From NCBI GenBank assembly GCA_902826025.1, contig CADEDH010000002.1:115487-179486 (forward strand): DNA of 64,000 nucleotides, written 5' to 3'. Positions 1-64,000 of the stretch are shown one piece after another (position 1 is the first letter of the stretch; each line of letters begins with the position of its first letter). This DNA is from an uncultured Actinomycetes bacterium (GTDB lineage Bacteria; Actinomycetota; Acidimicrobiia; Acidimicrobiales; SZUA-35). The translations under genes and the position numbers were made by a program. The notes below the pieces were generated by a model, which saw only the letters and a list, made by a program, of their open reading frames with translations, had not been told where the DNA came from and did not search any database.

Positions 1-559
1 CGTCACGGGTACCGTCGCGGTCCATCGAGGTGAGCAGGATCTCGCCCGCCCCCAGCCGTTCCACCGTGCGGGCCCATTCCACGGCATCGAGGCCGGTGGC
101 GGCCCTCCCGCCCCGCACGTAGACCTCGAACCCCGAGGCGGGGCCGTCGGCCCCCGACGACCGGCGGGCGTCGATGGCCACCACGCAGCACTGGGCCCCG
201 AACACGGCGGAGATCTCGCTCACCAGCTCGGGCCGGGCCACGGCGGCGGAGTTGACCGACACCTTGTCGGCGCCGGCCCGCAGCAGGGCCCGGGCGTCGT
301 CGACCGAGCGGATCCCGCCCCCGATGGTGAACGGGATGAACACCTGCTCGGCCACGGCGGCCGCCATGTGCACGGTGGTGTCGCGGTCTTCGTGGGAGGC
401 GGTGATGTCGAGGAAGACGAGCTCGTCGGCCCCTTCGGCGTCGTAGCGGGCGGCCAGCTCCACCGGATCGCCGGCATCGCGGATGTCGACGAAGTTGACG
501 CCCTTCACCACCCGACCCCGGTCGACATCGAGGCACGGGATCACCCGCACCGCCTTCAC
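1..559 (-). CDS. hisF: Imidazole glycerol phosphate synthase subunit HisF (3' end cut by window edge)
   Basis: Cyclase subunit of imidazole glycerol phosphate synthase. With HisH it converts PRFAR to IGP and AICAR in cytosolic histidine synthesis. The GTG start at 559 overlaps the hisA stop (GTGA). The N-terminus [20 protein letters not shown] carries the catalytic Asp of the CLD motif. The second phosphate-binding and catalytic part ends in SMDRDGTRD, where the second catalytic Asp sits, just before the window edge. About 186 of the usual 250 or so residues are present. The (beta/alpha)8 signatures FTIGGGIRS and DKVSVNSAA are clear. It is the last visible gene of the his operon. Confidence 0.97.
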
Positions 560-1326
560 GGCCGGCTCCCATCGGCCACCGCTGCCGCCTCGAGGGCGGC
601 GGCCAGGCCGAACGCCCCTTCGTAGAGGGCCCGGCCCACGATGACGCCGGCCAGGCGCCGGCGGCCCTCGACCTCCAGTGCGGCCAGTGAGGCGATGTGA
701 TCGAGTGTGCCGACTCCACCGGAGGCCACCACCGCCGTCCCGGTGGCCGCCGCCAACCGGGCCAGACCATCGATGTCAGGCCCTTCCAGGGTGCCGTCGC
801 GCCCTATCTCCGTGACCACCAGCGCCTCCACGCCGGAGTCGGCGAACTGGCGGGCCAGCTCGGCCGTGGTGCGCCCGGTGCGCTCGGTCCAGCCGTGGGT
901 GGCCACCTCGTCGCCCCGGGCGTCGAGGCCAACGGCCACCGCCCGGCCGGCCCGGGCCAGCTCGGCCACCAGCTCCGGCCGCTCCAGCGCCGCGGTGCCG
1001 ATCACCACCCGGTTCACGCCCAGGTCGTAGAGGGACTCGGCCGCCTCCCGGGTGCGGACCCCGCCCCCCACCTGCACCGGCACCGCCACGGCGGCGCAGA
1101 TGGCGGCGATGACGGGCCGGTTGACCGGCTCACCGGTGCGGGCGGCGTCGAGGTCGACCACGTGGAGCACGCTGGCCCCCTCGGCCACGAAGGCGGTGGC
1201 CTGGGCCACCGGATCGTCGCCGTAGACGGTTTCCCGGCCGTAGTCGCCCTGGTAGAGACGGACACACTGCCCGCCCCGGAGGTCGATGGCAGGGAAGACC
1301 CGGAACGCCGGGTCGATGGCGGTCAT
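556..1326 (-). CDS. hisA: Phosphoribosyl isomerase A (ProFAR isomerase) HisA
   Basis: Isomerises ProFAR to PRFAR, the fourth step of histidine synthesis. 256 residues, of normal length. The first strand [14 protein letters not shown] holds the catalytic Asp and the half-barrel motifs HVVDLDAA and VQVGGGVRT follow. The second catalytic Asp lies in [13 protein letters not shown]. The phosphate loop VVASGGVGT is intact. ATG at 1326 overlaps the hisH stop (ATGA) and its own TGA overlaps the hisF GTG, so translation is probably coupled. In many actinobacteria this protein (PriA) also acts in tryptophan synthesis. That dual role is possible here but cannot be decided from the sequence alone. Confidence 0.96.
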
Positions 1327-1976
1327 GCCGTGCCCTCCAGGAGGTTGACGTAGTTCTGCAGGAGCCGCAGACCGGCCTTGTCGGACTTCTCGGGGTGGAA
1401 CTGGGTGGCCATCACGTTGTCGCGGGCCGAGGCCGCCACCACGGTGGTGCCGTACTCGGTGGTGGCGATGGCGTGGCCCGGGTCGTCGGCCGACAGGCTG
1501 TGCACGAAGTACAGCCAGGCCCCGTCCATGCCCCGCACCAGCGGGTGGACGGCACCGGTCCCCTGGGATGCACCGGTAACGGTGGTGATCACGTTCCACT
1601 GCATCTGGGGCCGCTTCACCGTCTCGGGCAGCCAGCGGATCACGCCGGGCAGGATCCCCAGACCGTCCACCCCGGGGCTCTCCTCCGACGCCTCGTACAG
1701 CAGCTGCATGCCAACACAGATCCCGAGGAACGGCCGGCCGGAGGCGGCAGCCTTGCGCGCCTCGACGTCGAGGCCGGTGTCGGCCAGGGCCCGCATGCAG
1801 GCCCCGAAGGCGCCAACGCCGGGTAGCACCACGCCGTCGGCGGCGGCGATCTCGGCCGGATCGGCGGTGAGGTGGGCGTCGGCCCCCGCCCGCTCGAGGC
1901 CCCGCTGGGCCGAACGCAGGTTGCCGATCCCGTAGTCGAGCACCGCCACCCGGGGCCGCCCGCTGACTGTTGTCAC
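1323..1976 (-). CDS. hisH: Imidazole glycerol phosphate synthase glutaminase subunit HisH
   Basis: Class I glutamine amidotransferase that supplies ammonia to HisF. 217 residues. The N-terminus VAVLDYGIGNLRSA is typical. The nucleophile Cys is in FLGICVGMQLLY, and the His and Glu of the triad are in ATQFHPEKSDKAG. The oxyanion region LPGVGAFG is present. The GTG start at 1976 overlaps the hisB stop (GTGA). An ATG-only start would remove the first strand, so GTG is preferred. Confidence 0.96.
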   Translation of the reverse strand: MTTVSGRPRVAVLDYGIGNLRSAQRGLERAGADAHLTADPAEIAAADGVVLPGVGAFGACMRALADTGLDVEARKAAASGRPFLGICVGMQLLYEASEESPGVDGLGILPGVIRWLPETVKRPQMQWNVITTVTGASQGTGAVHPLVRGMDGAWLYFVHSLSADDPGHAIATTEYGTTVVAASARDNVMATQFHPEKSDKAGLRLLQNYVNLLEGTA

Positions 1977-2572
1977 AGCGACCCCTTGGTCGAGGGGATG
2001 CCGGCGCCGGACTCCACCCGCACCGCGTCGCGCAGGCAGCGGGCCACACCCTTGAAGGAGGCCTCGATGATGTGGTGCACGTTGCGGCCCCGCTTGAGGG
2101 TGACATGGAGGGTGATCCCGGCTGCGGTGGCCAGGCTCTGGAGGGCGTGCTCGGCCAGCGACGGGTCGAACGGGGGTGTGCCCAGCGGGATGGCCTCGGG
2201 CAGCTCCACGTCCCAGACGAAGAACGGCCGGCCCGACAGGTCGAGGGCCACCTCCACCAGGGCCTCGTCGAGCGGATACAGGCCGGAGGCGAAGCGCCGC
2301 ACGCCGGCCTTGTCGCCCCACGCCTCGGCCAGGGCCTGGCCCACCACGATGGCGGTGTCCTCCACCGTGTGGTGGGCGTCGATGTGGATGTCGCCGTCGG
2401 CCTTCACCACCAGGTCGAACCCGCCGTGGCGGCCGAGCTGGTCGAGCATGTGGTCGTAGAACGGGATGCCGGTGGCGATGCTGGTGACGCCGGTGCCGTC
2501 GAGGTCGATCGACACCTCGATCGACGTCTCGGCCGTGGATCGGGTGCGGTGGCTGCGTCGGGGTGCGCTCAC
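1973..2572 (-). CDS. hisB: Imidazoleglycerol-phosphate dehydratase HisB
   Basis: Manganese-dependent dehydration of IGP to imidazole acetol phosphate. 199 residues, so this is the monofunctional dehydratase without the histidinol-phosphatase domain found in enterobacteria. The metal-binding motifs are HHTVEDTAIVVGQAL and HHIIEASFKG, and the substrate loop FYDHMLDQLGRHGG is present. Starts at GTG 2572 inside a GTGA overlap with hisC and ends in a GTGA overlap with hisH. Confidence 0.97.
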   Translation of the reverse strand: MSAPRRSHRTRSTAETSIEVSIDLDGTGVTSIATGIPFYDHMLDQLGRHGGFDLVVKADGDIHIDAHHTVEDTAIVVGQALAEAWGDKAGVRRFASGLYPLDEALVEVALDLSGRPFFVWDVELPEAIPLGTPPFDPSLAEHALQSLATAAGITLHVTLKRGRNVHHIIEASFKGVARCLRDAVRVESGAGIPSTKGSL

Positions 2573-3648
2573 GGTGCTGTCTCCTCCAGGAGCTCGGTCA
2601 TGCCGGCCAGGAACCGGTCGTTGTCGGCGGCGGTGCCCACCGTCACCCGGAGGCAACCGTCGAGCCGGTCCCAGCCCGACACGTCGCGTACCAGCACGGA
2701 GCGGTCCACCAGCCCCTGCCACACCTGGCGGCCAGGCCGGGTCGGGCGGAACAGCACGAAGTTGGCACCCGAGGGCCACACCTCGCAACCGAGTTCCCGC
2801 AGGGCGACCTCGATCCGGCCCCGCTCCTCGACGATCGACGAGACCCGCCGCTCCATGTCGTGCACGAAGCTCAGAGCGGCCAGGCCGGCCCGCTGCTTGA
2901 GGGTGTCGAGGTGGTACGGCAGCACGACCTTGTCCAGCTCACCGACCAGCCAGGCCGGGGCCAGCAGGTAACCCAGGCGGGCCCCGGCCATGGCCCAGGT
3001 CTTGGAGAAGGTGCGGGACACCACCAGGGCACGGTCGTCGTCGAGCAGGGCGGCGGCCGACCACGGAGCGAACTGGCCGTAGGCCTCGTCGACGAACAGC
3101 AGCCCGCCCACCGCTTCCACCATGGCCAGCACGGCCCGGACCGATTCCTCGGTCTCCACCGTGCCGGTGGGGTTGTTGGGCGAGCAGAGGAAGGTGACGG
3201 CCGGCCGCTCGGTGGCGATGACCCGGGCCACGTCATCGAGGTCGAGGGTGAAGTCGTCCCGCCGCTCCCCCATCACACTGACGGCACCCGTGATCCTCGC
3301 GATGTGGGCGTGCATGGCGTAGGTGGGCTCGAAGGTGGCCACCTTCCGGCCCGGGCCGGCGTAGGCCAGCAGGACGGTCTGGATCACCTCGTTCGACCCG
3401 TTGGCGCAGAACACCTGGTCGCCGTGCACCCCGTGGATGGCGGCGATGGCGGCCCGCAGGTCGGTGGCCGCCCGGTCGGGGTAGCGGTGCCACTCGACAC
3501 CAGCCACCGCCGCCTCCACCGCCCGGTTGAACGCCTCGGGTGGCGGCTCGGGGGCCTCATTGGTGTTGAGCCGCACCTCCACCGTGAGCTGGGGTGAGTG
3601 GTAGCCCTCCAGGGTCCTCAGGTCGTCTCTGACACTGGGCCGGGTCAT
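2569..3648 (-). CDS. hisC: Histidinol-phosphate aminotransferase HisC
   Basis: PLP-dependent fold-type I transaminase converting imidazole acetol phosphate to histidinol phosphate. 359 residues. The N-terminal VRLNTNEAPEPPP segment, FLCSPNNPTG in the cofactor domain and the Schiff-base Lys in SRTFSKTWAMAGARLGY are all present. The C-terminal Arg that binds the substrate phosphate lies in LRVTVGTAADNDRFL. ATG at 3648 forms an ATGA overlap with hisD. In actinobacteria some members also take phenylalanine; the sequence does not decide this. Confidence 0.95.
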   Translation of the reverse strand: MTRPSVRDDLRTLEGYHSPQLTVEVRLNTNEAPEPPPEAFNRAVEAAVAGVEWHRYPDRAATDLRAAIAAIHGVHGDQVFCANGSNEVIQTVLLAYAGPGRKVATFEPTYAMHAHIARITGAVSVMGERRDDFTLDLDDVARVIATERPAVTFLCSPNNPTGTVETEESVRAVLAMVEAVGGLLFVDEAYGQFAPWSAAALLDDDRALVVSRTFSKTWAMAGARLGYLLAPAWLVGELDKVVLPYHLDTLKQRAGLAALSFVHDMERRVSSIVEERGRIEVALRELGCEVWPSGANFVLFRPTRPGRQVWQGLVDRSVLVRDVSGWDRLDGCLRVTVGTAADNDRFLAGMTELLEETAP

Positions 3649-4976
3649 TCTGATGTCTTTCCGGTTGGTGTGGTGATCGACCTGGAGGCCAAGAGCTCCA
3701 GGCGGAGGCGTATTGAATCGGCGTGGGCGTCGAGGCCCTCGGCGTCGGCCAGGGCCACCACATGGGGGCCGAGGCGCTGGATGCCGGCGGGCTCGAGCGT
3801 CACCACGTGGTGGTCCTTGCAGAAGTCGCCGACGGTGAGGGCGCTGGCGAAGCGGGCCGACCCGTAGGTGGGCAGCACATGGCTGGGTCCGGCCACGTAA
3901 TCGCCAACCGAGGCCGGCGACCACGGGCCGCAGAAGATGGCACCGGCGTTATCAACCCGCCCGGCCAGCTCGTCGGCCCCGGCGCACTGGAGCTCCAGGT
4001 GCTCGGGGGCGATGGCGTTGACCACGGCCAAGGCGGCCGCCGGATCGTCGACCAGCACGGCGTAGCCGCCGGCCGCCAGGGTGGAGCGCACGTCGGCGGC
4101 GCGGGGGGCGTCGGCCAGGAGCCGTTCTCCGGCGGCGCACACGGCTTCGGCCACCGCCTCGTCCCAGGTGACGAGCCAGGCCAGACCGTCGGGCCCGTGC
4201 TCGGCTTGCACGATCACATCGATGGCGGCCAGCTCCGGGTTGGCGCCGGCATCGGCCACCACGACGACCTCGGAGGGACCGGCGAAGGCGGCGGCGATAC
4301 CCACCTGGCCCGCCACCTCCTGCTTGGCCAGGGCGACGTAGACGTTGCCGGGCCCAGCGATCACGTCGACCGGCCGGATCGACTCCGTGCCGTAGGCCAT
4401 GGCGGCGACGGCCTGGGCCCCTCCCACGGCGTACACCTCGGTCACCCCGGCCAGGCGGGCAGCGGCCAGCACCGAGGGAGCGATGGCCCCGATGCGGCGA
4501 TCCGGCGGCACGCACAACACGATCTCGGCCACCCCGGCCACCCGGGCCGGAACCGCCGTCATCAGCACGGTGGAGGGGTACTCGGCCCGCCCACCCGGGA
4601 CGTACAACCCCGCCCGCCCCATCGGCTTCTGATAGGCCCGGATCGTCATCCCCGGGCTCTCGACCACGTGAGGGGGCCGTACCTGGTGACGGTGGAACGC
4701 CTCGATGCCCTCGATGGCCGCCTCCATCGCCTCCCGCAGCACCGGGGCGATCCCGGTCAGGGCGGCGTCGAGCTCAGCCTCTGGGACCCGGATCGACGTG
4801 AGCGCAACCCCATCGAACCGCTCCGTCAGGCGGCACAGGGCGGCGTCGCCATCCCGCCGGACCTCGGCGATCAGGTCCCGGACCACGCCCCGCGGCCCGT
4901 CGCCGGCGATGGCCGGGCGGGGCAGCCGTCCCGCCACTCCCGTTCCCAGCCCCCGAAGGTCGAGACGGTTCAACAC
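3645..4976 (-). CDS. hisD: Histidinol dehydrogenase HisD
   Basis: Zinc- and NAD-dependent oxidation of histidinol to histidine, the last pathway step. The GTG start at 4976 gives 443 residues and an N-terminus VLNRLDLRGLG that matches actinobacterial HisD. An in-frame ATG at 5069 would add 31 residues of low-complexity sequence and is less likely. Glycine-rich YVPGGRAEYPS, the PGNVYVALAK segment and catalytic Glu-His in IAPEHLELQC are present. It is the first gene of the his block. The operon promoter should lie between it and the divergent gene starting at 5118. Confidence 0.94.
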   Translation of the reverse strand: MLNRLDLRGLGTGVAGRLPRPAIAGDGPRGVVRDLIAEVRRDGDAALCRLTERFDGVALTSIRVPEAELDAALTGIAPVLREAMEAAIEGIEAFHRHQVRPPHVVESPGMTIRAYQKPMGRAGLYVPGGRAEYPSTVLMTAVPARVAGVAEIVLCVPPDRRIGAIAPSVLAAARLAGVTEVYAVGGAQAVAAMAYGTESIRPVDVIAGPGNVYVALAKQEVAGQVGIAAAFAGPSEVVVVADAGANPELAAIDVIVQAEHGPDGLAWLVTWDEAVAEAVCAAGERLLADAPRAADVRSTLAAGGYAVLVDDPAAALAVVNAIAPEHLELQCAGADELAGRVDNAGAIFCGPWSPASVGDYVAGPSHVLPTYGSARFASALTVGDFCKDHHVVTLEPAGIQRLGPHVVALADAEGLDAHADSIRLRLELLASRSITTPTGKTSE

Positions 4977-5117
4977 GGCAGTGCGCGGATCGGGCGCCAA
5001 AGGCTGTGGTTCACCCCTCGACGCTAGCGTGGGGCGCACCCCCTCGACGCAGGTCAGAGGCGTCGCCATCCCGGCGCCGACGCCGACGCTGCGGCCCCCT
5101 GCTCCCGGAGGATGATC

Positions 5118-5306
5118 ATGGCCCTGGACCTGAGCGCTCTCGCCTCGCTGTCGTCGTCGCTCGACGAGCTGACGCTCCGCATCGGCCAGCTGGCAGCGGC
5201 CTGCGACGAGAAGGAGGAGGCGGGCCTGGCTCTCAGGGAGCTGGAGCGCCAACTGGAGGCTTCTGCCCGCCGCCTCACCAGCATCCTGCGCCAGGCAGAG
5301 CGCTGA
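5118..5306 (+). CDS. Small coiled-coil protein, unknown function
   Basis: A 62-residue acidic/basic protein that looks entirely helical, with heptad-like leucine spacing (LDELTLRIGQLAAA, then LALRELERQLEAS), so a short coiled coil is likely. A GGAGG Shine-Dalgarno at 5107-5111 sits 6 bases before ATG 5118, which favours this over the ATG at 5112. It is divergent from hisD and codon use matches its neighbours. No family was recognised and no membrane or signal segment is seen. Confidence 0.65.
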   Translation: MALDLSALASLSSSLDELTLRIGQLAAACDEKEEAGLALRELERQLEASARRLTSILRQAER

Positions 5307-5852
5307 ACGTCTTCAATAGACGAGACCATGAGTCGCTTTTAAGCACGAAATAGAATCTCTAGAAATCAGTCTATTCATAAACATTCAAGCGCACGCTGGT
5401 TGCAGCAGATACGTCCAGGCGATCGCCCACCGGCCAGCCCCATGTCGGCCCCCGGAGACCCAACCGCTTGGTCCAAACGGGGAGCAGCGTGTCGATGAAG
5501 GATCGACGTTTTCCCAGGTGAGAGCAGAAAAGGCGCTCGGCCGGACCGGCTCTGGAGCCTGGTCCGGCCGAGGCCAAAATGAACGCCGGCGCCCCACGAA
5601 CGGGGGCGCCGGCGGCGCGACACAGGGCGGCGGATCCCTGTTGTCGCTGCTACCAGGTGGCGGGAACCTGGCTGTCATCAATATAAATCGCCGCACCCAG
5701 AAGAGGGTGGATATTCAGAAAAATTTGGGGTCGATGGACACGATTACCCGACCCCTTTAGGCAAAAAGGCGCGCATCAGCCGCCGGGGCCGGGAGCTTGC
5801 TACTCTCTGCGCCCCCACGCGCCCAGTGCACCCCGATCCCGCCCCGGCGGAG
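5307..5852. other. 546-base gap without a convincing gene, with hairpins
   Basis: No reading frame here has typical codon use, a Shine-Dalgarno and a recognisable product. The first 100 bases and the stretch 5670-5770 are clearly richer in A and T than the rest of the window. It contains a 12-bp perfect hairpin at 5584-5614 and a 7-bp stem with a 15-base loop at 5727-5755 followed by CTTTAG. The hairpins could end transcripts from nth on the minus strand or from the small gene at 5118. A small RNA or degraded mobile DNA is also possible. Confidence 0.5.
5584..5614. terminator. Strong 12-bp hairpin, possible terminator
   Basis: CGCCGGCGCCCC at 5584-5595 pairs perfectly with 5603-5614 across a 7-base loop. 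On the minus strand it is followed by TTCATTTTGG, a weak T-run, so it could terminate minus-strand transcripts. It lies about 240 bases beyond the nth stop, which is far for a simple terminator. Confidence 0.45.
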
Positions 5853-6491
5853 TCAGCGAACAGAGGGGCAGAAGTCGGCCAACACGCAGCGGCCGCAGTA
5901 GGGGCGGCGGGCCACACACACCCGCCGGCCGTGGAGGATCATCCGCAGGCTGAACAGACCCCGTTCGTCCGCCGGGATCATCGGGTTCAGCACGTGCTCC
6001 ACCTTCACCGGGTCGGTCTCGGTCGTGAGCTGCAGGAGGCCGCTGAGCCGCAGCACGTGGGTGTCGACCGGGAGGCCGGGCAGGCCCAGGGCCACGCTGC
6101 GCACCACGTTGGCTGTCTTGCGCCCCACGCCGGCCAGAGCCGTGAGATCGGCCATCGCCCCCGGCACCTCGCCCCCGTGGCGCTCCACGAGTTGGGAGGC
6201 GCACGTGACGATGCTCTTCGCCTTGTTGCGGAACAGCCCGAGGCTCGAGATCAGCGGCTCCACCTCCTCGGGGGAGGCGGCGGCCAGGGCCCAGGCATCG
6301 GGATAGCGGGCGAACAGCCGGGGGGTGACCTTGTTCACCCCCACGTCGGTGGCCTGGGCCGACAGGATCGTGGCGATCAGGAGCTGGAAGGCATCGGCGT
6401 GGTCGAGCTCGCACCGGGCCTCGGGGTACTCGTCGGCCAGGAGCTGGTGGGCGCGCTGAGCGCGGCCCTTTGGGGTTCGGGGGCGAGCCAT
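5853..6491 (-). CDS. nth: Endonuclease III (Nth)
   Basis: Bifunctional DNA glycosylase/AP lyase for oxidised pyrimidines in base excision repair. 212 residues. The helix-hairpin-helix LAGVGRKTANVV carries the catalytic Lys and the catalytic Asp is in PVDTHVLRLS. The C-terminal [4Fe-4S] loop has four Cys with spacing C-X6-C-X2-C-X5-C (CVARRPYCGRCVLADFC). Divergent from mshD with only 17 bases between start codons. The AT-rich TATATA stretch there may serve both promoters. Confidence 0.96.
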   Translation of the reverse strand: MARPRTPKGRAQRAHQLLADEYPEARCELDHADAFQLLIATILSAQATDVGVNKVTPRLFARYPDAWALAAASPEEVEPLISSLGLFRNKAKSIVTCASQLVERHGGEVPGAMADLTALAGVGRKTANVVRSVALGLPGLPVDTHVLRLSGLLQLTTETDPVKVEHVLNPMIPADERGLFSLRMILHGRRVCVARRPYCGRCVLADFCPSVR

Positions 6492-6508
6492 CGGTACCTT
6501 ATATACCT
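6492..6508. promoter_or_regulatory. AT-rich divergent start region between nth and mshD
   Basis: The 17 bases between the two start codons contain the only TATATA stretch in the area. Read towards nth, TATAAG lies 6 bases before ATG, the placement expected for a -10 element of a leaderless mRNA. Read towards mshD, TACCTT at 6495-6500 is placed similarly. Neither gene has a clear Shine-Dalgarno. Leaderless transcripts are common in actinobacteria; their use here is inference. Confidence 0.35.
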
Positions 6509-7462
6509 ATGCCACCAGGCCCGTCCCACGTCACCATCAGTGTCGCCACCGCGATCACCGCGGTGCTCGGGCGCCAGGGCCGCCTGCTGTTGTCCCGGGC
6601 GGTGCCCCCCCACCTGCTCGACGACCGCTTCGACAGCTGGGCCGACGACCCCGCCGGGCATCCGCCGGGTTTCTGCGCCAGCCTCGCCTGCGACGCCGAC
6701 ACGTCGGCCGGACCACAGGGTGAACGCCAGCACGAACTCGTCGGGTTCCTGGGCGGAGGCGTGAGCCGAGGCCGGCTCCAGCTCGACGGGGTGCTCGACC
6801 CCACGGTGGACGATGCCGATCAGGTGGCCGACCGCCTGCTGGCCGCCCTCCAGCCGGCGCTCACCAGCGCCGACGCCGACCGGCTCGAGGTGTGGGGGCG
6901 CCCGGCCCAACCGTGGCACGAGGCACTGGCCGATCGTCACGGCCTCGCCCCGGTGCGGGCCCTCCACCAGATGCGATGCCCCCTGCCGGCTCCGGGCGTT
7001 GGCCCGCTTCCGTCCCGCCCCTTCCAGCCGGGTGACCTCGACGAGTTGGTGAACGTGAACAACCGGGCCTTCGTGCACCACCCGGACCAGGGGGCCAAGA
7101 CGGCCGCCGACCTGGAGGCGGCTATGGCCGAGCCCTGGTTCCGCCCCGATTGCCTGCGCATCCACGAGCGAGACGGGCGGATCGCCGGCTTCTGCTGGAC
7201 CAAGATCCACGAGCACCCCGCGCCGGAGCGGCGCCTGGGTGAGATCTACGTGATCGGGGTCGACCCCGACTTCCACGGACGGGGGCTGGGGGCGCCGATG
7301 ACGATGGCCGGCCTCGAATGGCTCCACGACCAGGGGCTCACCACCGGCATGCTCTACGTCGAGGCCGACAACGAGCCGGCGGTGCGCACCTACAACCGGC
7401 TCGGCTTCACCGTGGTCCGCACCGATCGGGCCTGGGGCCGTGCCCTGCCCGAGGCGTCGTGA
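6509..7462 (+). CDS. mshD: Mycothiol synthase MshD (GNAT acetyltransferase)
   Basis: Transfers acetyl from acetyl-CoA to Cys-GlcN-Ins, the final step of mycothiol synthesis. 317 residues with two tandem GNAT domains. The C-terminal domain has the family stretch NNRAFVHHPDQG, AGFCWTKIH, then GEIYVIGVDP and the acetyl-CoA loop FHGRGLGAPM. LYVEADNEPAVRTYNRLGF ends the fold. The N-terminal domain is more diverged, as usual in this family. ATG at 6509 is preferred over an in-frame start at 6470 that would lie inside nth. Its TGA overlaps the rlmN GTG. Mycothiol is restricted to Actinomycetota. Confidence 0.93.
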   Translation: MPPGPSHVTISVATAITAVLGRQGRLLLSRAVPPHLLDDRFDSWADDPAGHPPGFCASLACDADTSAGPQGERQHELVGFLGGGVSRGRLQLDGVLDPTVDDADQVADRLLAALQPALTSADADRLEVWGRPAQPWHEALADRHGLAPVRALHQMRCPLPAPGVGPLPSRPFQPGDLDELVNVNNRAFVHHPDQGAKTAADLEAAMAEPWFRPDCLRIHERDGRIAGFCWTKIHEHPAPERRLGEIYVIGVDPDFHGRGLGAPMTMAGLEWLHDQGLTTGMLYVEADNEPAVRTYNRLGFTVVRTDRAWGRALPEAS

Positions 7463-8574
7463 GCCTCCCCTCCCCCTGGACCCCCGACCCCGACGAGTGG
7501 CGGGAGCTGCTGGCGGGCGAGCCGGCCTACCGGGCCCGCCAGCTGTGGCAGGGCCTGTACGAGCAGGGCCTGGCCCCCTCCGAACTGTCGACCCTCCCGG
7601 CCGCCCTCCGCCACCGCCTCGACGAGGTCGTCCGGCCGTCCCTCCACCTGGAGCGGGAGCAGCGAGACCCGGCTGACGGCACGGTGAAGTGGTTGTGGGG
7701 CACCGAAGACGGGGTGGCGCTGGAGACGGTGCTGATGCCGTACCGGGACCGGGTCACCGTGTGTGTGTCGAGCCAGGCCGGCTGCGCCATGGCCTGTGGG
7801 TTCTGCGCCACTGGGCAGGCCGGCTACCAGCGCAACCTCAGCGTGGGCGAGATCCTGGAGCAGGTGGTGGCGGCTCGGGCGGCGGCCGCCCCCCGGCGGC
7901 TGTCGAACATCGTGTTCATGGGCATGGGCGAGCCGTTCGCCAACTACGACCGGGTGCTCACCGCCGTCCGCCGGATCGTCGGTGACCTGGGGATCGGGGC
8001 CCGACACGTGACCGTGTCGACCATCGGGCTGGTGCCGGGGATCGACCGCTTCGCCGCCGAGGGGCTCCAGGTGGGGCTGGCCGTGTCGCTCCACGCCGCC
8101 AACGACGAGCTGCGCTCGGAGCTGGTGCCGGTGAACCGGCGCCATCCGATTGCCGAGGTGGTGGCGGCGTCCCGCCGGTTCCGGGAGCAGACGGGACGCC
8201 GGGTGTCGTTCGAGTGGGCCATGATCGACGGGGTGAACGACCGGCCGGGCGACGCCGACGAGTTGGCGGTGGTGGCGGCCGACGCCCGGGCCCATGTGAA
8301 CCTGATCCCCCTCAACCCCACGCCGGGGTGGCCCACCACCGGCTCGCCGGCCGGCCGGATCGCCGACTTTGCCCGCCGGCTGACCGATCGGGGCATCAAC
8401 GTGACGGTCCGGGCCAACCGGGGCACCGGGATCGACGCCGCCTGCGGTCAGCTGGCGGCCGGACACCAGCCGGAGACGCCGGTGACGGTGGGGCCCCGCC
8501 GACGCCGCCCCCGGGCCGCCACACAAGTTGGCGGTCTGCGTGCACCGCCGGCGAGCGGCCCCTCCATACTGTGA
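7459..8574 (+). CDS. rlmN: Dual-specificity rRNA/tRNA adenine C2-methyltransferase RlmN
   Basis: Radical-SAM enzyme methylating A2503 of 23S rRNA and A37 of some tRNAs. 371 residues. The 4Fe-4S motif is CAMACGFC (CxxxCxxC), followed by ATGQAGYQRNL. The SAM-binding region NIVFMGMGEPFANYD and the second catalytic Cys in GIDAACGQLA are present. GTG start at 7459 overlaps the mshD stop (GTGA). A C-terminal tail of about 40 residues after the core is basic and low complexity. Confidence 0.95.
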   Translation: MSLPSPWTPDPDEWRELLAGEPAYRARQLWQGLYEQGLAPSELSTLPAALRHRLDEVVRPSLHLEREQRDPADGTVKWLWGTEDGVALETVLMPYRDRVTVCVSSQAGCAMACGFCATGQAGYQRNLSVGEILEQVVAARAAAAPRRLSNIVFMGMGEPFANYDRVLTAVRRIVGDLGIGARHVTVSTIGLVPGIDRFAAEGLQVGLAVSLHAANDELRSELVPVNRRHPIAEVVAASRRFREQTGRRVSFEWAMIDGVNDRPGDADELAVVAADARAHVNLIPLNPTPGWPTTGSPAGRIADFARRLTDRGINVTVRANRGTGIDAACGQLAAGHQPETPVTVGPRRRRPRAATQVGGLRAPPASGPSIL

Positions 8575-8579
8575 GTGCT

Positions 8580-8936
8580 ATGACTCGCTGGTTCAACCCG
8601 TCCCATCCCCAGACGCTGCAGGCCGCCGTCATCCTCGGGTACCTCTCCGCTGTCTTCGGGCTCCTGGGCTTTGCCAATTACCGGTTCCTGGCCCTGTTCA
8701 TCGGTCTGGGCGTCGGCGCCTTCGGATCGGCCAACAACAAGCGCTGGGGCTACTTCCTACTTGCGATCTGCGCCGTGCTGATCGCGCTGTACTGGATCTA
8801 CCTGCTGGTCACGAACCTCGACGCCGGCGTCGTGGCCATCCTGGTGGTGCTGAACCGGATGGTGTTCCCGGTGGCGTTGGCCGTGGCCGCCGTCCACCCC
8901 CATTCCCGGGAGTACCAGAAAGTGTGGTTCGAATAG
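8580..8936 (+). CDS. Small four-helix membrane protein, unknown function
   Basis: 118 residues with about four hydrophobic segments: LQAAVILGYLSAVFGLLGFA, FLALFIGLGVGAFG, YFLLAICAVLIALYWIYLLV and VVAILVVLNRMVFPVALAVA. Loops are short and there is no signal peptide, so it should sit in the cytoplasmic membrane. ATG at 8580 follows rlmN by five bases and the gene overlaps the next one, so it is probably in the same transcript. No family was recognised. Confidence 0.8.
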   Translation: MTRWFNPSHPQTLQAAVILGYLSAVFGLLGFANYRFLALFIGLGVGAFGSANNKRWGYFLLAICAVLIALYWIYLLVTNLDAGVVAILVVLNRMVFPVALAVAAVHPHSREYQKVWFE

Positions 8937-10438
8937 CCGGTCGCCGGGGGCCCGGCCGGGCGGCGGCCCTGGCGGTCACCGCCCTCTTCCTGGCCGCCGC
9001 ATCCTGCGGCGACGACTCCGACGCCGGGCCAGCCTCGTCGGTCCCGACCACCGGACCAGCCTCCACCCCCACCAGCGCCGCACCCACCACGCCGTCGTCG
9101 GCCGTGGCCCCCGCCGCCACTGCTCCGGCCGGCCCGGTGGACTGGCAGCCGTGCGGAGGCGGGCTCACCTGCGCCTCGGTGCCGATGCCCCTCGACTACG
9201 GCGATCCCGATGGCCCGGTGGTCACCATCGCCCTGGTGCGGCGGGCCGCCACTGGCTCCCGGCTGGGCTCGGTGTTCGTCAACCCCGGCGGCCCCGGTGC
9301 CTCCGGAGTCGACTTCGTGGCCAACGGCTTCGGCCTCGACTCCGAGACCGCCCGCTCCTACGACGTGATCGGCTTCGATCCCCGGGGCGTGGGGGCCAGC
9401 ACCTCGGTGGCCTGCACCCTCGACCGCTCGGCCGGCCCCCTCCCCGATTGGTCGCCCGACGACGCGGGCGAGCGGAAGACCATGGACGACGCCGCCGAGC
9501 AGTTCGCCAGGAGCTGCGCCGCCGCCGACACCACCGGGCTCCTGGCCCACCTCCGGACCGACGACGTGGCCCGGGATCTCGACCGGCTGCGGGCCGCCGT
9601 GGGCGACGAGCAGCTCCACTACATCGGGTTCAGCTTCGGCACCCTGATCGGTCTGGTGTACGCCGAGGCCTTTCCGGAGCGGGTGGGGCACCTGGTGCTG
9701 GACGGGGTGGTGGATCCCCAGCAGGACCTCCCCGACCTTCTGACGACCCAGGCCGTGGCCTTCGAGCAGGCCTTCGCCGTGCTCGATTCCGCCTGTGGTA
9801 CCCGGGTCACCTGCCCCCCGGGTGGGGTGGCCGCCGCCCAGGACGAGCTGATGGCTCGCCTGGAGCGCGACGGCCCGGTGGGTGAGGTGGGCCCCACCGA
9901 GCTCGACGCCGCCGCTCTGATCACCCTGTACGACGAAGCTCTGTGGCCGGTCTACACCGCGGCCCTGACCGACGCCCTGGCCGGCGACTTCGGCGCCATC
10001 GAGGCCCTGAGCGACTCCTTCACCCAGGTGGTGCCGTTCGGGGTCTACGCCGGCGTGGAATGCACCGATAGCCCCCGCCCGGCCGACCGGGCGGCCTGGT
10101 CCGCCTTCGCCGCCGCCACCACCACGCTTGCCCCCCGGTTCGGCCCGGCGGTGGCCAATGAGCTGGTGACCTGCGCCTGGTGGCCGGCTCCGGCCGGCCC
10201 TGCCCGGGGCCCGGTGACGGCACCCGGGGCCCGACCCGTCCTGGTGGTCGGCAACACCAACGACCCGGCCACGCCGCTGGCCAACGCCCAGACGGTGGCC
10301 GGCCATCTGGAGGCGGCATCACTGGTGGTGGCCGAGATCGACGGCCATACGGCCTACTCGTCGAGCCCCTGCGTCCGCGCCCTGGTACGGCGCTACCTCC
10401 TCGACGACGAGCTCCCGCCGGACGGCACACGGTGCTGA
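8924..10438 (+). CDS. Exported alpha/beta hydrolase, tripeptidyl aminopeptidase (TAP)-like
   Basis: 504-residue secreted serine hydrolase. The N-terminus has arginines, a hydrophobic core and AAASCGDD, a plausible though weak lipobox, then a Thr/Pro/Ala-rich linker of about 45 residues. The oxyanion motif NPGGPGASG, nucleophile GFSFGT, Asp in GNTNDPATPL and His in DGHTAYSSSP fit the Streptomyces SlpD/SlpE and mycobacterial CaeA-type family. Paired cysteines (CGGGLTC, ACGTRVTC, HTAYSSSPC) suit an extracellular protein. GTG at 8924 overlaps the preceding membrane-protein gene by 13 bases. Substrate is unknown: peptides or esters. Confidence 0.88.
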   Translation: MVRIAGRRGPGRAAALAVTALFLAAASCGDDSDAGPASSVPTTGPASTPTSAAPTTPSSAVAPAATAPAGPVDWQPCGGGLTCASVPMPLDYGDPDGPVVTIALVRRAATGSRLGSVFVNPGGPGASGVDFVANGFGLDSETARSYDVIGFDPRGVGASTSVACTLDRSAGPLPDWSPDDAGERKTMDDAAEQFARSCAAADTTGLLAHLRTDDVARDLDRLRAAVGDEQLHYIGFSFGTLIGLVYAEAFPERVGHLVLDGVVDPQQDLPDLLTTQAVAFEQAFAVLDSACGTRVTCPPGGVAAAQDELMARLERDGPVGEVGPTELDAAALITLYDEALWPVYTAALTDALAGDFGAIEALSDSFTQVVPFGVYAGVECTDSPRPADRAAWSAFAAATTTLAPRFGPAVANELVTCAWWPAPAGPARGPVTAPGARPVLVVGNTNDPATPLANAQTVAGHLEAASLVVAEIDGHTAYSSSPCVRALVRRYLLDDELPPDGTRC

Positions 10439-10446
10439 ACGCTGGC

Positions 10447-10676
10447 GGAGGCCGACGAAGGAGGCCGGCGGGGGCGCCGTCCCCCGGAGAGCCGCGCCGC
10501 AGGCGCTGCGGTGGGGTGGGGGCCCCGACGCTGATGGGGGAGGCCGACGAAGGAGGCCGGCGGGGGCGCCGTCCCCCGGAGAGCCGCGCCGCAGGCGCTG
10601 CGGTGGGGTGGGGGCCCCGACGCTGATGGGGGAGGCCGACGAAGGAGGCCGGCGGGGGCGCCGACCCCCGGAGAGC
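10447..10676. repeat. Tandem repeat, 92-bp period, about 2.5 copies
   Basis: The block beginning GGAGGCCGACGAAGG starts at 10447, 10539 and 10631, exactly 92 bases apart, and the copies are nearly identical until the third diverges near 10675. Each unit contains the self-pairing stretch GGGGGCGCCGTCCCCC and a second GC hairpin near GCCGCGCCGCAGGCGC. It lies between the hydrolase stop and menG, within the probable transcript. No spacer-repeat alternation is seen, so this is not a CRISPR array. Confidence 0.9.
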
Positions 10677-10696
10677 AGAGCTAGGGTCGATCCACG

Positions 10697-11398
10697 ATGA
10701 CCATGCCCCGAGACCGGCTGCCCGAAGGCGACGAGAAGCGCGCTGCGGTCCGCTCCATGTTCGACGCCATCGCCCCCCGTTACAACCTGGTCAACCGGGT
10801 CCTGACGTTCGGGCTCGATGCCCGCTGGCGGCGCCGGGCGGTGCGCGACCTCCGGCTGGCCCCCGGGTCCACGGTGCTCGACCTGGCCTGCGGTACCGGC
10901 GACCTCTGCCTGGAGTTGACCTCGGCCGGCCATCGCCCGGTTGGCGTCGATCTGTCCTTCGGCATGCTGGCCGCGGCCCGCACCCCGGCCCCCCTGGCGC
11001 AGGGAGACCTCCTGTCTCTCCCGGTGGCCACCGGCTCGGTGGCCGGCGCCGTTTGCGGGTTCGCCCTGCGCAACCTCGTGGGGTTGGAGCCGTTCTTCGC
11101 CGAGCTGTACCGGGTGCTGGCGCCCGGGGGTCGGGTGGCCCTGCTCGACGTGTCCCAGCCCGACAACCGCCTGCTCCGGGCCGGCCATCAGGTCTACTTC
11201 AACCAGGTGGTGCCGCGGGTGGGCGGTCTGCTGTCGGACCGGTCGGCCTACAGCTATCTCCCCCGCTCGGTGTCGTACCTGCCTGAGCCGGTCCGGATGG
11301 TGGCGATGATGAACGCCGCCGGTCTGGTGGACGTCGAGCGCCGCCAGCTGTCCACTGGCATCACCCAGCTCCTCACCGCCACCCGTCCCGGGAGCTGA
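10697..11398 (+). CDS. menG: Demethylmenaquinone methyltransferase MenG/UbiE
   Basis: SAM-dependent C-methylation of demethylmenaquinone, the last step of menaquinone synthesis. 233 residues. UbiE signatures are FDAIAPRYNLVNRVLTFG near the N-terminus, the SAM motif VLDLACGTGD and CGFALRNLVGLEPFF. The C-terminal SYLPRSVSYLPEP is also typical. Starts at ATG 10697 with a tandem repeat immediately upstream. No other men gene is in the window, and no ubiquinone gene, so a menaquinone role is inferred. Confidence 0.93.
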   Translation: MTMPRDRLPEGDEKRAAVRSMFDAIAPRYNLVNRVLTFGLDARWRRRAVRDLRLAPGSTVLDLACGTGDLCLELTSAGHRPVGVDLSFGMLAAARTPAPLAQGDLLSLPVATGSVAGAVCGFALRNLVGLEPFFAELYRVLAPGGRVALLDVSQPDNRLLRAGHQVYFNQVVPRVGGLLSDRSAYSYLPRSVSYLPEPVRMVAMMNAAGLVDVERRQLSTGITQLLTATRPGS

Positions 11399-11455
11399 CG
11401 CCGGGGGGTCCGCCAGCGACCTCACAGGAGAGCCGGTGCGGCCGATGGGAGGCCG

Positions 11456-12748
11456 ATGACGGTCTCTCCCACCGCCGCCCTTTCGCCCCCGGCCACAACT
11501 CAGCCCTGGCCGGCGTGGGCCGACCGCCGGGGGCCCCTACGCCCCCAGCTGTCGGTGGTGGTGCCGACCTACAACGAGGCCGAGAGCCTCCCGGTGCTGC
11601 TCGACCGCCTCGACCTGGCTCTGGCCGAGATCGACTACGAGGTGGTGGTGGTCGACGACGACTCCCCCGACGGCACCTGGCAGCTGGCCGAGGAAGCCTC
11701 ACACCGTTCGCGTCGAATCCGTGTGCTGCGCCGTATCGGTCGACGGGGCCTGTCGACGGCCGTGCTGGAGGGTCTCGCTCTGGCCCAGGGTGAGGTGCTG
11801 GCGGTGATGGACGCCGACGGGCAGCACGACGAGGCCATCCTGCCGGCCATGCTCGACGCCGTGGCCGACGGGGCCGACGTGTGCATCGGCTCCCGGGCGG
11901 TGGAGGGCGGCAGCTACGGGGCGTTCAGCCCCCAGCGACGGTTGGTGTCATGGGGTGGGGCCCAGCTGGCCCGGGCCCTGGTCGGAGCGGATGTCAGCGA
12001 TCCCATGAGCGGCTTCTTCGCCCTGTCCCGCCGCCGTTGGGAGGCGACCCGGGCCGACGTGAGCGGCCGGGGATTCAAGATCCTCCTCGAGTTGCTGGCC
12101 CGGGGGGAGCGGCCCGTGGTGGCCGAGGTGGGCTACCACTTCCGGCTCCGCACCGCCGGCACCACCAAGCTGTCGGGGTCGGTGGTGACGGCCTACCTGG
12201 CTTCCGTGGCCGAACTGTCGGCGGGCCGCCTGGCCGCCAGCCGATTCGTGGTCTACGGCCTTATCGCTCTGCTGGGTACGACCATCCGATCGTCGGTGCT
12301 GGCCCCGGCGCTGGGCTCGAGCGGCGGAGCCCCGATCAGCCCAGGGACCGGCGTGTCGCTCACCGCCCTGCTGGCAGTCGAGATGGCCGTGATCGTCGAG
12401 TACCTGGCCCACGATCGGGCCACCTTCCCTCATCGGGGTCACCGACGGTGGCGTCACCTGGGGCCGATGTTCCGTTTCCACCTGGTGACGGCCCACGCCA
12501 CGGCGGCCGTGGCTGGCGCCGACCGGGTGATCGGCCAGCTCCTGCTGGCCGCCGGCGGCCCACCGCCCACCCTGGGGCGCCTGGGGGCGGCCCTGGCCCT
12601 CAACACTGCAGCCGTCACCGGCACGGTGGCGGCCAGCTTCGCTCTGAACACACGGATCATCTGGCCTACCGCACCCCGGCACGCTCAGACCAGGCGGCCA
12701 ACGACCTCGCTCACCAACCCATCGATCTCGGCCACGGCCCGGCGGTAG
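11456..12748 (+). CDS. Polyprenol-phosphate mannosyltransferase-like GT2 fused to a GtrA-type membrane domain
   Basis: 430 residues. Residues about 30-250 form a DPM1-type GT2 domain: VVVPTYNEAESLP, VVVDDDSPDGT, AVMDADGQHDEA and DPMSGFFALSRR. It likely moves a sugar from a nucleotide donor to polyprenyl phosphate. Residues about 260-410 hold four hydrophobic segments typical of GtrA-like domains, which anchor or flip the lipid-linked sugar. A GGAGG lies 4 bases before ATG 11456. The 3' end overlaps the convergent phosphatase gene by 64 bases. It opens the polysaccharide region. Confidence 0.85.
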   Translation: MTVSPTAALSPPATTQPWPAWADRRGPLRPQLSVVVPTYNEAESLPVLLDRLDLALAEIDYEVVVVDDDSPDGTWQLAEEASHRSRRIRVLRRIGRRGLSTAVLEGLALAQGEVLAVMDADGQHDEAILPAMLDAVADGADVCIGSRAVEGGSYGAFSPQRRLVSWGGAQLARALVGADVSDPMSGFFALSRRRWEATRADVSGRGFKILLELLARGERPVVAEVGYHFRLRTAGTTKLSGSVVTAYLASVAELSAGRLAASRFVVYGLIALLGTTIRSSVLAPALGSSGGAPISPGTGVSLTALLAVEMAVIVEYLAHDRATFPHRGHRRWRHLGPMFRFHLVTAHATAAVAGADRVIGQLLLAAGGPPPTLGRLGAALALNTAAVTGTVAASFALNTRIIWPTAPRHAQTRRPTTSLTNPSISATARR

Positions 12749-13224
12749 TCGCGTAGCTTGCGCCGGTAGGGGTCGGCGACGTCCCACCCCTTCGACAGAT
12801 AGGTGCGAGGATCGCGAACCCGGCTCACCTCGTCCAGCAGCTGGTCCACGGTCAACCGACGCCCGAGCCCGGTGGCCACCTTGGCCGCCTCCTTCAGGGG
12901 CACGATCTTGGGGAACGCGCCGCGCTGGAGGCGGGTGGCGCTCGGCACGTGCTGACCTTCCATCGTCAGCACCAGATCGGCCGCTTCCAGGCTGGGAGGA
13001 TCCAGCCGGTAGCTCCGGTGATCCGAGGCATCGACGCCCAGGTCCCCCAACGCCCGCAGGAGGAACTCGGGGCAGGCCTCGTCTTCGGTGAGGAAACCGG
13101 CCGACCGGAACACCGCCCCCGCCTCGCCGAACCGGTACCGGGCCAGATGCTCGGCTGCCGGGCTCCGGCAGATGTTGGCGGTGCAGACGAACAGGATACG
13201 CAGCGGCCGCTCGCCCGTGATCAG
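12685..13224 (-). CDS. Low-molecular-weight protein tyrosine phosphatase, probable CTG start
   Basis: Wzb/Ptp-type phosphatase expected to dephosphorylate a Wzc-like tyrosine kinase. The catalytic P-loop is FVCTANICRSPAAEH (C-X5-R-S), Cys about residue 14, and the general-acid Asp is in WDVADPYRR. Beginning at the first in-frame GTG (13113) would delete the whole active-site loop, so the gene must start further upstream. No ATG, GTG or TTG exists in frame there. CTG 13224-13222 overlaps the TGA of the sugar transferase gene (CTGA) and gives 179 residues. GAGGGAG directly precedes it, closer than usual, so the exact start is uncertain. Confidence 0.85.
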   Translation of the reverse strand: MITGERPLRILFVCTANICRSPAAEHLARYRFGEAGAVFRSAGFLTEDEACPEFLLRALGDLGVDASDHRSYRLDPPSLEAADLVLTMEGQHVPSATRLQRGAFPKIVPLKEAAKVATGLGRRLTVDQLLDEVSRVRDPRTYLSKGWDVADPYRRKLRDYRRAVAEIDGLVSEVVGRLV

Positions 13225-13913
13225 CTCCCTCGACGGGTGAACGGGATCAGCGCCGTCTTCACCAGGATCTTCAGATCGTGGACGAAGCGGATGTGCACCA
13301 CGTACTGGAGGTCGAGGTGCAGGCCGGCCGAGATCCGGTTCTGCGAACGCAGGGGCGACACCTGGAACATGCCGGTGAGGCCGGGGCGGGTCAGATGGCG
13401 GGGATGGCTGGCGAAACCGTCGCGACGGGCCACGGACACCAGCTCGGGCCGGGGCCCGACCAGGCTCATGTCACCCCGGATGATGTTGAGCAGCTGCGGC
13501 AGCTCGTCGATGCTGGTAGCCCGGAGGAAACGGCCGTAGGGCGTGTGGCGGGGATCGTCGCTGCTCTTGTGGGTGGAGCGACGCTCGGGGCCGATGTAGC
13601 GGGGGTTCGACGCCTGGCGCCGGTCCTGCAACATCGAGCGGAACTTGTAGATGGTGAACGGCTCACCATGCCGACCCACCCGCTCCTGGCGGTAGATGAT
13701 CCCACCGGGGCCCAGCATCACAGGGATGGAGAGCGCCACGACGATCCATACCGGGGCCGACAGCACGAGCACAGCCAAGGCCAGCGTCACGTCGAGCGGA
13801 CGCTTCACCCAGCGACTGTACGCTGTGACCCGCGGGACGAGAAGTACCGGGGCCATTGGCCGTCGACGTACTTCAAGCGTCGTGAGCGGGAGATCGGATG
13901 TCAGGTTCACCAC
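13221..13913 (-). CDS. Undecaprenyl-phosphate sugar-phosphate transferase (PglC/WbaP-type, Bac_transf)
   Basis: Initiates repeat-unit assembly by moving a sugar phosphate onto undecaprenyl phosphate. 230 residues, so this is the small monotopic form. KRPLDVTLALAVLVLSAPVW begins the membrane hairpin. YRQERVGRHGEPFTIYKFRSM, the catalytic Asp-Glu in SIDELPQLLNIIRGDMSLVG and GPRPELV are complete. It is followed by the tyrosine phosphatase in the same transcript with overlapping stop and start. Confidence 0.93.
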   Translation of the reverse strand: MVNLTSDLPLTTLEVRRRPMAPVLLVPRVTAYSRWVKRPLDVTLALAVLVLSAPVWIVVALSIPVMLGPGGIIYRQERVGRHGEPFTIYKFRSMLQDRRQASNPRYIGPERRSTHKSSDDPRHTPYGRFLRATSIDELPQLLNIIRGDMSLVGPRPELVSVARRDGFASHPRHLTRPGLTGMFQVSPLRSQNRISAGLHLDLQYVVHIRFVHDLKILVKTALIPFTRRGS

Positions 13914-14037
13914 TGGTCACCGTCGACCTTCTGCCCCATAGCGGTCGCCACCCTAGACCACCCCGTTGTCGAATCGACACATTTCGAGGGTGGGTAAACT
14001 TCCCGATTGGCGCACCGTCACCGTTCGGATAGCAGGG

Positions 14038-15039
14038 GTGTCCTTGACTACCACCAACAACGAAAACCCCAGATCAGAGGCCAAAAGGGCCTCTTCTGTC
14101 GGCCCGCCGACCCACCCCCCGAGGGTCACGGTGGGTATCCTCACCTACCGGCGCCCCGAGTCCTTGATCTCAACCCTGGACAGCCTGCGTCCCCTCGCCG
14201 ACGGTCATCCCGCAACATCATGGCGGTTGCATGACGTGCTGATCGTGGACAACGACCGCACCCCATCGGCCCGGGAGACCGTGCAGTCGCTGGTGACGGG
14301 GGGCCATCCGCTCCCCCTGACCTATCGCCACGAGCCTGATCCGGGTCTGGCCGCTGCCCGCAATCGGGCCCTCGACGACGCCGGGGGCGACGTGCTGGTG
14401 TTCATCGACGACGACGAGGTGGCCGAGCCGGGCTGGCCCGACGGGCTGTTGCGGGTGATGGCGTCCACCGGCGCCGCCCTGGTGGGCGGGCCGGTCCGCA
14501 CCCGGTTCCACCACCAGCCGCCGGCCTGGGTGGTGGACGGGGGCCTGTTCGACCGGCCTGAGCCCCCCGACGGCACACCTCAGACCTGGCTCCGCTCCGG
14601 CAACCTGGCCGTCGACCTGGCCCAGATCCGGGCCCACGGGCTCCGGTTCGACCAGCGCTTCGCCTTCAGCGGCGGGGAGGACACCGATTTCTCGCTCCGG
14701 GCCCGGCGGCTGGGCCTGGACCTCCAGTGGAGTGCCACAGCCCCGGTGACCGAGGTGGTAGGCCCCGACCGCACCACGCTGGCCTGGCTCACCCGCCGGG
14801 AGCGGCGGGCCACCGCCAACTGGGTGCGGGCCGAACTGGCCGGCGATCCCACCCTGCGGCGCCGGGCCCTGATCTCGGCCCGGGCCACCACCCGCCTGGC
14901 CCAGGGCCTGGCCCTGACCACCGCCGGAGTGGCCACTCGCCGCCGCAGCCGGGCCGCCTGGGGCCTGATGCGCCTGTCCCGAGGCATCGGCAGCTTCCAC
15001 GGCCTGGCCGGCGGCGCCCGCCCCGAGTACGGCGCGTAG
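14038..15039 (+). CDS. Glycosyltransferase family 2
   Basis: 333 residues with a GT-A fold: VTVGILTYRRPESL at the N-terminus, VLIVDNDRTPS, LAAARNRALDDAGGDVLVFIDDDE (metal-binding DDD) and FSGGEDTDFSLRARR as acceptor/base region. A C-terminal helical segment of about 90 residues probably contacts the membrane. Start is uncertain: GTG 14038 or TTG 14044, the latter better spaced from AGCAGGG. Divergent from the sugar-phosphate transferase and followed by a Wzc-like gene 99 bases downstream. Sugar specificity unknown. Confidence 0.88.
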   Translation: MSLTTTNNENPRSEAKRASSVGPPTHPPRVTVGILTYRRPESLISTLDSLRPLADGHPATSWRLHDVLIVDNDRTPSARETVQSLVTGGHPLPLTYRHEPDPGLAAARNRALDDAGGDVLVFIDDDEVAEPGWPDGLLRVMASTGAALVGGPVRTRFHHQPPAWVVDGGLFDRPEPPDGTPQTWLRSGNLAVDLAQIRAHGLRFDQRFAFSGGEDTDFSLRARRLGLDLQWSATAPVTEVVGPDRTTLAWLTRRERRATANWVRAELAGDPTLRRRALISARATTRLAQGLALTTAGVATRRRSRAAWGLMRLSRGIGSFHGLAGGARPEYGA

Positions 15040-15138
15040 TCCGGGTCTCCGAGCTGGGCACTGATACCCGTGGCCGTCGGGAGCAGCTACCATGCTCAGA
15101 CCCGCCGCAAACGCATCCTCTCCCAGGAGCGCAAGAAC

Positions 15139-16761
15139 ATGATGTATCAGACAGGGACCTCCGGTCCGGAGGCCGCACGCCTCGAGGACTATCTCCGGGC
15201 CGTACAGCGCCACAAATGGGTGGTGATGGCGCTCACCGCGCTTGGCTTGGCGGCGGCACTGCTCTACACCACGGCCCGCACCGACACCTACACCAGCACG
15301 GCCACCGTGCTGCTGCGGCCCACGCCGGGAGCGGCCAACACCCAGGTGCTGCCGAACCTGGAGAAGGAGCGGGAGGTGCTGGCCTCCACCAGGACCGCCG
15401 AAGCGGTGCAGGCCCAGCTGGTGACGGCAGCCACCCCCACCGAACTCCTGAAGAAGCTGGATGTCGAGTTCCGGCCCGACTCCGACGTCATGCAGGTGTC
15501 GTTCACCTCGACCGACCAGGCGGCGGCGGCCGTGACGGCCCAGGCCTTCGCCGACATCTACGTGACCCAGCGGGAGAACTCCGCCACCGCCTTCTACCAG
15601 ACGACGATAACGACCTCCACCGAACAGAAGGACGCGGCCACCAAGGCGCAGGGGGAGCTGAGCACCCAGATCGACAACCTGCAGAACGAACGGGCCAAGG
15701 CCAACGGCAACGCCCAGGCCATCGCCACCATCGACACCCAGCTCAACGACCTCCGGAGCCAGCTCAGCACGCTCGGCACGACGGCCCGGAACCTCGACAA
15801 CGTGATCGGTGACGCTCAGCGGACCCTCGCCACCCGCAGCCCGGCGGCCGAGGTGCTGCGCCAGGCCAGCCCGGCCGACGGGCCCGACGGGCTGCCGTCC
15901 CTGCTGCTCCTGCTCGGCGGGCTCCTGGGCGGGCTCCTGGCGGGCGTCGTCACCGCCTTCCTGCTGGAGAGGCTCGACACCACCGCCCGTGACTCCGAGG
16001 ACGTGGCCCTGGCCCTGGGGGCCACCGTGATGGGCAACGTGCCGACGCTGGGCATGGGCAACCGGGGCGGCACCGGGAGCCTGATCATGCTCACCACCGG
16101 CGGATCGGCCCGGATCGGGGCGGCCCGGGAGGCGTTCCGCCGCCTCCGCAGCTCCACCCAGTTCCTCAACTCGTCGAGCGGGGTGTCGTCGATCATCGTC
16201 ACCAGCGCCAACCCGGCTGAGGGCAAGAGCCTCACCTCGTCGAACCTGGCCATCGCCCTGGCCCAGAACGGCTCCCGCTGTGTGCTGGTGTCGGCCGACC
16301 TCCGCCGCCCCACCCTGGAGAAGCTGTTCGGGATGGAGGGGCCCCGGCCTGGCCTGTCGGAGTACCTGGCCCACGCCGCCGAGCTCAACGCCGAGAAGGT
16401 GCCGGGCATCGACAACCTGTGGCTGATCCGCTCCGGCGCCCCGCCCAACAACCCGGGCGAGCTGCTCAACTCCGACAGGTTCGAGCAGATGGTGAAGGAG
16501 CTGGAGCGGGAGGACGTTGAGTACATCGTGATCGACACCCCGCCGGTGCTGTCCACAGCCGACGCCCTGTCGGCCGCCCGCTACGTCGACGGCGTGATCG
16601 TGGTGGTCGACACCGAGCGCACCGAGACCTCCGACCTGCTCCAGGTCCGGGCCGACCTGGAGCGCACCGGGGCCAAGCTGCTGGGCGCGGTGATGAACCG
16701 CCAGAAGTACGAGCGGGGCAAGCTGCTCCAGCGCGACCGCTACGCCTACACCCGGGTCTAG
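15139..16761 (+). CDS. Wzc/CapAB-like polysaccharide co-polymerase with tyrosine-kinase domain (copy 1)
   Basis: 540 residues. N-terminal Wzz domain with a first membrane helix (about residues 35-55), a coiled-coil extracellular part and a second helix at LLLLLGGLLGGLLAGVV, then a BY-kinase domain. Walker A is SANPAEGKSL with Lys about 363. Walker A' is VSADLRRP, lacking the first Asp of the usual form. Walker B is YIVIDTPPV. The tail has three tyrosines (KYERG, RYAYTRV) rather than a full cluster. AGGAG precedes ATG 15139 by 9 bases. Probably controls chain length together with the polymerase encoded 9 bases downstream. Confidence 0.88.
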   Translation: MMYQTGTSGPEAARLEDYLRAVQRHKWVVMALTALGLAAALLYTTARTDTYTSTATVLLRPTPGAANTQVLPNLEKEREVLASTRTAEAVQAQLVTAATPTELLKKLDVEFRPDSDVMQVSFTSTDQAAAAVTAQAFADIYVTQRENSATAFYQTTITTSTEQKDAATKAQGELSTQIDNLQNERAKANGNAQAIATIDTQLNDLRSQLSTLGTTARNLDNVIGDAQRTLATRSPAAEVLRQASPADGPDGLPSLLLLLGGLLGGLLAGVVTAFLLERLDTTARDSEDVALALGATVMGNVPTLGMGNRGGTGSLIMLTTGGSARIGAAREAFRRLRSSTQFLNSSSGVSSIIVTSANPAEGKSLTSSNLAIALAQNGSRCVLVSADLRRPTLEKLFGMEGPRPGLSEYLAHAAELNAEKVPGIDNLWLIRSGAPPNNPGELLNSDRFEQMVKELEREDVEYIVIDTPPVLSTADALSAARYVDGVIVVVDTERTETSDLLQVRADLERTGAKLLGAVMNRQKYERGKLLQRDRYAYTRV

Positions 16762-16770
16762 CCCTCACCG

Positions 16771-18117
16771 ATGACGGCCCTCGTCCTCTCCCCCGAGACC
16801 GACTCCACCACCGCCGGACGGGCCCGGCGGGTGGTGGCGATCACCCAGCCCGGGCTCACCGAGCGGGCGCTGGTGGTCCTCACGACCTTCGTCTTCGTCC
16901 ACGAGATCCCCAACTCCTGGCTCCGGGACCGGGCGGTACTGGACCCCGACTACTCGAATCCCCTGTTGGTGGCGGTGGAGCTGGTGCTGATCGCCTTCGC
17001 CTTCGCCCGGGTGGCAGGGAGCATCGACCATCTGATCACGATGGTGAGGGCCGAGCCCCTGCTCTACGGCTACGCCCTGCTCATCTTCGCCTCGACGTTC
17101 TGGTCGGCCGACCCGTCCGTCACGCTGAGACGGGCCTCGATCCTGGTGGGTGTGACGCTGTACGGCTCCTATCTGGTGATGCGGTTCTCGCTCGACCAGA
17201 TCCTGCGGCTGCTGGCGGTGATGGCCATCTTCAGCCTCGCCGTCAACCTCTTCTTCATCGTCTTCCTACCCCGCTACGGGGTGGACGATGGGGGTCAGTG
17301 GCGGGGAGTCTTCTTCCAGAAGAACTCGCTGGGCTACGTGTCCTCCCTGTCGATACCGGTGCTGCTGATCGCCGCCCGTTCCTATCCTCCGCTGCGCTGG
17401 GTTTTCTACGCAACTGCCGTGGGCCACGGCGTGATGTTGTTCGGCTCGAAGTCCAAGACGATGTTCATGGCCGCCGTGGTCACCTGCAGCCTCATGGTCG
17501 TCTATCAGGCGTTCCGGGGGCGTAAGACCCTCCGGGGGGCCGTCATGCTGTCGCTGGTGGGCAGCGGCACCTTCGCCACCGCCTTCGCCACGGCCAACAT
17601 CGGCGTGCTGGCGGGCTGGCTCAACAAGGACATCACGCTCACCGGGCGGGTGCCGCTGTGGGAGAACCTCATCCCCATCGCGCTGGAGAAACCCTTTCTG
17701 GGCCACGGTTTCGGCGCCACCTTCAACGGCTTCTTCAGCCCCGTGCACGAGGTCTGGACCCAGAACCGGTGGAATCCGAGCCACGCCCACAACGCCCTGC
17801 TCCAGATCTGGCTGGAGATCGGGATCATCGGCGTGGTGCTCTACCTGGTCGTGTTCATCCGCTCGGTGGTCAACGCCATCAAGATCGTGGCCATCGTGCC
17901 CGGCCCGATCGGCCTGTGGCCCCTCACGTTCCTCACCACCGTGCTGATGATGTCCATCACCGAGACCGGGGTGGGTTCCGAGCCGTTGGGCTGGATGATG
18001 TTCATGGTTGCGGTGCTGTCGCTGTCGCTCCACCTCCGCCACCGCACGTCCCTCGGGCTTCCCAACGACATACGGACCGCCGTCGGGACCGGCTCAACCT
18101 CCGCCGGCCGTCTCTGA
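16771..18117 (+). CDS. O-antigen ligase/polymerase family membrane protein (Wzy-like, copy 1)
   Basis: 448-residue polytopic protein with about 11 membrane segments. The Wzy_C-type extracellular loop contains GRVPLWENLI and PSHAHNALLQIWLEIGIIGV, the conserved His-Asn motif of O-antigen ligase/polymerase proteins. It likely joins lipid-linked repeat units or attaches the chain to an acceptor; in a monoderm polymerisation is more likely. It follows copy-1 Wzc by 9 bases. Its last 24 bases overlap the end of the convergent beta-helix gene. Confidence 0.88.
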   Translation: MTALVLSPETDSTTAGRARRVVAITQPGLTERALVVLTTFVFVHEIPNSWLRDRAVLDPDYSNPLLVAVELVLIAFAFARVAGSIDHLITMVRAEPLLYGYALLIFASTFWSADPSVTLRRASILVGVTLYGSYLVMRFSLDQILRLLAVMAIFSLAVNLFFIVFLPRYGVDDGGQWRGVFFQKNSLGYVSSLSIPVLLIAARSYPPLRWVFYATAVGHGVMLFGSKSKTMFMAAVVTCSLMVVYQAFRGRKTLRGAVMLSLVGSGTFATAFATANIGVLAGWLNKDITLTGRVPLWENLIPIALEKPFLGHGFGATFNGFFSPVHEVWTQNRWNPSHAHNALLQIWLEIGIIGVVLYLVVFIRSVVNAIKIVAIVPGPIGLWPLTFLTTVLMMSITETGVGSEPLGWMMFMVAVLSLSLHLRHRTSLGLPNDIRTAVGTGSTSAGRL

Positions 18118-19560
18118 CGGGCCGGCCGGCTCGTAGGCCCCCACTGCGGCGCCGGAGGCCGGCCGGGGCCGGGCGTCGATGTCGGCCATCAGCGACGGTG
18201 GCCGCAGTACCGGACCGGGCCGGCCAACCAGGGCGCTTCCGGGAGCAGGGCGGAAGTCGGCCACCGCAGGATCCTCGGCCGCCAGCATGACGAGCCCGGA
18301 GCCATCGGCTGTGACCAGGTCGGTGGCGCCCGCCTCGGGCACCGACTGATCGGTCACCAGCACGTTGCCCTCGGAGACGACGTCCCGGACACTCCGGGCC
18401 TTGAACGCCATCCCTCCGGGGCGGGCCCAGGCCAGGTTGGCCACGAAGCGGACATCCCGGGCCCGGCCCGCCGCCAGCTCCACCGGACCCCCCTCCAGGC
18501 CGGCCGTGCGGGCGTTGTGGTACGTCGTGTTGCCGACGACGTCGACCCGGGACGATTCGAGCACCAGCACGGCCCGGCCCCCGTTGTCGACGATGACGTT
18601 GTCGGCCACCAGTACCCGCCCCGTGTAGCCGGTCTGGTCGGCCTGGTCGACGATGATGCCGTTGCCGTCGGTGATGACCCGGTGCGAGCGGAACATCGAC
18701 GCCACCTTGTTCTCGTTGCGGTACACGAGGTTGCCCACGATCCGGTCGTGGTAGCCGTCGGGCCCGGGATCGGTGCCGGCGTCGCGCGAGTGCCATAAAG
18801 AGATCCCACTCCCCTGCTCGGGACCCCAGAAGCTGTTGTCATGGACCTCGTTGCCCGTGATCTCCAGGTTGGTGGCCTCGATCGAGGTGATGCCGCCCAC
18901 CGCCATGGCGGAGACCGTGTTGTCGGCCAGCCGGACGTGGTGGTTGCCCCGGGTCATCAGGCCCCAGCCGTAGTTGTTGTCCGGCCCGAAGCCTTCGCCC
19001 ACCACGGTGAGTCCTTCCACCGCCAGGTAGTCGCCCAGGATCTCGATCCCGTTCCCGGCGGTGGCCACGATCCGGGGCCTCTGGCCGGGGGCGGCCGCCA
19101 CCCGGATCCAACCCTCGGCCGTGCCGGACACCGCCAGCTCGAAGTGTGAGCTGGTGGGGGTGAGACGGCCGCCCTGGTAGTCGCCGTCCATCAGGTACAG
19201 GGTGTCGCCGGGCCGGAGCCGGTCGAACGCCGTCTGGAGCGATCGCCAGGCCGACACCGACGTCTGACCGTCGGCATCGTCGGCGCCGGTTGCCGGATCG
19301 ACGAACAGCACGTGGGGATCAGGATCGGTGGCCAGGGATCCGACGGCCGGCACCGGCGGCACCGGCCGGGGGCGGGGCAGATCGTCGGGGGCCATGGCCA
19401 CCGTGCTCCCGGTCTCCGGGGCCGGATCGCGGTCCGCCCCGTTGGGTGAGCACGATGCGACAAGAAGTCCGAGTGTTGTGAGGAGCAGACCGGGTGTCGC
19501 CCCCCGGTGCCGGCCGATGGGCCAGGTCCGGGGGCGTCGGCGACGCCCCGCCGCCGTCAG
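18094..19560 (-). CDS. Right-handed beta-helix lipoprotein, probable polysaccharide lyase or epimerase; CTG start
   Basis: 488 residues if begun at CTG 19560-19558, which overlaps the flippase TGA (CTGA) and has an AGGAG at 19570-19574, 9 bases upstream. This start yields RRRRPRTWPIG, a hydrophobic stretch and the lipobox LVASC with Cys 37. The ATG at 19401 would lose the export signal. The body is a parallel beta-helix (NGIEILGDYLAVEGLTVV, VRLADNTVSAMAVGG, LEITGNEVHDNSFWG and similar rungs), as in pectate-lyase or alginate-epimerase-like proteins. It ends a four-gene operon after Wzx, so a role in trimming or modifying the exported glycan is inferred. No catalytic residues could be assigned. 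Confidence 0.85.
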   Translation of the reverse strand: MTAAGRRRRPRTWPIGRHRGATPGLLLTTLGLLVASCSPNGADRDPAPETGSTVAMAPDDLPRPRPVPPVPAVGSLATDPDPHVLFVDPATGADDADGQTSVSAWRSLQTAFDRLRPGDTLYLMDGDYQGGRLTPTSSHFELAVSGTAEGWIRVAAAPGQRPRIVATAGNGIEILGDYLAVEGLTVVGEGFGPDNNYGWGLMTRGNHHVRLADNTVSAMAVGGITSIEATNLEITGNEVHDNSFWGPEQGSGISLWHSRDAGTDPGPDGYHDRIVGNLVYRNENKVASMFRSHRVITDGNGIIVDQADQTGYTGRVLVADNVIVDNGGRAVLVLESSRVDVVGNTTYHNARTAGLEGGPVELAAGRARDVRFVANLAWARPGGMAFKARSVRDVVSEGNVLVTDQSVPEAGATDLVTADGSGLVMLAAEDPAVADFRPAPGSALVGRPGPVLRPPSLMADIDARPRPASGAAVGAYEPAGPSETAGGG

Positions 19561-20870
19561 GTGACGGCGCTCCTCCCGCTACCGGCGCCGGGGCGCCGCC
19601 CTTCCAGGGTGGACAGGACGAACACGATGGCCGCCATCAGCGCCGTGAGGTAGATCTCGCTGGCGATCGTGGTGTACACCGCGGTGGACCACTGCCCGTC
19701 GGGTAGGAACCGGACGTTCAGGCCGAAGTTGACGGCCGCCGCCGACAGGGTGGCACCCACCCGCCACCACTGGTGTCCCGAGGCGCTGAGGCAGTTCCCC
19801 ATGAGGTACTGGACGCAGCGGATGAGGGGCAGAACCGACAGCATCCGGATGGCCCCGATGGCATCGTCGTACTCCCGGCCGGCCACGACCGGCACCAGCG
19901 GGGCCAGCACCAGGAACCCGACGGCGACGAGGAGGGCCACGCCCACCCCGGGGGCCAGCAACCGACGGAGCACCCGCATGGTTGACCGGGCGCCATGTCG
20001 GCCGGCCTCGAACATGTCGGCGTCGCTGGCCCGCATCAGCACCAGCAGCGGCAGGTAGCCGAACTGGATGATGCGGGCGGCCACGGTGTAGATGGCGGCG
20101 TCGGCCCCATGCCCGTAGCGGACCAGCAGCGGCCGGTCCGACACGTCGACCACCGACTCCGACACCGAGTTCACGGCGAAGGGCAGACCCTCCCGCACGT
20201 CGCCCACCGAGAGCCGGGTGATGCTGGGCCGGGCGCCGAAGCAGCGCCAGATGTAGCCTATGGCCATCAGAGCGGCCAGGCCGAACGCCACCAGGTTGGC
20301 CACCGCCCACCACGTCAGGCTGCCTCCGCCCAGCAGGGCGAAGAGCACCAGGCCGACGAGCCGGATGGCCACCACCCCCATGCGGATGAGGGCCGAGTCC
20401 CGCATCCGACGGGTGCCGTTGCCGATGAACACGGCCAGCTCGGTGATCCAGAACAGGTTGAGCTGGGCGATCACCAGGCTGGCGTAGACCCAGCCATCCA
20501 CATCGGGCAGGATCAGGGGCTTGGCCAGGATCACCAGCAGAGCACCGATGCCCGGCCCCCACACCCCCATCGACAGGGCCCGCTGCCACGTGTCGTTGAC
20601 GTCGGCCCCTTGCGACACCCGCTTGATCAGGATGGCGTGAGACCCGATCGAGCTGAGGCTGGCCACCGGCATGGCCACGGCCAGCACACCGCCCATGATG
20701 CCGAAGTCCTCGGGCGACAGCAGATTGGTCAGGGCGAAGAAGACGAGCATCGAGCTGCCCAGCTGGAGCAGTTCGACAATGAGTGACCAGCTGAGGCGGC
20801 TGCGCATGCCCTGCGGGCCTCCCCCGCCGGCCACCTTGGCCCGGACCGAGTCGAGCAGGGCCACCGCCAC
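19557..20870 (-). CDS. Polysaccharide flippase, Wzx/PST family (copy 1)
   Basis: 437 residues, about 12 hydrophobic segments. FFALTNLLSPEDFGIMGGVLA is the typical first-helix motif of the oligosaccharide flippase family (LSPEDFG). It should turn undecaprenyl-linked repeat units outwards. GTG 20870 shares one base with the WecG TAG stop; GTG 20864 is an alternative. Earlier in-frame starts lie inside wecG and are rejected. Its stop overlaps the CTG start of the beta-helix lipoprotein. Confidence 0.88.
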   Translation of the reverse strand: MAVALLDSVRAKVAGGGGPQGMRSRLSWSLIVELLQLGSSMLVFFALTNLLSPEDFGIMGGVLAVAMPVASLSSIGSHAILIKRVSQGADVNDTWQRALSMGVWGPGIGALLVILAKPLILPDVDGWVYASLVIAQLNLFWITELAVFIGNGTRRMRDSALIRMGVVAIRLVGLVLFALLGGGSLTWWAVANLVAFGLAALMAIGYIWRCFGARPSITRLSVGDVREGLPFAVNSVSESVVDVSDRPLLVRYGHGADAAIYTVAARIIQFGYLPLLVLMRASDADMFEAGRHGARSTMRVLRRLLAPGVGVALLVAVGFLVLAPLVPVVAGREYDDAIGAIRMLSVLPLIRCVQYLMGNCLSASGHQWWRVGATLSAAAVNFGLNVRFLPDGQWSTAVYTTIASEIYLTALMAAIVFVLSTLEGRRPGAGSGRSAVT

Positions 20871-21705
20871 TAGCGGGCGGCTCCAACCCGACGGGAGGAC
20901 GACGCCAGCCGGGAACGCACGAGCGCCAAGCCGAAGTGGGCCAGGAACCGGGAGTTGGTGACGAGGTAGCGGCGCCACAGCCGGCGGGGCTCCTGGCCCA
21001 GCCGGTACAGCCACTGGAGGCCGGTACGCTGCATCCAGGCCGGTGGTGAGGCCAGGTTGCCAGCTCCGTAGTCGAAGGCGGCGCCCACCGCCAGCATGGC
21101 GGCCTGCACCCGGCCCCGGTGGGCGGCCACCCACCGCTCCTGGCGGGGGCAGCCCCGACCGACGAGGACCACACCTGCCCCCGAGTCGTTCATGCGGGCT
21201 ACATCGGCCGCGTCTTCGTCGGGGGTGGCGTCGCGGAACCGATCGGGCTGGACGTCCACCACCTCGGCCTGCGGGTGACGGCGCTCGATCTCGGCCCGGA
21301 ACGCCTCGCAGGTCTCCTCGGTGGACCCGAACAGGTAGATGCCCACCCCCTCGTCGGCGGCCGCCTCGATCACCTTCCAGGTGAGATCGGGCCCGTAGAC
21401 GCGATCGTCGAGCCCGGTACGGTGGAGCCGGTTCATGGCCCAGCGCACCGGCTGACCGTCGGGGGTGACGAGATCGATCTCGTTGACCACGGTGCGGAAG
21501 GCGGCGTCGCCCACCGCTTCCATCAGCCCGTGCACGGCGAGGGCCGAGACGGCGTAGGACCGTCGATTCCGGGCGGCGTCCATGATGGCGGCCGTGGCGT
21601 GGCCGTACGAGGTGACGCTCACGTTGACCCCGAACAGGTCGACCTTCGACCCCAGGCGCCGGTCAGCCCCGGGGTCGGCCGGCCCGTCGGCCGGTGTGGC
21701 GTTCA

Positions 21706-21706
<1 letters not shown>
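20870..21706 (-). CDS. WecG/TagA/CpsF family glycosyltransferase (copy 1)
   Basis: 278 residues. GT26 features: LVTPDGQPVRW with the catalytic-base Asp, IYLFGSTEETCEAF, and VGRGCPRQERWVA for the GxPxQE motif. The C-terminal membrane-contacting tail is RLGQEPRRLWRRYL. Such enzymes add a hexose or N-acetylhexosaminuronic/mannosamine unit to a polyprenyl-linked sugar, usually the second sugar. ATG 21706 shares one base with the epimerase stop (TGATG). Confidence 0.92.
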
Positions 21707-22776
<1,070 letters not shown>

Positions 22777-22865
22777 CCGGTACCAGCCCTTTACAGCAAC
22801 AGCGCGCTCCACGCCAAGGCGCGCGCCCGACGGGGTTCTGGAGTTGGAGGGTAGCGAGGCCGACT

Positions 22866-24491
22866 CTAAATCGTGCCCCTGCGGGCCGCCCGGAGCCCGA
22901 GGCCGCCACCCGATAGGGCCAGGAGCGCCACCACACCGTAGCCAACGGTGGGAGCCAGCGGTGCGGCGGGTCCTGATGGTGGAGTCGCACGCATCGCTGC
23001 CGGCACCCCGGAGGGGCCCCGGCCGGCCGGCGCAGCCCGGCCGGGCCCCGTTTCGCCCCCGGAGGACCCGCCGCCCTGGTAGGCCAGCAGGTCGGTGGGC
23101 GGGCCGTCCCCCACCGGTACGGGATCGGCGGGGTGGAGGCCGGCGATCCCCGGAACCGGTTCGCCGGGGACCGGAGCGGGACCGGCCAGGCTGGTCCACC
23201 CCAGGCCGGAGCCGGGTCCGGCGCCGGCGTCGGCCGGGCCACCGGCCCCGATGGCGGGCACGGGGCCGGGAAAGGCGGCGGCGTCGACCACCAACTCGGC
23301 CGAGGCGGGATCGACCCCCCGGTTGTCGCTGGCCTCCACGTTGGCCGCTCCCGACGGCTGCCCCTCAGCCACCCAGCCGCGGGCCGTCCAGAAGACGTTG
23401 TCGTGGATACGGATCGGGTGGGGGCCGAAGGCCTGGGTGGCCCGGATCCGCACGGCCCGGGTGGTGGCCGGATCGCCCCGCAGGGCCCACACCCAGTTCT
23501 GGACCACGTCCACCCCGCCGTGACCGACCCAGATGGCCGAGTCGTTGGACTCCGGAGTGCCCCCCAGGTTCAGGTTCCAGATCCGGTTGGCCCGCACCGT
23601 GACCGCATCGAGCTGGGCCGGATGGGGATTGGGCACGAGGTTCACGTAGTGGGCGGAGATGGCCCCGCCATTCAGCGGGGCCAGGTCGTGAATGGTGTTG
23701 GCCTCCACCGTGATGTCACGGGTGCCGGGTTTGATGTCGATTCCCTCGGCCCCGGTGAACGAGATGTCGTTGCCCCGCACGGTCACGTCGCCGGTGGTGT
23801 CGACCCACTCCGCTCCCCCGTTTCCCAGGTAGACGCCCTCACCGGAGGTGGCAGCAGTCTGGCCCGTGTGATCGACCACGTTGTCCTCCACCACCACCCA
23901 CGAGCTCGGGGCGTGGCTCGACCAGTGCCCGCCAACGTGGATACCGGCGTGACCGGTGAGCGTCACCCGATTGGCGACGATCCGCACCGGCTGACCGGCG
24001 TCGCCCCGACACTGGAGGCACCGGATGCCGAACTGGGCGTTCCGGACACTCACCCCGACCACGTGCACATGGTCGGCGGCGATGATGTCAAGCGCCGCCT
24101 GGCCGCTGCTCTGGTTGCCCGGGTCGATCCAGATCCCGGGGTCGGCCGTGATCACGATCGGCGCCTCTGGCGTCCCGTCGGGCCCCGGGCCGTCGCTGCC
24201 GTCGTGGAATCCCTGGTACACCAGGCGACCAGGGATGTCGGCCCGGAGCCGGAGCACGTCGCCCGGCCGGGCCGCCGCCACCGCCAGACCCCAGTCGGCC
24301 AGCGAGCGGATCTCGCGGGTGATCCCCGCCCCCACCGGGGCCACGACGTCGGTGCGGCTGCGGCGATGGTCGCGTCCGGCCTCGTCCACCGGCCCCGGCG
24401 AGCTCATCGTCAGCAGCATGGTGGCCAGCACGAAGCAGAGCAGCAGGGCGGCGGTCGCCACCCGGCGGTGGTGGGCCAGGTGGACGGCCAT
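22866..24491 (-). CDS. Exported right-handed beta-helix protein with C-terminal membrane tail
   Basis: 541 residues. One N-terminal membrane/signal helix ([19 protein letters not shown]), a parallel beta-helix at about 60-400 with rungs such as [40 protein letters not shown] and [20 protein letters not shown], then about 100 residues rich in Pro, Gly and Ala. It finishes with [21 protein letters not shown], a hydrophobic segment with basic tail like a wall-sorting signal, but no LPXTG motif is seen. Likely a surface-anchored polysaccharide-binding or lyase/epimerase-type enzyme. Divergent from the Wzc copy 2 gene. Confidence 0.85.
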
Positions 24492-24695
24492 GCCTGCACA
24501 TCGACAGCCGTGCCGTACGCCTTGAGGCGTTCGACCCCCTCCGGATCACGTGGAGTGCCTCGCTCGGCACCCGACGATCCGATAGGGTTGAAGGTTCCGG
24601 TGTCCTGCCACCCCGCAGCCACCGGATCTACCCGCCGCACAACTCAGGGGTTCTACGTTGACACAACCGGCACGCATCCCGGGCGCGGGGTGGTG

Positions 24696-26456
24696 ATGGT
24701 GAGTTCATCTGGCGCGATCGCCGACGAGCTGGAGCTGGCCGACTATCTGCGCATCATGCGCCGACGATGGCTCTGGATCGTTGTTCCCGCCGTGGCCGTC
24801 TGTGCCCTGGCCACGGCCCTCACCGCCACCCAGTCACCCAGCTGGTCGGCTTCGGCCCAGGTCTCGGTGGGAGGCTCGGCCGCCCAGGAGGCCATCAGCG
24901 GAGGTGGCCCGTCGGGGCCGGCCGGCGCCCGCGAGCTGTCGAACGAGGTGGATCTCGCCGCCAGCGACCAGGTCCGCCAAGAGGTGGCGAACCGGCTCGG
25001 CACGGAACCTCACGTCGACATCGCCGCCGCCGAGTCGTCCGACGCCATCCTGTTCACAGCAACGGCCTCCACCGCCGAGGCGGCGGCCGAGGCCGCCAAC
25101 ACCTGGGCCGACGTGTACGTCGAGACCAAGCGACAGGACGCCATCGACAGCATCGACAGTGCAGTGGAGGCCTTCCAGGCCGACCTGGCCGACTTCCGGA
25201 CCGAGCGAACGGGCATCCGCAAGCCCATCGACGATCTGGAGGACGAACTGGCGGGCGACGACCTCACCGCCGAGGACCGGTCGGTGCTGGAGGGCCAGCT
25301 GGCCCGCCTCCAGAACGACCTGGAGCCCGACCTCAACGTGATCGACGCCAAGGTGGAAGCGGTCGCCGCCTCCATCGCCGAGCTCCAGCTCAACGCCCGA
25401 CTGGCGGCCGCTGGCGCCGCCCGGGTGGTCCAGGTGGCGGCCCCGCCCCAACACCCCACGAACGCCTCCCTGGAACGTAATCTCCTGCTCGGCCTCGTGA
25501 TCGGGCTCATCCTGGGGGCAGCGGTGGCCCTGCTGGTGGAGAACCTGGACCGCACGATCAAGGGACCCGACGACATCGCCGCCCTCGGCCTTCCCCTGCT
25601 GGGCGGCATACCGGAGCCCGCCCGGGCCCTGGAGGACGGCGAGCTGGCCCTGGCCACGCTGCGCCACCCCCGCTCCCCGGTGGCCGAGGCCTACCAGAAG
25701 GTCCGCACCGCGGTGGAGTTCGCCCTCCTCGGTCGGGAGATCAACTCGCTCCTGATCACCAGCCCCGGCCAGGGCGAAGGCAAGACCACTTCGGCCGCCA
25801 ACCTGGCGTGGGCCATGAGCGCGGTCGACCACCGGGTCGCCCTCATCGACGTCGACTTCCGCCGGCCCCGGATCCACCGGATCTTCGAATGCCCGCTGCA
25901 GCCGGGCCTGTCCGACTACCTCCGCTCGGGGGTTCCGCTCGAGCAGCTGGCTGTACGGGTGGGCACCCCCGGTAGCCGGAACCTCGTGGTGATCCCCACC
26001 GGCGCCCTGCCGCCGAACCCCGGCGAGTTCGTGGCCTCACCGGCCTTCGCCGCCGTCATCCGCGACCTCGAGCAGCAAGCCGACCTGGTGATCCTCGATG
26101 CCCCGCCGGTCGGGCCGGTCTCGGACCCGGTGTCGATCGGCCGGATCGTCGACGCCGTCATCGTGGTCGCCCGGTCGGGCCACACCACCCGGGACCAGCT
26201 TCGCTCGACCGTCGACAGCCTGCGCCAGGTGGGGGCCGATGTGATCGGTGTGTGCCTGGTGGGCGTCGCCTCCAGCGAGTACGGCTCGTACTACGGGGGC
26301 GACAGCGACGAGAGCCGATCCCCCCAGTCCCGGACCGCCCCCACCCTCGGCACCAACCGGCCCACCGTCGACCTCACGTCGCCTCCCGCCCCCTCGGGGG
26401 CCACCCTTCTGAGCGACCGCGGGCCCTCCGGTCACCCATCCCCCAACGCCCGCTGA
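24696..26456 (+). CDS. Wzc/CapAB-like co-polymerase with complete tyrosine-kinase domain (copy 2)
   Basis: 586 residues. Wzz domain with membrane helix WLWIVVPAVAVCALATAL, coiled coil, second helix LLLGLVIGLILGAAVALL, then BY-kinase. Walker A SPGQGEGKTT (Lys about 363), Walker A' LIDVDFRRP and Walker B LVILDAPPV are all canonical. A tyrosine cluster SSEYGSYYGG near the C-terminus is the expected autophosphorylation site. ATG 24696 is preferred among a GTG-GTG-ATG run starting at 24690. Of the three Wzc-like proteins here this is the only one with every kinase motif. Confidence 0.92.
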   Translation: MVSSSGAIADELELADYLRIMRRRWLWIVVPAVAVCALATALTATQSPSWSASAQVSVGGSAAQEAISGGGPSGPAGARELSNEVDLAASDQVRQEVANRLGTEPHVDIAAAESSDAILFTATASTAEAAAEAANTWADVYVETKRQDAIDSIDSAVEAFQADLADFRTERTGIRKPIDDLEDELAGDDLTAEDRSVLEGQLARLQNDLEPDLNVIDAKVEAVAASIAELQLNARLAAAGAARVVQVAAPPQHPTNASLERNLLLGLVIGLILGAAVALLVENLDRTIKGPDDIAALGLPLLGGIPEPARALEDGELALATLRHPRSPVAEAYQKVRTAVEFALLGREINSLLITSPGQGEGKTTSAANLAWAMSAVDHRVALIDVDFRRPRIHRIFECPLQPGLSDYLRSGVPLEQLAVRVGTPGSRNLVVIPTGALPPNPGEFVASPAFAAVIRDLEQQADLVILDAPPVGPVSDPVSIGRIVDAVIVVARSGHTTRDQLRSTVDSLRQVGADVIGVCLVGVASSEYGSYYGGDSDESRSPQSRTAPTLGTNRPTVDLTSPPAPSGATLLSDRGPSGHPSPNAR

Positions 26457-26731
26457 CCCGACGCTACGGTTGTCGCTCCGACGCGGCGTGAGGCGCTGGA
26501 ATTCGTCCTGTATCACCGATGGCTCCAGGGCCTCTGGTAGAGGGTGGAACTGGTGGCATTCACATGCGGGAACCGGCAGGTGGCGGCACCTCCGAGGAGA
26601 TCCCGGCGCCGCAGCGGATCTGGCGTCTTTTGGCTGGTGGGCAGAACCCCCCAACACGGGGAGGCCGACGGCCGTGGGAGGGGATCCTTTGATAGAACTG
26701 GTGGGGCAGAGGCGAGCAGGCAGGGCGTGCA
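26457..26731. other. 275-base non-coding leader before the polyprenyl sugar-phosphate transferase
   Basis: No gene-like frame. The stretch contains short inverted repeats such as CCCC-CAACAC-GGGG near 26651-26664 and a run of G-rich motifs. I could not match it to a known riboswitch (c-di-GMP, c-di-AMP and cobalamin core motifs were looked for by eye). It is long for an intergenic spacer in this window and may hold a promoter and a structured leader. Confidence 0.4.
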
Positions 26732-28579
26732 ATGACGTTGTTCAAAAGGATCTCCTTTACTTTGCCGCGACCCGCTAGCCCACCCCTGACCCAGTTGACG
26801 GCGGACGTCGCAGTGGTGACGTTCGGCTGGTTCGCCGTACTGGTGCTCAGCAACATCACCGAGACGTTCAAGCGCTCGGACAGCCAGTCGCTCCTCATCG
26901 TGGCCATCGCCTCGCTGGTGACCCTGGCCATCATGAAGCGCCGTGGCCTCTATGCCGGCCGTCCCGCGCTGCCCCGTACCGAGGAGATCTCGGCGGTGTT
27001 CGTGGCCAGCCTGGGAGGTGCCTCGGCCGTGGCCGTGGTGGCCGCCTTCCTCGACTGGCACATCGGCGCCTGGGAGATCCTGATCGGCGGGTTCGTGGTG
27101 TTCGGCACCCGCACCGTGGTGCGCGGCCTGCTGCGGGCCCTGGCGGCCGAGATACCCGGCATCAGCCACGAGGAGCGGGTGGTGATCGTGGGCACCGGCG
27201 ACGAGGCCCGCCAGATCGCCGACCTCATCGCCGATCATCCCGAGTCGCGCCTGATCCTGGCGGGTGTGGTGGGCAACCTGGCCGTGGCCGAGCGCAGCGG
27301 CCTCACCGAGCACTGGATTGGCCCCGTCGGCCGTCTGGTCGAGCTGATGCGCCAGCGGGGCGCCACCGGCGCCATCGTGACCGCCACCGGCTTTCGGGGC
27401 GATCAGTTCCGGGCCATCACCCGGGAGCTGTTCACCGCCGGCTACGACGTGCATCTCACCACGGGCGTGTCCCGTATGGGTCAGGGCCGGTTCGACGTTC
27501 GCTCGCTGGCTCACGAGCCGATCGTGATGATGGCCCGCACCCGCACCCGCCGGGTGGAGCTGGTGGCCAAGCGGGTCATCGACATCGTCGGTTCCCTCGT
27601 CGCCCTGGCCCTGTTCTCCCCGATCATGGTGCTGGTGGCGATGGCCATCTGGCTGGAGGACCGCGGCGCCGTCACCTACACCTCGCAGCGGGCCGGTCGA
27701 CGGGGCGAGATGTTCGCCATGCACAAGTTCCGCTCGATGGTGGCCAACGCCGACGCTCTCAAGGCCCAGATGCAAGCGGAGAACGAGCGCAACGGCCCGT
27801 TGTTCAAGATGTCGAACGACCCCCGCATCACCCGGGTGGGCCGGATCATCCGGGAGACCTCGCTCGACGAGGTGCCCCAGCTGCTCAACGTCCTCAAGGG
27901 CGACATGAGCCTCGTCGGCCCCCGACCCTGCCTGCCCGAAGAGCTGGCGATGTTCGACGACGAGCTGAAGGACCGGTCGGCCGTCCGCCCTGGCATCACC
28001 GGCCTGTGGCAGGTGGAGGCCCGCTCCAACGCCTCGTTCAACGCCTACCGCCGGCTCGATCTGCACTACGTCGAGAACTGGAGCCTCAGCCTCGATCTGC
28101 GGATCCTCCTGGCCACGGTGGAGCAGGTGGTCGTGTCCTTCGCCCTGCTCCCCCTGCGGTTCGTCCGCCGGTCAGCCGGTACCGACGGCATCACCTCGGC
28201 CCCGCGAGCCCAGTCCGGGCCTCTGCCGGCCCGGGTCCAGGCGGCTCAGGCCCAGCCCGGCGCCATTGCCCCCACCATGGACGATGCGGCCGCCGTCACC
28301 CAGCCCACCAGGCCGAGGGTACCCATCGGTCCGCTGGCCGGGTCGCCGGTTCCGGCCGCCCACCTTCGGCCGCCCCCATCGGTCTCGGTCAGCCTCGACG
28401 CCGTGATGGCCGAGATCGTCGATGCGGCCACCGACGACCGTCAGGACGTGGTGATCGACCTGCGCCAACGGAGCATGGCCCGGCGGGCCGCCAACATCGA
28501 CGCCGCTCCGGCCCCCGGCTCCGCCGACCAGCGATCGTCGACCACCGAGCGGGGCGGCCGCACCAACACCGGAGACTGA
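26732..28579 (+). CDS. Polyprenyl glycosylphosphotransferase, large WbaP/WcaJ-type
   Basis: 615 residues. Four N-terminal membrane helices, a Rossmann-like domain (VVIVGTGDEARQIADLI), then the C-terminal Bac_transf domain: KRVIDIVGSLVALALFSPIM membrane hairpin, YTSQRAGRRGEMFAMHKFRS and the catalytic Asp-Glu in TSLDEVPQLLNVLKGDMSLV, then GPRPCLPEE. It loads the first sugar phosphate onto undecaprenyl phosphate. The last 140 residues are an unusual Pro/Ala-rich tail after RFVRRSAG and look disordered. A strong terminator follows at 28633-28667. It is the second initiating transferase in the region. Confidence 0.93.
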   Translation: MTLFKRISFTLPRPASPPLTQLTADVAVVTFGWFAVLVLSNITETFKRSDSQSLLIVAIASLVTLAIMKRRGLYAGRPALPRTEEISAVFVASLGGASAVAVVAAFLDWHIGAWEILIGGFVVFGTRTVVRGLLRALAAEIPGISHEERVVIVGTGDEARQIADLIADHPESRLILAGVVGNLAVAERSGLTEHWIGPVGRLVELMRQRGATGAIVTATGFRGDQFRAITRELFTAGYDVHLTTGVSRMGQGRFDVRSLAHEPIVMMARTRTRRVELVAKRVIDIVGSLVALALFSPIMVLVAMAIWLEDRGAVTYTSQRAGRRGEMFAMHKFRSMVANADALKAQMQAENERNGPLFKMSNDPRITRVGRIIRETSLDEVPQLLNVLKGDMSLVGPRPCLPEELAMFDDELKDRSAVRPGITGLWQVEARSNASFNAYRRLDLHYVENWSLSLDLRILLATVEQVVVSFALLPLRFVRRSAGTDGITSAPRAQSGPLPARVQAAQAQPGAIAPTMDDAAAVTQPTRPRVPIGPLAGSPVPAAHLRPPPSVSVSLDAVMAEIVDAATDDRQDVVIDLRQRSMARRAANIDAAPAPGSADQRSSTTERGGRTNTGD

Positions 28580-28632
28580 ACCGGACAGGCCCGGGCCGCT
28601 GGGCCCCTGGCCCCCGGCTCTGGACGCTTGAA

Positions 28633-28667
28633 CGGAACGGCCGCCCCTTTCGGGGGCGGCCGTTCCG
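28633..28667. terminator. Bidirectional intrinsic terminator
   Basis: A perfect 15-bp stem (CGGAACGGCCGCCCC at 28633-28647 with 28653-28667) and a 5-base TTTCG loop, followed on the plus strand by GCTTCTTC. It lies between the convergent transferase (stop 28579) and cytidylyltransferase (stop 28700), so it can serve both. Confidence 0.85.
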
Positions 28668-28699
28668 GCTTCTTCAGGGCCTGGGGGGCGGGAGCCGCC

Positions 28700-29497
28700 C
28701 TACCAGAGCTTCCAGGGCGCCTCTCCGGCGGCCCACATCTCGTTGAGGGCCGTGTACTCCCGGAAGGTGTCCATCCCCATCCAGAAGCCCGTGTGGCGGA
28801 ACAGGCCGAGCTTGCCCTCCCGGGTGATGGTCTGCACCGGCCCCCGCTCGAAGAAGTGCTCCGGGTCGTCACTCGGCACGTAGTCGAGGAACGAGCGGCG
28901 AAAGGCGAAGAAGCCGCCCGACACCCAACCGTCGGACGACGGTTTCTCGGCGAAGTTCGTCACTTTGTCGTCGTCCACGCCCAGTTCGCCGTACCGGGAG
29001 GTGGGATGGACCCCGGTGACGAGGCCGATGTTGTCGGAATCGGCCAGCGCCCTGAGTTGGGCCCGCAGGTCGATGTCACCCAGGCCGTCGCCGTAGGTGA
29101 CCATGAAGTAGTCGGTGTCGATCAGGTTGCGCACCAGGTCGATACGGCCGCCGGTGCCGGACTCCAAGCCGGTGTCGACCAACGACACCTCCCAATCGTC
29201 GAGCGTCTCCCGCTCGAGGAAGCCGATCGAACCGGCCCCGGTCTCGATCCGCAGGTCGGACATCATCTGCTGATACTCGAGGAAGTACTGCTTGATGTCC
29301 CACGCCTTGTAGCCGAGGCACAGTATGAAACGGCGGAACCCGTGGGCCCCGTACAGCTTCATGATGTGCCACAGGATCGGCTGGTCACCGATGTCGATCA
29401 GTGGCTTGGGCAGGCGTTCAGACGCCTCTCGGATGCGGGTCCCCTGACCACCGCACAAGACGATGACCGGGATATCGGATGGTTCGGGCTGGGTCAT
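28700..29497 (-). CDS. rfbF: Glucose-1-phosphate cytidylyltransferase
   Basis: Makes CDP-glucose from CTP and glucose 1-phosphate, the entry to CDP-dideoxyhexoses. 265 residues. Nucleotidyl-transferase motif LCGGQGTRIREASERLPKPL, YGDGLGDID for the metal site, EKPSSDGWVSGGFFAF and TGFWMGMDTFREY are all typical of RfbF. No CDP-glucose 4,6-dehydratase is present in the window. The epimerase at 21706-22776 belongs to a CDP-sugar branch, so the product may feed it via genes elsewhere. Confidence 0.92.
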   Translation of the reverse strand: MTQPEPSDIPVIVLCGGQGTRIREASERLPKPLIDIGDQPILWHIMKLYGAHGFRRFILCLGYKAWDIKQYFLEYQQMMSDLRIETGAGSIGFLERETLDDWEVSLVDTGLESGTGGRIDLVRNLIDTDYFMVTYGDGLGDIDLRAQLRALADSDNIGLVTGVHPTSRYGELGVDDDKVTNFAEKPSSDGWVSGGFFAFRRSFLDYVPSDDPEHFFERGPVQTITREGKLGLFRHTGFWMGMDTFREYTALNEMWAAGEAPWKLW

Positions 29498-29601
29498 GCC
29501 GCAACCCTAGACAGGCTCGATACCAAAGCGGCGGCGGCGGGCGGTTCACCTCCGGTCCCTTTACCAGGGTGAACGTGCCCCACCGGGGATGGCGCGCCAG
29601 C

Positions 29602-31452
29602 TCAATGCGGCTGCTGCTGCCCCCAGCCCTCAGCCGGCCGGGTGGCCGACGCGTCGCCGTTGGTAGGCAACTCCGGTGCCTTGACCGGAGCGGTCCAGCT
29701 GGCGCCGTTGTCGCCCAGGAGCCCAGTGGTGGACCCGGCGCCGACCGGGCTGGCCGGTGCCGCCGGGGCGGCGGCACCCGATCCGTTGCTGGCCGGCACA
29801 TCGGCGGCGACCACCGGACGGCTGGCGCCGTAGGGGGCGGCTCCGCCACCCGAGCCCGGGCCGGGCATGACGATCGACCCGTCGGTACCCACGACCTCAC
29901 CCCGGGCGGCGCGGCGCGAGGGCGCAGTGACCACCGGCAACAGCTTGGCCGCCACCGGCCCCAGCTGACGGGACAAGTCGAGCAGGGCGTCGCCCTTCTG
30001 GCGGGCCAGGGGCACAGCCAGCACCACGGCATCGGCCAGCGAGGCGAACTGGAGGGTGGAGGCCAGATCGAGCACCGGGCCGCCGTCGACCACGATGACC
30101 TCGGCCTTGCGCCGGGCCGCAGCCAGGACGGCCGGCACGGTGTCTCGCCGCAGGGCAGCCGAGCCCCGGTTGGGGCCGAGCCCGAGCACGCTGACGGCCG
30201 GGTCCATCGTGCGGGTGAAGGCTGAGCGGCCCCGCTGATCGGTCAGCGCACCGTCGCTGGCGATGACCGACGGCACACCGCCGTCGGCCGTGGCGTTGAA
30301 CAGGGCGGTGACCCGCGGATCGCGCACGTCGCCGTCGATCACGACCACCGAGGCGCCGCCGGCGGCGAAGCGCTCGGCCATGGCCAGCGCCAGGGTGGTG
30401 GAACCGGCGCTGCGCATGGTTCCGGTGACGGCCACCACCAGCGGCTCGCCGATGCGGGCCATGGCCTCGGCCCGAACACAGAGCTGATCGACGGTGGGCA
30501 CGGCCGAGCGGGGCAGAGCCTGGAATGCCGCCAACGGGTTGCGGGCCAACGACCGGTAGTGGGGGAATTCCGACACCACGGGCGAACCCAGGATCTCGCC
30601 GGCCGACACCTCATCGAGCACCTTGGTGGAGAAGCGGGCCCACATCAGGGCCACCACCACGCCAGCCACGGCGCCGGCCAGCAGGCCGCCGGCCAGGAGA
30701 AAGTTTCCCCGGGCCGGTTTGGGCTCGAGCGGGAACGCAGCGTCGTCGATGATCGCGGTGTTGACCTTCAGTGTGGACTGGAGGTCGAGGTCGTTCTTCT
30801 GGCTCTTCAGGTCGATGAGCTCGGCCAGGATCGTCTGCCGCTTGGACACGTTGCTCGGATCGACCACCTCGGCCGGAGGGATCGGGTCCGGGTTCTGCTT
30901 CCGACCGGTGGGCAGGAAGGCCTTCATCGACTCCTTGATGGCGCTGTCGATCTTCTCCAGCGATCCTTCGAGCTGGATGATCTGCGTGTCGAGCTGGGTC
31001 TTCTGGGCGGTGTCGGTCTCCGTGGTGGCCAGGCCGGCGACGTAGAGGTCGGCGTAGGTCTGGGAGATGGCCTGGGCCTTGGCGTCGCTGTCGGTGGTGG
31101 TGGTGATCTCCACCACATCGGTCTCGGGCTTGTGCTCGATGGTGACGATCTCACGCAGCTGGGCCGGGGTGATCTCCGTGTTCGAACCCTCGGTCACCTT
31201 CGCCGCCACCTGGGACGCCAGCTCCTCGCTCTCGAGCACGCTGAGCTGACCCTGCACGTAACGGTCGGGGTCGACCTGGAAGATGTTGACGCCGGTGCGG
31301 GTGGGCGGCTGCACGTTGAGGACCGCCGTCGACTCCCACACGTTGCTGTCCGACCGGTTGGACGTGAGGCCCGGTAGCGATCCGAGCAGGGCGAACAGCG
31401 TCACCACCCAGAATCGACGGCGGAGAGCGGAGATGACGAACGAAAGTTCCAT
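29602..31452 (-). CDS. Wzc/Wzz-like protein with degenerate ATPase motif (copy 3)
   Basis: 616 residues. N-terminal Wzz domain (first helix FWVVTLFALLGSLPGL, second helix LLAGGLLAGAVAGVVVALMW) and a C-terminal ParA/BY-kinase-like domain. The P-loop reads VTGTMRSAGSTTLAL: the Lys of GKTT is Ser at about residue 351. Walker A' is VIDGDVRDP. Walker B is VIVVDGGPV rather than DTPP. The Gly/Ala/Pro-rich tail of about 110 residues has no tyrosine cluster. It probably keeps the structural co-polymerase role but is unlikely to be an active kinase. Confidence 0.85.
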   Translation of the reverse strand: MELSFVISALRRRFWVVTLFALLGSLPGLTSNRSDSNVWESTAVLNVQPPTRTGVNIFQVDPDRYVQGQLSVLESEELASQVAAKVTEGSNTEITPAQLREIVTIEHKPETDVVEITTTTDSDAKAQAISQTYADLYVAGLATTETDTAQKTQLDTQIIQLEGSLEKIDSAIKESMKAFLPTGRKQNPDPIPPAEVVDPSNVSKRQTILAELIDLKSQKNDLDLQSTLKVNTAIIDDAAFPLEPKPARGNFLLAGGLLAGAVAGVVVALMWARFSTKVLDEVSAGEILGSPVVSEFPHYRSLARNPLAAFQALPRSAVPTVDQLCVRAEAMARIGEPLVVAVTGTMRSAGSTTLALAMAERFAAGGASVVVIDGDVRDPRVTALFNATADGGVPSVIASDGALTDQRGRSAFTRTMDPAVSVLGLGPNRGSAALRRDTVPAVLAAARRKAEVIVVDGGPVLDLASTLQFASLADAVVLAVPLARQKGDALLDLSRQLGPVAAKLLPVVTAPSRRAARGEVVGTDGSIVMPGPGSGGGAAPYGASRPVVAADVPASNGSGAAAPAAPASPVGAGSTTGLLGDNGASWTAPVKAPELPTNGDASATRPAEGWGQQQPH

Positions 31453-31550
31453 GCGGGAAGGTCCTTACGGTTCTACTGACACCGGAACGGGGTCCCGGAG
31501 CCTGACAGCGGCGCGCCCGCACCAATGAGGACAGACGAACAAACGCGAGT

Positions 31551-32414
31551 CTAGTGGGGTCGTTGCCTGCGGAGTACGGCGCGTTCGCTGATGAGCCCGA
31601 CGACACGCCCCACGGCGATCGAGCCCCGCCGCAGGAAATACACCGGCCCGATATGGGAGACCGACTGGCCGTTGGGCTTGAGCGATCGGAGGCCGGTGTT
31701 TCCCTCCCCGCCGGGCACGCCCCGCCGGGCCAGGATCTGGCTGAACCCCCGGCCGTAGAGGTAGTGCTGGCGCATCATCGGCCACAGCCCTTTGCGGTGC
31801 CGGTAGTGGATCACGGCCTTGGGGGCGTAGGTCATGGCCACCCCGTTGGAGGTGAGGTCCCAGGAGAAGGCCACGTCCTCCCCGCGGATCAGGGTGGTGT
31901 CGAACCCCCCCACGGTCTCGAATGCGTCTCGGTGGACGCCCATGTTCGCCGTGACCAGGAACGGATGGCCGAGGAAGGCGGGCAGGCCGCCTGGCGTGGC
32001 CTCGGGGCGCCACGTCTCCTGGCCGGGAATGGCCAGCAGCGTCTCTTCCAGGTGACCGCCCACCGCACCCGACTGCCCCAGAGCCGCCACCATCTCCTCC
32101 AGCCAGTTCGGTTCGGCCAGATCGTCTCCGTCGCAGAAGGCGAGCAGGGGTCCGGTGGCCGCCGCCGCCCCGATGTTGCGGGCATGGGAGGCGCTCCGCA
32201 GGTCGGAGGAGTCGACGATCCGGGCCACCAGCGTCGGCCGGGCCGCCAGCAGGCCTTCCAGGGCCACCCGCTCCACCGGATCGGGGCTGTTGAGCGAGCA
32301 GATGAGCTCCCAGGAGCCGGCGTAGGTCTGGGCCACCAACGTATCGAGCATGGCGCCCAGGTCGTCGTCGACCCGGCCCACGGGGATGATCACCGACACC
32401 TCAGGAGCCGTCAT
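31551..32414 (-). CDS. Glycosyltransferase family 2
   Basis: 287 residues. GT-A motifs VSVIIPVGRVDDDL, SASHARNIGAAAA, LLAFCDGDD (metal-binding), then GGFDTTLIRGEDVAFSWDL as the acidic catalytic region. ATG 32414 overlaps the stop of the WecG-like gene (ATGA), so the two are co-translated. Donor and acceptor are unknown. Confidence 0.88.
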   Translation of the reverse strand: MTAPEVSVIIPVGRVDDDLGAMLDTLVAQTYAGSWELICSLNSPDPVERVALEGLLAARPTLVARIVDSSDLRSASHARNIGAAAATGPLLAFCDGDDLAEPNWLEEMVAALGQSGAVGGHLEETLLAIPGQETWRPEATPGGLPAFLGHPFLVTANMGVHRDAFETVGGFDTTLIRGEDVAFSWDLTSNGVAMTYAPKAVIHYRHRKGLWPMMRQHYLYGRGFSQILARRGVPGGEGNTGLRSLKPNGQSVSHIGPVYFLRRGSIAVGRVVGLISERAVLRRQRPH

Positions 32415-33346
32415 CGGGGGCCGCCCTGCTCGTCGCTCAGGCGGGTGTCGCCACTCCGGCCCCGCCGGCGGCTCCACAGCGCCCCGGCCACGATGGTGAG
32501 GAAGGCGGCGTCACGCACGAAGTAGCGGCGGAACAGGCGCCGGGGCTCCTGGACGAACCGGAAGAACCACTCGAGCCCGGCCTGTTGCATCCACTTCGGG
32601 GCCCGGCGCTTGAACCCGGCGTACATGGCGAACGATCCGCCCAGGCAGCAGCACAGGGGTCGACGGCCGAGCGCCAGGGGCCAGCGCTCCAGGAACCGGG
32701 CGGCCAGGATCGGGTCCTTGGGATGGCCGATCCCGAACAGCACCAACTCGGGCCGGTGGGCCTCGGCCTCCCGGAGCAGATCGTCGATCACCCGATCGAC
32801 GGCGGCTGCATCCTCGGCATCGAACAGGGGCGGCGTGACGAAGGCGGCGGCCGGCGCCTCGTACGACAAGCGGCGGGCGATCGCCGAGCTGGCCGTCAGC
32901 ACCAGCACCGGCCGGTCCTGGGCCACCACCGCCGGCCACAACATCTCGAACAGGCCGCTACCGGTGAGCCGGGCGGCCAGAGGCGCGCCCAGCAGGCGGG
33001 ACGCGGCCACGATCGGCATGCCGTCGGGCAGGACGTACTGGGCCCGGCGCATCACCTCGGCTTCCACCGAGCGGACCGCCTGGCGGAGCTGGACCAGGAT
33101 GTCGACGTTCGGCGTGACCAGAACGGGCAGCACCGAGTCCTCGTCGGCCGGGTCGTCCTGGGCCGGTGGCCGGTTGAGCACGGCTTCGAGGACCGGGTCC
33201 AGAGTCGGCGCGTCTATGAACTCGAGGCCGAACAACGTCCGGCGACCGAGCCCATCGGTCGCCCGGGAGTCTCGTGGCGTCGTATCAGCGAGGGCCGAAT
33301 CAGGCTGCCCTGGATTCGACGAGGTTTGTCGCGTCACCTGAACCAA
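32411..33346 (-). CDS. WecG/TagA/CpsF family glycosyltransferase (copy 2, diverged)
   Basis: 311 residues. LPDGMPIVAASRLLG corresponds to the TPDG motif with its catalytic Asp, and LVTPNVDILVQLR to the N-terminal motif. The segment equivalent to GxPxQE reads FGIGHPKDPILA, with Gln-Glu replaced by Asp-Pro. The C-terminal LEWFFRFVQEPRRLFRRYF matches copy 1 closely. Start is uncertain: TTG 33346 or GTG 33337; neither has a good Shine-Dalgarno. Heads the operon WecG2-GT2-Wzc copy 3. Confidence 0.83.
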   Translation of the reverse strand: MVQVTRQTSSNPGQPDSALADTTPRDSRATDGLGRRTLFGLEFIDAPTLDPVLEAVLNRPPAQDDPADEDSVLPVLVTPNVDILVQLRQAVRSVEAEVMRRAQYVLPDGMPIVAASRLLGAPLAARLTGSGLFEMLWPAVVAQDRPVLVLTASSAIARRLSYEAPAAAFVTPPLFDAEDAAAVDRVIDDLLREAEAHRPELVLFGIGHPKDPILAARFLERWPLALGRRPLCCCLGGSFAMYAGFKRRAPKWMQQAGLEWFFRFVQEPRRLFRRYFVRDAAFLTIVAGALWSRRRGRSGDTRLSDEQGGPR

Positions 33347-33530
33347 TCTCTGGGGTAGTTACACGCCTGCTACTTCACGCTACCTCCACCCGGCCAGGCC
33401 GAGATGAACGCATCACGTTATTCGCACCCCCCTCATCGGCAGATCGTGGGCAAAGGTTCACCCCTGCCCCGGCGCTCTTGCCGCCTTACCCGTGGGCTGG
33501 CCCGACCAACCAATACACTCCGTCTCTGCC

Positions 33531-34646
33531 ATGGTCGACCACCCGCTACCGACCGCTCCCCTGACCGCCGCCGTCATCGGTACCGGCGGCATCTCCCAGG
33601 AGCACCTGTCCTTCCTCGCCGGCCGCACCGCCTTCGGGTCGGTGACCGACCGGGTCCGGTTGGCTGCCGTCTGCGACCTGTCGCCGGCCGCCGCCCGCTA
33701 CGCCGCCGACACCTTCGGTGCGCCGGGCTGCTACACCGACGTCGGCCGGCTCCTGGCCGAGGTGCAGCCCGACGTGGTCCACGTGCTGACGCCACCGTCG
33801 AGCCACGTGCCCATCGCCACCCAGTGCCTCGAGGCAGGGGCCCACGTGCTGTGCGAGAAACCGGTCACAGCCTGCCGGCCTGAGCTGGAGGCCCTCCTGG
33901 CCGTGGCCCACCGCAGCGGGCGCCGGCTGATGGAGAGCCAGAACTACCGGTTCAACACCGCCATCACCACCATCGGCGCCGCCATCGAGGCTGGGCAGCT
34001 GGGCCGGGTACGGGAGGTGGAGGTGCGCATCGCCCTCCCCGTCACCGACCCCGGTGGCCGCTTCGGCGATCCCAACCTCCCGAGTCCCATCCATGCCATG
34101 CCGGCCGGGGTGATCCACGACTTCACCACCCATCTCACCTCGCTGCTGTTGGATCTGGCCCCTGGCGTCACCTGGGACCGGGTGGCAGCGGCCTGGAGCC
34201 GTCACGGCGATAACGAGCTGTTCCGCCACGACGACCTCGACGCCCTCCTCGTCGGCGCCGGGCCCGACGGGGCGGTCCACGCCCGGCTCCGCTTCGACGC
34301 CCGCACCTTCCCCGACGTCTTCACCGTGATCGTTCGGGGCAGCGGGGGCACGGCCGAGACCGACCTGTTCCAGCCGTACCTCCGAATCGTGCGACCCCGG
34401 CCCGGTGGCTCCAAGCTCTCCCCCATCGTCAACCACGTGGTCAACGGCTTCGGCATGGCCCGCTCCGGCGTACGCAACCTGGGCCAGCGCCTGGTCCAGC
34501 AGGGCCAGTACGAGGGCCTGCACCGGATGCTCGACCTGGCCTACACCGCGCTGGTACAGGGGGCCGAGCTGCCGGTCACCGAGGCCGACATGTTGGCCGC
34601 CTCGGGCCTGGTCGACCAGCTGCTGAGCCGGGAGGTGGCGCTCTGA
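33531..34646 (+). CDS. Gfo/Idh/MocA family sugar oxidoreductase
   Basis: 371-residue NAD(P)-dependent dehydrogenase. Rossmann motif VIGTGGISQEH, then VCDLSPAAARYAAD and the family signature HVLCEKPVTA with the conserved Lys of EKP. A putative -10 TACACT at 33513-33518 lies 12 bases before ATG 33531. First of three overlapping genes with an epimerase and a GT4. Probably acts on a nucleotide sugar or free hexose destined for the polysaccharide; exact substrate unknown. Confidence 0.88.
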   Translation: MVDHPLPTAPLTAAVIGTGGISQEHLSFLAGRTAFGSVTDRVRLAAVCDLSPAAARYAADTFGAPGCYTDVGRLLAEVQPDVVHVLTPPSSHVPIATQCLEAGAHVLCEKPVTACRPELEALLAVAHRSGRRLMESQNYRFNTAITTIGAAIEAGQLGRVREVEVRIALPVTDPGGRFGDPNLPSPIHAMPAGVIHDFTTHLTSLLLDLAPGVTWDRVAAAWSRHGDNELFRHDDLDALLVGAGPDGAVHARLRFDARTFPDVFTVIVRGSGGTAETDLFQPYLRIVRPRPGGSKLSPIVNHVVNGFGMARSGVRNLGQRLVQQGQYEGLHRMLDLAYTALVQGAELPVTEADMLAASGLVDQLLSREVAL

Positions 34647-35698
34647 TGCGGATCCTGGTGACCGGGGCCACCGGTTTCGTTGGCCGCTACACCGTGGCCG
34701 CCGCTCTGGCCCGGGGGCACCGGGTGGCCGCCGTGCTGCGGCCGGCCAGCTCAGGGCGCGAGCTCGGCGCTCTGCTCGACCACCCGGGAGTGGAAGCGGT
34801 CCGGGTGGACCTGCGGTCGCGGGCCGCCCTCGTCGATGCCCTACGGGGCGCCGACAGTGTGATCCATCTGGCGGCGGCGAAGTCGGGCGACTTCTACACC
34901 CAGTTCGCCGGCACCGTGGTGGCCACCGAGAACCTGCTGTGGGCCATGGATGAGGCCGGGATGGGTCAGCTCGTGGCCGTCAGCACCTTCTCCGTCTACG
35001 ACTACAAGGCCCTGCCCGGCGGGTCGCTGCTCACCGAGACCACCCCGATCGATGCCGATCCGGTAAAACGCGACGAGTACGCCCGCACCAAGCTGCTCCA
35101 GGAGGAGCTGTACCGGAGCTTCGGCGCCGGCCACCGTACGGTGATCGTGCGCCCGGGTCTGATCTACGGGCGGGACGAGCTGTGGCACGCCCTGCTCGGC
35201 GCCGAGCTCGGCCCCCGTTTCCTACGCGTCGGGGCCAAGGCCATCCTGCCTCTCCTCTACGTGGAGAACTGCGCCGAGGCGCTGGTGCTGGCGGCCGAGA
35301 AACTGGCCGAGGACCCGAGCCCGGTCGACGGCGAGACGATCAACCTGGTCGACGACGACCTGCCCACCCAGGGGCGCTACGTGGACCTGGTGTCGGCGGT
35401 AATGGAGCCGCCGGCATCGGTGTTCGTGCCCTGGCCCGTGATGCGGGTAGCGGCCGACGCCCTCGACCGAGCGAACGGCATGCTGCTGGGAGGCCGGGCC
35501 AAGTTCCCCGGGATCGTGGTACCCGAGAAGCTCCACGGCCGGTTCAAGCCCCTCCGCTACACCAACGCCAAGGCCAGGCGTCTGCTGGGATGGGCCCCCC
35601 GCTACACCACTGAGCAGGCCGTCGGACGGGCCGGGGGTGAGGCCGACCTGCTGGCCCAGCTGGCGGCTCCGGCCGGAGGCCTCCGCACCGATGGCTGA
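34646..35698 (+). CDS. NAD-dependent epimerase/dehydratase family protein
   Basis: 350-residue extended SDR. VTGATGFVGRYTVA binds NAD(P), catalytic Ser is in AVSTFSVYDY and Tyr-X3-Lys is YARTK. ATG 34646 shares a base with the upstream TGA. The stop overlaps the next ATG by 8 bases. The pairing with a Gfo/Idh oxidoreductase suggests a two-step oxidation/reduction of a sugar nucleotide, but the substrate cannot be named. Confidence 0.88.
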   Translation: MRILVTGATGFVGRYTVAAALARGHRVAAVLRPASSGRELGALLDHPGVEAVRVDLRSRAALVDALRGADSVIHLAAAKSGDFYTQFAGTVVATENLLWAMDEAGMGQLVAVSTFSVYDYKALPGGSLLTETTPIDADPVKRDEYARTKLLQEELYRSFGAGHRTVIVRPGLIYGRDELWHALLGAELGPRFLRVGAKAILPLLYVENCAEALVLAAEKLAEDPSPVDGETINLVDDDLPTQGRYVDLVSAVMEPPASVFVPWPVMRVAADALDRANGMLLGGRAKFPGIVVPEKLHGRFKPLRYTNAKARRLLGWAPRYTTEQAVGRAGGEADLLAQLAAPAGGLRTDG

Positions 35699-36953
35699 AC
35701 CAGCGACGGCCCGCCTGCACATCGCCTACTTCACCGGCGAGTACCCCCGGGCCACCGACACCTGGATCCAGCGGGAGATCGCGGCCCTGCGGGCCCAGGG
35801 GGTCGACGTCGAGGGCTTCGCCGTGCGCCAGCCCGGTTCCGAGCACCTCGTGGGGCCCGAACAGGTGGCCGAGACCGCCCGCACCACCTATCTGGTGCCC
35901 CAGGTCAAGAGCCTCCGCCTGCCGCTGGCCCACCTCGGGCTGGCCCTCCGGTCGCCGGCCCGGTACCTGCGGGCCCTGCGCCTGGCCTGGGACACCCGCC
36001 GGCCTGGCGTGTACGGCACCGCCTACCAGCTGGCCTATTTCCTGGAGGCCGGCCTCCTGGCCGCAGGGGTGCGTCGCCGCCGTATCCGACACCTCCACAA
36101 TCACTTCGGCGACTCGAGCTGCTCGGTGGCCATGCTGGCGGCCGAGCTGGGCGGGTTCACGTTCTCCTTCACCCTGCACGGTCCCGGCATCTTCTTCGAG
36201 GCCAACACCTGGCGCCTCGACGAGAAGTTCCGACGGGCCGCCTTCGTGTCCTGCATCAGCTGGTTCTGCCGGAGCCAGGCCACGATCTTCGCCGACCCGG
36301 CCGACGTGGCCAAGCTCCACATCGTGCACTGCGGCGTGCAGCCCGAGGCCCTGGCCCGCCGTACCCACCGCCCCGGCGGGGCCGAGCTGCTGTTCGTCGG
36401 CCGCCTGGCCGAGGTGAAGGGCGTGGCCGTGCTGCTCGACGCCCTCACCGAAGTGGCCAAGGTCCATCCCGACGTCCACCTCACGCTGGTGGGCGACGGG
36501 CCCGAGCGCCAGCGCTTCGAGCAGGTGGCGGCGGAGACCGGGGCCGAGGGTCGGGTCACCTTCGCCGGCTACCGGTCGCAGGCCGAGGTGGCCGCCTTCC
36601 TGGCCGACACCGATGTGTTCGTGTTGCCCAGCTTCGCCGAGGGGGTGCCGGTGACCCTGATGGAGGCCCTGGGGGCGGCGGTCCCGGTGGTGGCCACCCA
36701 GGTGGGCGGGGTCAGCGAGCTGGTTGACCACGGTGTCAACGGCTACGTGGTGCGCCCCGGCGATCCCGAACCTCTGGCCCAGGCCCTGATCGAGTTGCTC
36801 GACGACGCAGATCGGCGTCAACGCATGGGCGACGCCGGCCGGGCCACGGTCACGGCCGAGTTCGCCAACCCCACCGAGGCGACCCGCCTGCGCACCCTGT
36901 TCGCCAACACTCTGGCCGGACTTCCCACCGCCATCCGCCCCCAGCTCGGCTGA
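35691..36953 (+). CDS. Glycosyltransferase family 4 (WcaL-like)
   Basis: 420 residues, GT-B fold. N-terminal IAYFTGEYPRATDTWIQREI is typical of colanic-acid WcaL-type enzymes. The donor domain holds LLFVGRLAEVKGV, LTLVGDGPERQRF and the acidic motif SFAEGVPVTLMEALGAAVPV (E-X7-E). Retaining transferase using a nucleotide sugar on the cytoplasmic face. Last gene of the Gfo/Idh-epimerase-GT4 set. Confidence 0.92.
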   Translation: MAEPATARLHIAYFTGEYPRATDTWIQREIAALRAQGVDVEGFAVRQPGSEHLVGPEQVAETARTTYLVPQVKSLRLPLAHLGLALRSPARYLRALRLAWDTRRPGVYGTAYQLAYFLEAGLLAAGVRRRRIRHLHNHFGDSSCSVAMLAAELGGFTFSFTLHGPGIFFEANTWRLDEKFRRAAFVSCISWFCRSQATIFADPADVAKLHIVHCGVQPEALARRTHRPGGAELLFVGRLAEVKGVAVLLDALTEVAKVHPDVHLTLVGDGPERQRFEQVAAETGAEGRVTFAGYRSQAEVAAFLADTDVFVLPSFAEGVPVTLMEALGAAVPVVATQVGGVSELVDHGVNGYVVRPGDPEPLAQALIELLDDADRRQRMGDAGRATVTAEFANPTEATRLRTLFANTLAGLPTAIRPQLG

Positions 36954-37002
36954 TCCGGTGTCCCGGGCCCCGTCACCGGTGATGCCCGCCGATACCGGAT
37001 CA
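36951..37002. terminator. Inverted repeat spanning two convergent stop codons
   Basis: TGATCCGGT (36951-36959) and ACCGGATCA (36994-37002) are perfect inverted repeats, and each includes the stop codon of the adjacent gene. A 10-base palindrome TCACCGGTGA (36973-36982) lies inside. No T-run follows, so termination by this structure is inferred. Confidence 0.4.
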
Positions 37003-39828
37003 GGGTTCACGGGCCAGCATGCCGAACGCGTAGAGCGCGACGGCGTGGCTCTGGTGCACGGTGAACTCGTTCATCTGGGCGATCGTCGAGGCATCGAACC
37101 ACTGCCAGGTGTAGGGCAGATCGACAGCCCGGGGCCGGGTACCGGCCGGGCCCAGGTTGTAGCCGTCGATCCAGCCCTCGGTCGCCGGGTCGACGTCGTG
37201 CATGCCGTACACCGGCGTACCGGGCCACACCGGCAGGCCCCCATTGGCCACATCCACGATGAGGGGCGACCGGGTGGGGTTGGCCCCCACCCCGGTGATA
37301 AGGGCGGTGTCGAGCGGGTTGGCCCCCAGTGAGGCGGCGGCGGCCCGCTCGGCCCCGGCCCGGAACCGCTCCTCGCCCGTGATCTCGAACGCCCGCATCA
37401 GCGCCGTCACATGGGGGGCGCCGCCCAGGCCGAGACCCCAGATCAGGGGCACCCCGGGATCGTCGACCGCCCATCCAAAGGCCGTGGTGCTCTGGGCGGC
37501 CACTATGGCCTCGGCGTTGGCGGCGATGGCCTCCCCCAGCGTCGCCCGCAGGGCGGGAACGGTGAGGGCGGGGTCGGCCGTCCAGTACAGCCATGCGGCG
37601 TCGCACCGGGTGTGCTCGTGGCAGGCCAAGGGACCACCGCCGGCCCCCGTAGCGAGGGACGAGGTGTCGAGATCGGTGGCGTCGAGGAACACATCGTGCC
37701 ACTGCCGGTCGCCGGTGGCCGACAGCAGAGCGGCGGCCGCCACCGAGCGCTGCCCGGCCAGCGGGTCGGCCACGGCCGGATCGGATCCCTCCGCCGGCTG
37801 GGCCTCGGCCCACCGCATGGCGGCCAGGGCCGAGGTGAGGTAGCCCTCGGCCCGGACGGCGTCGTATCGGGTCAGCACCCGGGCCACCTCGGCGGCCACC
37901 CCGGCGTAGAGATAGCTCGACCAGGCGTCGGGAGCATAGGCGAAGAGAGCCAGATCGTCTGTCCACGACGTAGTGTCCCGCTGGGGGTGCTCCGAGGCCT
38001 CGACACCGCCCCGGATCGCCCCGTCGGGCCGCTGCATCCGCCGGTACAGATCGAGCGACCACAGGCCTTCGTCGAGGATGTCGGGCACGGCGTCACCGCT
38101 CTCCGGCAGGTCGAGGTCGAGGGACGCGAACACCTCGGGCCGGCGGTCCACCAGCTCGGCCGCCGCCCGGGTGTACCAGAGGTGCTCGATTCGCCGGTCC
38201 CAGTCGCCGGCATCGAAGTGGCCGCCCCAGGCCCCCTCGACCAGCTCGTCACCCTGACGCCCGGCCACCAGGTCGGCGAACCAGTCGGCGCTGGCGCCGG
38301 CCTGGCGGGCGGTGAGCGACGTGGCCAGCACCACCGTGCCCTCGTCGGGATGGCGGGGGCGGGGCCGGATGATCGGGGTGTTGGGCGGCCCCAGGGCGAT
38401 GCCCGAGCGCTGATGGAACATGGCCCGGGCCACAGTGACGGCGAGGTCACGCCACACGGTGGGGCCGACGCCGAACGGCACCGAGCAGCCCACGGCATCG
38501 ACGCAGGCCTGATAGCGACCGGGGGTGTCGAGGGCCGACAGGTCGAGCTCGAACACCGGCACTCCGGTGAGGTCGCCCCGGCCGAGCTCGTCGCCCCCCG
38601 GTCGGGCCGTGGTGGCGCCGGAGAGCACCTCGGCCCCGGTGGCCGCCTCGATCACCCGGAAGGCCATCCCGGCCCGATAGCCGAGATCGGTGCCGGCTGG
38701 CAGGGCCGTCGGCAGAGGCCCGGCCAGATAGGCCGCTTTCAGCCCGTCGCCGGGAGCGTAGCCGTTCTGGTTGACGTGGACAGCGGCGCTCACCTCCCCC
38801 GGGGCCCCGGCCGTCCACTCGATCGGTTCCACCTGGTCGTCGGGCGGCTGAAGACGGTAGCGGCGGCCCGGCACCAGCGGGTGGGGCAGGGACACCGTGA
38901 CGTCATGGACCATGGCCACCACCAGCGGCCCCCGGGGCCCGGTGCCCGAGCCGGACGGTCGGGACGTCACGGCCAACCCCGTGGGGTCCGCTCCCCCGTC
39001 GGTGTAGGCCGGGTCATCAGGCGACGTGATCCGCCACGTCCCCGACAACAGGCCCTCGGTGTCGAGGGGTCGGCCCAGCAGCCGGTCGTAGGGGCGCAAC
39101 AGCCGGTCGCTGCCGGCCACCTGGCGCCCGAAGGGCCGCCCGTCGCGATCCACCCGAGGCACCCCTTCCCAGTCCCACAGGAAGGGGAAGGCCCCGTGCA
39201 CGTCGTCGCCGGGGGGCGGACGGCCGAAGTCGTAGGGCTGTACCACTCCCCGCTCCAACCGGCCGGCCTCGATGCGCACCGTGACCACCGAGGCCGACAG
39301 CGGCCTCACCCAGCTCGGCCGGTGCCGGCCTGCGGCCGAGGCGGTGGCCGCTTCCCAGGTGGCATCGATGGTGATGCCATCGACGCTCACCGCCGACGGA
39401 GCCCCCGCTGCGCCGGAGCGGAAGCGGGCGTAGACGACCTGGTAGCCCTGGGCCGGGGCACTGAGGGTGACCGGGCCCTCCGCCGGCCGCCAGACCACGC
39501 TCGTGAACGTGGGATCGAACCCGATGCCCATCTCGGTGGATCCGGGCGGCGGGTCGACGTCGACTGTCAGGTCGGGCCCGGGCACGGTGAGGCCATCGGC
39601 CCGGATCGCTATCGCCCCCCGGGGCACCGGGGTGGGCGCGGTGTCGAGCCCCGGCTCGGTGCGCTGGTCGGGGCCCCGCAGCGGGGCGGGCAGGACCCGT
39701 TGGCGGTATTCCCGTACCCCCACCACCGAGGCCACAGCCACCACCGCCATGGCCAGGGCCACCGCGACGATCACAACCAGCCGGCCGCGCCTGCGACGCC
39801 CGCCCGGCGCCTTCCCCATGGCGTCCAC
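37000..39828 (-). CDS. Membrane-anchored glycoside hydrolase family 9
   Basis: 942 residues. One N-terminal helix (LVVIVAVALAMAVVAVASVV) after a basic stretch anchors it outside. A long N-terminal region of about 330 residues precedes an Ig-like CelD_N domain beginning VHVNQNGYAPGD, then the (alpha/alpha)6 GH9 domain. GGHFDAGDWDRR (about residue 540) carries the nucleophile-activating Asp pair and NEFTVHQSH at the C-terminus carries the acid Glu (about 921). GH9 enzymes cleave beta-1,4-glucans or related glycans. Four bases after a Wzx gene, it is likely to process the exported polymer. Start GTG 39828 or ATG 39819. Confidence 0.87.
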   Translation of the reverse strand: MDAMGKAPGGRRRRGRLVVIVAVALAMAVVAVASVVGVREYRQRVLPAPLRGPDQRTEPGLDTAPTPVPRGAIAIRADGLTVPGPDLTVDVDPPPGSTEMGIGFDPTFTSVVWRPAEGPVTLSAPAQGYQVVYARFRSGAAGAPSAVSVDGITIDATWEAATASAAGRHRPSWVRPLSASVVTVRIEAGRLERGVVQPYDFGRPPPGDDVHGAFPFLWDWEGVPRVDRDGRPFGRQVAGSDRLLRPYDRLLGRPLDTEGLLSGTWRITSPDDPAYTDGGADPTGLAVTSRPSGSGTGPRGPLVVAMVHDVTVSLPHPLVPGRRYRLQPPDDQVEPIEWTAGAPGEVSAAVHVNQNGYAPGDGLKAAYLAGPLPTALPAGTDLGYRAGMAFRVIEAATGAEVLSGATTARPGGDELGRGDLTGVPVFELDLSALDTPGRYQACVDAVGCSVPFGVGPTVWRDLAVTVARAMFHQRSGIALGPPNTPIIRPRPRHPDEGTVVLATSLTARQAGASADWFADLVAGRQGDELVEGAWGGHFDAGDWDRRIEHLWYTRAAAELVDRRPEVFASLDLDLPESGDAVPDILDEGLWSLDLYRRMQRPDGAIRGGVEASEHPQRDTTSWTDDLALFAYAPDAWSSYLYAGVAAEVARVLTRYDAVRAEGYLTSALAAMRWAEAQPAEGSDPAVADPLAGQRSVAAAALLSATGDRQWHDVFLDATDLDTSSLATGAGGGPLACHEHTRCDAAWLYWTADPALTVPALRATLGEAIAANAEAIVAAQSTTAFGWAVDDPGVPLIWGLGLGGAPHVTALMRAFEITGEERFRAGAERAAAASLGANPLDTALITGVGANPTRSPLIVDVANGGLPVWPGTPVYGMHDVDPATEGWIDGYNLGPAGTRPRAVDLPYTWQWFDASTIAQMNEFTVHQSHAVALYAFGMLAREP

Positions 39829-39832
39829 CGGG

Positions 39833-41137
39833 TTACACGGGCGTCATCACCGAGGCCGCCCGGCGGACCTCGTCGTCGGCTCGGCGCTGGTAGTACCACA
39901 GCGTGCTCCAGGCGATCACGGCCAGTGCCACCTCGCTGATGTAGGTGGCGATGGCGGCACCCTTCCATCCGTGGTCGGGGATCAGCAGCACGTAACTGAC
40001 CATCGAGATGACCGACGACGCGATCGTCACATAGGCCCGGGTGTCGGCTCGGCCCAGACCGAGGAGACCGTTGAGCGCCGTGTTGCTGGTGGCCACCAAC
40101 GGCACCATGAACAACAGCCAGGGCACGATGTCGAAGGCTTCCTGCAGGTCGTCCTCGACGAGGAAATGGAGCAGGGGCAGGCAGATCCACAGGGCGACGG
40201 CGGCCACGATGCTGGCCGCCCCCATCAACATGCCGAGCCGGGTTGAGCGTCGCCAGTGGACGCCGATGGCGTCGGGCTCGCCCCGGGGCAGGAACCGCTG
40301 GAAGGCGGCGGTGTCGAGAGAGCCCAGCGGGGTGAGTGCCAGCAGCACCAGGCGGTAGGCCGCTCCGTACACCGCAGCCTGCCCCTGGAACCCGAAGACG
40401 TTGAGCAGGTACTTGTCGGCGTCGGTCTGCATCTTGTTCGCCACCATCGGCAGGGAGAACACCCCGCTGGCCCGCACCGACAGCCCGCTGGGCCGTCCGA
40501 ACGACACGGTGAACCCGTGCCGCGGGAGGTGGACGGCCAGCAACCAGCCGCCGTAAAGGGCGAAACAGGCCAGGATCGTGACCCCCAGGCCGGCGATCGT
40601 GAGGCGGTGGGTGGCGTACAGCGTCACGACGGCGCCGAGCCGGATGGCGACCACCACCAACTTCACCCGAGCGGCGGCAGCGAATCCCGAAACGCCCTGT
40701 ACCAGGAGGGCCGACATGTAGATCAGGGCCGGCCCCAGCAACTCGGCCACCACGATCAGGGAAACCTCGATGATCCCCAGCCCCGGTATGGCCATGGCCA
40801 GGGCGATACCCACGCCGGACAGCAGGGCACCGGCGATCAGGGTGAGTGAGAGGAACGAGCGAAGGGTCTCATCGGGGTCGTCGCGCTCCCCGATCAACCG
40901 CTGAAGCGCAGCCAGGCCGACACCGGAGTAGGAGAAGGCGCCGATGGCGCCGAGCAGACCGTACAGGCCGACGTAGCCGCCGTACCGATCCTTCGGCAGG
41001 GCGTGTGTGACCAGGTAAAACGAGGTCATCGACGTCAACAGCGCCGAGCCGTCGTGCAGGGCGCTCCACAGGGTGTCGCCGGCCAGCCCGTCGAACCCGT
41101 GCCACAGTCGGTGCACCAACCGCCGCCAGCGGGTCAT
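39833..41137 (-). CDS. Polysaccharide flippase, Wzx/PST-like (copy 2)
   Basis: 434 residues, about 12 membrane segments. LVTHALPKDRYGGYVGLYGLL near the N-terminus resembles the flippase first-helix motif. Later TNTALNGLLGLGRADTRAYV is also typical. ATG 41137 overlaps the upstream polymerase stop (ATGA). Shares the family but little obvious sequence with copy 1, so the two probably carry different lipid-linked units. Confidence 0.87.
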   Translation of the reverse strand: MTRWRRLVHRLWHGFDGLAGDTLWSALHDGSALLTSMTSFYLVTHALPKDRYGGYVGLYGLLGAIGAFSYSGVGLAALQRLIGERDDPDETLRSFLSLTLIAGALLSGVGIALAMAIPGLGIIEVSLIVVAELLGPALIYMSALLVQGVSGFAAAARVKLVVVAIRLGAVVTLYATHRLTIAGLGVTILACFALYGGWLLAVHLPRHGFTVSFGRPSGLSVRASGVFSLPMVANKMQTDADKYLLNVFGFQGQAAVYGAAYRLVLLALTPLGSLDTAAFQRFLPRGEPDAIGVHWRRSTRLGMLMGAASIVAAVALWICLPLLHFLVEDDLQEAFDIVPWLLFMVPLVATSNTALNGLLGLGRADTRAYVTIASSVISMVSYVLLIPDHGWKGAAIATYISEVALAVIAWSTLWYYQRRADDEVRRAASVMTPV

Positions 41138-42522
41138 CGGGCGGCCGCTCCGTCGGTGCGCCGGGGGGCGGCGGCCTGGCGGTGGAGGCGGGAGACCCGG
41201 GCCATCGCCGGATTGTGACGCAGCCGTTCGGCCAGCGCACCGCCGTCGTCATCGTCGTCGCCCAGGTCGATCCCCTCCTTGCGGAGCAGCAGGACCCGGA
41301 ACATGACCACCACCGGCAGCCACCCGTTGTTGAGGAACGTGGGCTCCGACAGCGACATGTAGAGCTGAACGAACATGACCGACACGATCCAGGTAGTCAT
41401 CTTGGGACGGTCGCGCAGGAGCCGCAGGGCGCTGACGAGCGTGGTTCCCCACAACAGCAGGAACAGGGCCACACCGATCAGGCCGAGCTGGATACCGACA
41501 TCGAGCACCCCGTTGTGGGAATGGGGCACGCGGAAACCGATAGCCCGCCACACCTCGGCCGTTCGGGGCGTGATCGGATCCTGGCCCAGAATGCCGCCCA
41601 GGCCGTAGCCGAGGACTGGCCGTTCCATCCAGGCGTTGAAGGTGGCCCGCCAGATGAACGTTCGACCGGTGAACGTGAGGTCCTTGCCCGAGGCGTCGGT
41701 GATGGCGGTGAGCGAGGTGGCCGCACCGACCAGGGCGAAGGCGAGCACCATCAGCGACGACAGCAGGAAGATGCTCGAATTGCGCAGATCGAGGTTCCGG
41801 TACAGCTGCACCCAGACCCAGATGGCCAGGCCGAGGATGGCGGCGCTGATCCCGGTCACCGAGTCAGAGAAGGCCAGCAGCACACCGATGGCGCCGAGCG
41901 AGGCCAGCTTGCCCAGCCTGGAGCGGTCGAAGGTGAGGATCGTGAGCAGGGAGAACACCAGGTAGGGGCCCATGGTGTTCTTGTGGGGGAACCAGCCATG
42001 CCAGCCCTCCAGGTCGAGAGACTTGCCCGTCGGGTCGAAGTGGGTGCGGGCCAGCGGGTCCACGGCGACCGCTATCAGCGTGATCACGAGCGCAGCCCGG
42101 ATCGACAACAGCAGGGCTGTGATCAGGTCTCGGAAGGCGATGACACCGACGATGAGCATGATGCCCACCACGATCGGCACGTCGATCTGCATGATGTAGG
42201 CGGTGCCTTCGGGCGAGTTGGTCCAGATCACCGAGGCCAGCTCCCAGCCCACCAGCAGCAGCACCGACAGCGAGATCGGGAGCTTGCTCATCACCTTGGT
42301 GGGGGCCAGGAGCAGCACCGGGAACACGCCGCCCAGCAGAGCCAGGGGGGCGAGCCCAGGAACGACCAGGAAGCCCTCGACCCGAAAAGCGATCAGGAAC
42401 GCGGCGAACACGAAGACCCCGGCCCCGAATCGGGCCATCGGACCGAGGGTCTCCCCAGGAACCCCTCGGATGAGAGGCTGCCGCAGGCCGCGGACCGGCT
42501 CGGCCGGCGACAGCATGGTCAT
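41134..42522 (-). CDS. O-antigen ligase/polymerase family membrane protein (Wzy-like, copy 2)
   Basis: 462 residues, about 11 membrane segments. Conserved loop motifs GRTFIWRATFNAWMERPVLG and RVPHSHNGVLDVGIQLGLIG (His-Asn) mark the Wzy_C family; GWFPHKNTMGPYL resembles the FFQKNSLG segment of copy 1. ATG 42522 overlaps the GT2 stop (ATGA). The cytoplasmic C-terminus is acidic (LGDDDDDGG) then basic. Confidence 0.88.
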   Translation of the reverse strand: MTMLSPAEPVRGLRQPLIRGVPGETLGPMARFGAGVFVFAAFLIAFRVEGFLVVPGLAPLALLGGVFPVLLLAPTKVMSKLPISLSVLLLVGWELASVIWTNSPEGTAYIMQIDVPIVVGIMLIVGVIAFRDLITALLLSIRAALVITLIAVAVDPLARTHFDPTGKSLDLEGWHGWFPHKNTMGPYLVFSLLTILTFDRSRLGKLASLGAIGVLLAFSDSVTGISAAILGLAIWVWVQLYRNLDLRNSSIFLLSSLMVLAFALVGAATSLTAITDASGKDLTFTGRTFIWRATFNAWMERPVLGYGLGGILGQDPITPRTAEVWRAIGFRVPHSHNGVLDVGIQLGLIGVALFLLLWGTTLVSALRLLRDRPKMTTWIVSVMFVQLYMSLSEPTFLNNGWLPVVVMFRVLLLRKEGIDLGDDDDDGGALAERLRHNPAMARVSRLHRQAAAPRRTDGAAAR

Positions 42523-43481
42523 TTGTGCTCGACCTTGACGCCCACCACGCCGACGAGCGTGCCCAGCGCCCGGGCCACGCTGGCGCCGGCGAAGCGCCAC
42601 TGGGGATCCTGACGGGCGGCCAATCGGCGCCCCGGACGGAGCACGGCTATCAGCAGTTTCTTGCCGCCCCGCAATGCCAGGCGGGCCCGTCCGGCTTCGC
42701 CCGTCTCGATGCTGGTCACGTACTCGGTGTTACCCATCCACCAGCAGCTGCGAGCGATCCAGCGGTAGGTCGTGCGCTCCGGCGGCTGCTCACACCAGCA
42801 CAGGGCAGCCGAAGCGAACCGGGCGTCGAGACCGGCGGCCACCGCCGTCCGGTAGAACACCATGTCCTCGCCTCCCAACGTGCCCAGATCGGAGCGGAAC
42901 CGGATGTCGGGATGGTCCCGCAGGAACGAGGCCCGGAGCATCGAGTTGCCAGTGGAACACACGTCCACCCGCGAGCCGTCGGGCTGAGGATCAGCCACCA
43001 GGATGTCGTCGAAGGGCTGCTCGGTGAACCAGCGGGGTGTACCGGGCGGGTACCGGAGCTCCACCGGGCCGGTGACGGCATCCACCCCGGGGCGCTCAGC
43101 CATCTCGGCCAGCGCCGCCAGCCATTGGGGGCTCGCCACCTCGTCGTCGTCGGTCATCGCCACCCAGTCGGCCAGCTCCATGGCCGACTCGAGGCCCAGG
43201 TTGCGGGCCTTGGAGATGTTCTGGGCGCCCGAGTACCGGTAGTGGAGCCCCCGGAGGAACGGCCCGGCGTCGAAGGCGTCGACCACGTCCTTGGCCCGCC
43301 CGTCGGGATTGTCGTCGATCACGACCACCGCCACCTCGACGCCGGGCTGGACCCGGGCGGCGGCATCGGCCAACGAGTCGAGTAGCCGGCGCAATGGCCC
43401 ATTGCGCCGGTGGGTGCAGACGTAGACGCCGATCGAGGTGACTCGGCGCGACGGGGGTGCGGCGGGAGTGCTGTCGTCCAT
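42519..43481 (-). CDS. Glycosyltransferase family 2
   Basis: 320 residues. IGVYVCTHRRNGPLRRLL, VVVIDDNPDGR, ISKARNLGLESA and WVAMTDDDE (metal-binding), plus LGGEDMVFYRTA. Similar in plan to the GT2 at 14038-15039, including a C-terminal membrane-proximal helix. First gene of the GT2-Wzy-Wzx-GH9 operon, whose members overlap or nearly touch. Confidence 0.89.
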   Translation of the reverse strand: MDDSTPAAPPSRRVTSIGVYVCTHRRNGPLRRLLDSLADAAARVQPGVEVAVVVIDDNPDGRAKDVVDAFDAGPFLRGLHYRYSGAQNISKARNLGLESAMELADWVAMTDDDEVASPQWLAALAEMAERPGVDAVTGPVELRYPPGTPRWFTEQPFDDILVADPQPDGSRVDVCSTGNSMLRASFLRDHPDIRFRSDLGTLGGEDMVFYRTAVAAGLDARFASAALCWCEQPPERTTYRWIARSCWWMGNTEYVTSIETGEAGRARLALRGGKKLLIAVLRPGRRLAARQDPQWRFAGASVARALGTLVGVVGVKVEHK

Positions 43482-43604
43482 CAGTGGTGCGGATCTGCTT
43501 TCGTCTCGGCTGCTGCCCGGGCCGGCCGTCGGCGTTCATTTCCCAGGCTAGCCGGGCCGGAGCGGGCCTGGTGGGGCGGGTGGAACCACCCAGGACGGGC
43601 GCGC

Positions 43605-46600
43605 CTACAAGACCACGGAATCGGCCCCCAGCAGCACCCGCAGCTCGGGAATCAGGCCGTTCGAGGTGTCGACGCAGTAGGCGTCGGACAGCCGTAGGGC
43701 TTTGGTCTCGCCCAGGTGGATCACCACCGGTGACTCGCCCGGATGGTCCACCAGCACCACCTTCAACCGGTTGATGACCTCGTCGGAGAGCTGGTTGGGC
43801 CGGATGTCGAGCCGGAGCGGCGGGGAGGCCGACGCCCGCTCGGTGTCGAACACCTCGATCGACTGGGCCATCAGCTTGGGCTGGTCGTCCCGGCGGTCCA
43901 CCCGCCCCCGCACGATCACCACCCGGTCGTCTTCCAGGAGGTGGCCGTAGTCGGTGTAGGAGCGGGGGAAGAGCATGGTCTCCACCGAGTGGGTGAGGTC
44001 CTCCAGCACGAACACCGCCATCAGGTCGCCCTTGCGGGTCCACTTGCGCGCCATGCCCGTCACCACACCGCCCACCACCACCATCTGACCGTCTTCGCAG
44101 TCTTCCAGGTCGGCGATGGTGGCCTCGGTCTTGCGCTCCAGCGCCGCCTCCAGGCCCATCAACGGGTGGTCCGACACATACAGGCCCAGCATCTCCTTTT
44201 CGAAGGCCAGGCGCTGGGACTTGTCGAACTCCTGGTTGGGGATGGCCGGGCGGTCGTCGAAGCTCGCCCCGTTGCCTCCTTCGCCAGCGTCGCCCCCGCT
44301 ATCGCCACCCAGGCTGCCGAACAGCGTCATCACGCCCATGTCGTGCTCCCGGCGGGCGCTGACCGTTTTGTCGACGATGTCCTCGAAGGCGAGCAGCAGG
44401 CCCTTGCGGGGGTGGCCGAGCGAGTCGAAGGCGCCGGCCTTGATCAGCGACTCCAGCGTCCGCTTGTTCAGCACCTGGTAGTCGACCCGCTCGCAGAAGT
44501 CCATGAAGCTGGCGAACGGCCCATTGGCCGCCCGCTCCTCGAGCAGGAGATGGACCAGGCCCTCCCCCACGTTGCGCACGGCCGACAGGCCGAAGGCGAT
44601 GGCGTTGAGCTGGCCTCCTTCGGGGTCGGGGATGGAGGAGAAGTCGAGGTCGGAGATGTTGACGTCGGGTACCAGCACCTTGATGCCGAGCTGGCGGCAT
44701 TCGTTGAGGTAGACCCCGGCCTTGTCGAGGTTGGTCTTGACGCTGGTGAGCAGGCAGGCCAGGTACTCGACCGGATAGTTGGCCTTGAGGTAGGCCGTCT
44801 GGTAACTGACGAAGCCATAGCCGTAGGAGTGGCTCTTGTTGAAGGCGTAGTCGGCGAAGGGCTCCATGGTGTCGAAGAGCTCTTCACCCAGGGCCCGGCC
44901 GTAGCCCTGGGCCTCGCAGCCGTTCACGAACCCCTCGCGCTCGGCCTTGATCAGCTCCCGGATCTTCTTGCCCATGGCCTTACGCAGGTTGTCGGCCTGG
45001 GCCAGCGTGTAGCCGGCGAACTTCTGGGCCAGCTGCATCAGCTCTTCCTGGTAGATGCACAGGTTGTAGGTGCTACCCAGGATCTCGGCCGCGTCGGGGT
45101 GGAACGGCACCGACTCCTTCCGCCCGTTCTTGCGGTCGGCGTAGTCGTTGTGCATGTTGGCCGCCATCGGGCCCGGCCGGTACAGCGCCACCAGGGCGGC
45201 CACGTCCTCGAACTCGGTGGGGGCCATGGAGCGCATGAGGGCCCGCATGGGGGCCGACTCCAGCTGGAACACGCCGATGGAGCGGCCCTCGCGGAGCAGG
45301 TCGAACGTGGGGACGTCGTCGAGCGGGACATTGTCGATGTCGAGGCCGATCCCGTGGACCTTCTCGATGAGGGCCAGAGCATCGGAGATGACGTCGAGGT
45401 TGCGCAGGCCCAGGAAGTCCATCTTCAGCAGGCCGAGCGATTCCACCCCCTTCATCTCGTACTGGGTGACCACCGGGGCTTCCTCGATGGGCTTGCCCGC
45501 TTCCGGCTTGCGCTGGATCGGAAGGTAGGTGGTGAGAGGATCCCGGGTGATCACCACCGCCGCGGCATGGATGCCGTCCTGGCGGCGCAGGCCCTCCAGC
45601 CCCCGGGCCACCTCCACCACCTTGGCCGCATCGACGTCGGTGTCGACCATGGCCCGCAGCTCGGCCGCCGCCTTGTAGCCGTCGGCGTACTTGTCACTCT
45701 GCTCGAAGCAGAACTTGAGCGGGGTGTCTCGGCCCATCACCAGCGGCGGCATGGCCTTGGCGATCTTGTCGCCCACGGCGTAGGGGTAGCCGAGCACCCG
45801 GGCCGCATCTCGCACCGCGGCCCGGGCCTTGATCTGGCTGAACGTCACGATCTGGGCCACGTGGTCGCGCCCGTACCGCTCGGCGGCGTAGCGGATCATC
45901 TCGTCCCGGTAACGGGAGTCGAAGTCCATGTCGATGTCGGGCATCGAGATGCGGGACGGGTTGAGGAACCGCTCGAACAGCAGGTCATAGCGGATCGGAT
46001 CGAGGTCGGTGATCCGCAGGCAGTAGGCCACGGCGCAGCCGGCGGCCGAGCCGCGGCCGGGGCCCACTCGGATGTCGACGTCCTTGGCGTGGCGGATCAG
46101 GTCCCACACGATCAGGAAGTAGGAGCTGAACCCCATGTTCTTGATCACGTCGAGCTCGAAGGCCAGGCGTTCGGTGATCGTGTCGGTGAGGCCGGCCCCC
46201 CAGCGCTGCTTGGCCCCCTCCATCGTGAGGTATTGCAGGTACTCGTCGTTGGAGGCGAAACCGTCGGGAATCGGGAACTCGGGCAGCTGCGGCTTGCCGA
46301 ACTCGATCTCGACGTTGGCCCGCTCGGCGATCCACAGCGTGTTGTCGCAGGCCTCGGGCAGCTCGCTCCAGGCCGCCCGCATCTCGGCCGCCGACTTCAG
46401 GTAGTGCTCGTCGCCGTGGAACTTGAACCGGTCGGGGTCGCTCATCAGCGAGCCGGTCTGCACGCAGAGCAGGGCGTCGTGGGAGACGTGGTCGGCCCGC
46501 TCGGTGTAGTGCGAGTCGTTGGTGACCACGAGCGGGGCCCCGATCTTGCGGGCGATCTCGATCAGCTTGGGGTTGGTGTCCCGCTGGGCCTGGATGCCGT

Positions 46601-47174
46601 GGTCCTGGATCTCGACGAACAGGTTGTCCTTGCCGAAGATGTCCTGGAGGCGGGCCGCCTTCTCCAGGGCCGCCCGCTCGTCGCCCTGGAGCAGCGACTG
46701 GAGCACGTGGCCGCCCAGGCAGCCGGTGGTGGCGATCACACCCTCGGCGTGGTCGGCCAGGACCTCCCAGTCCACCCGGGGCTTGTAGTAGTAGCCCTCC
46801 ATGTAGGCCCGGGAGGCGAGCTGGATCAGGTTCTTGTAGCCGGTGTTGTTCTCGGCCACCGCGATCAGGTGGTAGTAGAGCTTCTTGCCCCCGTCGGTGG
46901 AGCCGCCCGAGTCGTCCACCTTGCCCCGCCGGCTGGGTTTCTCGAACCGGGAGTCGTCGGCCTGGTAGAGCTCGATGCCAATGACGGGGTTGATCTCGTG
47001 TTTGCGGCAGGCCTTGTAGAAGTCCAGGACGCCGTACATGTTGCCGTGGTCGGTGATGCCCAGGGCCGGCATGCCGTCCGACGCCGCCTTGGCCACCAGG
47101 TCATCCAGCCGTGAGGCCCCATCGAGCATCGAGTACTCGGTGTGGACGTGGAGGTGGGTGAACGACGAGCCCAC
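43605..47174 (-). CDS. dnaE: DNA polymerase III alpha subunit DnaE1
   Basis: Replicative polymerase, about 1189 residues. The N-terminal PHP domain starts HLHVHTEYSMLDG with the HxH metal ligands and ITDHGNMYG, so a proofreading PHP exonuclease as in mycobacterial DnaE1 is possible. The palm has GPGRGSAAGC and the catalytic Asp pair in MPDIDMDFDSR. The C-terminal OB domain includes VVVGGVVTGMARKWTRKGD. GTG 47174 is 11 bases after AGGAG; GTG 47186 overlaps that site and is less likely. A short hairpin (43578-43591) lies after the stop. Three DnaA-box-like sites lie upstream. Confidence 0.97.
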   Translation of the reverse strand: MGSSFTHLHVHTEYSMLDGASRLDDLVAKAASDGMPALGITDHGNMYGVLDFYKACRKHEINPVIGIELYQADDSRFEKPSRRGKVDDSGGSTDGGKKLYYHLIAVAENNTGYKNLIQLASRAYMEGYYYKPRVDWEVLADHAEGVIATTGCLGGHVLQSLLQGDERAALEKAARLQDIFGKDNLFVEIQDHGIQAQRDTNPKLIEIARKIGAPLVVTNDSHYTERADHVSHDALLCVQTGSLMSDPDRFKFHGDEHYLKSAAEMRAAWSELPEACDNTLWIAERANVEIEFGKPQLPEFPIPDGFASNDEYLQYLTMEGAKQRWGAGLTDTITERLAFELDVIKNMGFSSYFLIVWDLIRHAKDVDIRVGPGRGSAAGCAVAYCLRITDLDPIRYDLLFERFLNPSRISMPDIDMDFDSRYRDEMIRYAAERYGRDHVAQIVTFSQIKARAAVRDAARVLGYPYAVGDKIAKAMPPLVMGRDTPLKFCFEQSDKYADGYKAAAELRAMVDTDVDAAKVVEVARGLEGLRRQDGIHAAAVVITRDPLTTYLPIQRKPEAGKPIEEAPVVTQYEMKGVESLGLLKMDFLGLRNLDVISDALALIEKVHGIGLDIDNVPLDDVPTFDLLREGRSIGVFQLESAPMRALMRSMAPTEFEDVAALVALYRPGPMAANMHNDYADRKNGRKESVPFHPDAAEILGSTYNLCIYQEELMQLAQKFAGYTLAQADNLRKAMGKKIRELIKAEREGFVNGCEAQGYGRALGEELFDTMEPFADYAFNKSHSYGYGFVSYQTAYLKANYPVEYLACLLTSVKTNLDKAGVYLNECRQLGIKVLVPDVNISDLDFSSIPDPEGGQLNAIAFGLSAVRNVGEGLVHLLLEERAANGPFASFMDFCERVDYQVLNKRTLESLIKAGAFDSLGHPRKGLLLAFEDIVDKTVSARREHDMGVMTLFGSLGGDSGGDAGEGGNGASFDDRPAIPNQEFDKSQRLAFEKEMLGLYVSDHPLMGLEAALERKTEATIADLEDCEDGQMVVVGGVVTGMARKWTRKGDLMAVFVLEDLTHSVETMLFPRSYTDYGHLLEDDRVVIVRGRVDRRDDQPKLMAQSIEVFDTERASASPPLRLDIRPNQLSDEVINRLKVVLVDHPGESPVVIHLGETKALRLSDAYCVDTSNGLIPELRVLLGADSVVL

Positions 47175-47225
47175 GGCGGATCGCACTCCTAGCTGTCCCG
47201 GGACGGTGCGCCCCGAGTTCGGGGC

Positions 47226-47259
47226 TTACCCACAGGGTTTGCCCACAGAATGTGGACAA
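47226..47259. promoter_or_regulatory. Cluster of three DnaA-box-like sites upstream of dnaE
   Basis: TTACCCACA (47226-47234) and TTGCCCACA (47239-47247) lie on the plus strand and TGTGGACAA (47251-47259) is the exact reverse of the actinobacterial consensus TTGTCCACA. The first two differ from TTATCCACA or TTGTCCACA at one base each. They lie 52-85 bases upstream of the dnaE GTG and in the only gap between dnaE and the gene before it. Confidence 0.6.
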
Positions 47260-47288
47260 ATCACATGGATGTCATTCCGAGCCTATCC

Positions 47289-47945
47289 TCAGGACAGCGG
47301 CGAGTGAAACCCCTCCAGGAACTCGGCCATGGCCCACCCCCAGGCGATGACGTACTCGCCGCTGGCCGGGTCGATACCGTCGAGGATGGCCGAGCCCGAC
47401 ACAGGCTTCAGGGCATCGTGATCGAACACCAGATGCTCACCATCTCCCCTGGCGATCATCGACCGGTCGTCGAACGCCAGCGCCCCGAACCGCTTGGACA
47501 GCCGCCGGCCCCAGGCCCGCTCCTCCCCGTTGGCCCGGGTCTCGGGCCAGGGCCGGACACCCTCGAGGCCGGTGAATGCCTCCAGCGGCCCGGGGGATGT
47601 GAGGCGGGAGGCCACGATCACGTCTTCATCGGGGAAGGCCATGAGCGCCTTGTGGTAGCTCTCGTACATGAGGGCCTTGAGCACCGCGCCCCGCTGGCGG
47701 GTGCGGGCGATGGAGGCGATGCCGATCACCATGGCCGGCGTGCCCCCGATCCGCTCCAGGGTGGTGAGCATGAACCCCTGGAGCCGGTCGCCGTCGACGG
47801 CCATGCTGGCCAACACCCACTCCTCGGCCTGTTTGGACAGCAGGCCGAGCCCCCAACCCGCCCCGGGCGCTGCCACATCGGCCATCTCGGCAAAATCACT
47901 GTCGCCCAGGGCTGAGCAATCCTTCGTCACAATTCCGACTGCCAC
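47289..47945 (-). CDS. Conserved-looking hypothetical protein
   Basis: 218 residues, no signal or membrane segment. FMLTTLERIGGTPAMVIGIA followed by RQRGAVLKALMYESYHKAL loosely resembles the central strand and pyrophosphate loop of GNAT acetyltransferases, but the match is weak and no function is assigned. GTG 47945 is the first start. Upstream of dnaE on the same strand with the DnaA-box cluster between. Confidence 0.7.
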   Translation of the reverse strand: MAVGIVTKDCSALGDSDFAEMADVAAPGAGWGLGLLSKQAEEWVLASMAVDGDRLQGFMLTTLERIGGTPAMVIGIASIARTRQRGAVLKALMYESYHKALMAFPDEDVIVASRLTSPGPLEAFTGLEGVRPWPETRANGEERAWGRRLSKRFGALAFDDRSMIARGDGEHLVFDHDALKPVSGSAILDGIDPASGEYVIAWGWAMAEFLEGFHSPLS

Positions 47946-48039
47946 GCTCGCGAATCCCCCTCGATGCGAAACTCCCAGCAGTGGATTTTCCCCTGGTCGG
48001 AGCGAGGGCGCAAACTGAGCGGAGCCAGTGCGACCACCA

Positions 48040-48055
48040 GGGGGCTCGCGCCCCC
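48040..48055 (-). terminator. Short GC hairpin after bpa
   Basis: GGGGGC at 48040-48045 pairs with GCCCCC at 48050-48055 over a TCGC loop, 18 bases beyond the bpa stop. No T-run follows, so termination is uncertain. The sequence around it resembles part of the 92-bp repeat at 10447. Confidence 0.35.
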
Positions 48056-48073
48056 GGCGGCCGCCTCCGGCGA

Positions 48074-48604
48074 CTACAGGTAGACGCCGCCCTGCTGGGG
48101 CGGACCGCCGGGTTGCGGCCCCTGAGGTAGGGCCCCCGACCGCTGCATCAGCTCCAGCTGCTGGCGGGCCGCCGTCTGTTGGGCGAACAGGGTGGCCTGG
48201 ATGCCGTGGAAGAGGCCCTCGAGCCAGCCGACGAGCTGGGCCTGGGCCACACGGAGCTCGGCCTCGGACGGGATGCCGGCGTCGGCGTCGAAGGGAATGG
48301 CCAGGCGGAGGAGCTCGGCCTCGAGATCGCTCGACAGGGCGCCGGCCAGCTCCTCGACCGAGGTCTCGTAGATCTCGCGCAGCCGATCCCGACCCCGCTC
48401 GTCGAGCTGGGTGCCCCGCACCTCCTCGAGGAGCTGCTTGATCATGGTGCCGATCCGCATCACCTTGGCCGGCTCCGACACCGTCATCGGTGATTCGTCC
48501 TCGCCGACGCCCTCGTCCCGGACCGGCAGGACCGCAGCCGGAGCCACGTCGGCCGGATCAAGGATCTCAGGGGTCTCGGGCGCCTGGTCACTCATGTCGT
48601 CCAT
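48074..48604 (-). CDS. bpa: Bacterial proteasome activator Bpa/PafE
   Basis: 176 residues. Dodecameric ring that docks on the 20S proteasome and stimulates ATP-independent protein degradation. AKVMRIGTMIKQLLEEVR, IPSEAELRVAQAQLVGWLEG and LFHGIQATLFAQQ match mycobacterial Bpa closely. The C-terminus GGVYL gives Val-Tyr-Leu, an HbYX-type gate-opening tail. The acidic N-terminal 40 residues look disordered. ATG 48604 or 48595 are both possible. Proteasome genes themselves are not in the window. Confidence 0.95.
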   Translation of the reverse strand: MDDMSDQAPETPEILDPADVAPAAVLPVRDEGVGEDESPMTVSEPAKVMRIGTMIKQLLEEVRGTQLDERGRDRLREIYETSVEELAGALSSDLEAELLRLAIPFDADAGIPSEAELRVAQAQLVGWLEGLFHGIQATLFAQQTAARQQLELMQRSGALPQGPQPGGPPQQGGVYL

Positions 48605-48727
48605 CTCACTTCGTCGGCCTGTCGGATCACTGCTCACGCTACAACCGGCCACCGCCTCGCGGCGCTCGCCGCCGGTCGGGGACGCGAAATCCACGTCTAC
48701 CCGGCTGATACCCGGCTGAGCCCAGGC

Positions 48728-49864
48728 TCAGACGGTGGCCGACAGGCAGGGCACCAGCATCTCGGCCGCAGTCAGCGAGCCATGACGGCCGATCAGCTCG
48801 AAGGGCCCGGTGTCGGCCGGGTCCTCGAAGCCGGTATCAGCGAAGGGCACGAGCGCCACGTCGCCCAAGCGGGACCGGACGTCGGACCCCATCCGTGGGC
48901 CCAGCCAGCCCTCGTCCACCACCTCGTCCACCGTGAGTACCCAGGCCACGTCGGCGTGGCAGCTCCGGGCCGCTGCGGCCAGGTCTGCCGCCCGGCCCGG
49001 GCGGGCATGGAGCCAACGGAATCGGGCCTCGCCCGACAGGCGGGCCACGTGGCGCATCACGTCGGCCGCCACCGGCAGCAGGCCGCGACCGCAGTCGACC
49101 TGACCATGGTCGGCCGTGACCAACACAGTGGTGCCGGTGGGCACGGCAGCCAGCACATCAGCCACCAGCCGGTCGACGTAGGCCAGTTCGGCGTCGTAGG
49201 CCGGGCCCAGGCCGTACTCGTGAGCCACCTTGTCCACCCCGTCGTAGTAGGCGTACAGCGTCCGCTCGCCGTCGCGCAGGAGCCGGCCCAGGTGGTGGAC
49301 CATCACCGCCGTGGTGCGGTAGCCGACGATCGGGCTGCCCCGGAGGTGGGCCTCACTGAAACCGGAGCGCCGGAACTCCTCCTTGGTGACGAGGGGCACG
49401 GCGTGGCCCATGAAGGGCGGGTACGGCTGGAGCAGGTCGGGCGGGATGGTGGCCCGGGCGTCGGGCTGGAGCTCGGTGCCCCAGCGCAGGCAGTTGAGTA
49501 CCTGGTCGTCCACGAGCATCCGGTAACCCACGATGCCGTGCTCGGCCGGAGTGAGGCCGGTGGTGATCGAGGTGAGGGCGGTGGCGGTGGTGGACGGCGC
49601 CACCGTGGTGATCGGGCCGCCGGCCATGGCCGACAACGTGGGGGCCACGGCCGAACGCTCGGCCAGTTGCTCCCAACCGACCCCGTCGAGAACCAGAAGC
49701 AGGTGGGAACCGGAGCGCGGTACCGGGGCCGGCAGATTCACCGTGCCGTGGCCCAGCAGGGTGGGTACGAGATCGGTGATGCATCCCCGGCCGAACGCCG
49801 GGCGTACGGGCACGGGAGACGCAGTGGGGTCGTGCTGCTGCTTGGTTGGCTGTTCCACCTGCAT
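48728..49864 (-). CDS. Alkaline phosphatase superfamily protein, type I phosphodiesterase/nucleotide pyrophosphatase-like
   Basis: 378 residues. Metal-site motifs in order: LLLVLDGVGWEQL, nucleophile Thr in VAPSTTATALTSITTGLTP, YYDGVDKVAHEYG, VTADHGQVDCG and ELIGRHGSLTAAE. These fit the PF01663 family, found in many actinobacteria as a predicted AP-superfamily hydrolase. No signal peptide, so cytoplasmic. Substrate unknown: nucleotides, phospholipids or phosphodiesters. Confidence 0.87.
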   Translation of the reverse strand: MQVEQPTKQQHDPTASPVPVRPAFGRGCITDLVPTLLGHGTVNLPAPVPRSGSHLLLVLDGVGWEQLAERSAVAPTLSAMAGGPITTVAPSTTATALTSITTGLTPAEHGIVGYRMLVDDQVLNCLRWGTELQPDARATIPPDLLQPYPPFMGHAVPLVTKEEFRRSGFSEAHLRGSPIVGYRTTAVMVHHLGRLLRDGERTLYAYYDGVDKVAHEYGLGPAYDAELAYVDRLVADVLAAVPTGTTVLVTADHGQVDCGRGLLPVAADVMRHVARLSGEARFRWLHARPGRAADLAAAARSCHADVAWVLTVDEVVDEGWLGPRMGSDVRSRLGDVALVPFADTGFEDPADTGPFELIGRHGSLTAAEMLVPCLSATV

Positions 49865-50030
49865 CCCTGCACTCGAACTGCGACCGGGCCGCCGAAGGCG
49901 GGGGGCGGTCGGACCGGCCCCGCTCGGCGGACCATCAAAGCATAGGCCCCTGCGGGCGCTAGCCTGCTTGCATGGCCACGTCGACCGGGCAGCTCATGAT
50001 CGGGCGGTGTGCTAGCGGGGTGAGCGGCCG

Positions 50031-50474
50031 GTGAAGGTCTCCACCCGGGGTGACTACGCCAGCCGAGCGCTGCTGTCGCTCGCCCTTCACGCCGACACCG
50101 ACGGCCCCACCACCGTCCGGGACATCGCCGATCGCACCGGTCTGCCGCAGCCCTACCTGGAGCAGATCCTCCTGGCGTTGAAAGGGGCGGGGCTGGTCCG
50201 CTCGAAGCGGGGCGTGGGTGGCGGCTACATCCTGGCCCGCCCACCCGACCAGATCACCCTGGCCGAGATCATCCGGGCGGTGGACGGCCCGATCGCACTG
50301 GGCGATTTCGGCCAGCCTCACACCGATGGAGCGTGCGACCACGAGGGCCAGTGTGTGCTGTTGTCGATCTGGCACACCGTGGGAGCCCAGATTCGCAAGC
50401 AGTTGGAGGAGTGGACACTGGCCGACGTCACCGGCATGGCCCGGGGCGACCAGCCCTGGCCCGAGCCCGCCTAG
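50031..50474 (+). CDS. Rrf2 family transcriptional regulator
   Basis: 147 residues. Winged-helix N-terminus VKVSTRGDYASRALLSLA, recognition region RTGLPQPYLEQILLALKGAG and wing SKRGVGGGYILARPPDQITL. The cluster region has only two Cys (CDHEGQC); the third iron-sulfur Cys of IscR/NsrR is Trp here. GTG 50031 follows GGGGTGAG. The nitroreductase begins 9 bases after its stop, so both are probably co-transcribed and the pair may respond to redox or nitrosative stress. Confidence 0.93.
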   Translation: MKVSTRGDYASRALLSLALHADTDGPTTVRDIADRTGLPQPYLEQILLALKGAGLVRSKRGVGGGYILARPPDQITLAEIIRAVDGPIALGDFGQPHTDGACDHEGQCVLLSIWHTVGAQIRKQLEEWTLADVTGMARGDQPWPEPA

Positions 50475-50482
50475 GGATCCGG

Positions 50483-51097
50483 GTGGAGCTGCGCTCGGCG
50501 CTGGCCCGGCGCCGGATGGTGCGGTCGTTCAGCCCCGCTCCCCTGCCGGCGGCCGAGATCGACGATCTTCTCCACTGGGCCCGCCGCGGCCCGTCGGCCG
50601 GAAACACCCAGGCCACCGGCTTCGTGGTGCTGGACCACCCGGCGGCCACCGCCGCCTACTGGGATCTGACCCTTCCGGCCGAGCGTCGGGCCACGTTCCG
50701 CTGGCACGGCCTACTCCTGGCTCCGGTGCTGGTGCTCGTCACCACCCGGCCCGACAGCTACGTGACCCGCTACGCCGAGGCCGACAAGGCGGCCACCGGC
50801 CGGGGGGAGTCGACCGATCGCTGGCCGGTGCCCTACTGGTTCGTCGACGCCGGCGCTGTGGTGCAGAACCTTCTGCTGCTGACGGTGGAACGGGGCCTGG
50901 GGGCCTGCCTGTTCGGCCCGTTCGACCACGAGCCGGCCCTGGCCGTGGCCTTCGGGCTGGCCGAGGGCGAGCGCATCGTGGCCACGGTGGCCCTGGGCCA
51001 CCCCGAAGTCGACGAGCCCGGCCGCTCGGCTCACCGGGCGCGGCCCCCGATCAGCGACCTGGTGCGCCGACCCCCGATCCCGCCCGCCCCGGCCTGA
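50483..51097 (+). CDS. Nitroreductase family FMN protein
   Basis: 204 residues. VELRSALARRRMVRSFSPAPL at the N-terminus with the FMN-binding Arg-Arg/Ser, then ARRGPSAGNTQATGFVVL and ERGLGACLFGPFD as the flavin phosphate region. Such enzymes reduce nitro groups, quinones or flavins with NAD(P)H; the natural substrate is not known. Start GTG 50483. Probably under the control of the upstream Rrf2 regulator. Confidence 0.85.
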   Translation: MELRSALARRRMVRSFSPAPLPAAEIDDLLHWARRGPSAGNTQATGFVVLDHPAATAAYWDLTLPAERRATFRWHGLLLAPVLVLVTTRPDSYVTRYAEADKAATGRGESTDRWPVPYWFVDAGAVVQNLLLLTVERGLGACLFGPFDHEPALAVAFGLAEGERIVATVALGHPEVDEPGRSAHRARPPISDLVRRPPIPPAPA

Positions 51098-51125
51098 CCG
51101 TCGGCCCGCCAGCCCGCCCACCCAT

Positions 51126-51176
51126 CGAACCTTGTCACCTTGTGCCGCCAGAGGCGGCAGAAGGTGACAAGGTTCG
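51126..51176. repeat. 51-bp palindrome between convergent genes
   Basis: A 16-bp perfect outer arm (51126-51141 with 51161-51176), one G-G mismatch, a 7-bp inner arm (51143-51149 with 51153-51159) and a 3-base loop. It sits between nitroreductase (stop 51097) and the pseudouridine synthase (stop 51250). No T-run on either side. It may end transcription in both directions or be a dispersed palindromic element. Confidence 0.8.
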
Positions 51177-51249
51177 GGCGGGTGCGTGGCGGCCACAACC
51201 GGCGAGGCGTGCCTGGACGAGCGGGAGCGGGGGTCGGCGCCGGCCGGGG

Positions 51250-52233
51250 TCAGGCTGGGTCGGGGGTGAGGGCGGCGATGTCGGCCGGGGTGAGGCCGAG
51301 GCCGGCGAGGACGGCGGCCAGGTCGGATGGGAGCGGGCTGGCGAAGCGGAGCCGCTGGCCCGATACCGGATGGTCGAAGCCGAGCAGCCCGGCGTGGAGG
51401 AACGGCCGCCCCGGCCCGGGTTCGAGCGCCGGCCGGCGGTGCTGGCCCCGGTAGGTCTCGTCGCCCACCACCGGGTGCCCGATCGCTTCCAGATGGGCCC
51501 GGATCTGGTGGGTGCGGCCCGTCTCCAACCGGCACCGCACCAGGCTGAGCGGGGGCCGACCGGGGGCGACGCCGAACCGGTGCACCACCTCGTAGCCGGT
51601 GCGGGCCGGCCGGCCCGACGTCACCACGGCCCGGCGCAGGGCGTTGGACTGGGACCGCCCCAGTGGGGCGTCGATGACCCCCCGCTCCGACTCGATCTCA
51701 CCCAGCACCAGGGCCAGGTACTCCCGGTCCACCGTGTGAGCCTGCAGCTGGGCCGACAGGGACTCCCGGGCCTCCACCGTGCGGGCCACCATGAGCAGGC
51801 CGGTCGTGCCCTTGTCGAGCCGATGGACGATCCCGGGACGGTCGTCGGGTCCCACCGCCTCCAGCTCGGGGAAGTGGGCCAACAGGCCATTGACCAGCGT
51901 GCCGTGCTGCACGCCCGAACCCGGATGGACCACCATCCCGGCCGGCTTGTCCACCACCAGCACCGCCTCGTCGGCGTGGACCAGGGGCACCGCCACCTCG
52001 GGCTCCGCCACCAGGGTCCTGTCGACCTCGGTCACGTGCACGATCAGGCGGGAGCCGGCCGTCACCTTCTGGGCCGGCCGCTCGGCCGGTTCCCCGTCGA
52101 GCAGGACCTGGCCGGTGGCCAGGAGCTCCGCCGCCACACTCCGGCTCACCTCGGCCACGAGGGACACCACCCGATCGACACGCTGGCCGTCGAGGGCGTC
52201 GGGCAACTCCACATCGACCGTCCGCTCGCCCAT
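51250..52233 (-). CDS. RluA/RluD-type 23S rRNA pseudouridine synthase
   Basis: 327 residues. N-terminal S4 domain QRVDRVVSLVAEVSRSVAA, then the catalytic core with HRLDKGTTGLLMVA (catalytic Asp), DKPAGMVVHPG and ETGRTHQIRAHL. Length and domain order fit the RluD/Rv1540-type branch; RluD itself is likely but not proven. ATG 52233 is two bases after the lspA stop, a common actinobacterial pairing. Confidence 0.94.
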   Translation of the reverse strand: MGERTVDVELPDALDGQRVDRVVSLVAEVSRSVAAELLATGQVLLDGEPAERPAQKVTAGSRLIVHVTEVDRTLVAEPEVAVPLVHADEAVLVVDKPAGMVVHPGSGVQHGTLVNGLLAHFPELEAVGPDDRPGIVHRLDKGTTGLLMVARTVEARESLSAQLQAHTVDREYLALVLGEIESERGVIDAPLGRSQSNALRRAVVTSGRPARTGYEVVHRFGVAPGRPPLSLVRCRLETGRTHQIRAHLEAIGHPVVGDETYRGQHRRPALEPGPGRPFLHAGLLGFDHPVSGQRLRFASPLPSDLAAVLAGLGLTPADIAALTPDPA

Positions 52234-52235
52234 CG

Positions 52236-52847
52236 TCAGCTCCGCCCGAGGGAGCCCTCGGCCGATTCGGCCGCCTGGTCTCCCTCCTCGCTTGTCTCGG
52301 TGGCCGTGCCGGCACCACCGACAGTGCCGGCACCGCCGACAGCGGCCTCGGCCCCCATCGAGCGGAGCAGGAAGGCGATCACCCCGCACACCACGGCGGC
52401 ATCGGCCACGTTGAACACCGGCCACCACTGGAGATCGACGAAGTCGACGACCGACCCCGACAGGAAGCCCGACTCGGCCCGCACCACCCGGTCGATCAGA
52501 TTGCCGACCGCGCCCCCGGTGATCAGGCCGAAGAGCACGACGCGGACCCGGTCGGTTGAGGTGGCGGCCAGGCGGAGCAGGACCACTGACATCACGGCCG
52601 CCACCACGCCGAACAGGGGTCCGAGCCCGAGTCCCTTGGAGAAGGCGGCGCCTGGGTTGTAGATCAGGTGGAGCCGAAGGCTACCGATGAGGTCGATGCA
52701 TTCCCGGCCGCCGGGGCGACAGGGCCCGGCCTCCAGGCGGCTCTCGGCCCAGATCTTGGTGGCCCGGTCGAGCCCGATGGTCACGAGCGCCACCGCCAAG
52801 GCCAGGGGTAGTCCCCTGACCCGGGCGGTGATGGGCTCTCCGGTCAC
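52236..52847 (-). CDS. lspA: Signal peptidase II (lipoprotein signal peptidase)
   Basis: 203 residues with four membrane helices. Catalytic Asp residues lie in GGAVGNLIDRVV and FNVADAAVVCG, and LIYNPGAAFS is the family motif. A 35-residue low-complexity C-terminal tail (AAVGGAGTVGGAGTATE) is extra. Cleaves lipoproteins such as the lipobox proteins seen elsewhere in this window. Confidence 0.95.
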   Translation of the reverse strand: MTGEPITARVRGLPLALAVALVTIGLDRATKIWAESRLEAGPCRPGGRECIDLIGSLRLHLIYNPGAAFSKGLGLGPLFGVVAAVMSVVLLRLAATSTDRVRVVLFGLITGGAVGNLIDRVVRAESGFLSGSVVDFVDLQWWPVFNVADAAVVCGVIAFLLRSMGAEAAVGGAGTVGGAGTATETSEEGDQAAESAEGSLGRS

Positions 52848-52872
52848 AGGCGGCTCACCGGAGCCTGACCGG

Positions 52873-53742
52873 TCAGAACATCGACGTCTTGTGCTGGACG
52901 CACACCGACGCCTCGGGAATGGCCTCGAGCCGCTCCATGGGGATGACGTCGTCGCCGGCCAGACACAACCCGTAGGTCCTGTTGTCGAGCCGGGCCAGGG
53001 CGGCGTCGATGTCGGCTACCGCCTGACGGGCCGCCGCCGACAGCGCCAGGTCACGGTCGCGTTCCACCGCGATCGTGTCGCCTTCGCCCGACTCTTCGTC
53101 GAATTGCACGTCGCCCGGCTCACGGTCGGCCATCAGGGCCGCCGCCTCGGCCGCCAGTCGGTCGGCGCTGCTGGTGTACTTCGCCCGCTCGGCCAGCAGG
53201 GACTCCCGCTGGCCATCCAGCCAGGCCTGGTCGAACAGGTAGGTGGCCTCGGCCGGGATCTCCCGGCTGGCCGGATCGGTTGGGGTGGGCATGTTGAACG
53301 TCTTACGGGGTCGGGGGCTGGCCGACTTGGCCGCCGGCGCCGCCTTGACGGCCGTCTTGGCCGCTGGGGTGGTCTTACCGGCCGGAGCCGAGGCCTTCTG
53401 CGCCGCCTTGGATGTCTCGGCACCGCTCTTCGCCACTGTTTTCTTCGCCACGATCTTTTTCGCCACTGCTTTCTTAGCCGGGATGTTCTCGCTCATCGCC
53501 TCGGTTGAGGTTGTACCGGCGGTGCTCGTTCGCCCCGCCGATTTCTTGCCCGCCGCCGCTTTGTTACCCGCGCTGGTAGTTGCAGCCTGGTCGGATGCAG
53601 CCGCTGCCGCGCCGACCGTCGCCTTCGCTTTCGCCCCGCCGCTACCGGAGGCGCTCTTCTTCGCCCCACCGGTGGGCCCACTCGTGGACCCACCCGCAGG
53701 CCCCGCCGTCGATGTGCCCGATGCCTTCTTGCTTGCTGCCAC
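52873..53742 (-). CDS. DksA/TraR-like zinc-finger protein with long Lys/Ala-rich N-terminus
   Basis: 289 residues. The last 115 residues are DksA/TraR-like: coiled coil (AWLDGQRESLLAERAKYTSS) and DIDAALARLDNRTYGLCLAG, then RLEAIPEASVCVQHK. Only one Cys remains of each expected CxxC pair, so zinc binding is doubtful. The first 150 residues are Ala/Lys/Ser/Gly-rich with histone-H1-like AKKAVAKKIVAKKTVAKSG repeats. Start GTG 53742. Divergent from ileS. May bind RNA polymerase or DNA. Confidence 0.85.
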   Translation of the reverse strand: MAASKKASGTSTAGPAGGSTSGPTGGAKKSASGSGGAKAKATVGAAAAASDQAATTSAGNKAAAGKKSAGRTSTAGTTSTEAMSENIPAKKAVAKKIVAKKTVAKSGAETSKAAQKASAPAGKTTPAAKTAVKAAPAAKSASPRPRKTFNMPTPTDPASREIPAEATYLFDQAWLDGQRESLLAERAKYTSSADRLAAEAAALMADREPGDVQFDEESGEGDTIAVERDRDLALSAAARQAVADIDAALARLDNRTYGLCLAGDDVIPMERLEAIPEASVCVQHKTSMF

Positions 53743-53965
53743 AGTCGGTCTCGCAGTCGGTCGTGGAGTGCTGTCGGTTTGCTTCGGTTCTCGACGGCGG
53801 TAGGAGCCGCAACGTCAGGGGGGGTGATGCGAAGGTCGGGGCAGTGTAGAGGATCGCGCCGTGTTTCCACCAGCGGGGGCAGCTGCACGGTCGCCCCCCA
53901 GAGCCCGGCCGGCGGCGGGTAAAGCCGGCTCCGGGCCAGTGGGGCGCCGGTATCGTGGATTCCCT
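53743..53965. other. Divergent leader region between dksA-like gene and ileS
   Basis: 223 bases. A hairpin of GCCCGG-CCGGC with GCCGG-CT-CCGGGC lies just upstream of ileS (about 53907-53940). The T-box core AGGGTGGNACCGCG, common before actinobacterial ileS, was not found. A possible -10 TATCGT lies 9 bases before the ileS ATG. Confidence 0.4.
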
Positions 53966-56900
53966 ATGGCCGACAATGCTCCGCTCACGCCCTATCCCGA
54001 GGTCTCGTCCCGTCCTGACTTCCCGGGGATCGAGCGGTCCATTCTCAATCGGTGGCGATCCGAGCAGACGTTCGAGCGCTCGGTGGCCTTCCGCCGGGGC
54101 GACACCGAGGGCGGCACCCAGTTCGTGTTCAACGACGGGCCCCCGTTCGCCAACGGGCTCCCCCACTACGGCCACCTGCTCACGGGCTACGTGAAGGACG
54201 TCGTGCCCCGGTTCCACACCATGAAGGGCCGACGGGTGGAGCGGATCTTCGGATGGGACTGCCACGGCCTACCGGCCGAGATGGAGACCGAGAAGGAGCT
54301 CGGTGTATCGGGCCGCAAGGCGATCACCGAGTACGGCATCGAGGCCTTCAACGCCCAGTGCCGCAGCTCGGTGCTGCGCTACACCTCGGAGTGGCGGGAC
54401 TACGTGACCCGCCAGGCCCGCTGGGTCGACTTCGACAACGACTACAAGACGATGGACCTCCCCTACATGGAGTCCGTCATCTGGGCCTTCAAGCAGCTGT
54501 GGGACAAGGGCCTGGTGTACGAGGCCTACCGGGTGGTGCCGTACTCGTGGGGGGCCGAGACGCCCCTGTCGAACTTCGAGATCCGCCTCGATGACGCCAC
54601 CCGGCCCCGCCAGGACCCGGCCCTCACCGTGGCTTTCACCCTCGATCCCCGGCCCGGTGACCCCGGATCGATGGCGATGCTGGCCTGGACCACCACGCCC
54701 TGGACCCTCCCGTCGAACCAGGCCCTGGCCGTTGGCCCCGACATCACCTACGCCGTGGTGCCGGCCCCGGAGGGCTCTCCGGTGGCGTACTACGTGCTGG
54801 CCGACGCCGCCCGGGCCCGCTACGCCCCCGAGCTGGGCGAGGTCGAGCCGGTGGCGGCGCTCTCGGGCGCCGATCTGGTCGGTCGGCGCTACGAGCCCCT
54901 GATGCCGTATTTCGCCGACCACGGCGACAGCTTCATGGTGCTGGGGGCCGACTTCGTGGCCACCGAAGACGGCACGGGCGTGGTCCACGTGGCCCCCGGC
55001 TTCGGCGAGGACGACCAGCGCACCGGGGAGGCGGCGGGCATCGCCCTGGTGGCCCCGGTGGACGACGAGGGCCGGTTCACGGCCGACGTGCCCGACTACG
55101 CCGGCATGAACGTGTTCGACGCCAATCCCCTGGTCATCCGGGACCTCAAGGCCCAGGGCAAGGTGCTGCGGCACGAGACCTACGACCACAACTATCCCCA
55201 TTGCTGGCGCACCGACACCCCGATCATCTACCGGGCCATCAACTCCTGGTACGTACGGGTGTCGGACCTGACCGACCGGCTGGTGGCGGCGAACAAGAAG
55301 ATCAACTGGATCCCCGAGCACGTCCGCGACGGCCAGTTCGGCAAGTGGCTGGAGGGGGCCCGCGACTGGTCGATCAGCCGGAACCGGTTCTGGGGCGCCC
55401 CCATCCCCGTGTGGCGCAGCGACGACCCGGCCTATCCCCGGGTCGACGTCTACGGCAGCCTCGACGAGATCGAGCGGGACTTCGGCGTTCGGCCCACCGA
55501 CCTGCACCGGCCGTTCGTCGACGCCCTGGTGCGGCCGAACCCCGACGATCCCACCGGCCGCTCGATGATGCGCCGGGTGCCAGAGGTGCTGGACTGCTGG
55601 TTCGAGTCGGGCTCGATGCCCTTCGCCCAGCACCACTACCCGTTCGACAACACCGAGCGGTTCGAGAGCCACAACCCGGCCGACTTCATCGTGGAGTACA
55701 TCGCCCAGACCCGGGGCTGGTTCTACACCATGCACGTGCTGTCGGTGGCCCTGTTCGACCAGCCGGCGTTCGCCAACGTCATCTGTCACGGCGTGGTGCT
55801 CGACGGCGAGGGCCAGAAGCTGTCGAAGAAGCTCCGCAACTACCCCGACCCCCTCGAGGTGTTCGACTCCCTCGGGTCCGACGCCCTGCGCTGGTACCTG
55901 ATGAGCTCGCCCATCCTGCGGGGCCTCGATCTGCGGATCGACTCCGACGGCTCGGGTATCCGCGACGTGGTGCGCCAGGTCCTGAACCCGATCTGGAGCG
56001 CATACAGCTTCTTCACGCTATACGCCAACGCCGAGGGTCACGTGGCCCGGTTCGCCACCGACTCCCCCAACCTGCTCGACCGCTACATCCTGGCCAAGAC
56101 CCACCGCCTGGTGGCCGACACCGGGGCCCGGCTCGACGCCTACGACCTGGCCGGGGCATGCGGGGCGGTGCAGGGCTTCCTCGACGCCCTCACCAACTGG
56201 TACATCCGCCGCAGCCGCGAGCGGTTCTGGAACACCGGCGACGGCACCGTTGTCGACACCCCCCGGGAGGCCGACGGCCACGCCCTCGACACGCTCTACA
56301 CCGTGCTCCTCACGCTCACCCGCACGCTGGCTCCCCTGCTGCCCCTGGTGGCAGAGGAGATCTGGCTCGGCCTCACGGGCCCCCAACGGGCCGATGCCGG
56401 CTCGCTCCCGGCCGACGAGGCGGAGCGCCTGGGCAGTGTCCACCTCCAGGATTGGCCCGACGCCGCCGAGCTCCCGGCCGACGACGCCCTGGTGGCGGCC
56501 ATGGACCGTCTCCGGGAGGTGGCCTCGGCCGCCCTGTCGTTGCGCGACGACCGGGGTCTGCGGGTCCGCCAGCCCTTGGCCCGGGCCGTGGTGGCCGGGG
56601 CCGACGTGGAGGCGATCGGTCCCTTTGCCGATCTCTTGGCCGACGAGATCAACGTGAAGGCGGTGGAGCTGAGCGCCGACGTGGAGCGCTACGGCTCGTT
56701 CCGCCTCCGGCCCAACGGCCGGGCACTCGGGCCCAAGCTGGGCCCGGAGGTCCAGACCGTCATCCGGGCGGCCAAGGCCGGCGAGTGGGCCTCCAACCCC
56801 GACGGAACGGTCACCGTGGCCGGCCGTGTGCTGGCCGGCGATGACTTCGAGCTGGCACTCGACCCGCTCGACGGTGTGACGGCGGCTGCCCTGCCCGGCA

Positions 56901-57202
56901 ACAACGCCATCGTCGTGCTCGACACGGAGCTGACCCCGGAGCTGGAGGCCGAAGGCCTGGCTCGTGACCTCGTGCGCTACGTCCAGCAGCTACGTAAGGA
57001 CAAGGGCCTCAACATCGCCGACCGGATCCGGCTCCAGCTGGAACTGCCGGACGATGTGAAGCCCCGGATCGCCCCCCACCTGGCCTGGGTGGCGAGCCAG
57101 GTGCTGGCGTCCGACGTGGTCGACGGCACCGGCCTGGCCAACGTGAAGCCGCTGGGCCCGGCCAAGGTCGGCTTCGACCTCGAGGTCGTCACCCCCGCCT
57201 GA
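53966..57202 (+). CDS. ileS: Isoleucyl-tRNA synthetase
   Basis: 1078 residues. Class Ia synthetase. HIGH motif is PPFANGLPHYGHLLTGYVKD, KMSKS is GQKLSKKLRNYPDP, and the editing domain has LAWTTTPWTLPSNQAL and GTGVVHVAPGFGEDD. Length, the KLSKK form and the absence of a C-terminal Zn finger fit the eukaryotic-like IleS2 branch, many members of which are mupirocin-insensitive. That property is inference. ATG 53966 is chosen because MADNAPLTPYPEVSSRPDF fits family N-termini. A terminator follows. Confidence 0.96.
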   Translation: MADNAPLTPYPEVSSRPDFPGIERSILNRWRSEQTFERSVAFRRGDTEGGTQFVFNDGPPFANGLPHYGHLLTGYVKDVVPRFHTMKGRRVERIFGWDCHGLPAEMETEKELGVSGRKAITEYGIEAFNAQCRSSVLRYTSEWRDYVTRQARWVDFDNDYKTMDLPYMESVIWAFKQLWDKGLVYEAYRVVPYSWGAETPLSNFEIRLDDATRPRQDPALTVAFTLDPRPGDPGSMAMLAWTTTPWTLPSNQALAVGPDITYAVVPAPEGSPVAYYVLADAARARYAPELGEVEPVAALSGADLVGRRYEPLMPYFADHGDSFMVLGADFVATEDGTGVVHVAPGFGEDDQRTGEAAGIALVAPVDDEGRFTADVPDYAGMNVFDANPLVIRDLKAQGKVLRHETYDHNYPHCWRTDTPIIYRAINSWYVRVSDLTDRLVAANKKINWIPEHVRDGQFGKWLEGARDWSISRNRFWGAPIPVWRSDDPAYPRVDVYGSLDEIERDFGVRPTDLHRPFVDALVRPNPDDPTGRSMMRRVPEVLDCWFESGSMPFAQHHYPFDNTERFESHNPADFIVEYIAQTRGWFYTMHVLSVALFDQPAFANVICHGVVLDGEGQKLSKKLRNYPDPLEVFDSLGSDALRWYLMSSPILRGLDLRIDSDGSGIRDVVRQVLNPIWSAYSFFTLYANAEGHVARFATDSPNLLDRYILAKTHRLVADTGARLDAYDLAGACGAVQGFLDALTNWYIRRSRERFWNTGDGTVVDTPREADGHALDTLYTVLLTLTRTLAPLLPLVAEEIWLGLTGPQRADAGSLPADEAERLGSVHLQDWPDAAELPADDALVAAMDRLREVASAALSLRDDRGLRVRQPLARAVVAGADVEAIGPFADLLADEINVKAVELSADVERYGSFRLRPNGRALGPKLGPEVQTVIRAAKAGEWASNPDGTVTVAGRVLAGDDFELALDPLDGVTAAALPGNNAIVVLDTELTPELEAEGLARDLVRYVQQLRKDKGLNIADRIRLQLELPDDVKPRIAPHLAWVASQVLASDVVDGTGLANVKPLGPAKVGFDLEVVTPA

Positions 57203-57218
57203 TCGACACGGCACGCGA

Positions 57219-57249
57219 AAGGGGCCCGGGTCAGCGACCCGGGCCCCTT
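57219..57249. terminator. Bidirectional intrinsic terminator
   Basis: A 14-bp stem (57219-57232 with 57236-57249) with a 3-base loop. The centre is GGGGCCCGGGTC and its complement. It lies 17 bases after the ileS stop and 13 before the convergent divIVA stop, so it can end both transcripts. Confidence 0.8.
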
Positions 57250-57261
57250 CGGCGTTCTGGC

Positions 57262-58512
57262 TTACTTCCGGCGACCGAACCAGCCTCCGCCACCGCGGTT
57301 GGAGTTGTCGTCTTCCAGGAAGTTGGTGATCGGATCGCCCGCCGCCGGCTCCTCGGTGGTGACCCGGCGCAGCTCGTCGAGGAAGGGATCCCCAGTGGGG
57401 GGCGACGCCGACGGCCCGCTGGCCGCCACCGGGACCGGCGGCACCTGCGAAGCCCCGTTGGGCGGGGGCGGAGCAGCGGCCGCCGAGTCGGTGATCTCCT
57501 CGGCGTAGCTGTCGGCGTAGACTACCTCTTGAGGCGAGGGCGAGGGCGCCGCTGCCTCGTACACCGGCTCCTCCTCGACTTCGTCCTCGCCGTTGAGGGC
57601 GGCGGTGGGGGGAGCCAGATCGTCGAGCTCCTCCGGGGCGATGACCTCGGTGGGACGGGTGGTGGCCTCGATGGCGGCAGCCGCCTCGGCCTCCAGCTCG
57701 TGCAGGGCCACGACCTCCACCGCGATCGGCGGGTAGTCGGTGGAGTCGACCACGCCGATCTCTGCCGGTTCCAGCGCCTCGCGGGTGCGCAGCGCCTCGG
57801 CATCGTCGAGCACGGCGTTCAGCTCGTCGAGGGCCCGCTTCACGTCGGTGCGGCGGGACTCCAGGTGCCGCTCGAAGCGGGTGACGTCGCCCTGGAGCAG
57901 CCCGTGGATGTGCTGCAGATCGGCGATCTGGTCGAGCAGGCGCGCCCGTTCGTTCTCGTGAGCCAGCGACAACTCGTCGACCACGGCGTTGACCCTGTGC
58001 TGGGCCTCTTCGCGGGCCGAATCGAGCATCTTGGCCCGCTCCGCTGCCGCCTCGCCCAGCAGGCGCTCGCGGTGGGCCACCGCCTCGGTGGTCATCTCGT
58101 TGGCCTGATCCCGAGCGTCGGCCAGCAGGGCGTTGGACTGGAACTCGGCCTCGTTACGGAGCCGCTCCGCCTCTTCCTTGGCTTCCCGCACGAGTGTGTC
58201 GGCGGTGCGTTGGGCGTTGACCAGCGTGTTTCGAAGCGTCTCGTCGAAGTCCGGCATCGGACCGGGAGCCGGGCCGGGCGGTACCGCCGTCTGCGACGGG
58301 CTCCGGGCTTCGATCAGGCGGGCCTCGGCCGAGGCCGCCCGGGTCTCCGCTTCAGCCAGCCGGGCGTGCAGCTTTTCGATCTCGTCGGCCAGAGGTGCAA
58401 GGTTCGCCAGCACCCGGTCGACCTGATCCTTGCTGTAACCCCGGGACTCTTCCTCGAACCGGATGTCCGGGATCCGCCGGAGCAGCCGGAGCTTGTCACT
58501 TTGCTGGGCCAT
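57262..58512 (-). CDS. DivIVA/Wag31-like coiled-coil protein
   Basis: 416 residues. N-terminal DivIVA motif IRFEEESRGYSKDQVDRVLANL, then a long coiled coil (DTLVREAKEEAERLRNEAEF, LLGEAAAERAKMLDSAREEA), an acidic/Pro-rich middle and a basic end GGGGWFGRRK. Members localise to poles or septum and organise cell-wall growth. ATG 58512 is chosen over upstream in-frame starts. Follows yggT in the division cluster. Confidence 0.9.
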   Translation of the reverse strand: MAQQSDKLRLLRRIPDIRFEEESRGYSKDQVDRVLANLAPLADEIEKLHARLAEAETRAASAEARLIEARSPSQTAVPPGPAPGPMPDFDETLRNTLVNAQRTADTLVREAKEEAERLRNEAEFQSNALLADARDQANEMTTEAVAHRERLLGEAAAERAKMLDSAREEAQHRVNAVVDELSLAHENERARLLDQIADLQHIHGLLQGDVTRFERHLESRRTDVKRALDELNAVLDDAEALRTREALEPAEIGVVDSTDYPPIAVEVVALHELEAEAAAAIEATTRPTEVIAPEELDDLAPPTAALNGEDEVEEEPVYEAAAPSPSPQEVVYADSYAEEITDSAAAAPPPPNGASQVPPVPVAASGPSASPPTGDPFLDELRRVTTEEPAAGDPITNFLEDDNSNRGGGGWFGRRK

Positions 58513-58649
58513 CGCGACAGGGTAGCCGTCCTGACGCGCCATATGCACGGGATCGATCTACCCGCTTGCCACTCCAACTCGTTGCCCGTCGCCCGCCGCC
58601 ACAACATGGCCGGATGCCGGCCCCGATGCACCCCGACCAGGGCGGATCC

Positions 58650-58916
58650 TCAGGCGCCGCAGATGATCCGAATCAGAACCTGCAGAATGATGAGCACCAG
58701 AAGCTCGGCCAAACCGACAAAGGCCAAGGCACCGTGCATAGGCGGAAGTGAACGTCGTATCGGAACCACCACCGGGTCGGTGATGGCCACCGAGAGATCC
58801 CGCACACCGGCTGCCGGCGATCCGCTGCCGATGGGGAAGAACGACATGACCAACCGGAGCAGGAAGACGAACTGGAAGGCGAGCAGCAGGACGCAGATGA
58901 TCGTTCGGGGGCTCAT
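58650..58916 (-). CDS. YggT family membrane protein
   Basis: 88 residues, two membrane helices (IICVLLLAFQFVFLLRLVM, ALAFVGLAELLVLIILQVLI) around the family motif SVAITDPVVVPIRRSLPP. Small protein found next to sepF in many actinobacteria and cyanobacteria, linked to division or nucleoid organisation. ATG 58916. 64 bases after sepF. Confidence 0.93.
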   Translation of the reverse strand: MSPRTIICVLLLAFQFVFLLRLVMSFFPIGSGSPAAGVRDLSVAITDPVVVPIRRSLPPMHGALAFVGLAELLVLIILQVLIRIICGA

Positions 58917-58980
58917 AGGGGTGCCAGCATCGTAGCCGCCACCGACCAGCGAGCCGACCCCGGCGGCGACGGCTGGCTCG

Positions 58981-60285
58981 TCAGCGTTGGTGTCGCCCGG
59001 GCCGCTCGAACCGGCGGCGGTCCTCGTCCGAGACCGTCACCGCCGGTGGCGTCAGCAGGAAGACCTGGGGGGCGATCTTCTCCATCGACCCCTCGAGGGC
59101 ATAACAGATGCCGCTGGCGAAATCGATCAACCGCCGCGATAGCTCCCGCTCGGTGCCTTGGAGGTTCATGATCACCGGCACGTCGGCCTTGAACTCGTCG
59201 GCCAGGGTCTTGGCGTCGCCGAAGGACTGGGGCGACAGGTGTCGCGGGGTGACGCGGCGCAACGGTGGCGCCCCGGTCTGGTATGCCGCCGATTCTGATG
59301 CCATGTCCGCCTCCGCCGATACCGCTCGCACGGTGATGCCGTTCTCTGGTTGGACGAGGTCCTGCGCCGACCCGCCGGGCGGCGGAACCGCCCGCAGCGG
59401 CCGGCCGCCTCCGGCCCGGGCCCGCAGCTCGGCGGCCCGCTCGTCCTGGCGGTGGGCGCCGCCCTCGCCGTTCACTTCGGTCGCCCCGGTCGGGGCCGCC
59501 TTCTTCGTACCCTCGCCAGCCACCGAGCCACCGGCCGGGGTGACCGTGGATCGGTTGGCTGCGGCGGCCGTTTCGGCCCCGCTCCGGTTCGCCGGGCCCG
59601 GGGTCGGTGGCGGCCCGCTGGAGGTCGCCGCCCCGCTGCCGGCCGTCGCCGGCCGACTCGGGGTGCCCGCTCCCCTGGCCGGTATGTGCCCGGCGCCACC
59701 GCTCCGGTTGCCGGGCGAACCAGCCGTGGACCGGGTGGCCGGGGTCGCCTTCGACGCCGACGGTGATGCGGCGTCGGCCTGGGCTGAGACCCGAGCCTGG
59801 CCCGACGGCTGAGGGCCGCCGGCCTTGGGATCCGGCGCCACGTCATGGGCGCCGGTCGGCCTCGCTCCACTTCGCGGGGCGGTATCGCCGCTGGCGCCGG
59901 GGGCGGCCGTTCCGGCACTCCGGGCCGTGGCCCCACCCGCGGCACTGCTGCGGCCCGGTGCGTTGCCCGACCCCCGGCCGCTGTGGCCCGCAGGGTCGAC
60001 CGATCCGCTGCCCCGGCCGGCGCTGGCGTTCCGGGCGGCGGCCGCTCGGGCCCCGACCTCGGCCGTGGTGCCAGGCATCGATGTCGCTCCGGCGCCGGCC
60101 CGATCGGTGGCCGCCCCGCCGTCGCTGTCGGCCTGATCGAGGTCGAGCGCGGCATCGACCGGATCGTCCGCCGCCTGGCGGCTGTGACGGCCACGGCGCG
60201 CCGGCTTCTCGTCGAGATAGCCGTCGTCGTAGTCCTCATCCGGACCGAGGCCCATGTAGGTGAGCACGTTGCGCAGCATCGACAT
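58981..60285 (-). CDS. sepF: SepF cell-division protein with a very long disordered linker
   Basis: 434 residues, more than twice a usual SepF (about 150-230). N-terminal MLRNVLTYMGLG is the membrane-binding helix and EDYDDGYLDE follows. Residues about 35-320 are Ala/Gly/Ser/Pro/Thr-rich low complexity. The C-terminal SepF domain is intact: RHLSPQSFGDAKTLADEF, VPVIMNLQGTERELSRRLID and GICYALEGSMEKIAPQVFLL. It binds FtsZ and bundles filaments at the septum. The codon composition in the linker is extreme GC. Confidence 0.94.
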   Translation of the reverse strand: MSMLRNVLTYMGLGPDEDYDDGYLDEKPARRGRHSRQAADDPVDAALDLDQADSDGGAATDRAGAGATSMPGTTAEVGARAAAARNASAGRGSGSVDPAGHSGRGSGNAPGRSSAAGGATARSAGTAAPGASGDTAPRSGARPTGAHDVAPDPKAGGPQPSGQARVSAQADAASPSASKATPATRSTAGSPGNRSGGAGHIPARGAGTPSRPATAGSGAATSSGPPPTPGPANRSGAETAAAANRSTVTPAGGSVAGEGTKKAAPTGATEVNGEGGAHRQDERAAELRARAGGGRPLRAVPPPGGSAQDLVQPENGITVRAVSAEADMASESAAYQTGAPPLRRVTPRHLSPQSFGDAKTLADEFKADVPVIMNLQGTERELSRRLIDFASGICYALEGSMEKIAPQVFLLTPPAVTVSDEDRRRFERPGRHQR

Positions 60286-60310
60286 CAGGTGAACTCCTCG
60301 ACCACCGAGA

Positions 60311-61066
60311 TCAGTCTCCCACGTCCGACCGACCGGTCGGTGGTTCCCCCGGGACGTTTCGCCCGACAGCGGCGCGGGGACGCGCCCCGAACAGGGCCGA
60401 CCCGATACGTACCATCGTGCTGCCCTCGGCCACCGCCGCCTCGAAGTCGGCTGACATGCCCATCGACAGCTCCTCCACCTCGCAGACCGAGCCCAGCTCC
60501 CGCAATCGGGCGAAGCTGGGACGGGGATCGGTGCCAGCTTCGGTGGGCCCGATCGTCATCAGCCCGGCCACGTGGAGGCCGAGCTCGCGGGCCCGGCCGA
60601 CCAGGGCCGGGGCCTCGCCGGGCGCGCAGCCCGACTTCTGTGCCTCGCCCGTGGTGTTGACCTGCACGAGGATCCTGGCCCCGGGATCCCGTCGGGCGAT
60701 GGCCTCGGCCAACGACTCGCGGTCTGTCGTCTGCCACAGGTGGACCACCCCGGCCAGCAGCTTGATCTTGTTGCTCTGGAGACCGCCGATGAAATGCCAT
60801 CGGGGCCGCTCACCGGCCGGTCCGACCGAGGCGGGGTCGGCTGCCTTGGCCACCAGCTCCTGGGCGTAGTTCTCCCCCAGGTCGACCAGCCCGGCGGCCA
60901 GCGCCCGTCCGATCAGGCCGGCCGGGAATCCCTTGGTCACAGCGATCAGGGTCACCCGATCATCGGCGTCGCCAGCGGCCCGCATCCGGTCCCGGATCTC
61001 CGCCACCCGGACCCGGATCACCTCGGGCTCCACCATCGCCGCCATCGGTTCCGCCGCGCTCATCAC
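60311..61066 (-). CDS. PLP homeostasis protein YggS/PROSC
   Basis: 251 residues, alanine-racemase-like fold type III PLP protein. Schiff-base Lys is in LIAVTKGFP. WHFIGGLQSNKIKLL, VNTTGEAQKSGCAP and ELSMGMSADFEAAVAEGSTMV are family signatures. Conserved between ftsZ and sepF in actinobacteria. Regulates pyridoxal phosphate pools; no direct division role is proven. Confidence 0.95.
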   Translation of the reverse strand: MMSAAEPMAAMVEPEVIRVRVAEIRDRMRAAGDADDRVTLIAVTKGFPAGLIGRALAAGLVDLGENYAQELVAKAADPASVGPAGERPRWHFIGGLQSNKIKLLAGVVHLWQTTDRESLAEAIARRDPGARILVQVNTTGEAQKSGCAPGEAPALVGRARELGLHVAGLMTIGPTEAGTDPRPSFARLRELGSVCEVEELSMGMSADFEAAVAEGSTMVRIGSALFGARPRAAVGRNVPGEPPTGRSDVGD

Positions 61067-61078
61067 CGCCTGCCCGGG

Positions 61079-62206
61079 CTACTTCAGGAAGGAGGGCACA
61101 TCGAACTCGTCGTCGAGGTCGTCCTCCTCGTCACCGAAAAGGTCGATGGTCTCTTCGACAACGGGGGCGGGCATCGGGGGCGCTGACATCCGGGGGGCGG
61201 TGGTGACCCCCGACGACGAGCCAGCCCGCGGGATGTAGGCGTCGTCCACCATGCCCGGTCCCTCGTACCGGTCGAACCCGGCGGCGATCACGGTGACCCG
61301 GATCTCCTCGGCCAGGTTCTCGTCGACCACCGTGCCGAAGATGATGTTGGCGTCGGCGTGGGCCACATCGTGGATGATCTCGGCCGCCTCGTTGACCTCG
61401 AACAGGCCCAGGTCGCTGGAGCCGGCGATGGTGAGCAGGATGCCCCGGGCCCCTTCGATCGAAGCCTCCAGCAGGGGGCTGGCGATGGCGGCCCGGGCCG
61501 CGGCCAGAGCCCGGCCCTCACCTGAGGCCCGGCCGATACCCATGAGGGCCGATCCGGCGTCGTGCATGATCATCCGCACGTCGGCGAAGTCGGTGTTGAT
61601 CAGACCGGGGGTGGTGATCAGGTCGGCGATGCCCGACACGCCCTGCAGGAGGATCTCGTCGGCCATCCGGAAGGCGTTCACCATCGAGGTCTTCTCGTCG
61701 GCGATCGACAGGAGCCGGTCGTTGGGGATGACGATCTGGGTGTCGACCTTCTCCCGCAGCCGGTTGATACCGGCGTCGGCCTGTGCCGCCCGACGCCGCC
61801 CTTCGAACCCGAAGGGCCGGGTGATGACGGCGATCGTGAGGGCCCCCTGGCTCTTGGCGATCTCGGCGATCACGGGGGCCGCACCGGTGCCGGTACCACC
61901 GCCTTCACCGGCGGTGATGAACACCATGTCGGCGCCCTCGAGGGCTCCGGAGATCTCGTCACGGTGGGCTTCGGCCGCCTGCTGCCCCACTGCCGGGTCG
62001 CTGCCCGCCCCGAGGCCGCGGGTGAGCTCCCGGCCGATGTGGATCTTCGTCTCGGCGTCGCTCATCAGGAGGGCCTGGGCGTCGGTGTTGACGGCGACGA
62101 ACTCGACGCCCCGCAACCCGGCGTCGATCATGCGGTTCACGGCATTGCAGCCGCCACCGCCGATGCCGACGACTTTCACTACCGCCACATAGTTCTGGGT
62201 GCTCAT
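61079..62206 (-). CDS. ftsZ: Cell division protein FtsZ
   Basis: 375 residues, tubulin-like GTPase that forms the Z-ring. [17 protein letters not shown], the T-loop signature [14 protein letters not shown], synergy-loop region [19 protein letters not shown] and NDRLLSIA are typical. The C-terminal peptide [10 protein letters not shown] is the binding site for SepF and other partners. A short acidic linker precedes it. ATG 62206. A 197-base spacer separates it from ftsQ and probably holds its own promoter. Confidence 0.98.
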
Positions 62207-62403
62207 AGGGTGCGATGTCCTCTGCCGTCGGTACGCACAGCGCTGCTGGATCGAACAGTCGGGCTCGATCGACCGGCCCGGCCCGACGCCGGAGCCGGGC
62301 CCGATGGCCCACCGAGTCGATATCCCGAATCTGGCCGTGGGGGAAGACTCGGCCCGCTCGTTGGGGATCCGGCTGTCCGGCTACTGGTCACGATCGACCC
62401 ACA

Positions 62404-63441
62404 CTAGCAGCCGCCTGCGTTGGCTAATGGTTCTTCAGATTTGGCTCCGGGAGCGGCCAGTTGGCCTCCCCCGGGCTCCGCTCGCCGCACCGTCGGAGCC
62501 GACGGCACGCGGACGTCGATCACGCTCACACAGGCCAGGTCGACCCGGGCCAGCACGGTCTCCAGGGCCACCATCTTGGCGTCCAGATCCCGGTCGTCGC
62601 CGATCTCGGCCTGTCCGGTGGAGCCGAGCTGGAGGAACACCTGGCCACCCTCCACCGACAGCCCCGTGGTCAGGGCGGCGATCTCCGGGCTGAGCCGCTC
62701 CAGCGACGCCACCGCCGGCAGGGCGTCGGCCGGCACGAGCTGGCCCGGTACCCCCGAGGCCTCCAGCCCACCCAGTACCAACAGCCCCTCGGGCGGGGTG
62801 TCCACGATCTCCAGCTGGCGCCCGGTCGGGTCGACGAGGGCGAAACGGGGGCCGGTGGGCATGGCCACCACGGCCCGGCGCTCGGTGATGGTGACGGTGA
62901 CCGTACCCTGCCATCCCCGGTGGACCCGGGCCGTGTCGACCCACGGCACCCGTTCCACGGCGGCGGCCACGGCGGCCGGTTGCACCTTCACCAGCGGCTG
63001 GCCGGTCTGGAGGTCGGTGGCCATCGCCACCTGCTGGGGATCGGCCCGGAAGGCACCGGCCACCGTGACCTGCTCGACGTCGAGCAGGGAGCTGTTGGCG
63101 GCGGCGATGACCACGATGGCCAGGGTGGCGGCCAGGGTGGCGGCCGCCACCAGGCGGAGCCGGCGTCGGCCCTCCTGGCGGGCCACCTGGTGCCGGCGGG
63201 CCTGCAGCCGGGGATCCAGACCCCCGGCGCCGGAGGCTGCGCCGGGTGCCGGCTCCCGACGTCGGCGGGCGGCCCGGCCCTTGGCGTCGGGCGGCCGACG
63301 GGTCCCGTCCTTCGCCCGAGGTTCGGTGCCGTTGCCGGGGGCTGCTGCCCCGGGGCGGAGGGCGTCCACCGTGCGGCTGCCCTGGCCCCTGCTGGGAGCG
63401 ACGTCGGCGGTGCGGCCGGCGCCGCGGCGGGTGGCGGTCAT
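62404..63441 (-). CDS. ftsQ: Cell division protein FtsQ/DivIB
   Basis: 345 residues. A basic, disordered cytoplasmic N-terminus of about 95 residues, one membrane helix (RLVAAATLAATLAIVVIAAA), a POTRA domain starting SLLDVEQVTVAG and a beta domain (WQGTVTVTITERRAVVAM). Recruits later divisome proteins. ATG 63441 overlaps the murB stop (ATGA). Confidence 0.92.
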   Translation of the reverse strand: MTATRRGAGRTADVAPSRGQGSRTVDALRPGAAAPGNGTEPRAKDGTRRPPDAKGRAARRRREPAPGAASGAGGLDPRLQARRHQVARQEGRRRLRLVAAATLAATLAIVVIAAANSSLLDVEQVTVAGAFRADPQQVAMATDLQTGQPLVKVQPAAVAAAVERVPWVDTARVHRGWQGTVTVTITERRAVVAMPTGPRFALVDPTGRQLEIVDTPPEGLLVLGGLEASGVPGQLVPADALPAVASLERLSPEIAALTTGLSVEGGQVFLQLGSTGQAEIGDDRDLDAKMVALETVLARVDLACVSVIDVRVPSAPTVRRAEPGGGQLAAPGAKSEEPLANAGGC

Positions 63442-64000
63442 CGGAGGGCCTCCTCCCCATCGGCGGTGCCGGCCGGGCTGTCGAATCCCACCAGCAGGTT
63501 CTCGCAGTGCAGAGCCACCCCGAAATGGTCCCAGATCCGCCGCCGGACCTCGGTGATGAGGCGGGCCACATCGTCGGCCGAGCCGCCGGGGTCGGCCTGG
63601 ATGAAGTTGGCGTGCTTGGTCGACACCTCGGCCGTGCCCAGCCGTAGGCCCTTGAGCCCGGCGGCGTCGATCATCCGACCGGCCGAGTCGCCCGGGGGGT
63701 TGGTGAACACGCTGCCGGCGTTCTGGCCCCCCGGCTGGTGGGCCCGGCGCCAGCGCACGATCTCGGCGATCTCGGCCTCGGACTCCTCCCGCTCGCCGTC
63801 GCCCAGTTGCACCACCGTCTCCAGCACCACGTGGTGGGAGGCGACGGCCGACCGGCGGTAGGCGAAGTCGAGGTCGGCGGGGCCCCAGCTGAGCCCCCGG
63901 CCGGCCCGGAGGTCGAACAGCGAAACCGACACCACCGAGGCCGCCATGTCCGACCCGTGGCCGCCGGCGTTCATCCGCACCGCCCCGCCCACCGACCCGG
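63438..64000 (-). CDS. murB: UDP-N-acetylenolpyruvoylglucosamine reductase MurB (5' end cut by window edge)
   Basis: About 187 C-terminal residues. Begins in GSVGGAVRMNAGGHG, the conserved FAD-domain segment. FAYRRSAV (catalytic Tyr/Arg), the proton donor Ser in NAGSVFTNPPGD and a Glu in HCENLLVGF follow. Makes UDP-MurNAc for peptidoglycan. Overlaps ftsQ by 4 bases. Confidence 0.94.
   Translation of the reverse strand, partial: GSVGGAVRMNAGGHGSDMAASVVSVSLFDLRAGRGLSWGPADLDFAYRRSAVASHHVVLETVVQLGDGEREESEAEIAEIVRWRRAHQPGGQNAGSVFTNPPGDSAGRMIDAAGLKGLRLGTAEVSTKHANFIQADPGGSADDVARLITEVRRRIWDHFGVALHCENLLVGFDSPAGTADGEEALR

Follow-up and report, generated by a model that had tools for sequence, protein, structure and literature searches.

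A candidate composite control element of McdR/ResR and DnaA sites in the dnaE leader of an Acidimicrobiales genome

Background

Three DnaA-type 9-mers lie close together upstream of dnaE, the gene of the replicative DNA polymerase III alpha, in the stretch of DNA analysed here (the window, 64,000 nucleotides; G000:C2:115487-179486 of a 6.87-Mb genome in 162 contigs). The question raised by this locus was whether DnaA acts at these sites to control the supply of polymerase. The boxes turned out to form the lesser part of a longer element, which reaches 47276 with a palindrome and 47285 with a -10 hexamer. With a probability of about 0.72, dnaE has here a composite control element that spans its promoter and leader, in which McdR would repress at the transcription start and DnaA, bound alongside, would modulate the outcome.

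The dnaE locus and its DnaA boxes

The dnaE gene was assigned to 43605-47174 (- strand) from its open reading frame and NCBIfam model NF004226, which its product matched with 1379.6 bits (cut-off 1002). The longest start of the reading frame is at 47186 and the likely one is the GTG at 47174, as judged from the spacing to the ribosome-binding site (AGGAG, 47186-47190) and from the starts in relatives. The gap upstream of dnaE (47187-47288) contains all three 9-mers. It is bordered by an open reading frame for a product of 218 amino acids (47289-47945, - strand), the stop codon of which adjoins the putative -10; the NCBIfam search with this gene gave no match. In several relatives, its place directly upstream of dnaE is taken by a gene ending like the one at 48074-48694.

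The preliminary description had reported three 9-mers within 34 bases, one of them exact, and these were confirmed at 47226-47259. Two are predicted DnaA-box-like copies on the + strand with one mismatch each, TTACCCACA (47226-47234) and TTGCCCACA (47239-47247), and the third is a predicted DnaA box on the - strand, TTGTCCACA (47251-47259), with the exact actinobacterial consensus. A DnaA box cluster was understood as several TTRTCCACA-like 9-mers within tens of base pairs, here one exact and two one-mismatch copies. The 9-mer TTGTCCACA is the high-affinity DnaA box of Mycobacterium tuberculosis and Streptomyces coelicolor (PMC4285127). The locus resembles actinobacterial origins and DnaA-controlled promoters (PMC4285127) in the 9-mer consensus, the clustering and the presence of DnaA in the genome, and differs from them in that the boxes lie in a dnaE leader, adjoin a MerR operator and include two imperfect copies.

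Genome-wide site counts were obtained by pattern searches of the 6.87-Mb genome, which also gave the box density that had been proposed as a background. Exact TTRTCCACA was found 7 times (17 for the reversed control) and TTRYCCACA 25 times (53 for the reversed control), three of the 25 being inside the 34 bp before dnaE. The dnaE leader is the only place in the genome with inverted TTRYCCACA copies at most 30 bp apart (control, 0), and the triple at 47226-47259 is the only one of its kind. At 25 copies in 6.87 Mb, we estimate that about 1e-6 triples within 34 bp would arise by chance per genome. The cluster is regarded as real and not as a chance occurrence because three of the 25 copies fall within 34 bp and no other inverted copies lie within 30 bp, despite genome-wide counts below those of the reversed controls.

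A second DnaA-box cluster, consisting of TTGTCCACA, TTATCCACA, TTACCCACA and TTCTCCACA, lies partly in the 3' end of gyrA and partly just beyond it (G000:C5:150556-150764; L045:10557-10764). The intergenic regions flanking dnaA in this genome have few good DnaA boxes.

Predicted McdR/ResR operator and promoter

Directly upstream of the boxes in the dnaE sense is an 18-bp palindrome, AATGACA-TCCA-TGTGATT (AATGACATCCATGTGATT; 47259-47276, - strand), which overlaps the exact box by one base and is predicted to be an McdR/ResR operator. It matches AATnACAnnnnTGTnATT at 12 of 12 positions and has a 4-bp spacer. The palindrome consensus of the dnaE leaders of the order, AATNACA-N4-TGTNATT, was derived blind, independently of the McdR motif paper (PMC9040748), and is letter-identical to the published motif.

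McdR (Rv1830, also ResR) is a mycobacterial MerR-type repressor, and its binding to AATnACAnnnnTGTnATT has been shown by DIP-seq, EMSA and mutation; at whiB2 it acts as a repressor on a site that surrounds the transcription start, and changes to the half-sites or to the length of the spacer abolish the effect (PMC9040748; PMC10336103). The dnaE leader is like mycobacterial whiB2 (PMC9040748) in having the 18-bp palindrome AATnACAnnnnTGTnATT around the start, a predicted one here, and in that the regulator family is encoded in the genome. It is unlike the whiB2 operator in its target, dnaE, and in the DnaA boxes that abut the operator. The text of PMC9040748 does not name dnaE1 as a direct McdR target, and nothing relevant was found in the literature on DnaA or McdR control of dnaE. 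Neither the target, dnaE, nor the composite of McdR and DnaA sites appears to have been described before; the parts are known and their combination is new.

Three other proteins were considered as binders of the palindrome and rejected. FtsR (Rv1828 / Cg1631), with sites at ftsZ, is also a MerR-type division regulator and is encoded at the same conserved locus in some genomes, but its published motif, AACCCTAAAGTAAAGGTTGAGGGTA (a 25-bp repeat), differs from the dnaE palindrome in sequence and length and does not match it (PMC6683498). LexA was set aside on the separate GAACNNNNGTTC site that recA leaders have beside the palindrome, and NrdR on the separate NrdR-like box seen by eye in nrdJ leaders.

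A putative -10, TAGGCT (TANNNT; 47280-47285, - strand), ends 3 bp upstream of the operator. The sigma-70 promoter scan of the region gave no match; the case for the -10 is made from conservation instead. Its place is conserved in the leaders of relatives: a TANNNT ending at most 12 nt upstream of the operator was present in 37 of 40 operator leaders, compared with 0 of 40 in each of two control intervals. Counted from the putative -10, transcription is predicted to start at approximately 47273-47277, which would place the operator at about +1 to +18 and the boxes at about +18 to +51 of the predicted transcript.

Conservation of the operator and the boxes

For comparison, 55 dnaE leaders of the order were used. 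Almost every genome in this set represents a different family, and shared ancestry is thus limited, not removed, as a cause of the patterns. An operator score of at least 10/12 was reached by 40 of the 55 leaders (0.18% of shuffled leaders) and a score of at least 11/12 by 31 (no shuffled leader). Within the order, 31 of 59 genomes have the exact operator (control, 0), as do 26 of 60 across the phylum, where the control matched in two genomes. In the genome studied here the exact operator occurs twice, before dnaE and where scpA begins (control, 0).

The boxes follow the operator on one side. In the 62 nt after it, 61 TCCACA/TGTGGA cores were counted, compared with 1 in the 62 nt before it and 0.8 in shuffles. 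Among the 40 operator leaders, 28 had at least one core and 23 at least two, and no such core was present in the 15 leaders without an operator. The first box was TTGTCCACA in 13 of 26 leaders, and its distance from the operator was 1-4 nt. The second box was inverted in 20 leaders and direct in five. The gap within the 20 inverted pairs was either 2-6 nt (16 pairs) or 16-17 nt (4 pairs); the difference between the two classes is close to one helical turn, which is suggestive only, the numbers being small. Boxes followed the exact operator in 14 of 15 cases at dnaE, compared with 0 of 9 at whiB, 0 of 3 at nrdJ and 0 of 2 at recA (background, 6.6%).

These counts bear on whether the operator might be the only functional site, the TCCACA repeats being extended McdR contacts or the site of another protein, without DnaA binding. 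The stronger conservation of the operator and the tight spacing (2 nt in 16 of 26) would fit such an arrangement. However, hardly any other McdR target has the boxes (whiB, for one, has none), and so McdR does not need them; moreover, they occur in both orientations, and with TTG before the core in half of the cases at spacings of 1-4 nt, as DnaA boxes would. We consider an operator acting without DnaA unlikely.

Conservation of the boxes before dnaE, which had been suggested as a check, held across the order, where the cores far outnumber those in shuffles, and only partly within the family. The same-genus genome (L343) scores 11/12 for the operator and has three similarly spaced box-like copies, and two further family members (L345, L354) have the operator with boxes. 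In all 14 other family leaders examined the boxes are absent: four members (L344, L352, L353, L355) have the operator without boxes, and the rest, which make up about half of the family leaders, have no good operator. The absence of boxes from close relatives, which the preliminary description had set against DnaA control, thus holds only in part: the boxes are gained or lost from one relative to the next, and the operator is steadier. Among 28 phylum-wide leaders (one from this order), the operator was found in 15, and boxes in 3 of these 15. As judged from these leaders, the predicted operator is better conserved than the boxes, which are patchy within the family, and is both steadier and phylum-wide.

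The original proposal of direct DnaA control of dnaE is supported in part, by boxes that match the consensus and are strongly enriched, but it missed the adjacent and more conserved McdR operator. DnaA control is plausible because the boxes match the published box, are enriched in the dnaE leaders of the order and lie within the predicted transcribed leader.

Alternatively, the cluster could mainly titrate DnaA in a datA-like manner rather than regulate dnaE, titration being a possibility raised in the preliminary description. The few exact boxes in the genome would give each site more weight, but a titration locus would be expected to have more than three boxes, two of which are imperfect here, and across families the boxes go with the start of dnaE transcription, at a constant distance from the -10 and the operator. 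We hold titration as the main role to be quite improbable.

Slightly less probable still is that the inverted boxes form an RNA hairpin in the dnaE leader, as an attenuator or stability element. The direct repeats of five relatives cannot pair, and the box flanks are without covariation: position 1 pairs in 16 of 20 (16.0 expected) and position 3 in 13 (11.0 expected). Palindrome positions 4 and 15 pair in 8 cases, compared with 12.5 expected, and neither an Rfam match nor a terminator-like site was found in the leader. The leader of this genome does fold, with a 10-bp stem TTTGTCCACA/TGTGGGCAAA (-41 kcal/mol, z -1.84; 9 of 200 shuffles as good), so that a hairpin is possible in this one genome. 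An RNA hairpin or riboswitch was rejected on this lack of covariation and of an Rfam match.

A collection-wide scan for the operator with an adjacent core returned more than 117 stretches, nearly all from Actinomycetota; the few sites in other phyla look like chance matches. Of 85 sites examined, 26 were at dnaE, and others were near crgA, rhomboid, ppiA and gyrA. In many Actinomycetes (e.g. L292, L227), the composite is located between crgA and the rhomboid/ppiA/gyrA neighbourhood near the origin, and not at dnaE.

McdR orthologue and other operator sites

The genome encodes an McdR orthologue (L212:2842-3303; Pfam MerR_1), which is 43% identical over 133 residues to the copy in L222, where the gene order is Rv1828-DUF151-Rv1830-gcvP. 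In the genome studied here, mcdR is near a DUF151 gene and an FHA (GarA-like) gene, and in its promoter a TACGAT hexamer is followed by a 10/12 operator. Of the 59 genomes of the order, 56 have an McdR homologue. In one genome, a pair of overlapping palindromes stands before a MerR-type gene, which itself follows a DUF151 gene immediately, as Rv1830 follows Rv1829 in M. tuberculosis. The mcdR promoter of a small-genome actinobacterium (L170:about 1500-1550) has two overlapping operators, with three half-sites in a row.

The only other exact operator of the genome (G000:C49:26980-26997; L041:1501-1518) overlaps the scpA start codon region and is directly behind a TAGAAT hexamer, in a neighbourhood of scpA-scpB and divergent trpS; the ScpA product was confirmed by Pfam. 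In relatives, the operator also precedes scpA, smc, dnaA, dnaB, nrdJ, dut, recA, lexA, mraZ, crgA and whiB. Products behind exact operators in other genomes were confirmed by Pfam as DnaA, SMC, LexA, RecA, class II ribonucleotide reductase, WhiB, MraZ, DnaB, MreB, dUTPase, CrgA, a sigma factor and an FmdB-like zinc ribbon protein, those of RecA and WhiB a second time; a NurA-like match was just under the cut-off. Leaders of recA and one HNH-endonuclease-like leader (L081, L149, L060) have the McdR operator beside a separate LexA-type GAACNNNNGTTC site.

Proposed mechanism and significance

From the boxes, the operator match, the -10, their conserved order and spacing and the encoded McdR orthologue, all of which are observed, we infer both binding events, the sign of the regulation and a connection with the cell cycle. 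RNA polymerase would use the -10 TAGGCT, and a dimer of McdR (MerR family, Rv1830/ResR orthologue) on the palindrome would repress initiation. By analogy with mycobacterial whiB2, McdR should block initiation at dnaE. MerR proteins often activate, and repression at dnaE is therefore assumed from the position of the operator at the start site. DnaA on the three adjoining boxes would modulate transcription, either as a roadblock that hinders elongation, by competing with McdR where the nearest box touches the operator, or in both ways. The output of dnaE would then be set by the levels of McdR and DnaA.

In mycobacteria, McdR/ResR is an essential protein, with a reported link to drug resilience in tuberculosis. 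Operators at dnaE and other replication genes throughout the phylum suggest an older role of McdR in the control of chromosome replication. It is a tentative proposal, somewhat short of even odds, that McdR/ResR was ancestrally a regulator of the replication programme of Actinomycetota and that, at dnaE, DnaA and McdR compete over replisome supply. If true, the McdR operator would govern the replisome and chromosome machinery (dnaE, dnaA, dnaB, smc, scpAB, nrdJ, dut, recA, lexA) and division genes as well (mraZ, mreB, crgA, whiB). If McdR and DnaA share a site, replication initiation would be linked directly to polymerase supply, and the arrangement of the sites, which many relatives retain, suggests that this supply may be wired both to the start of replication and to a division checkpoint.
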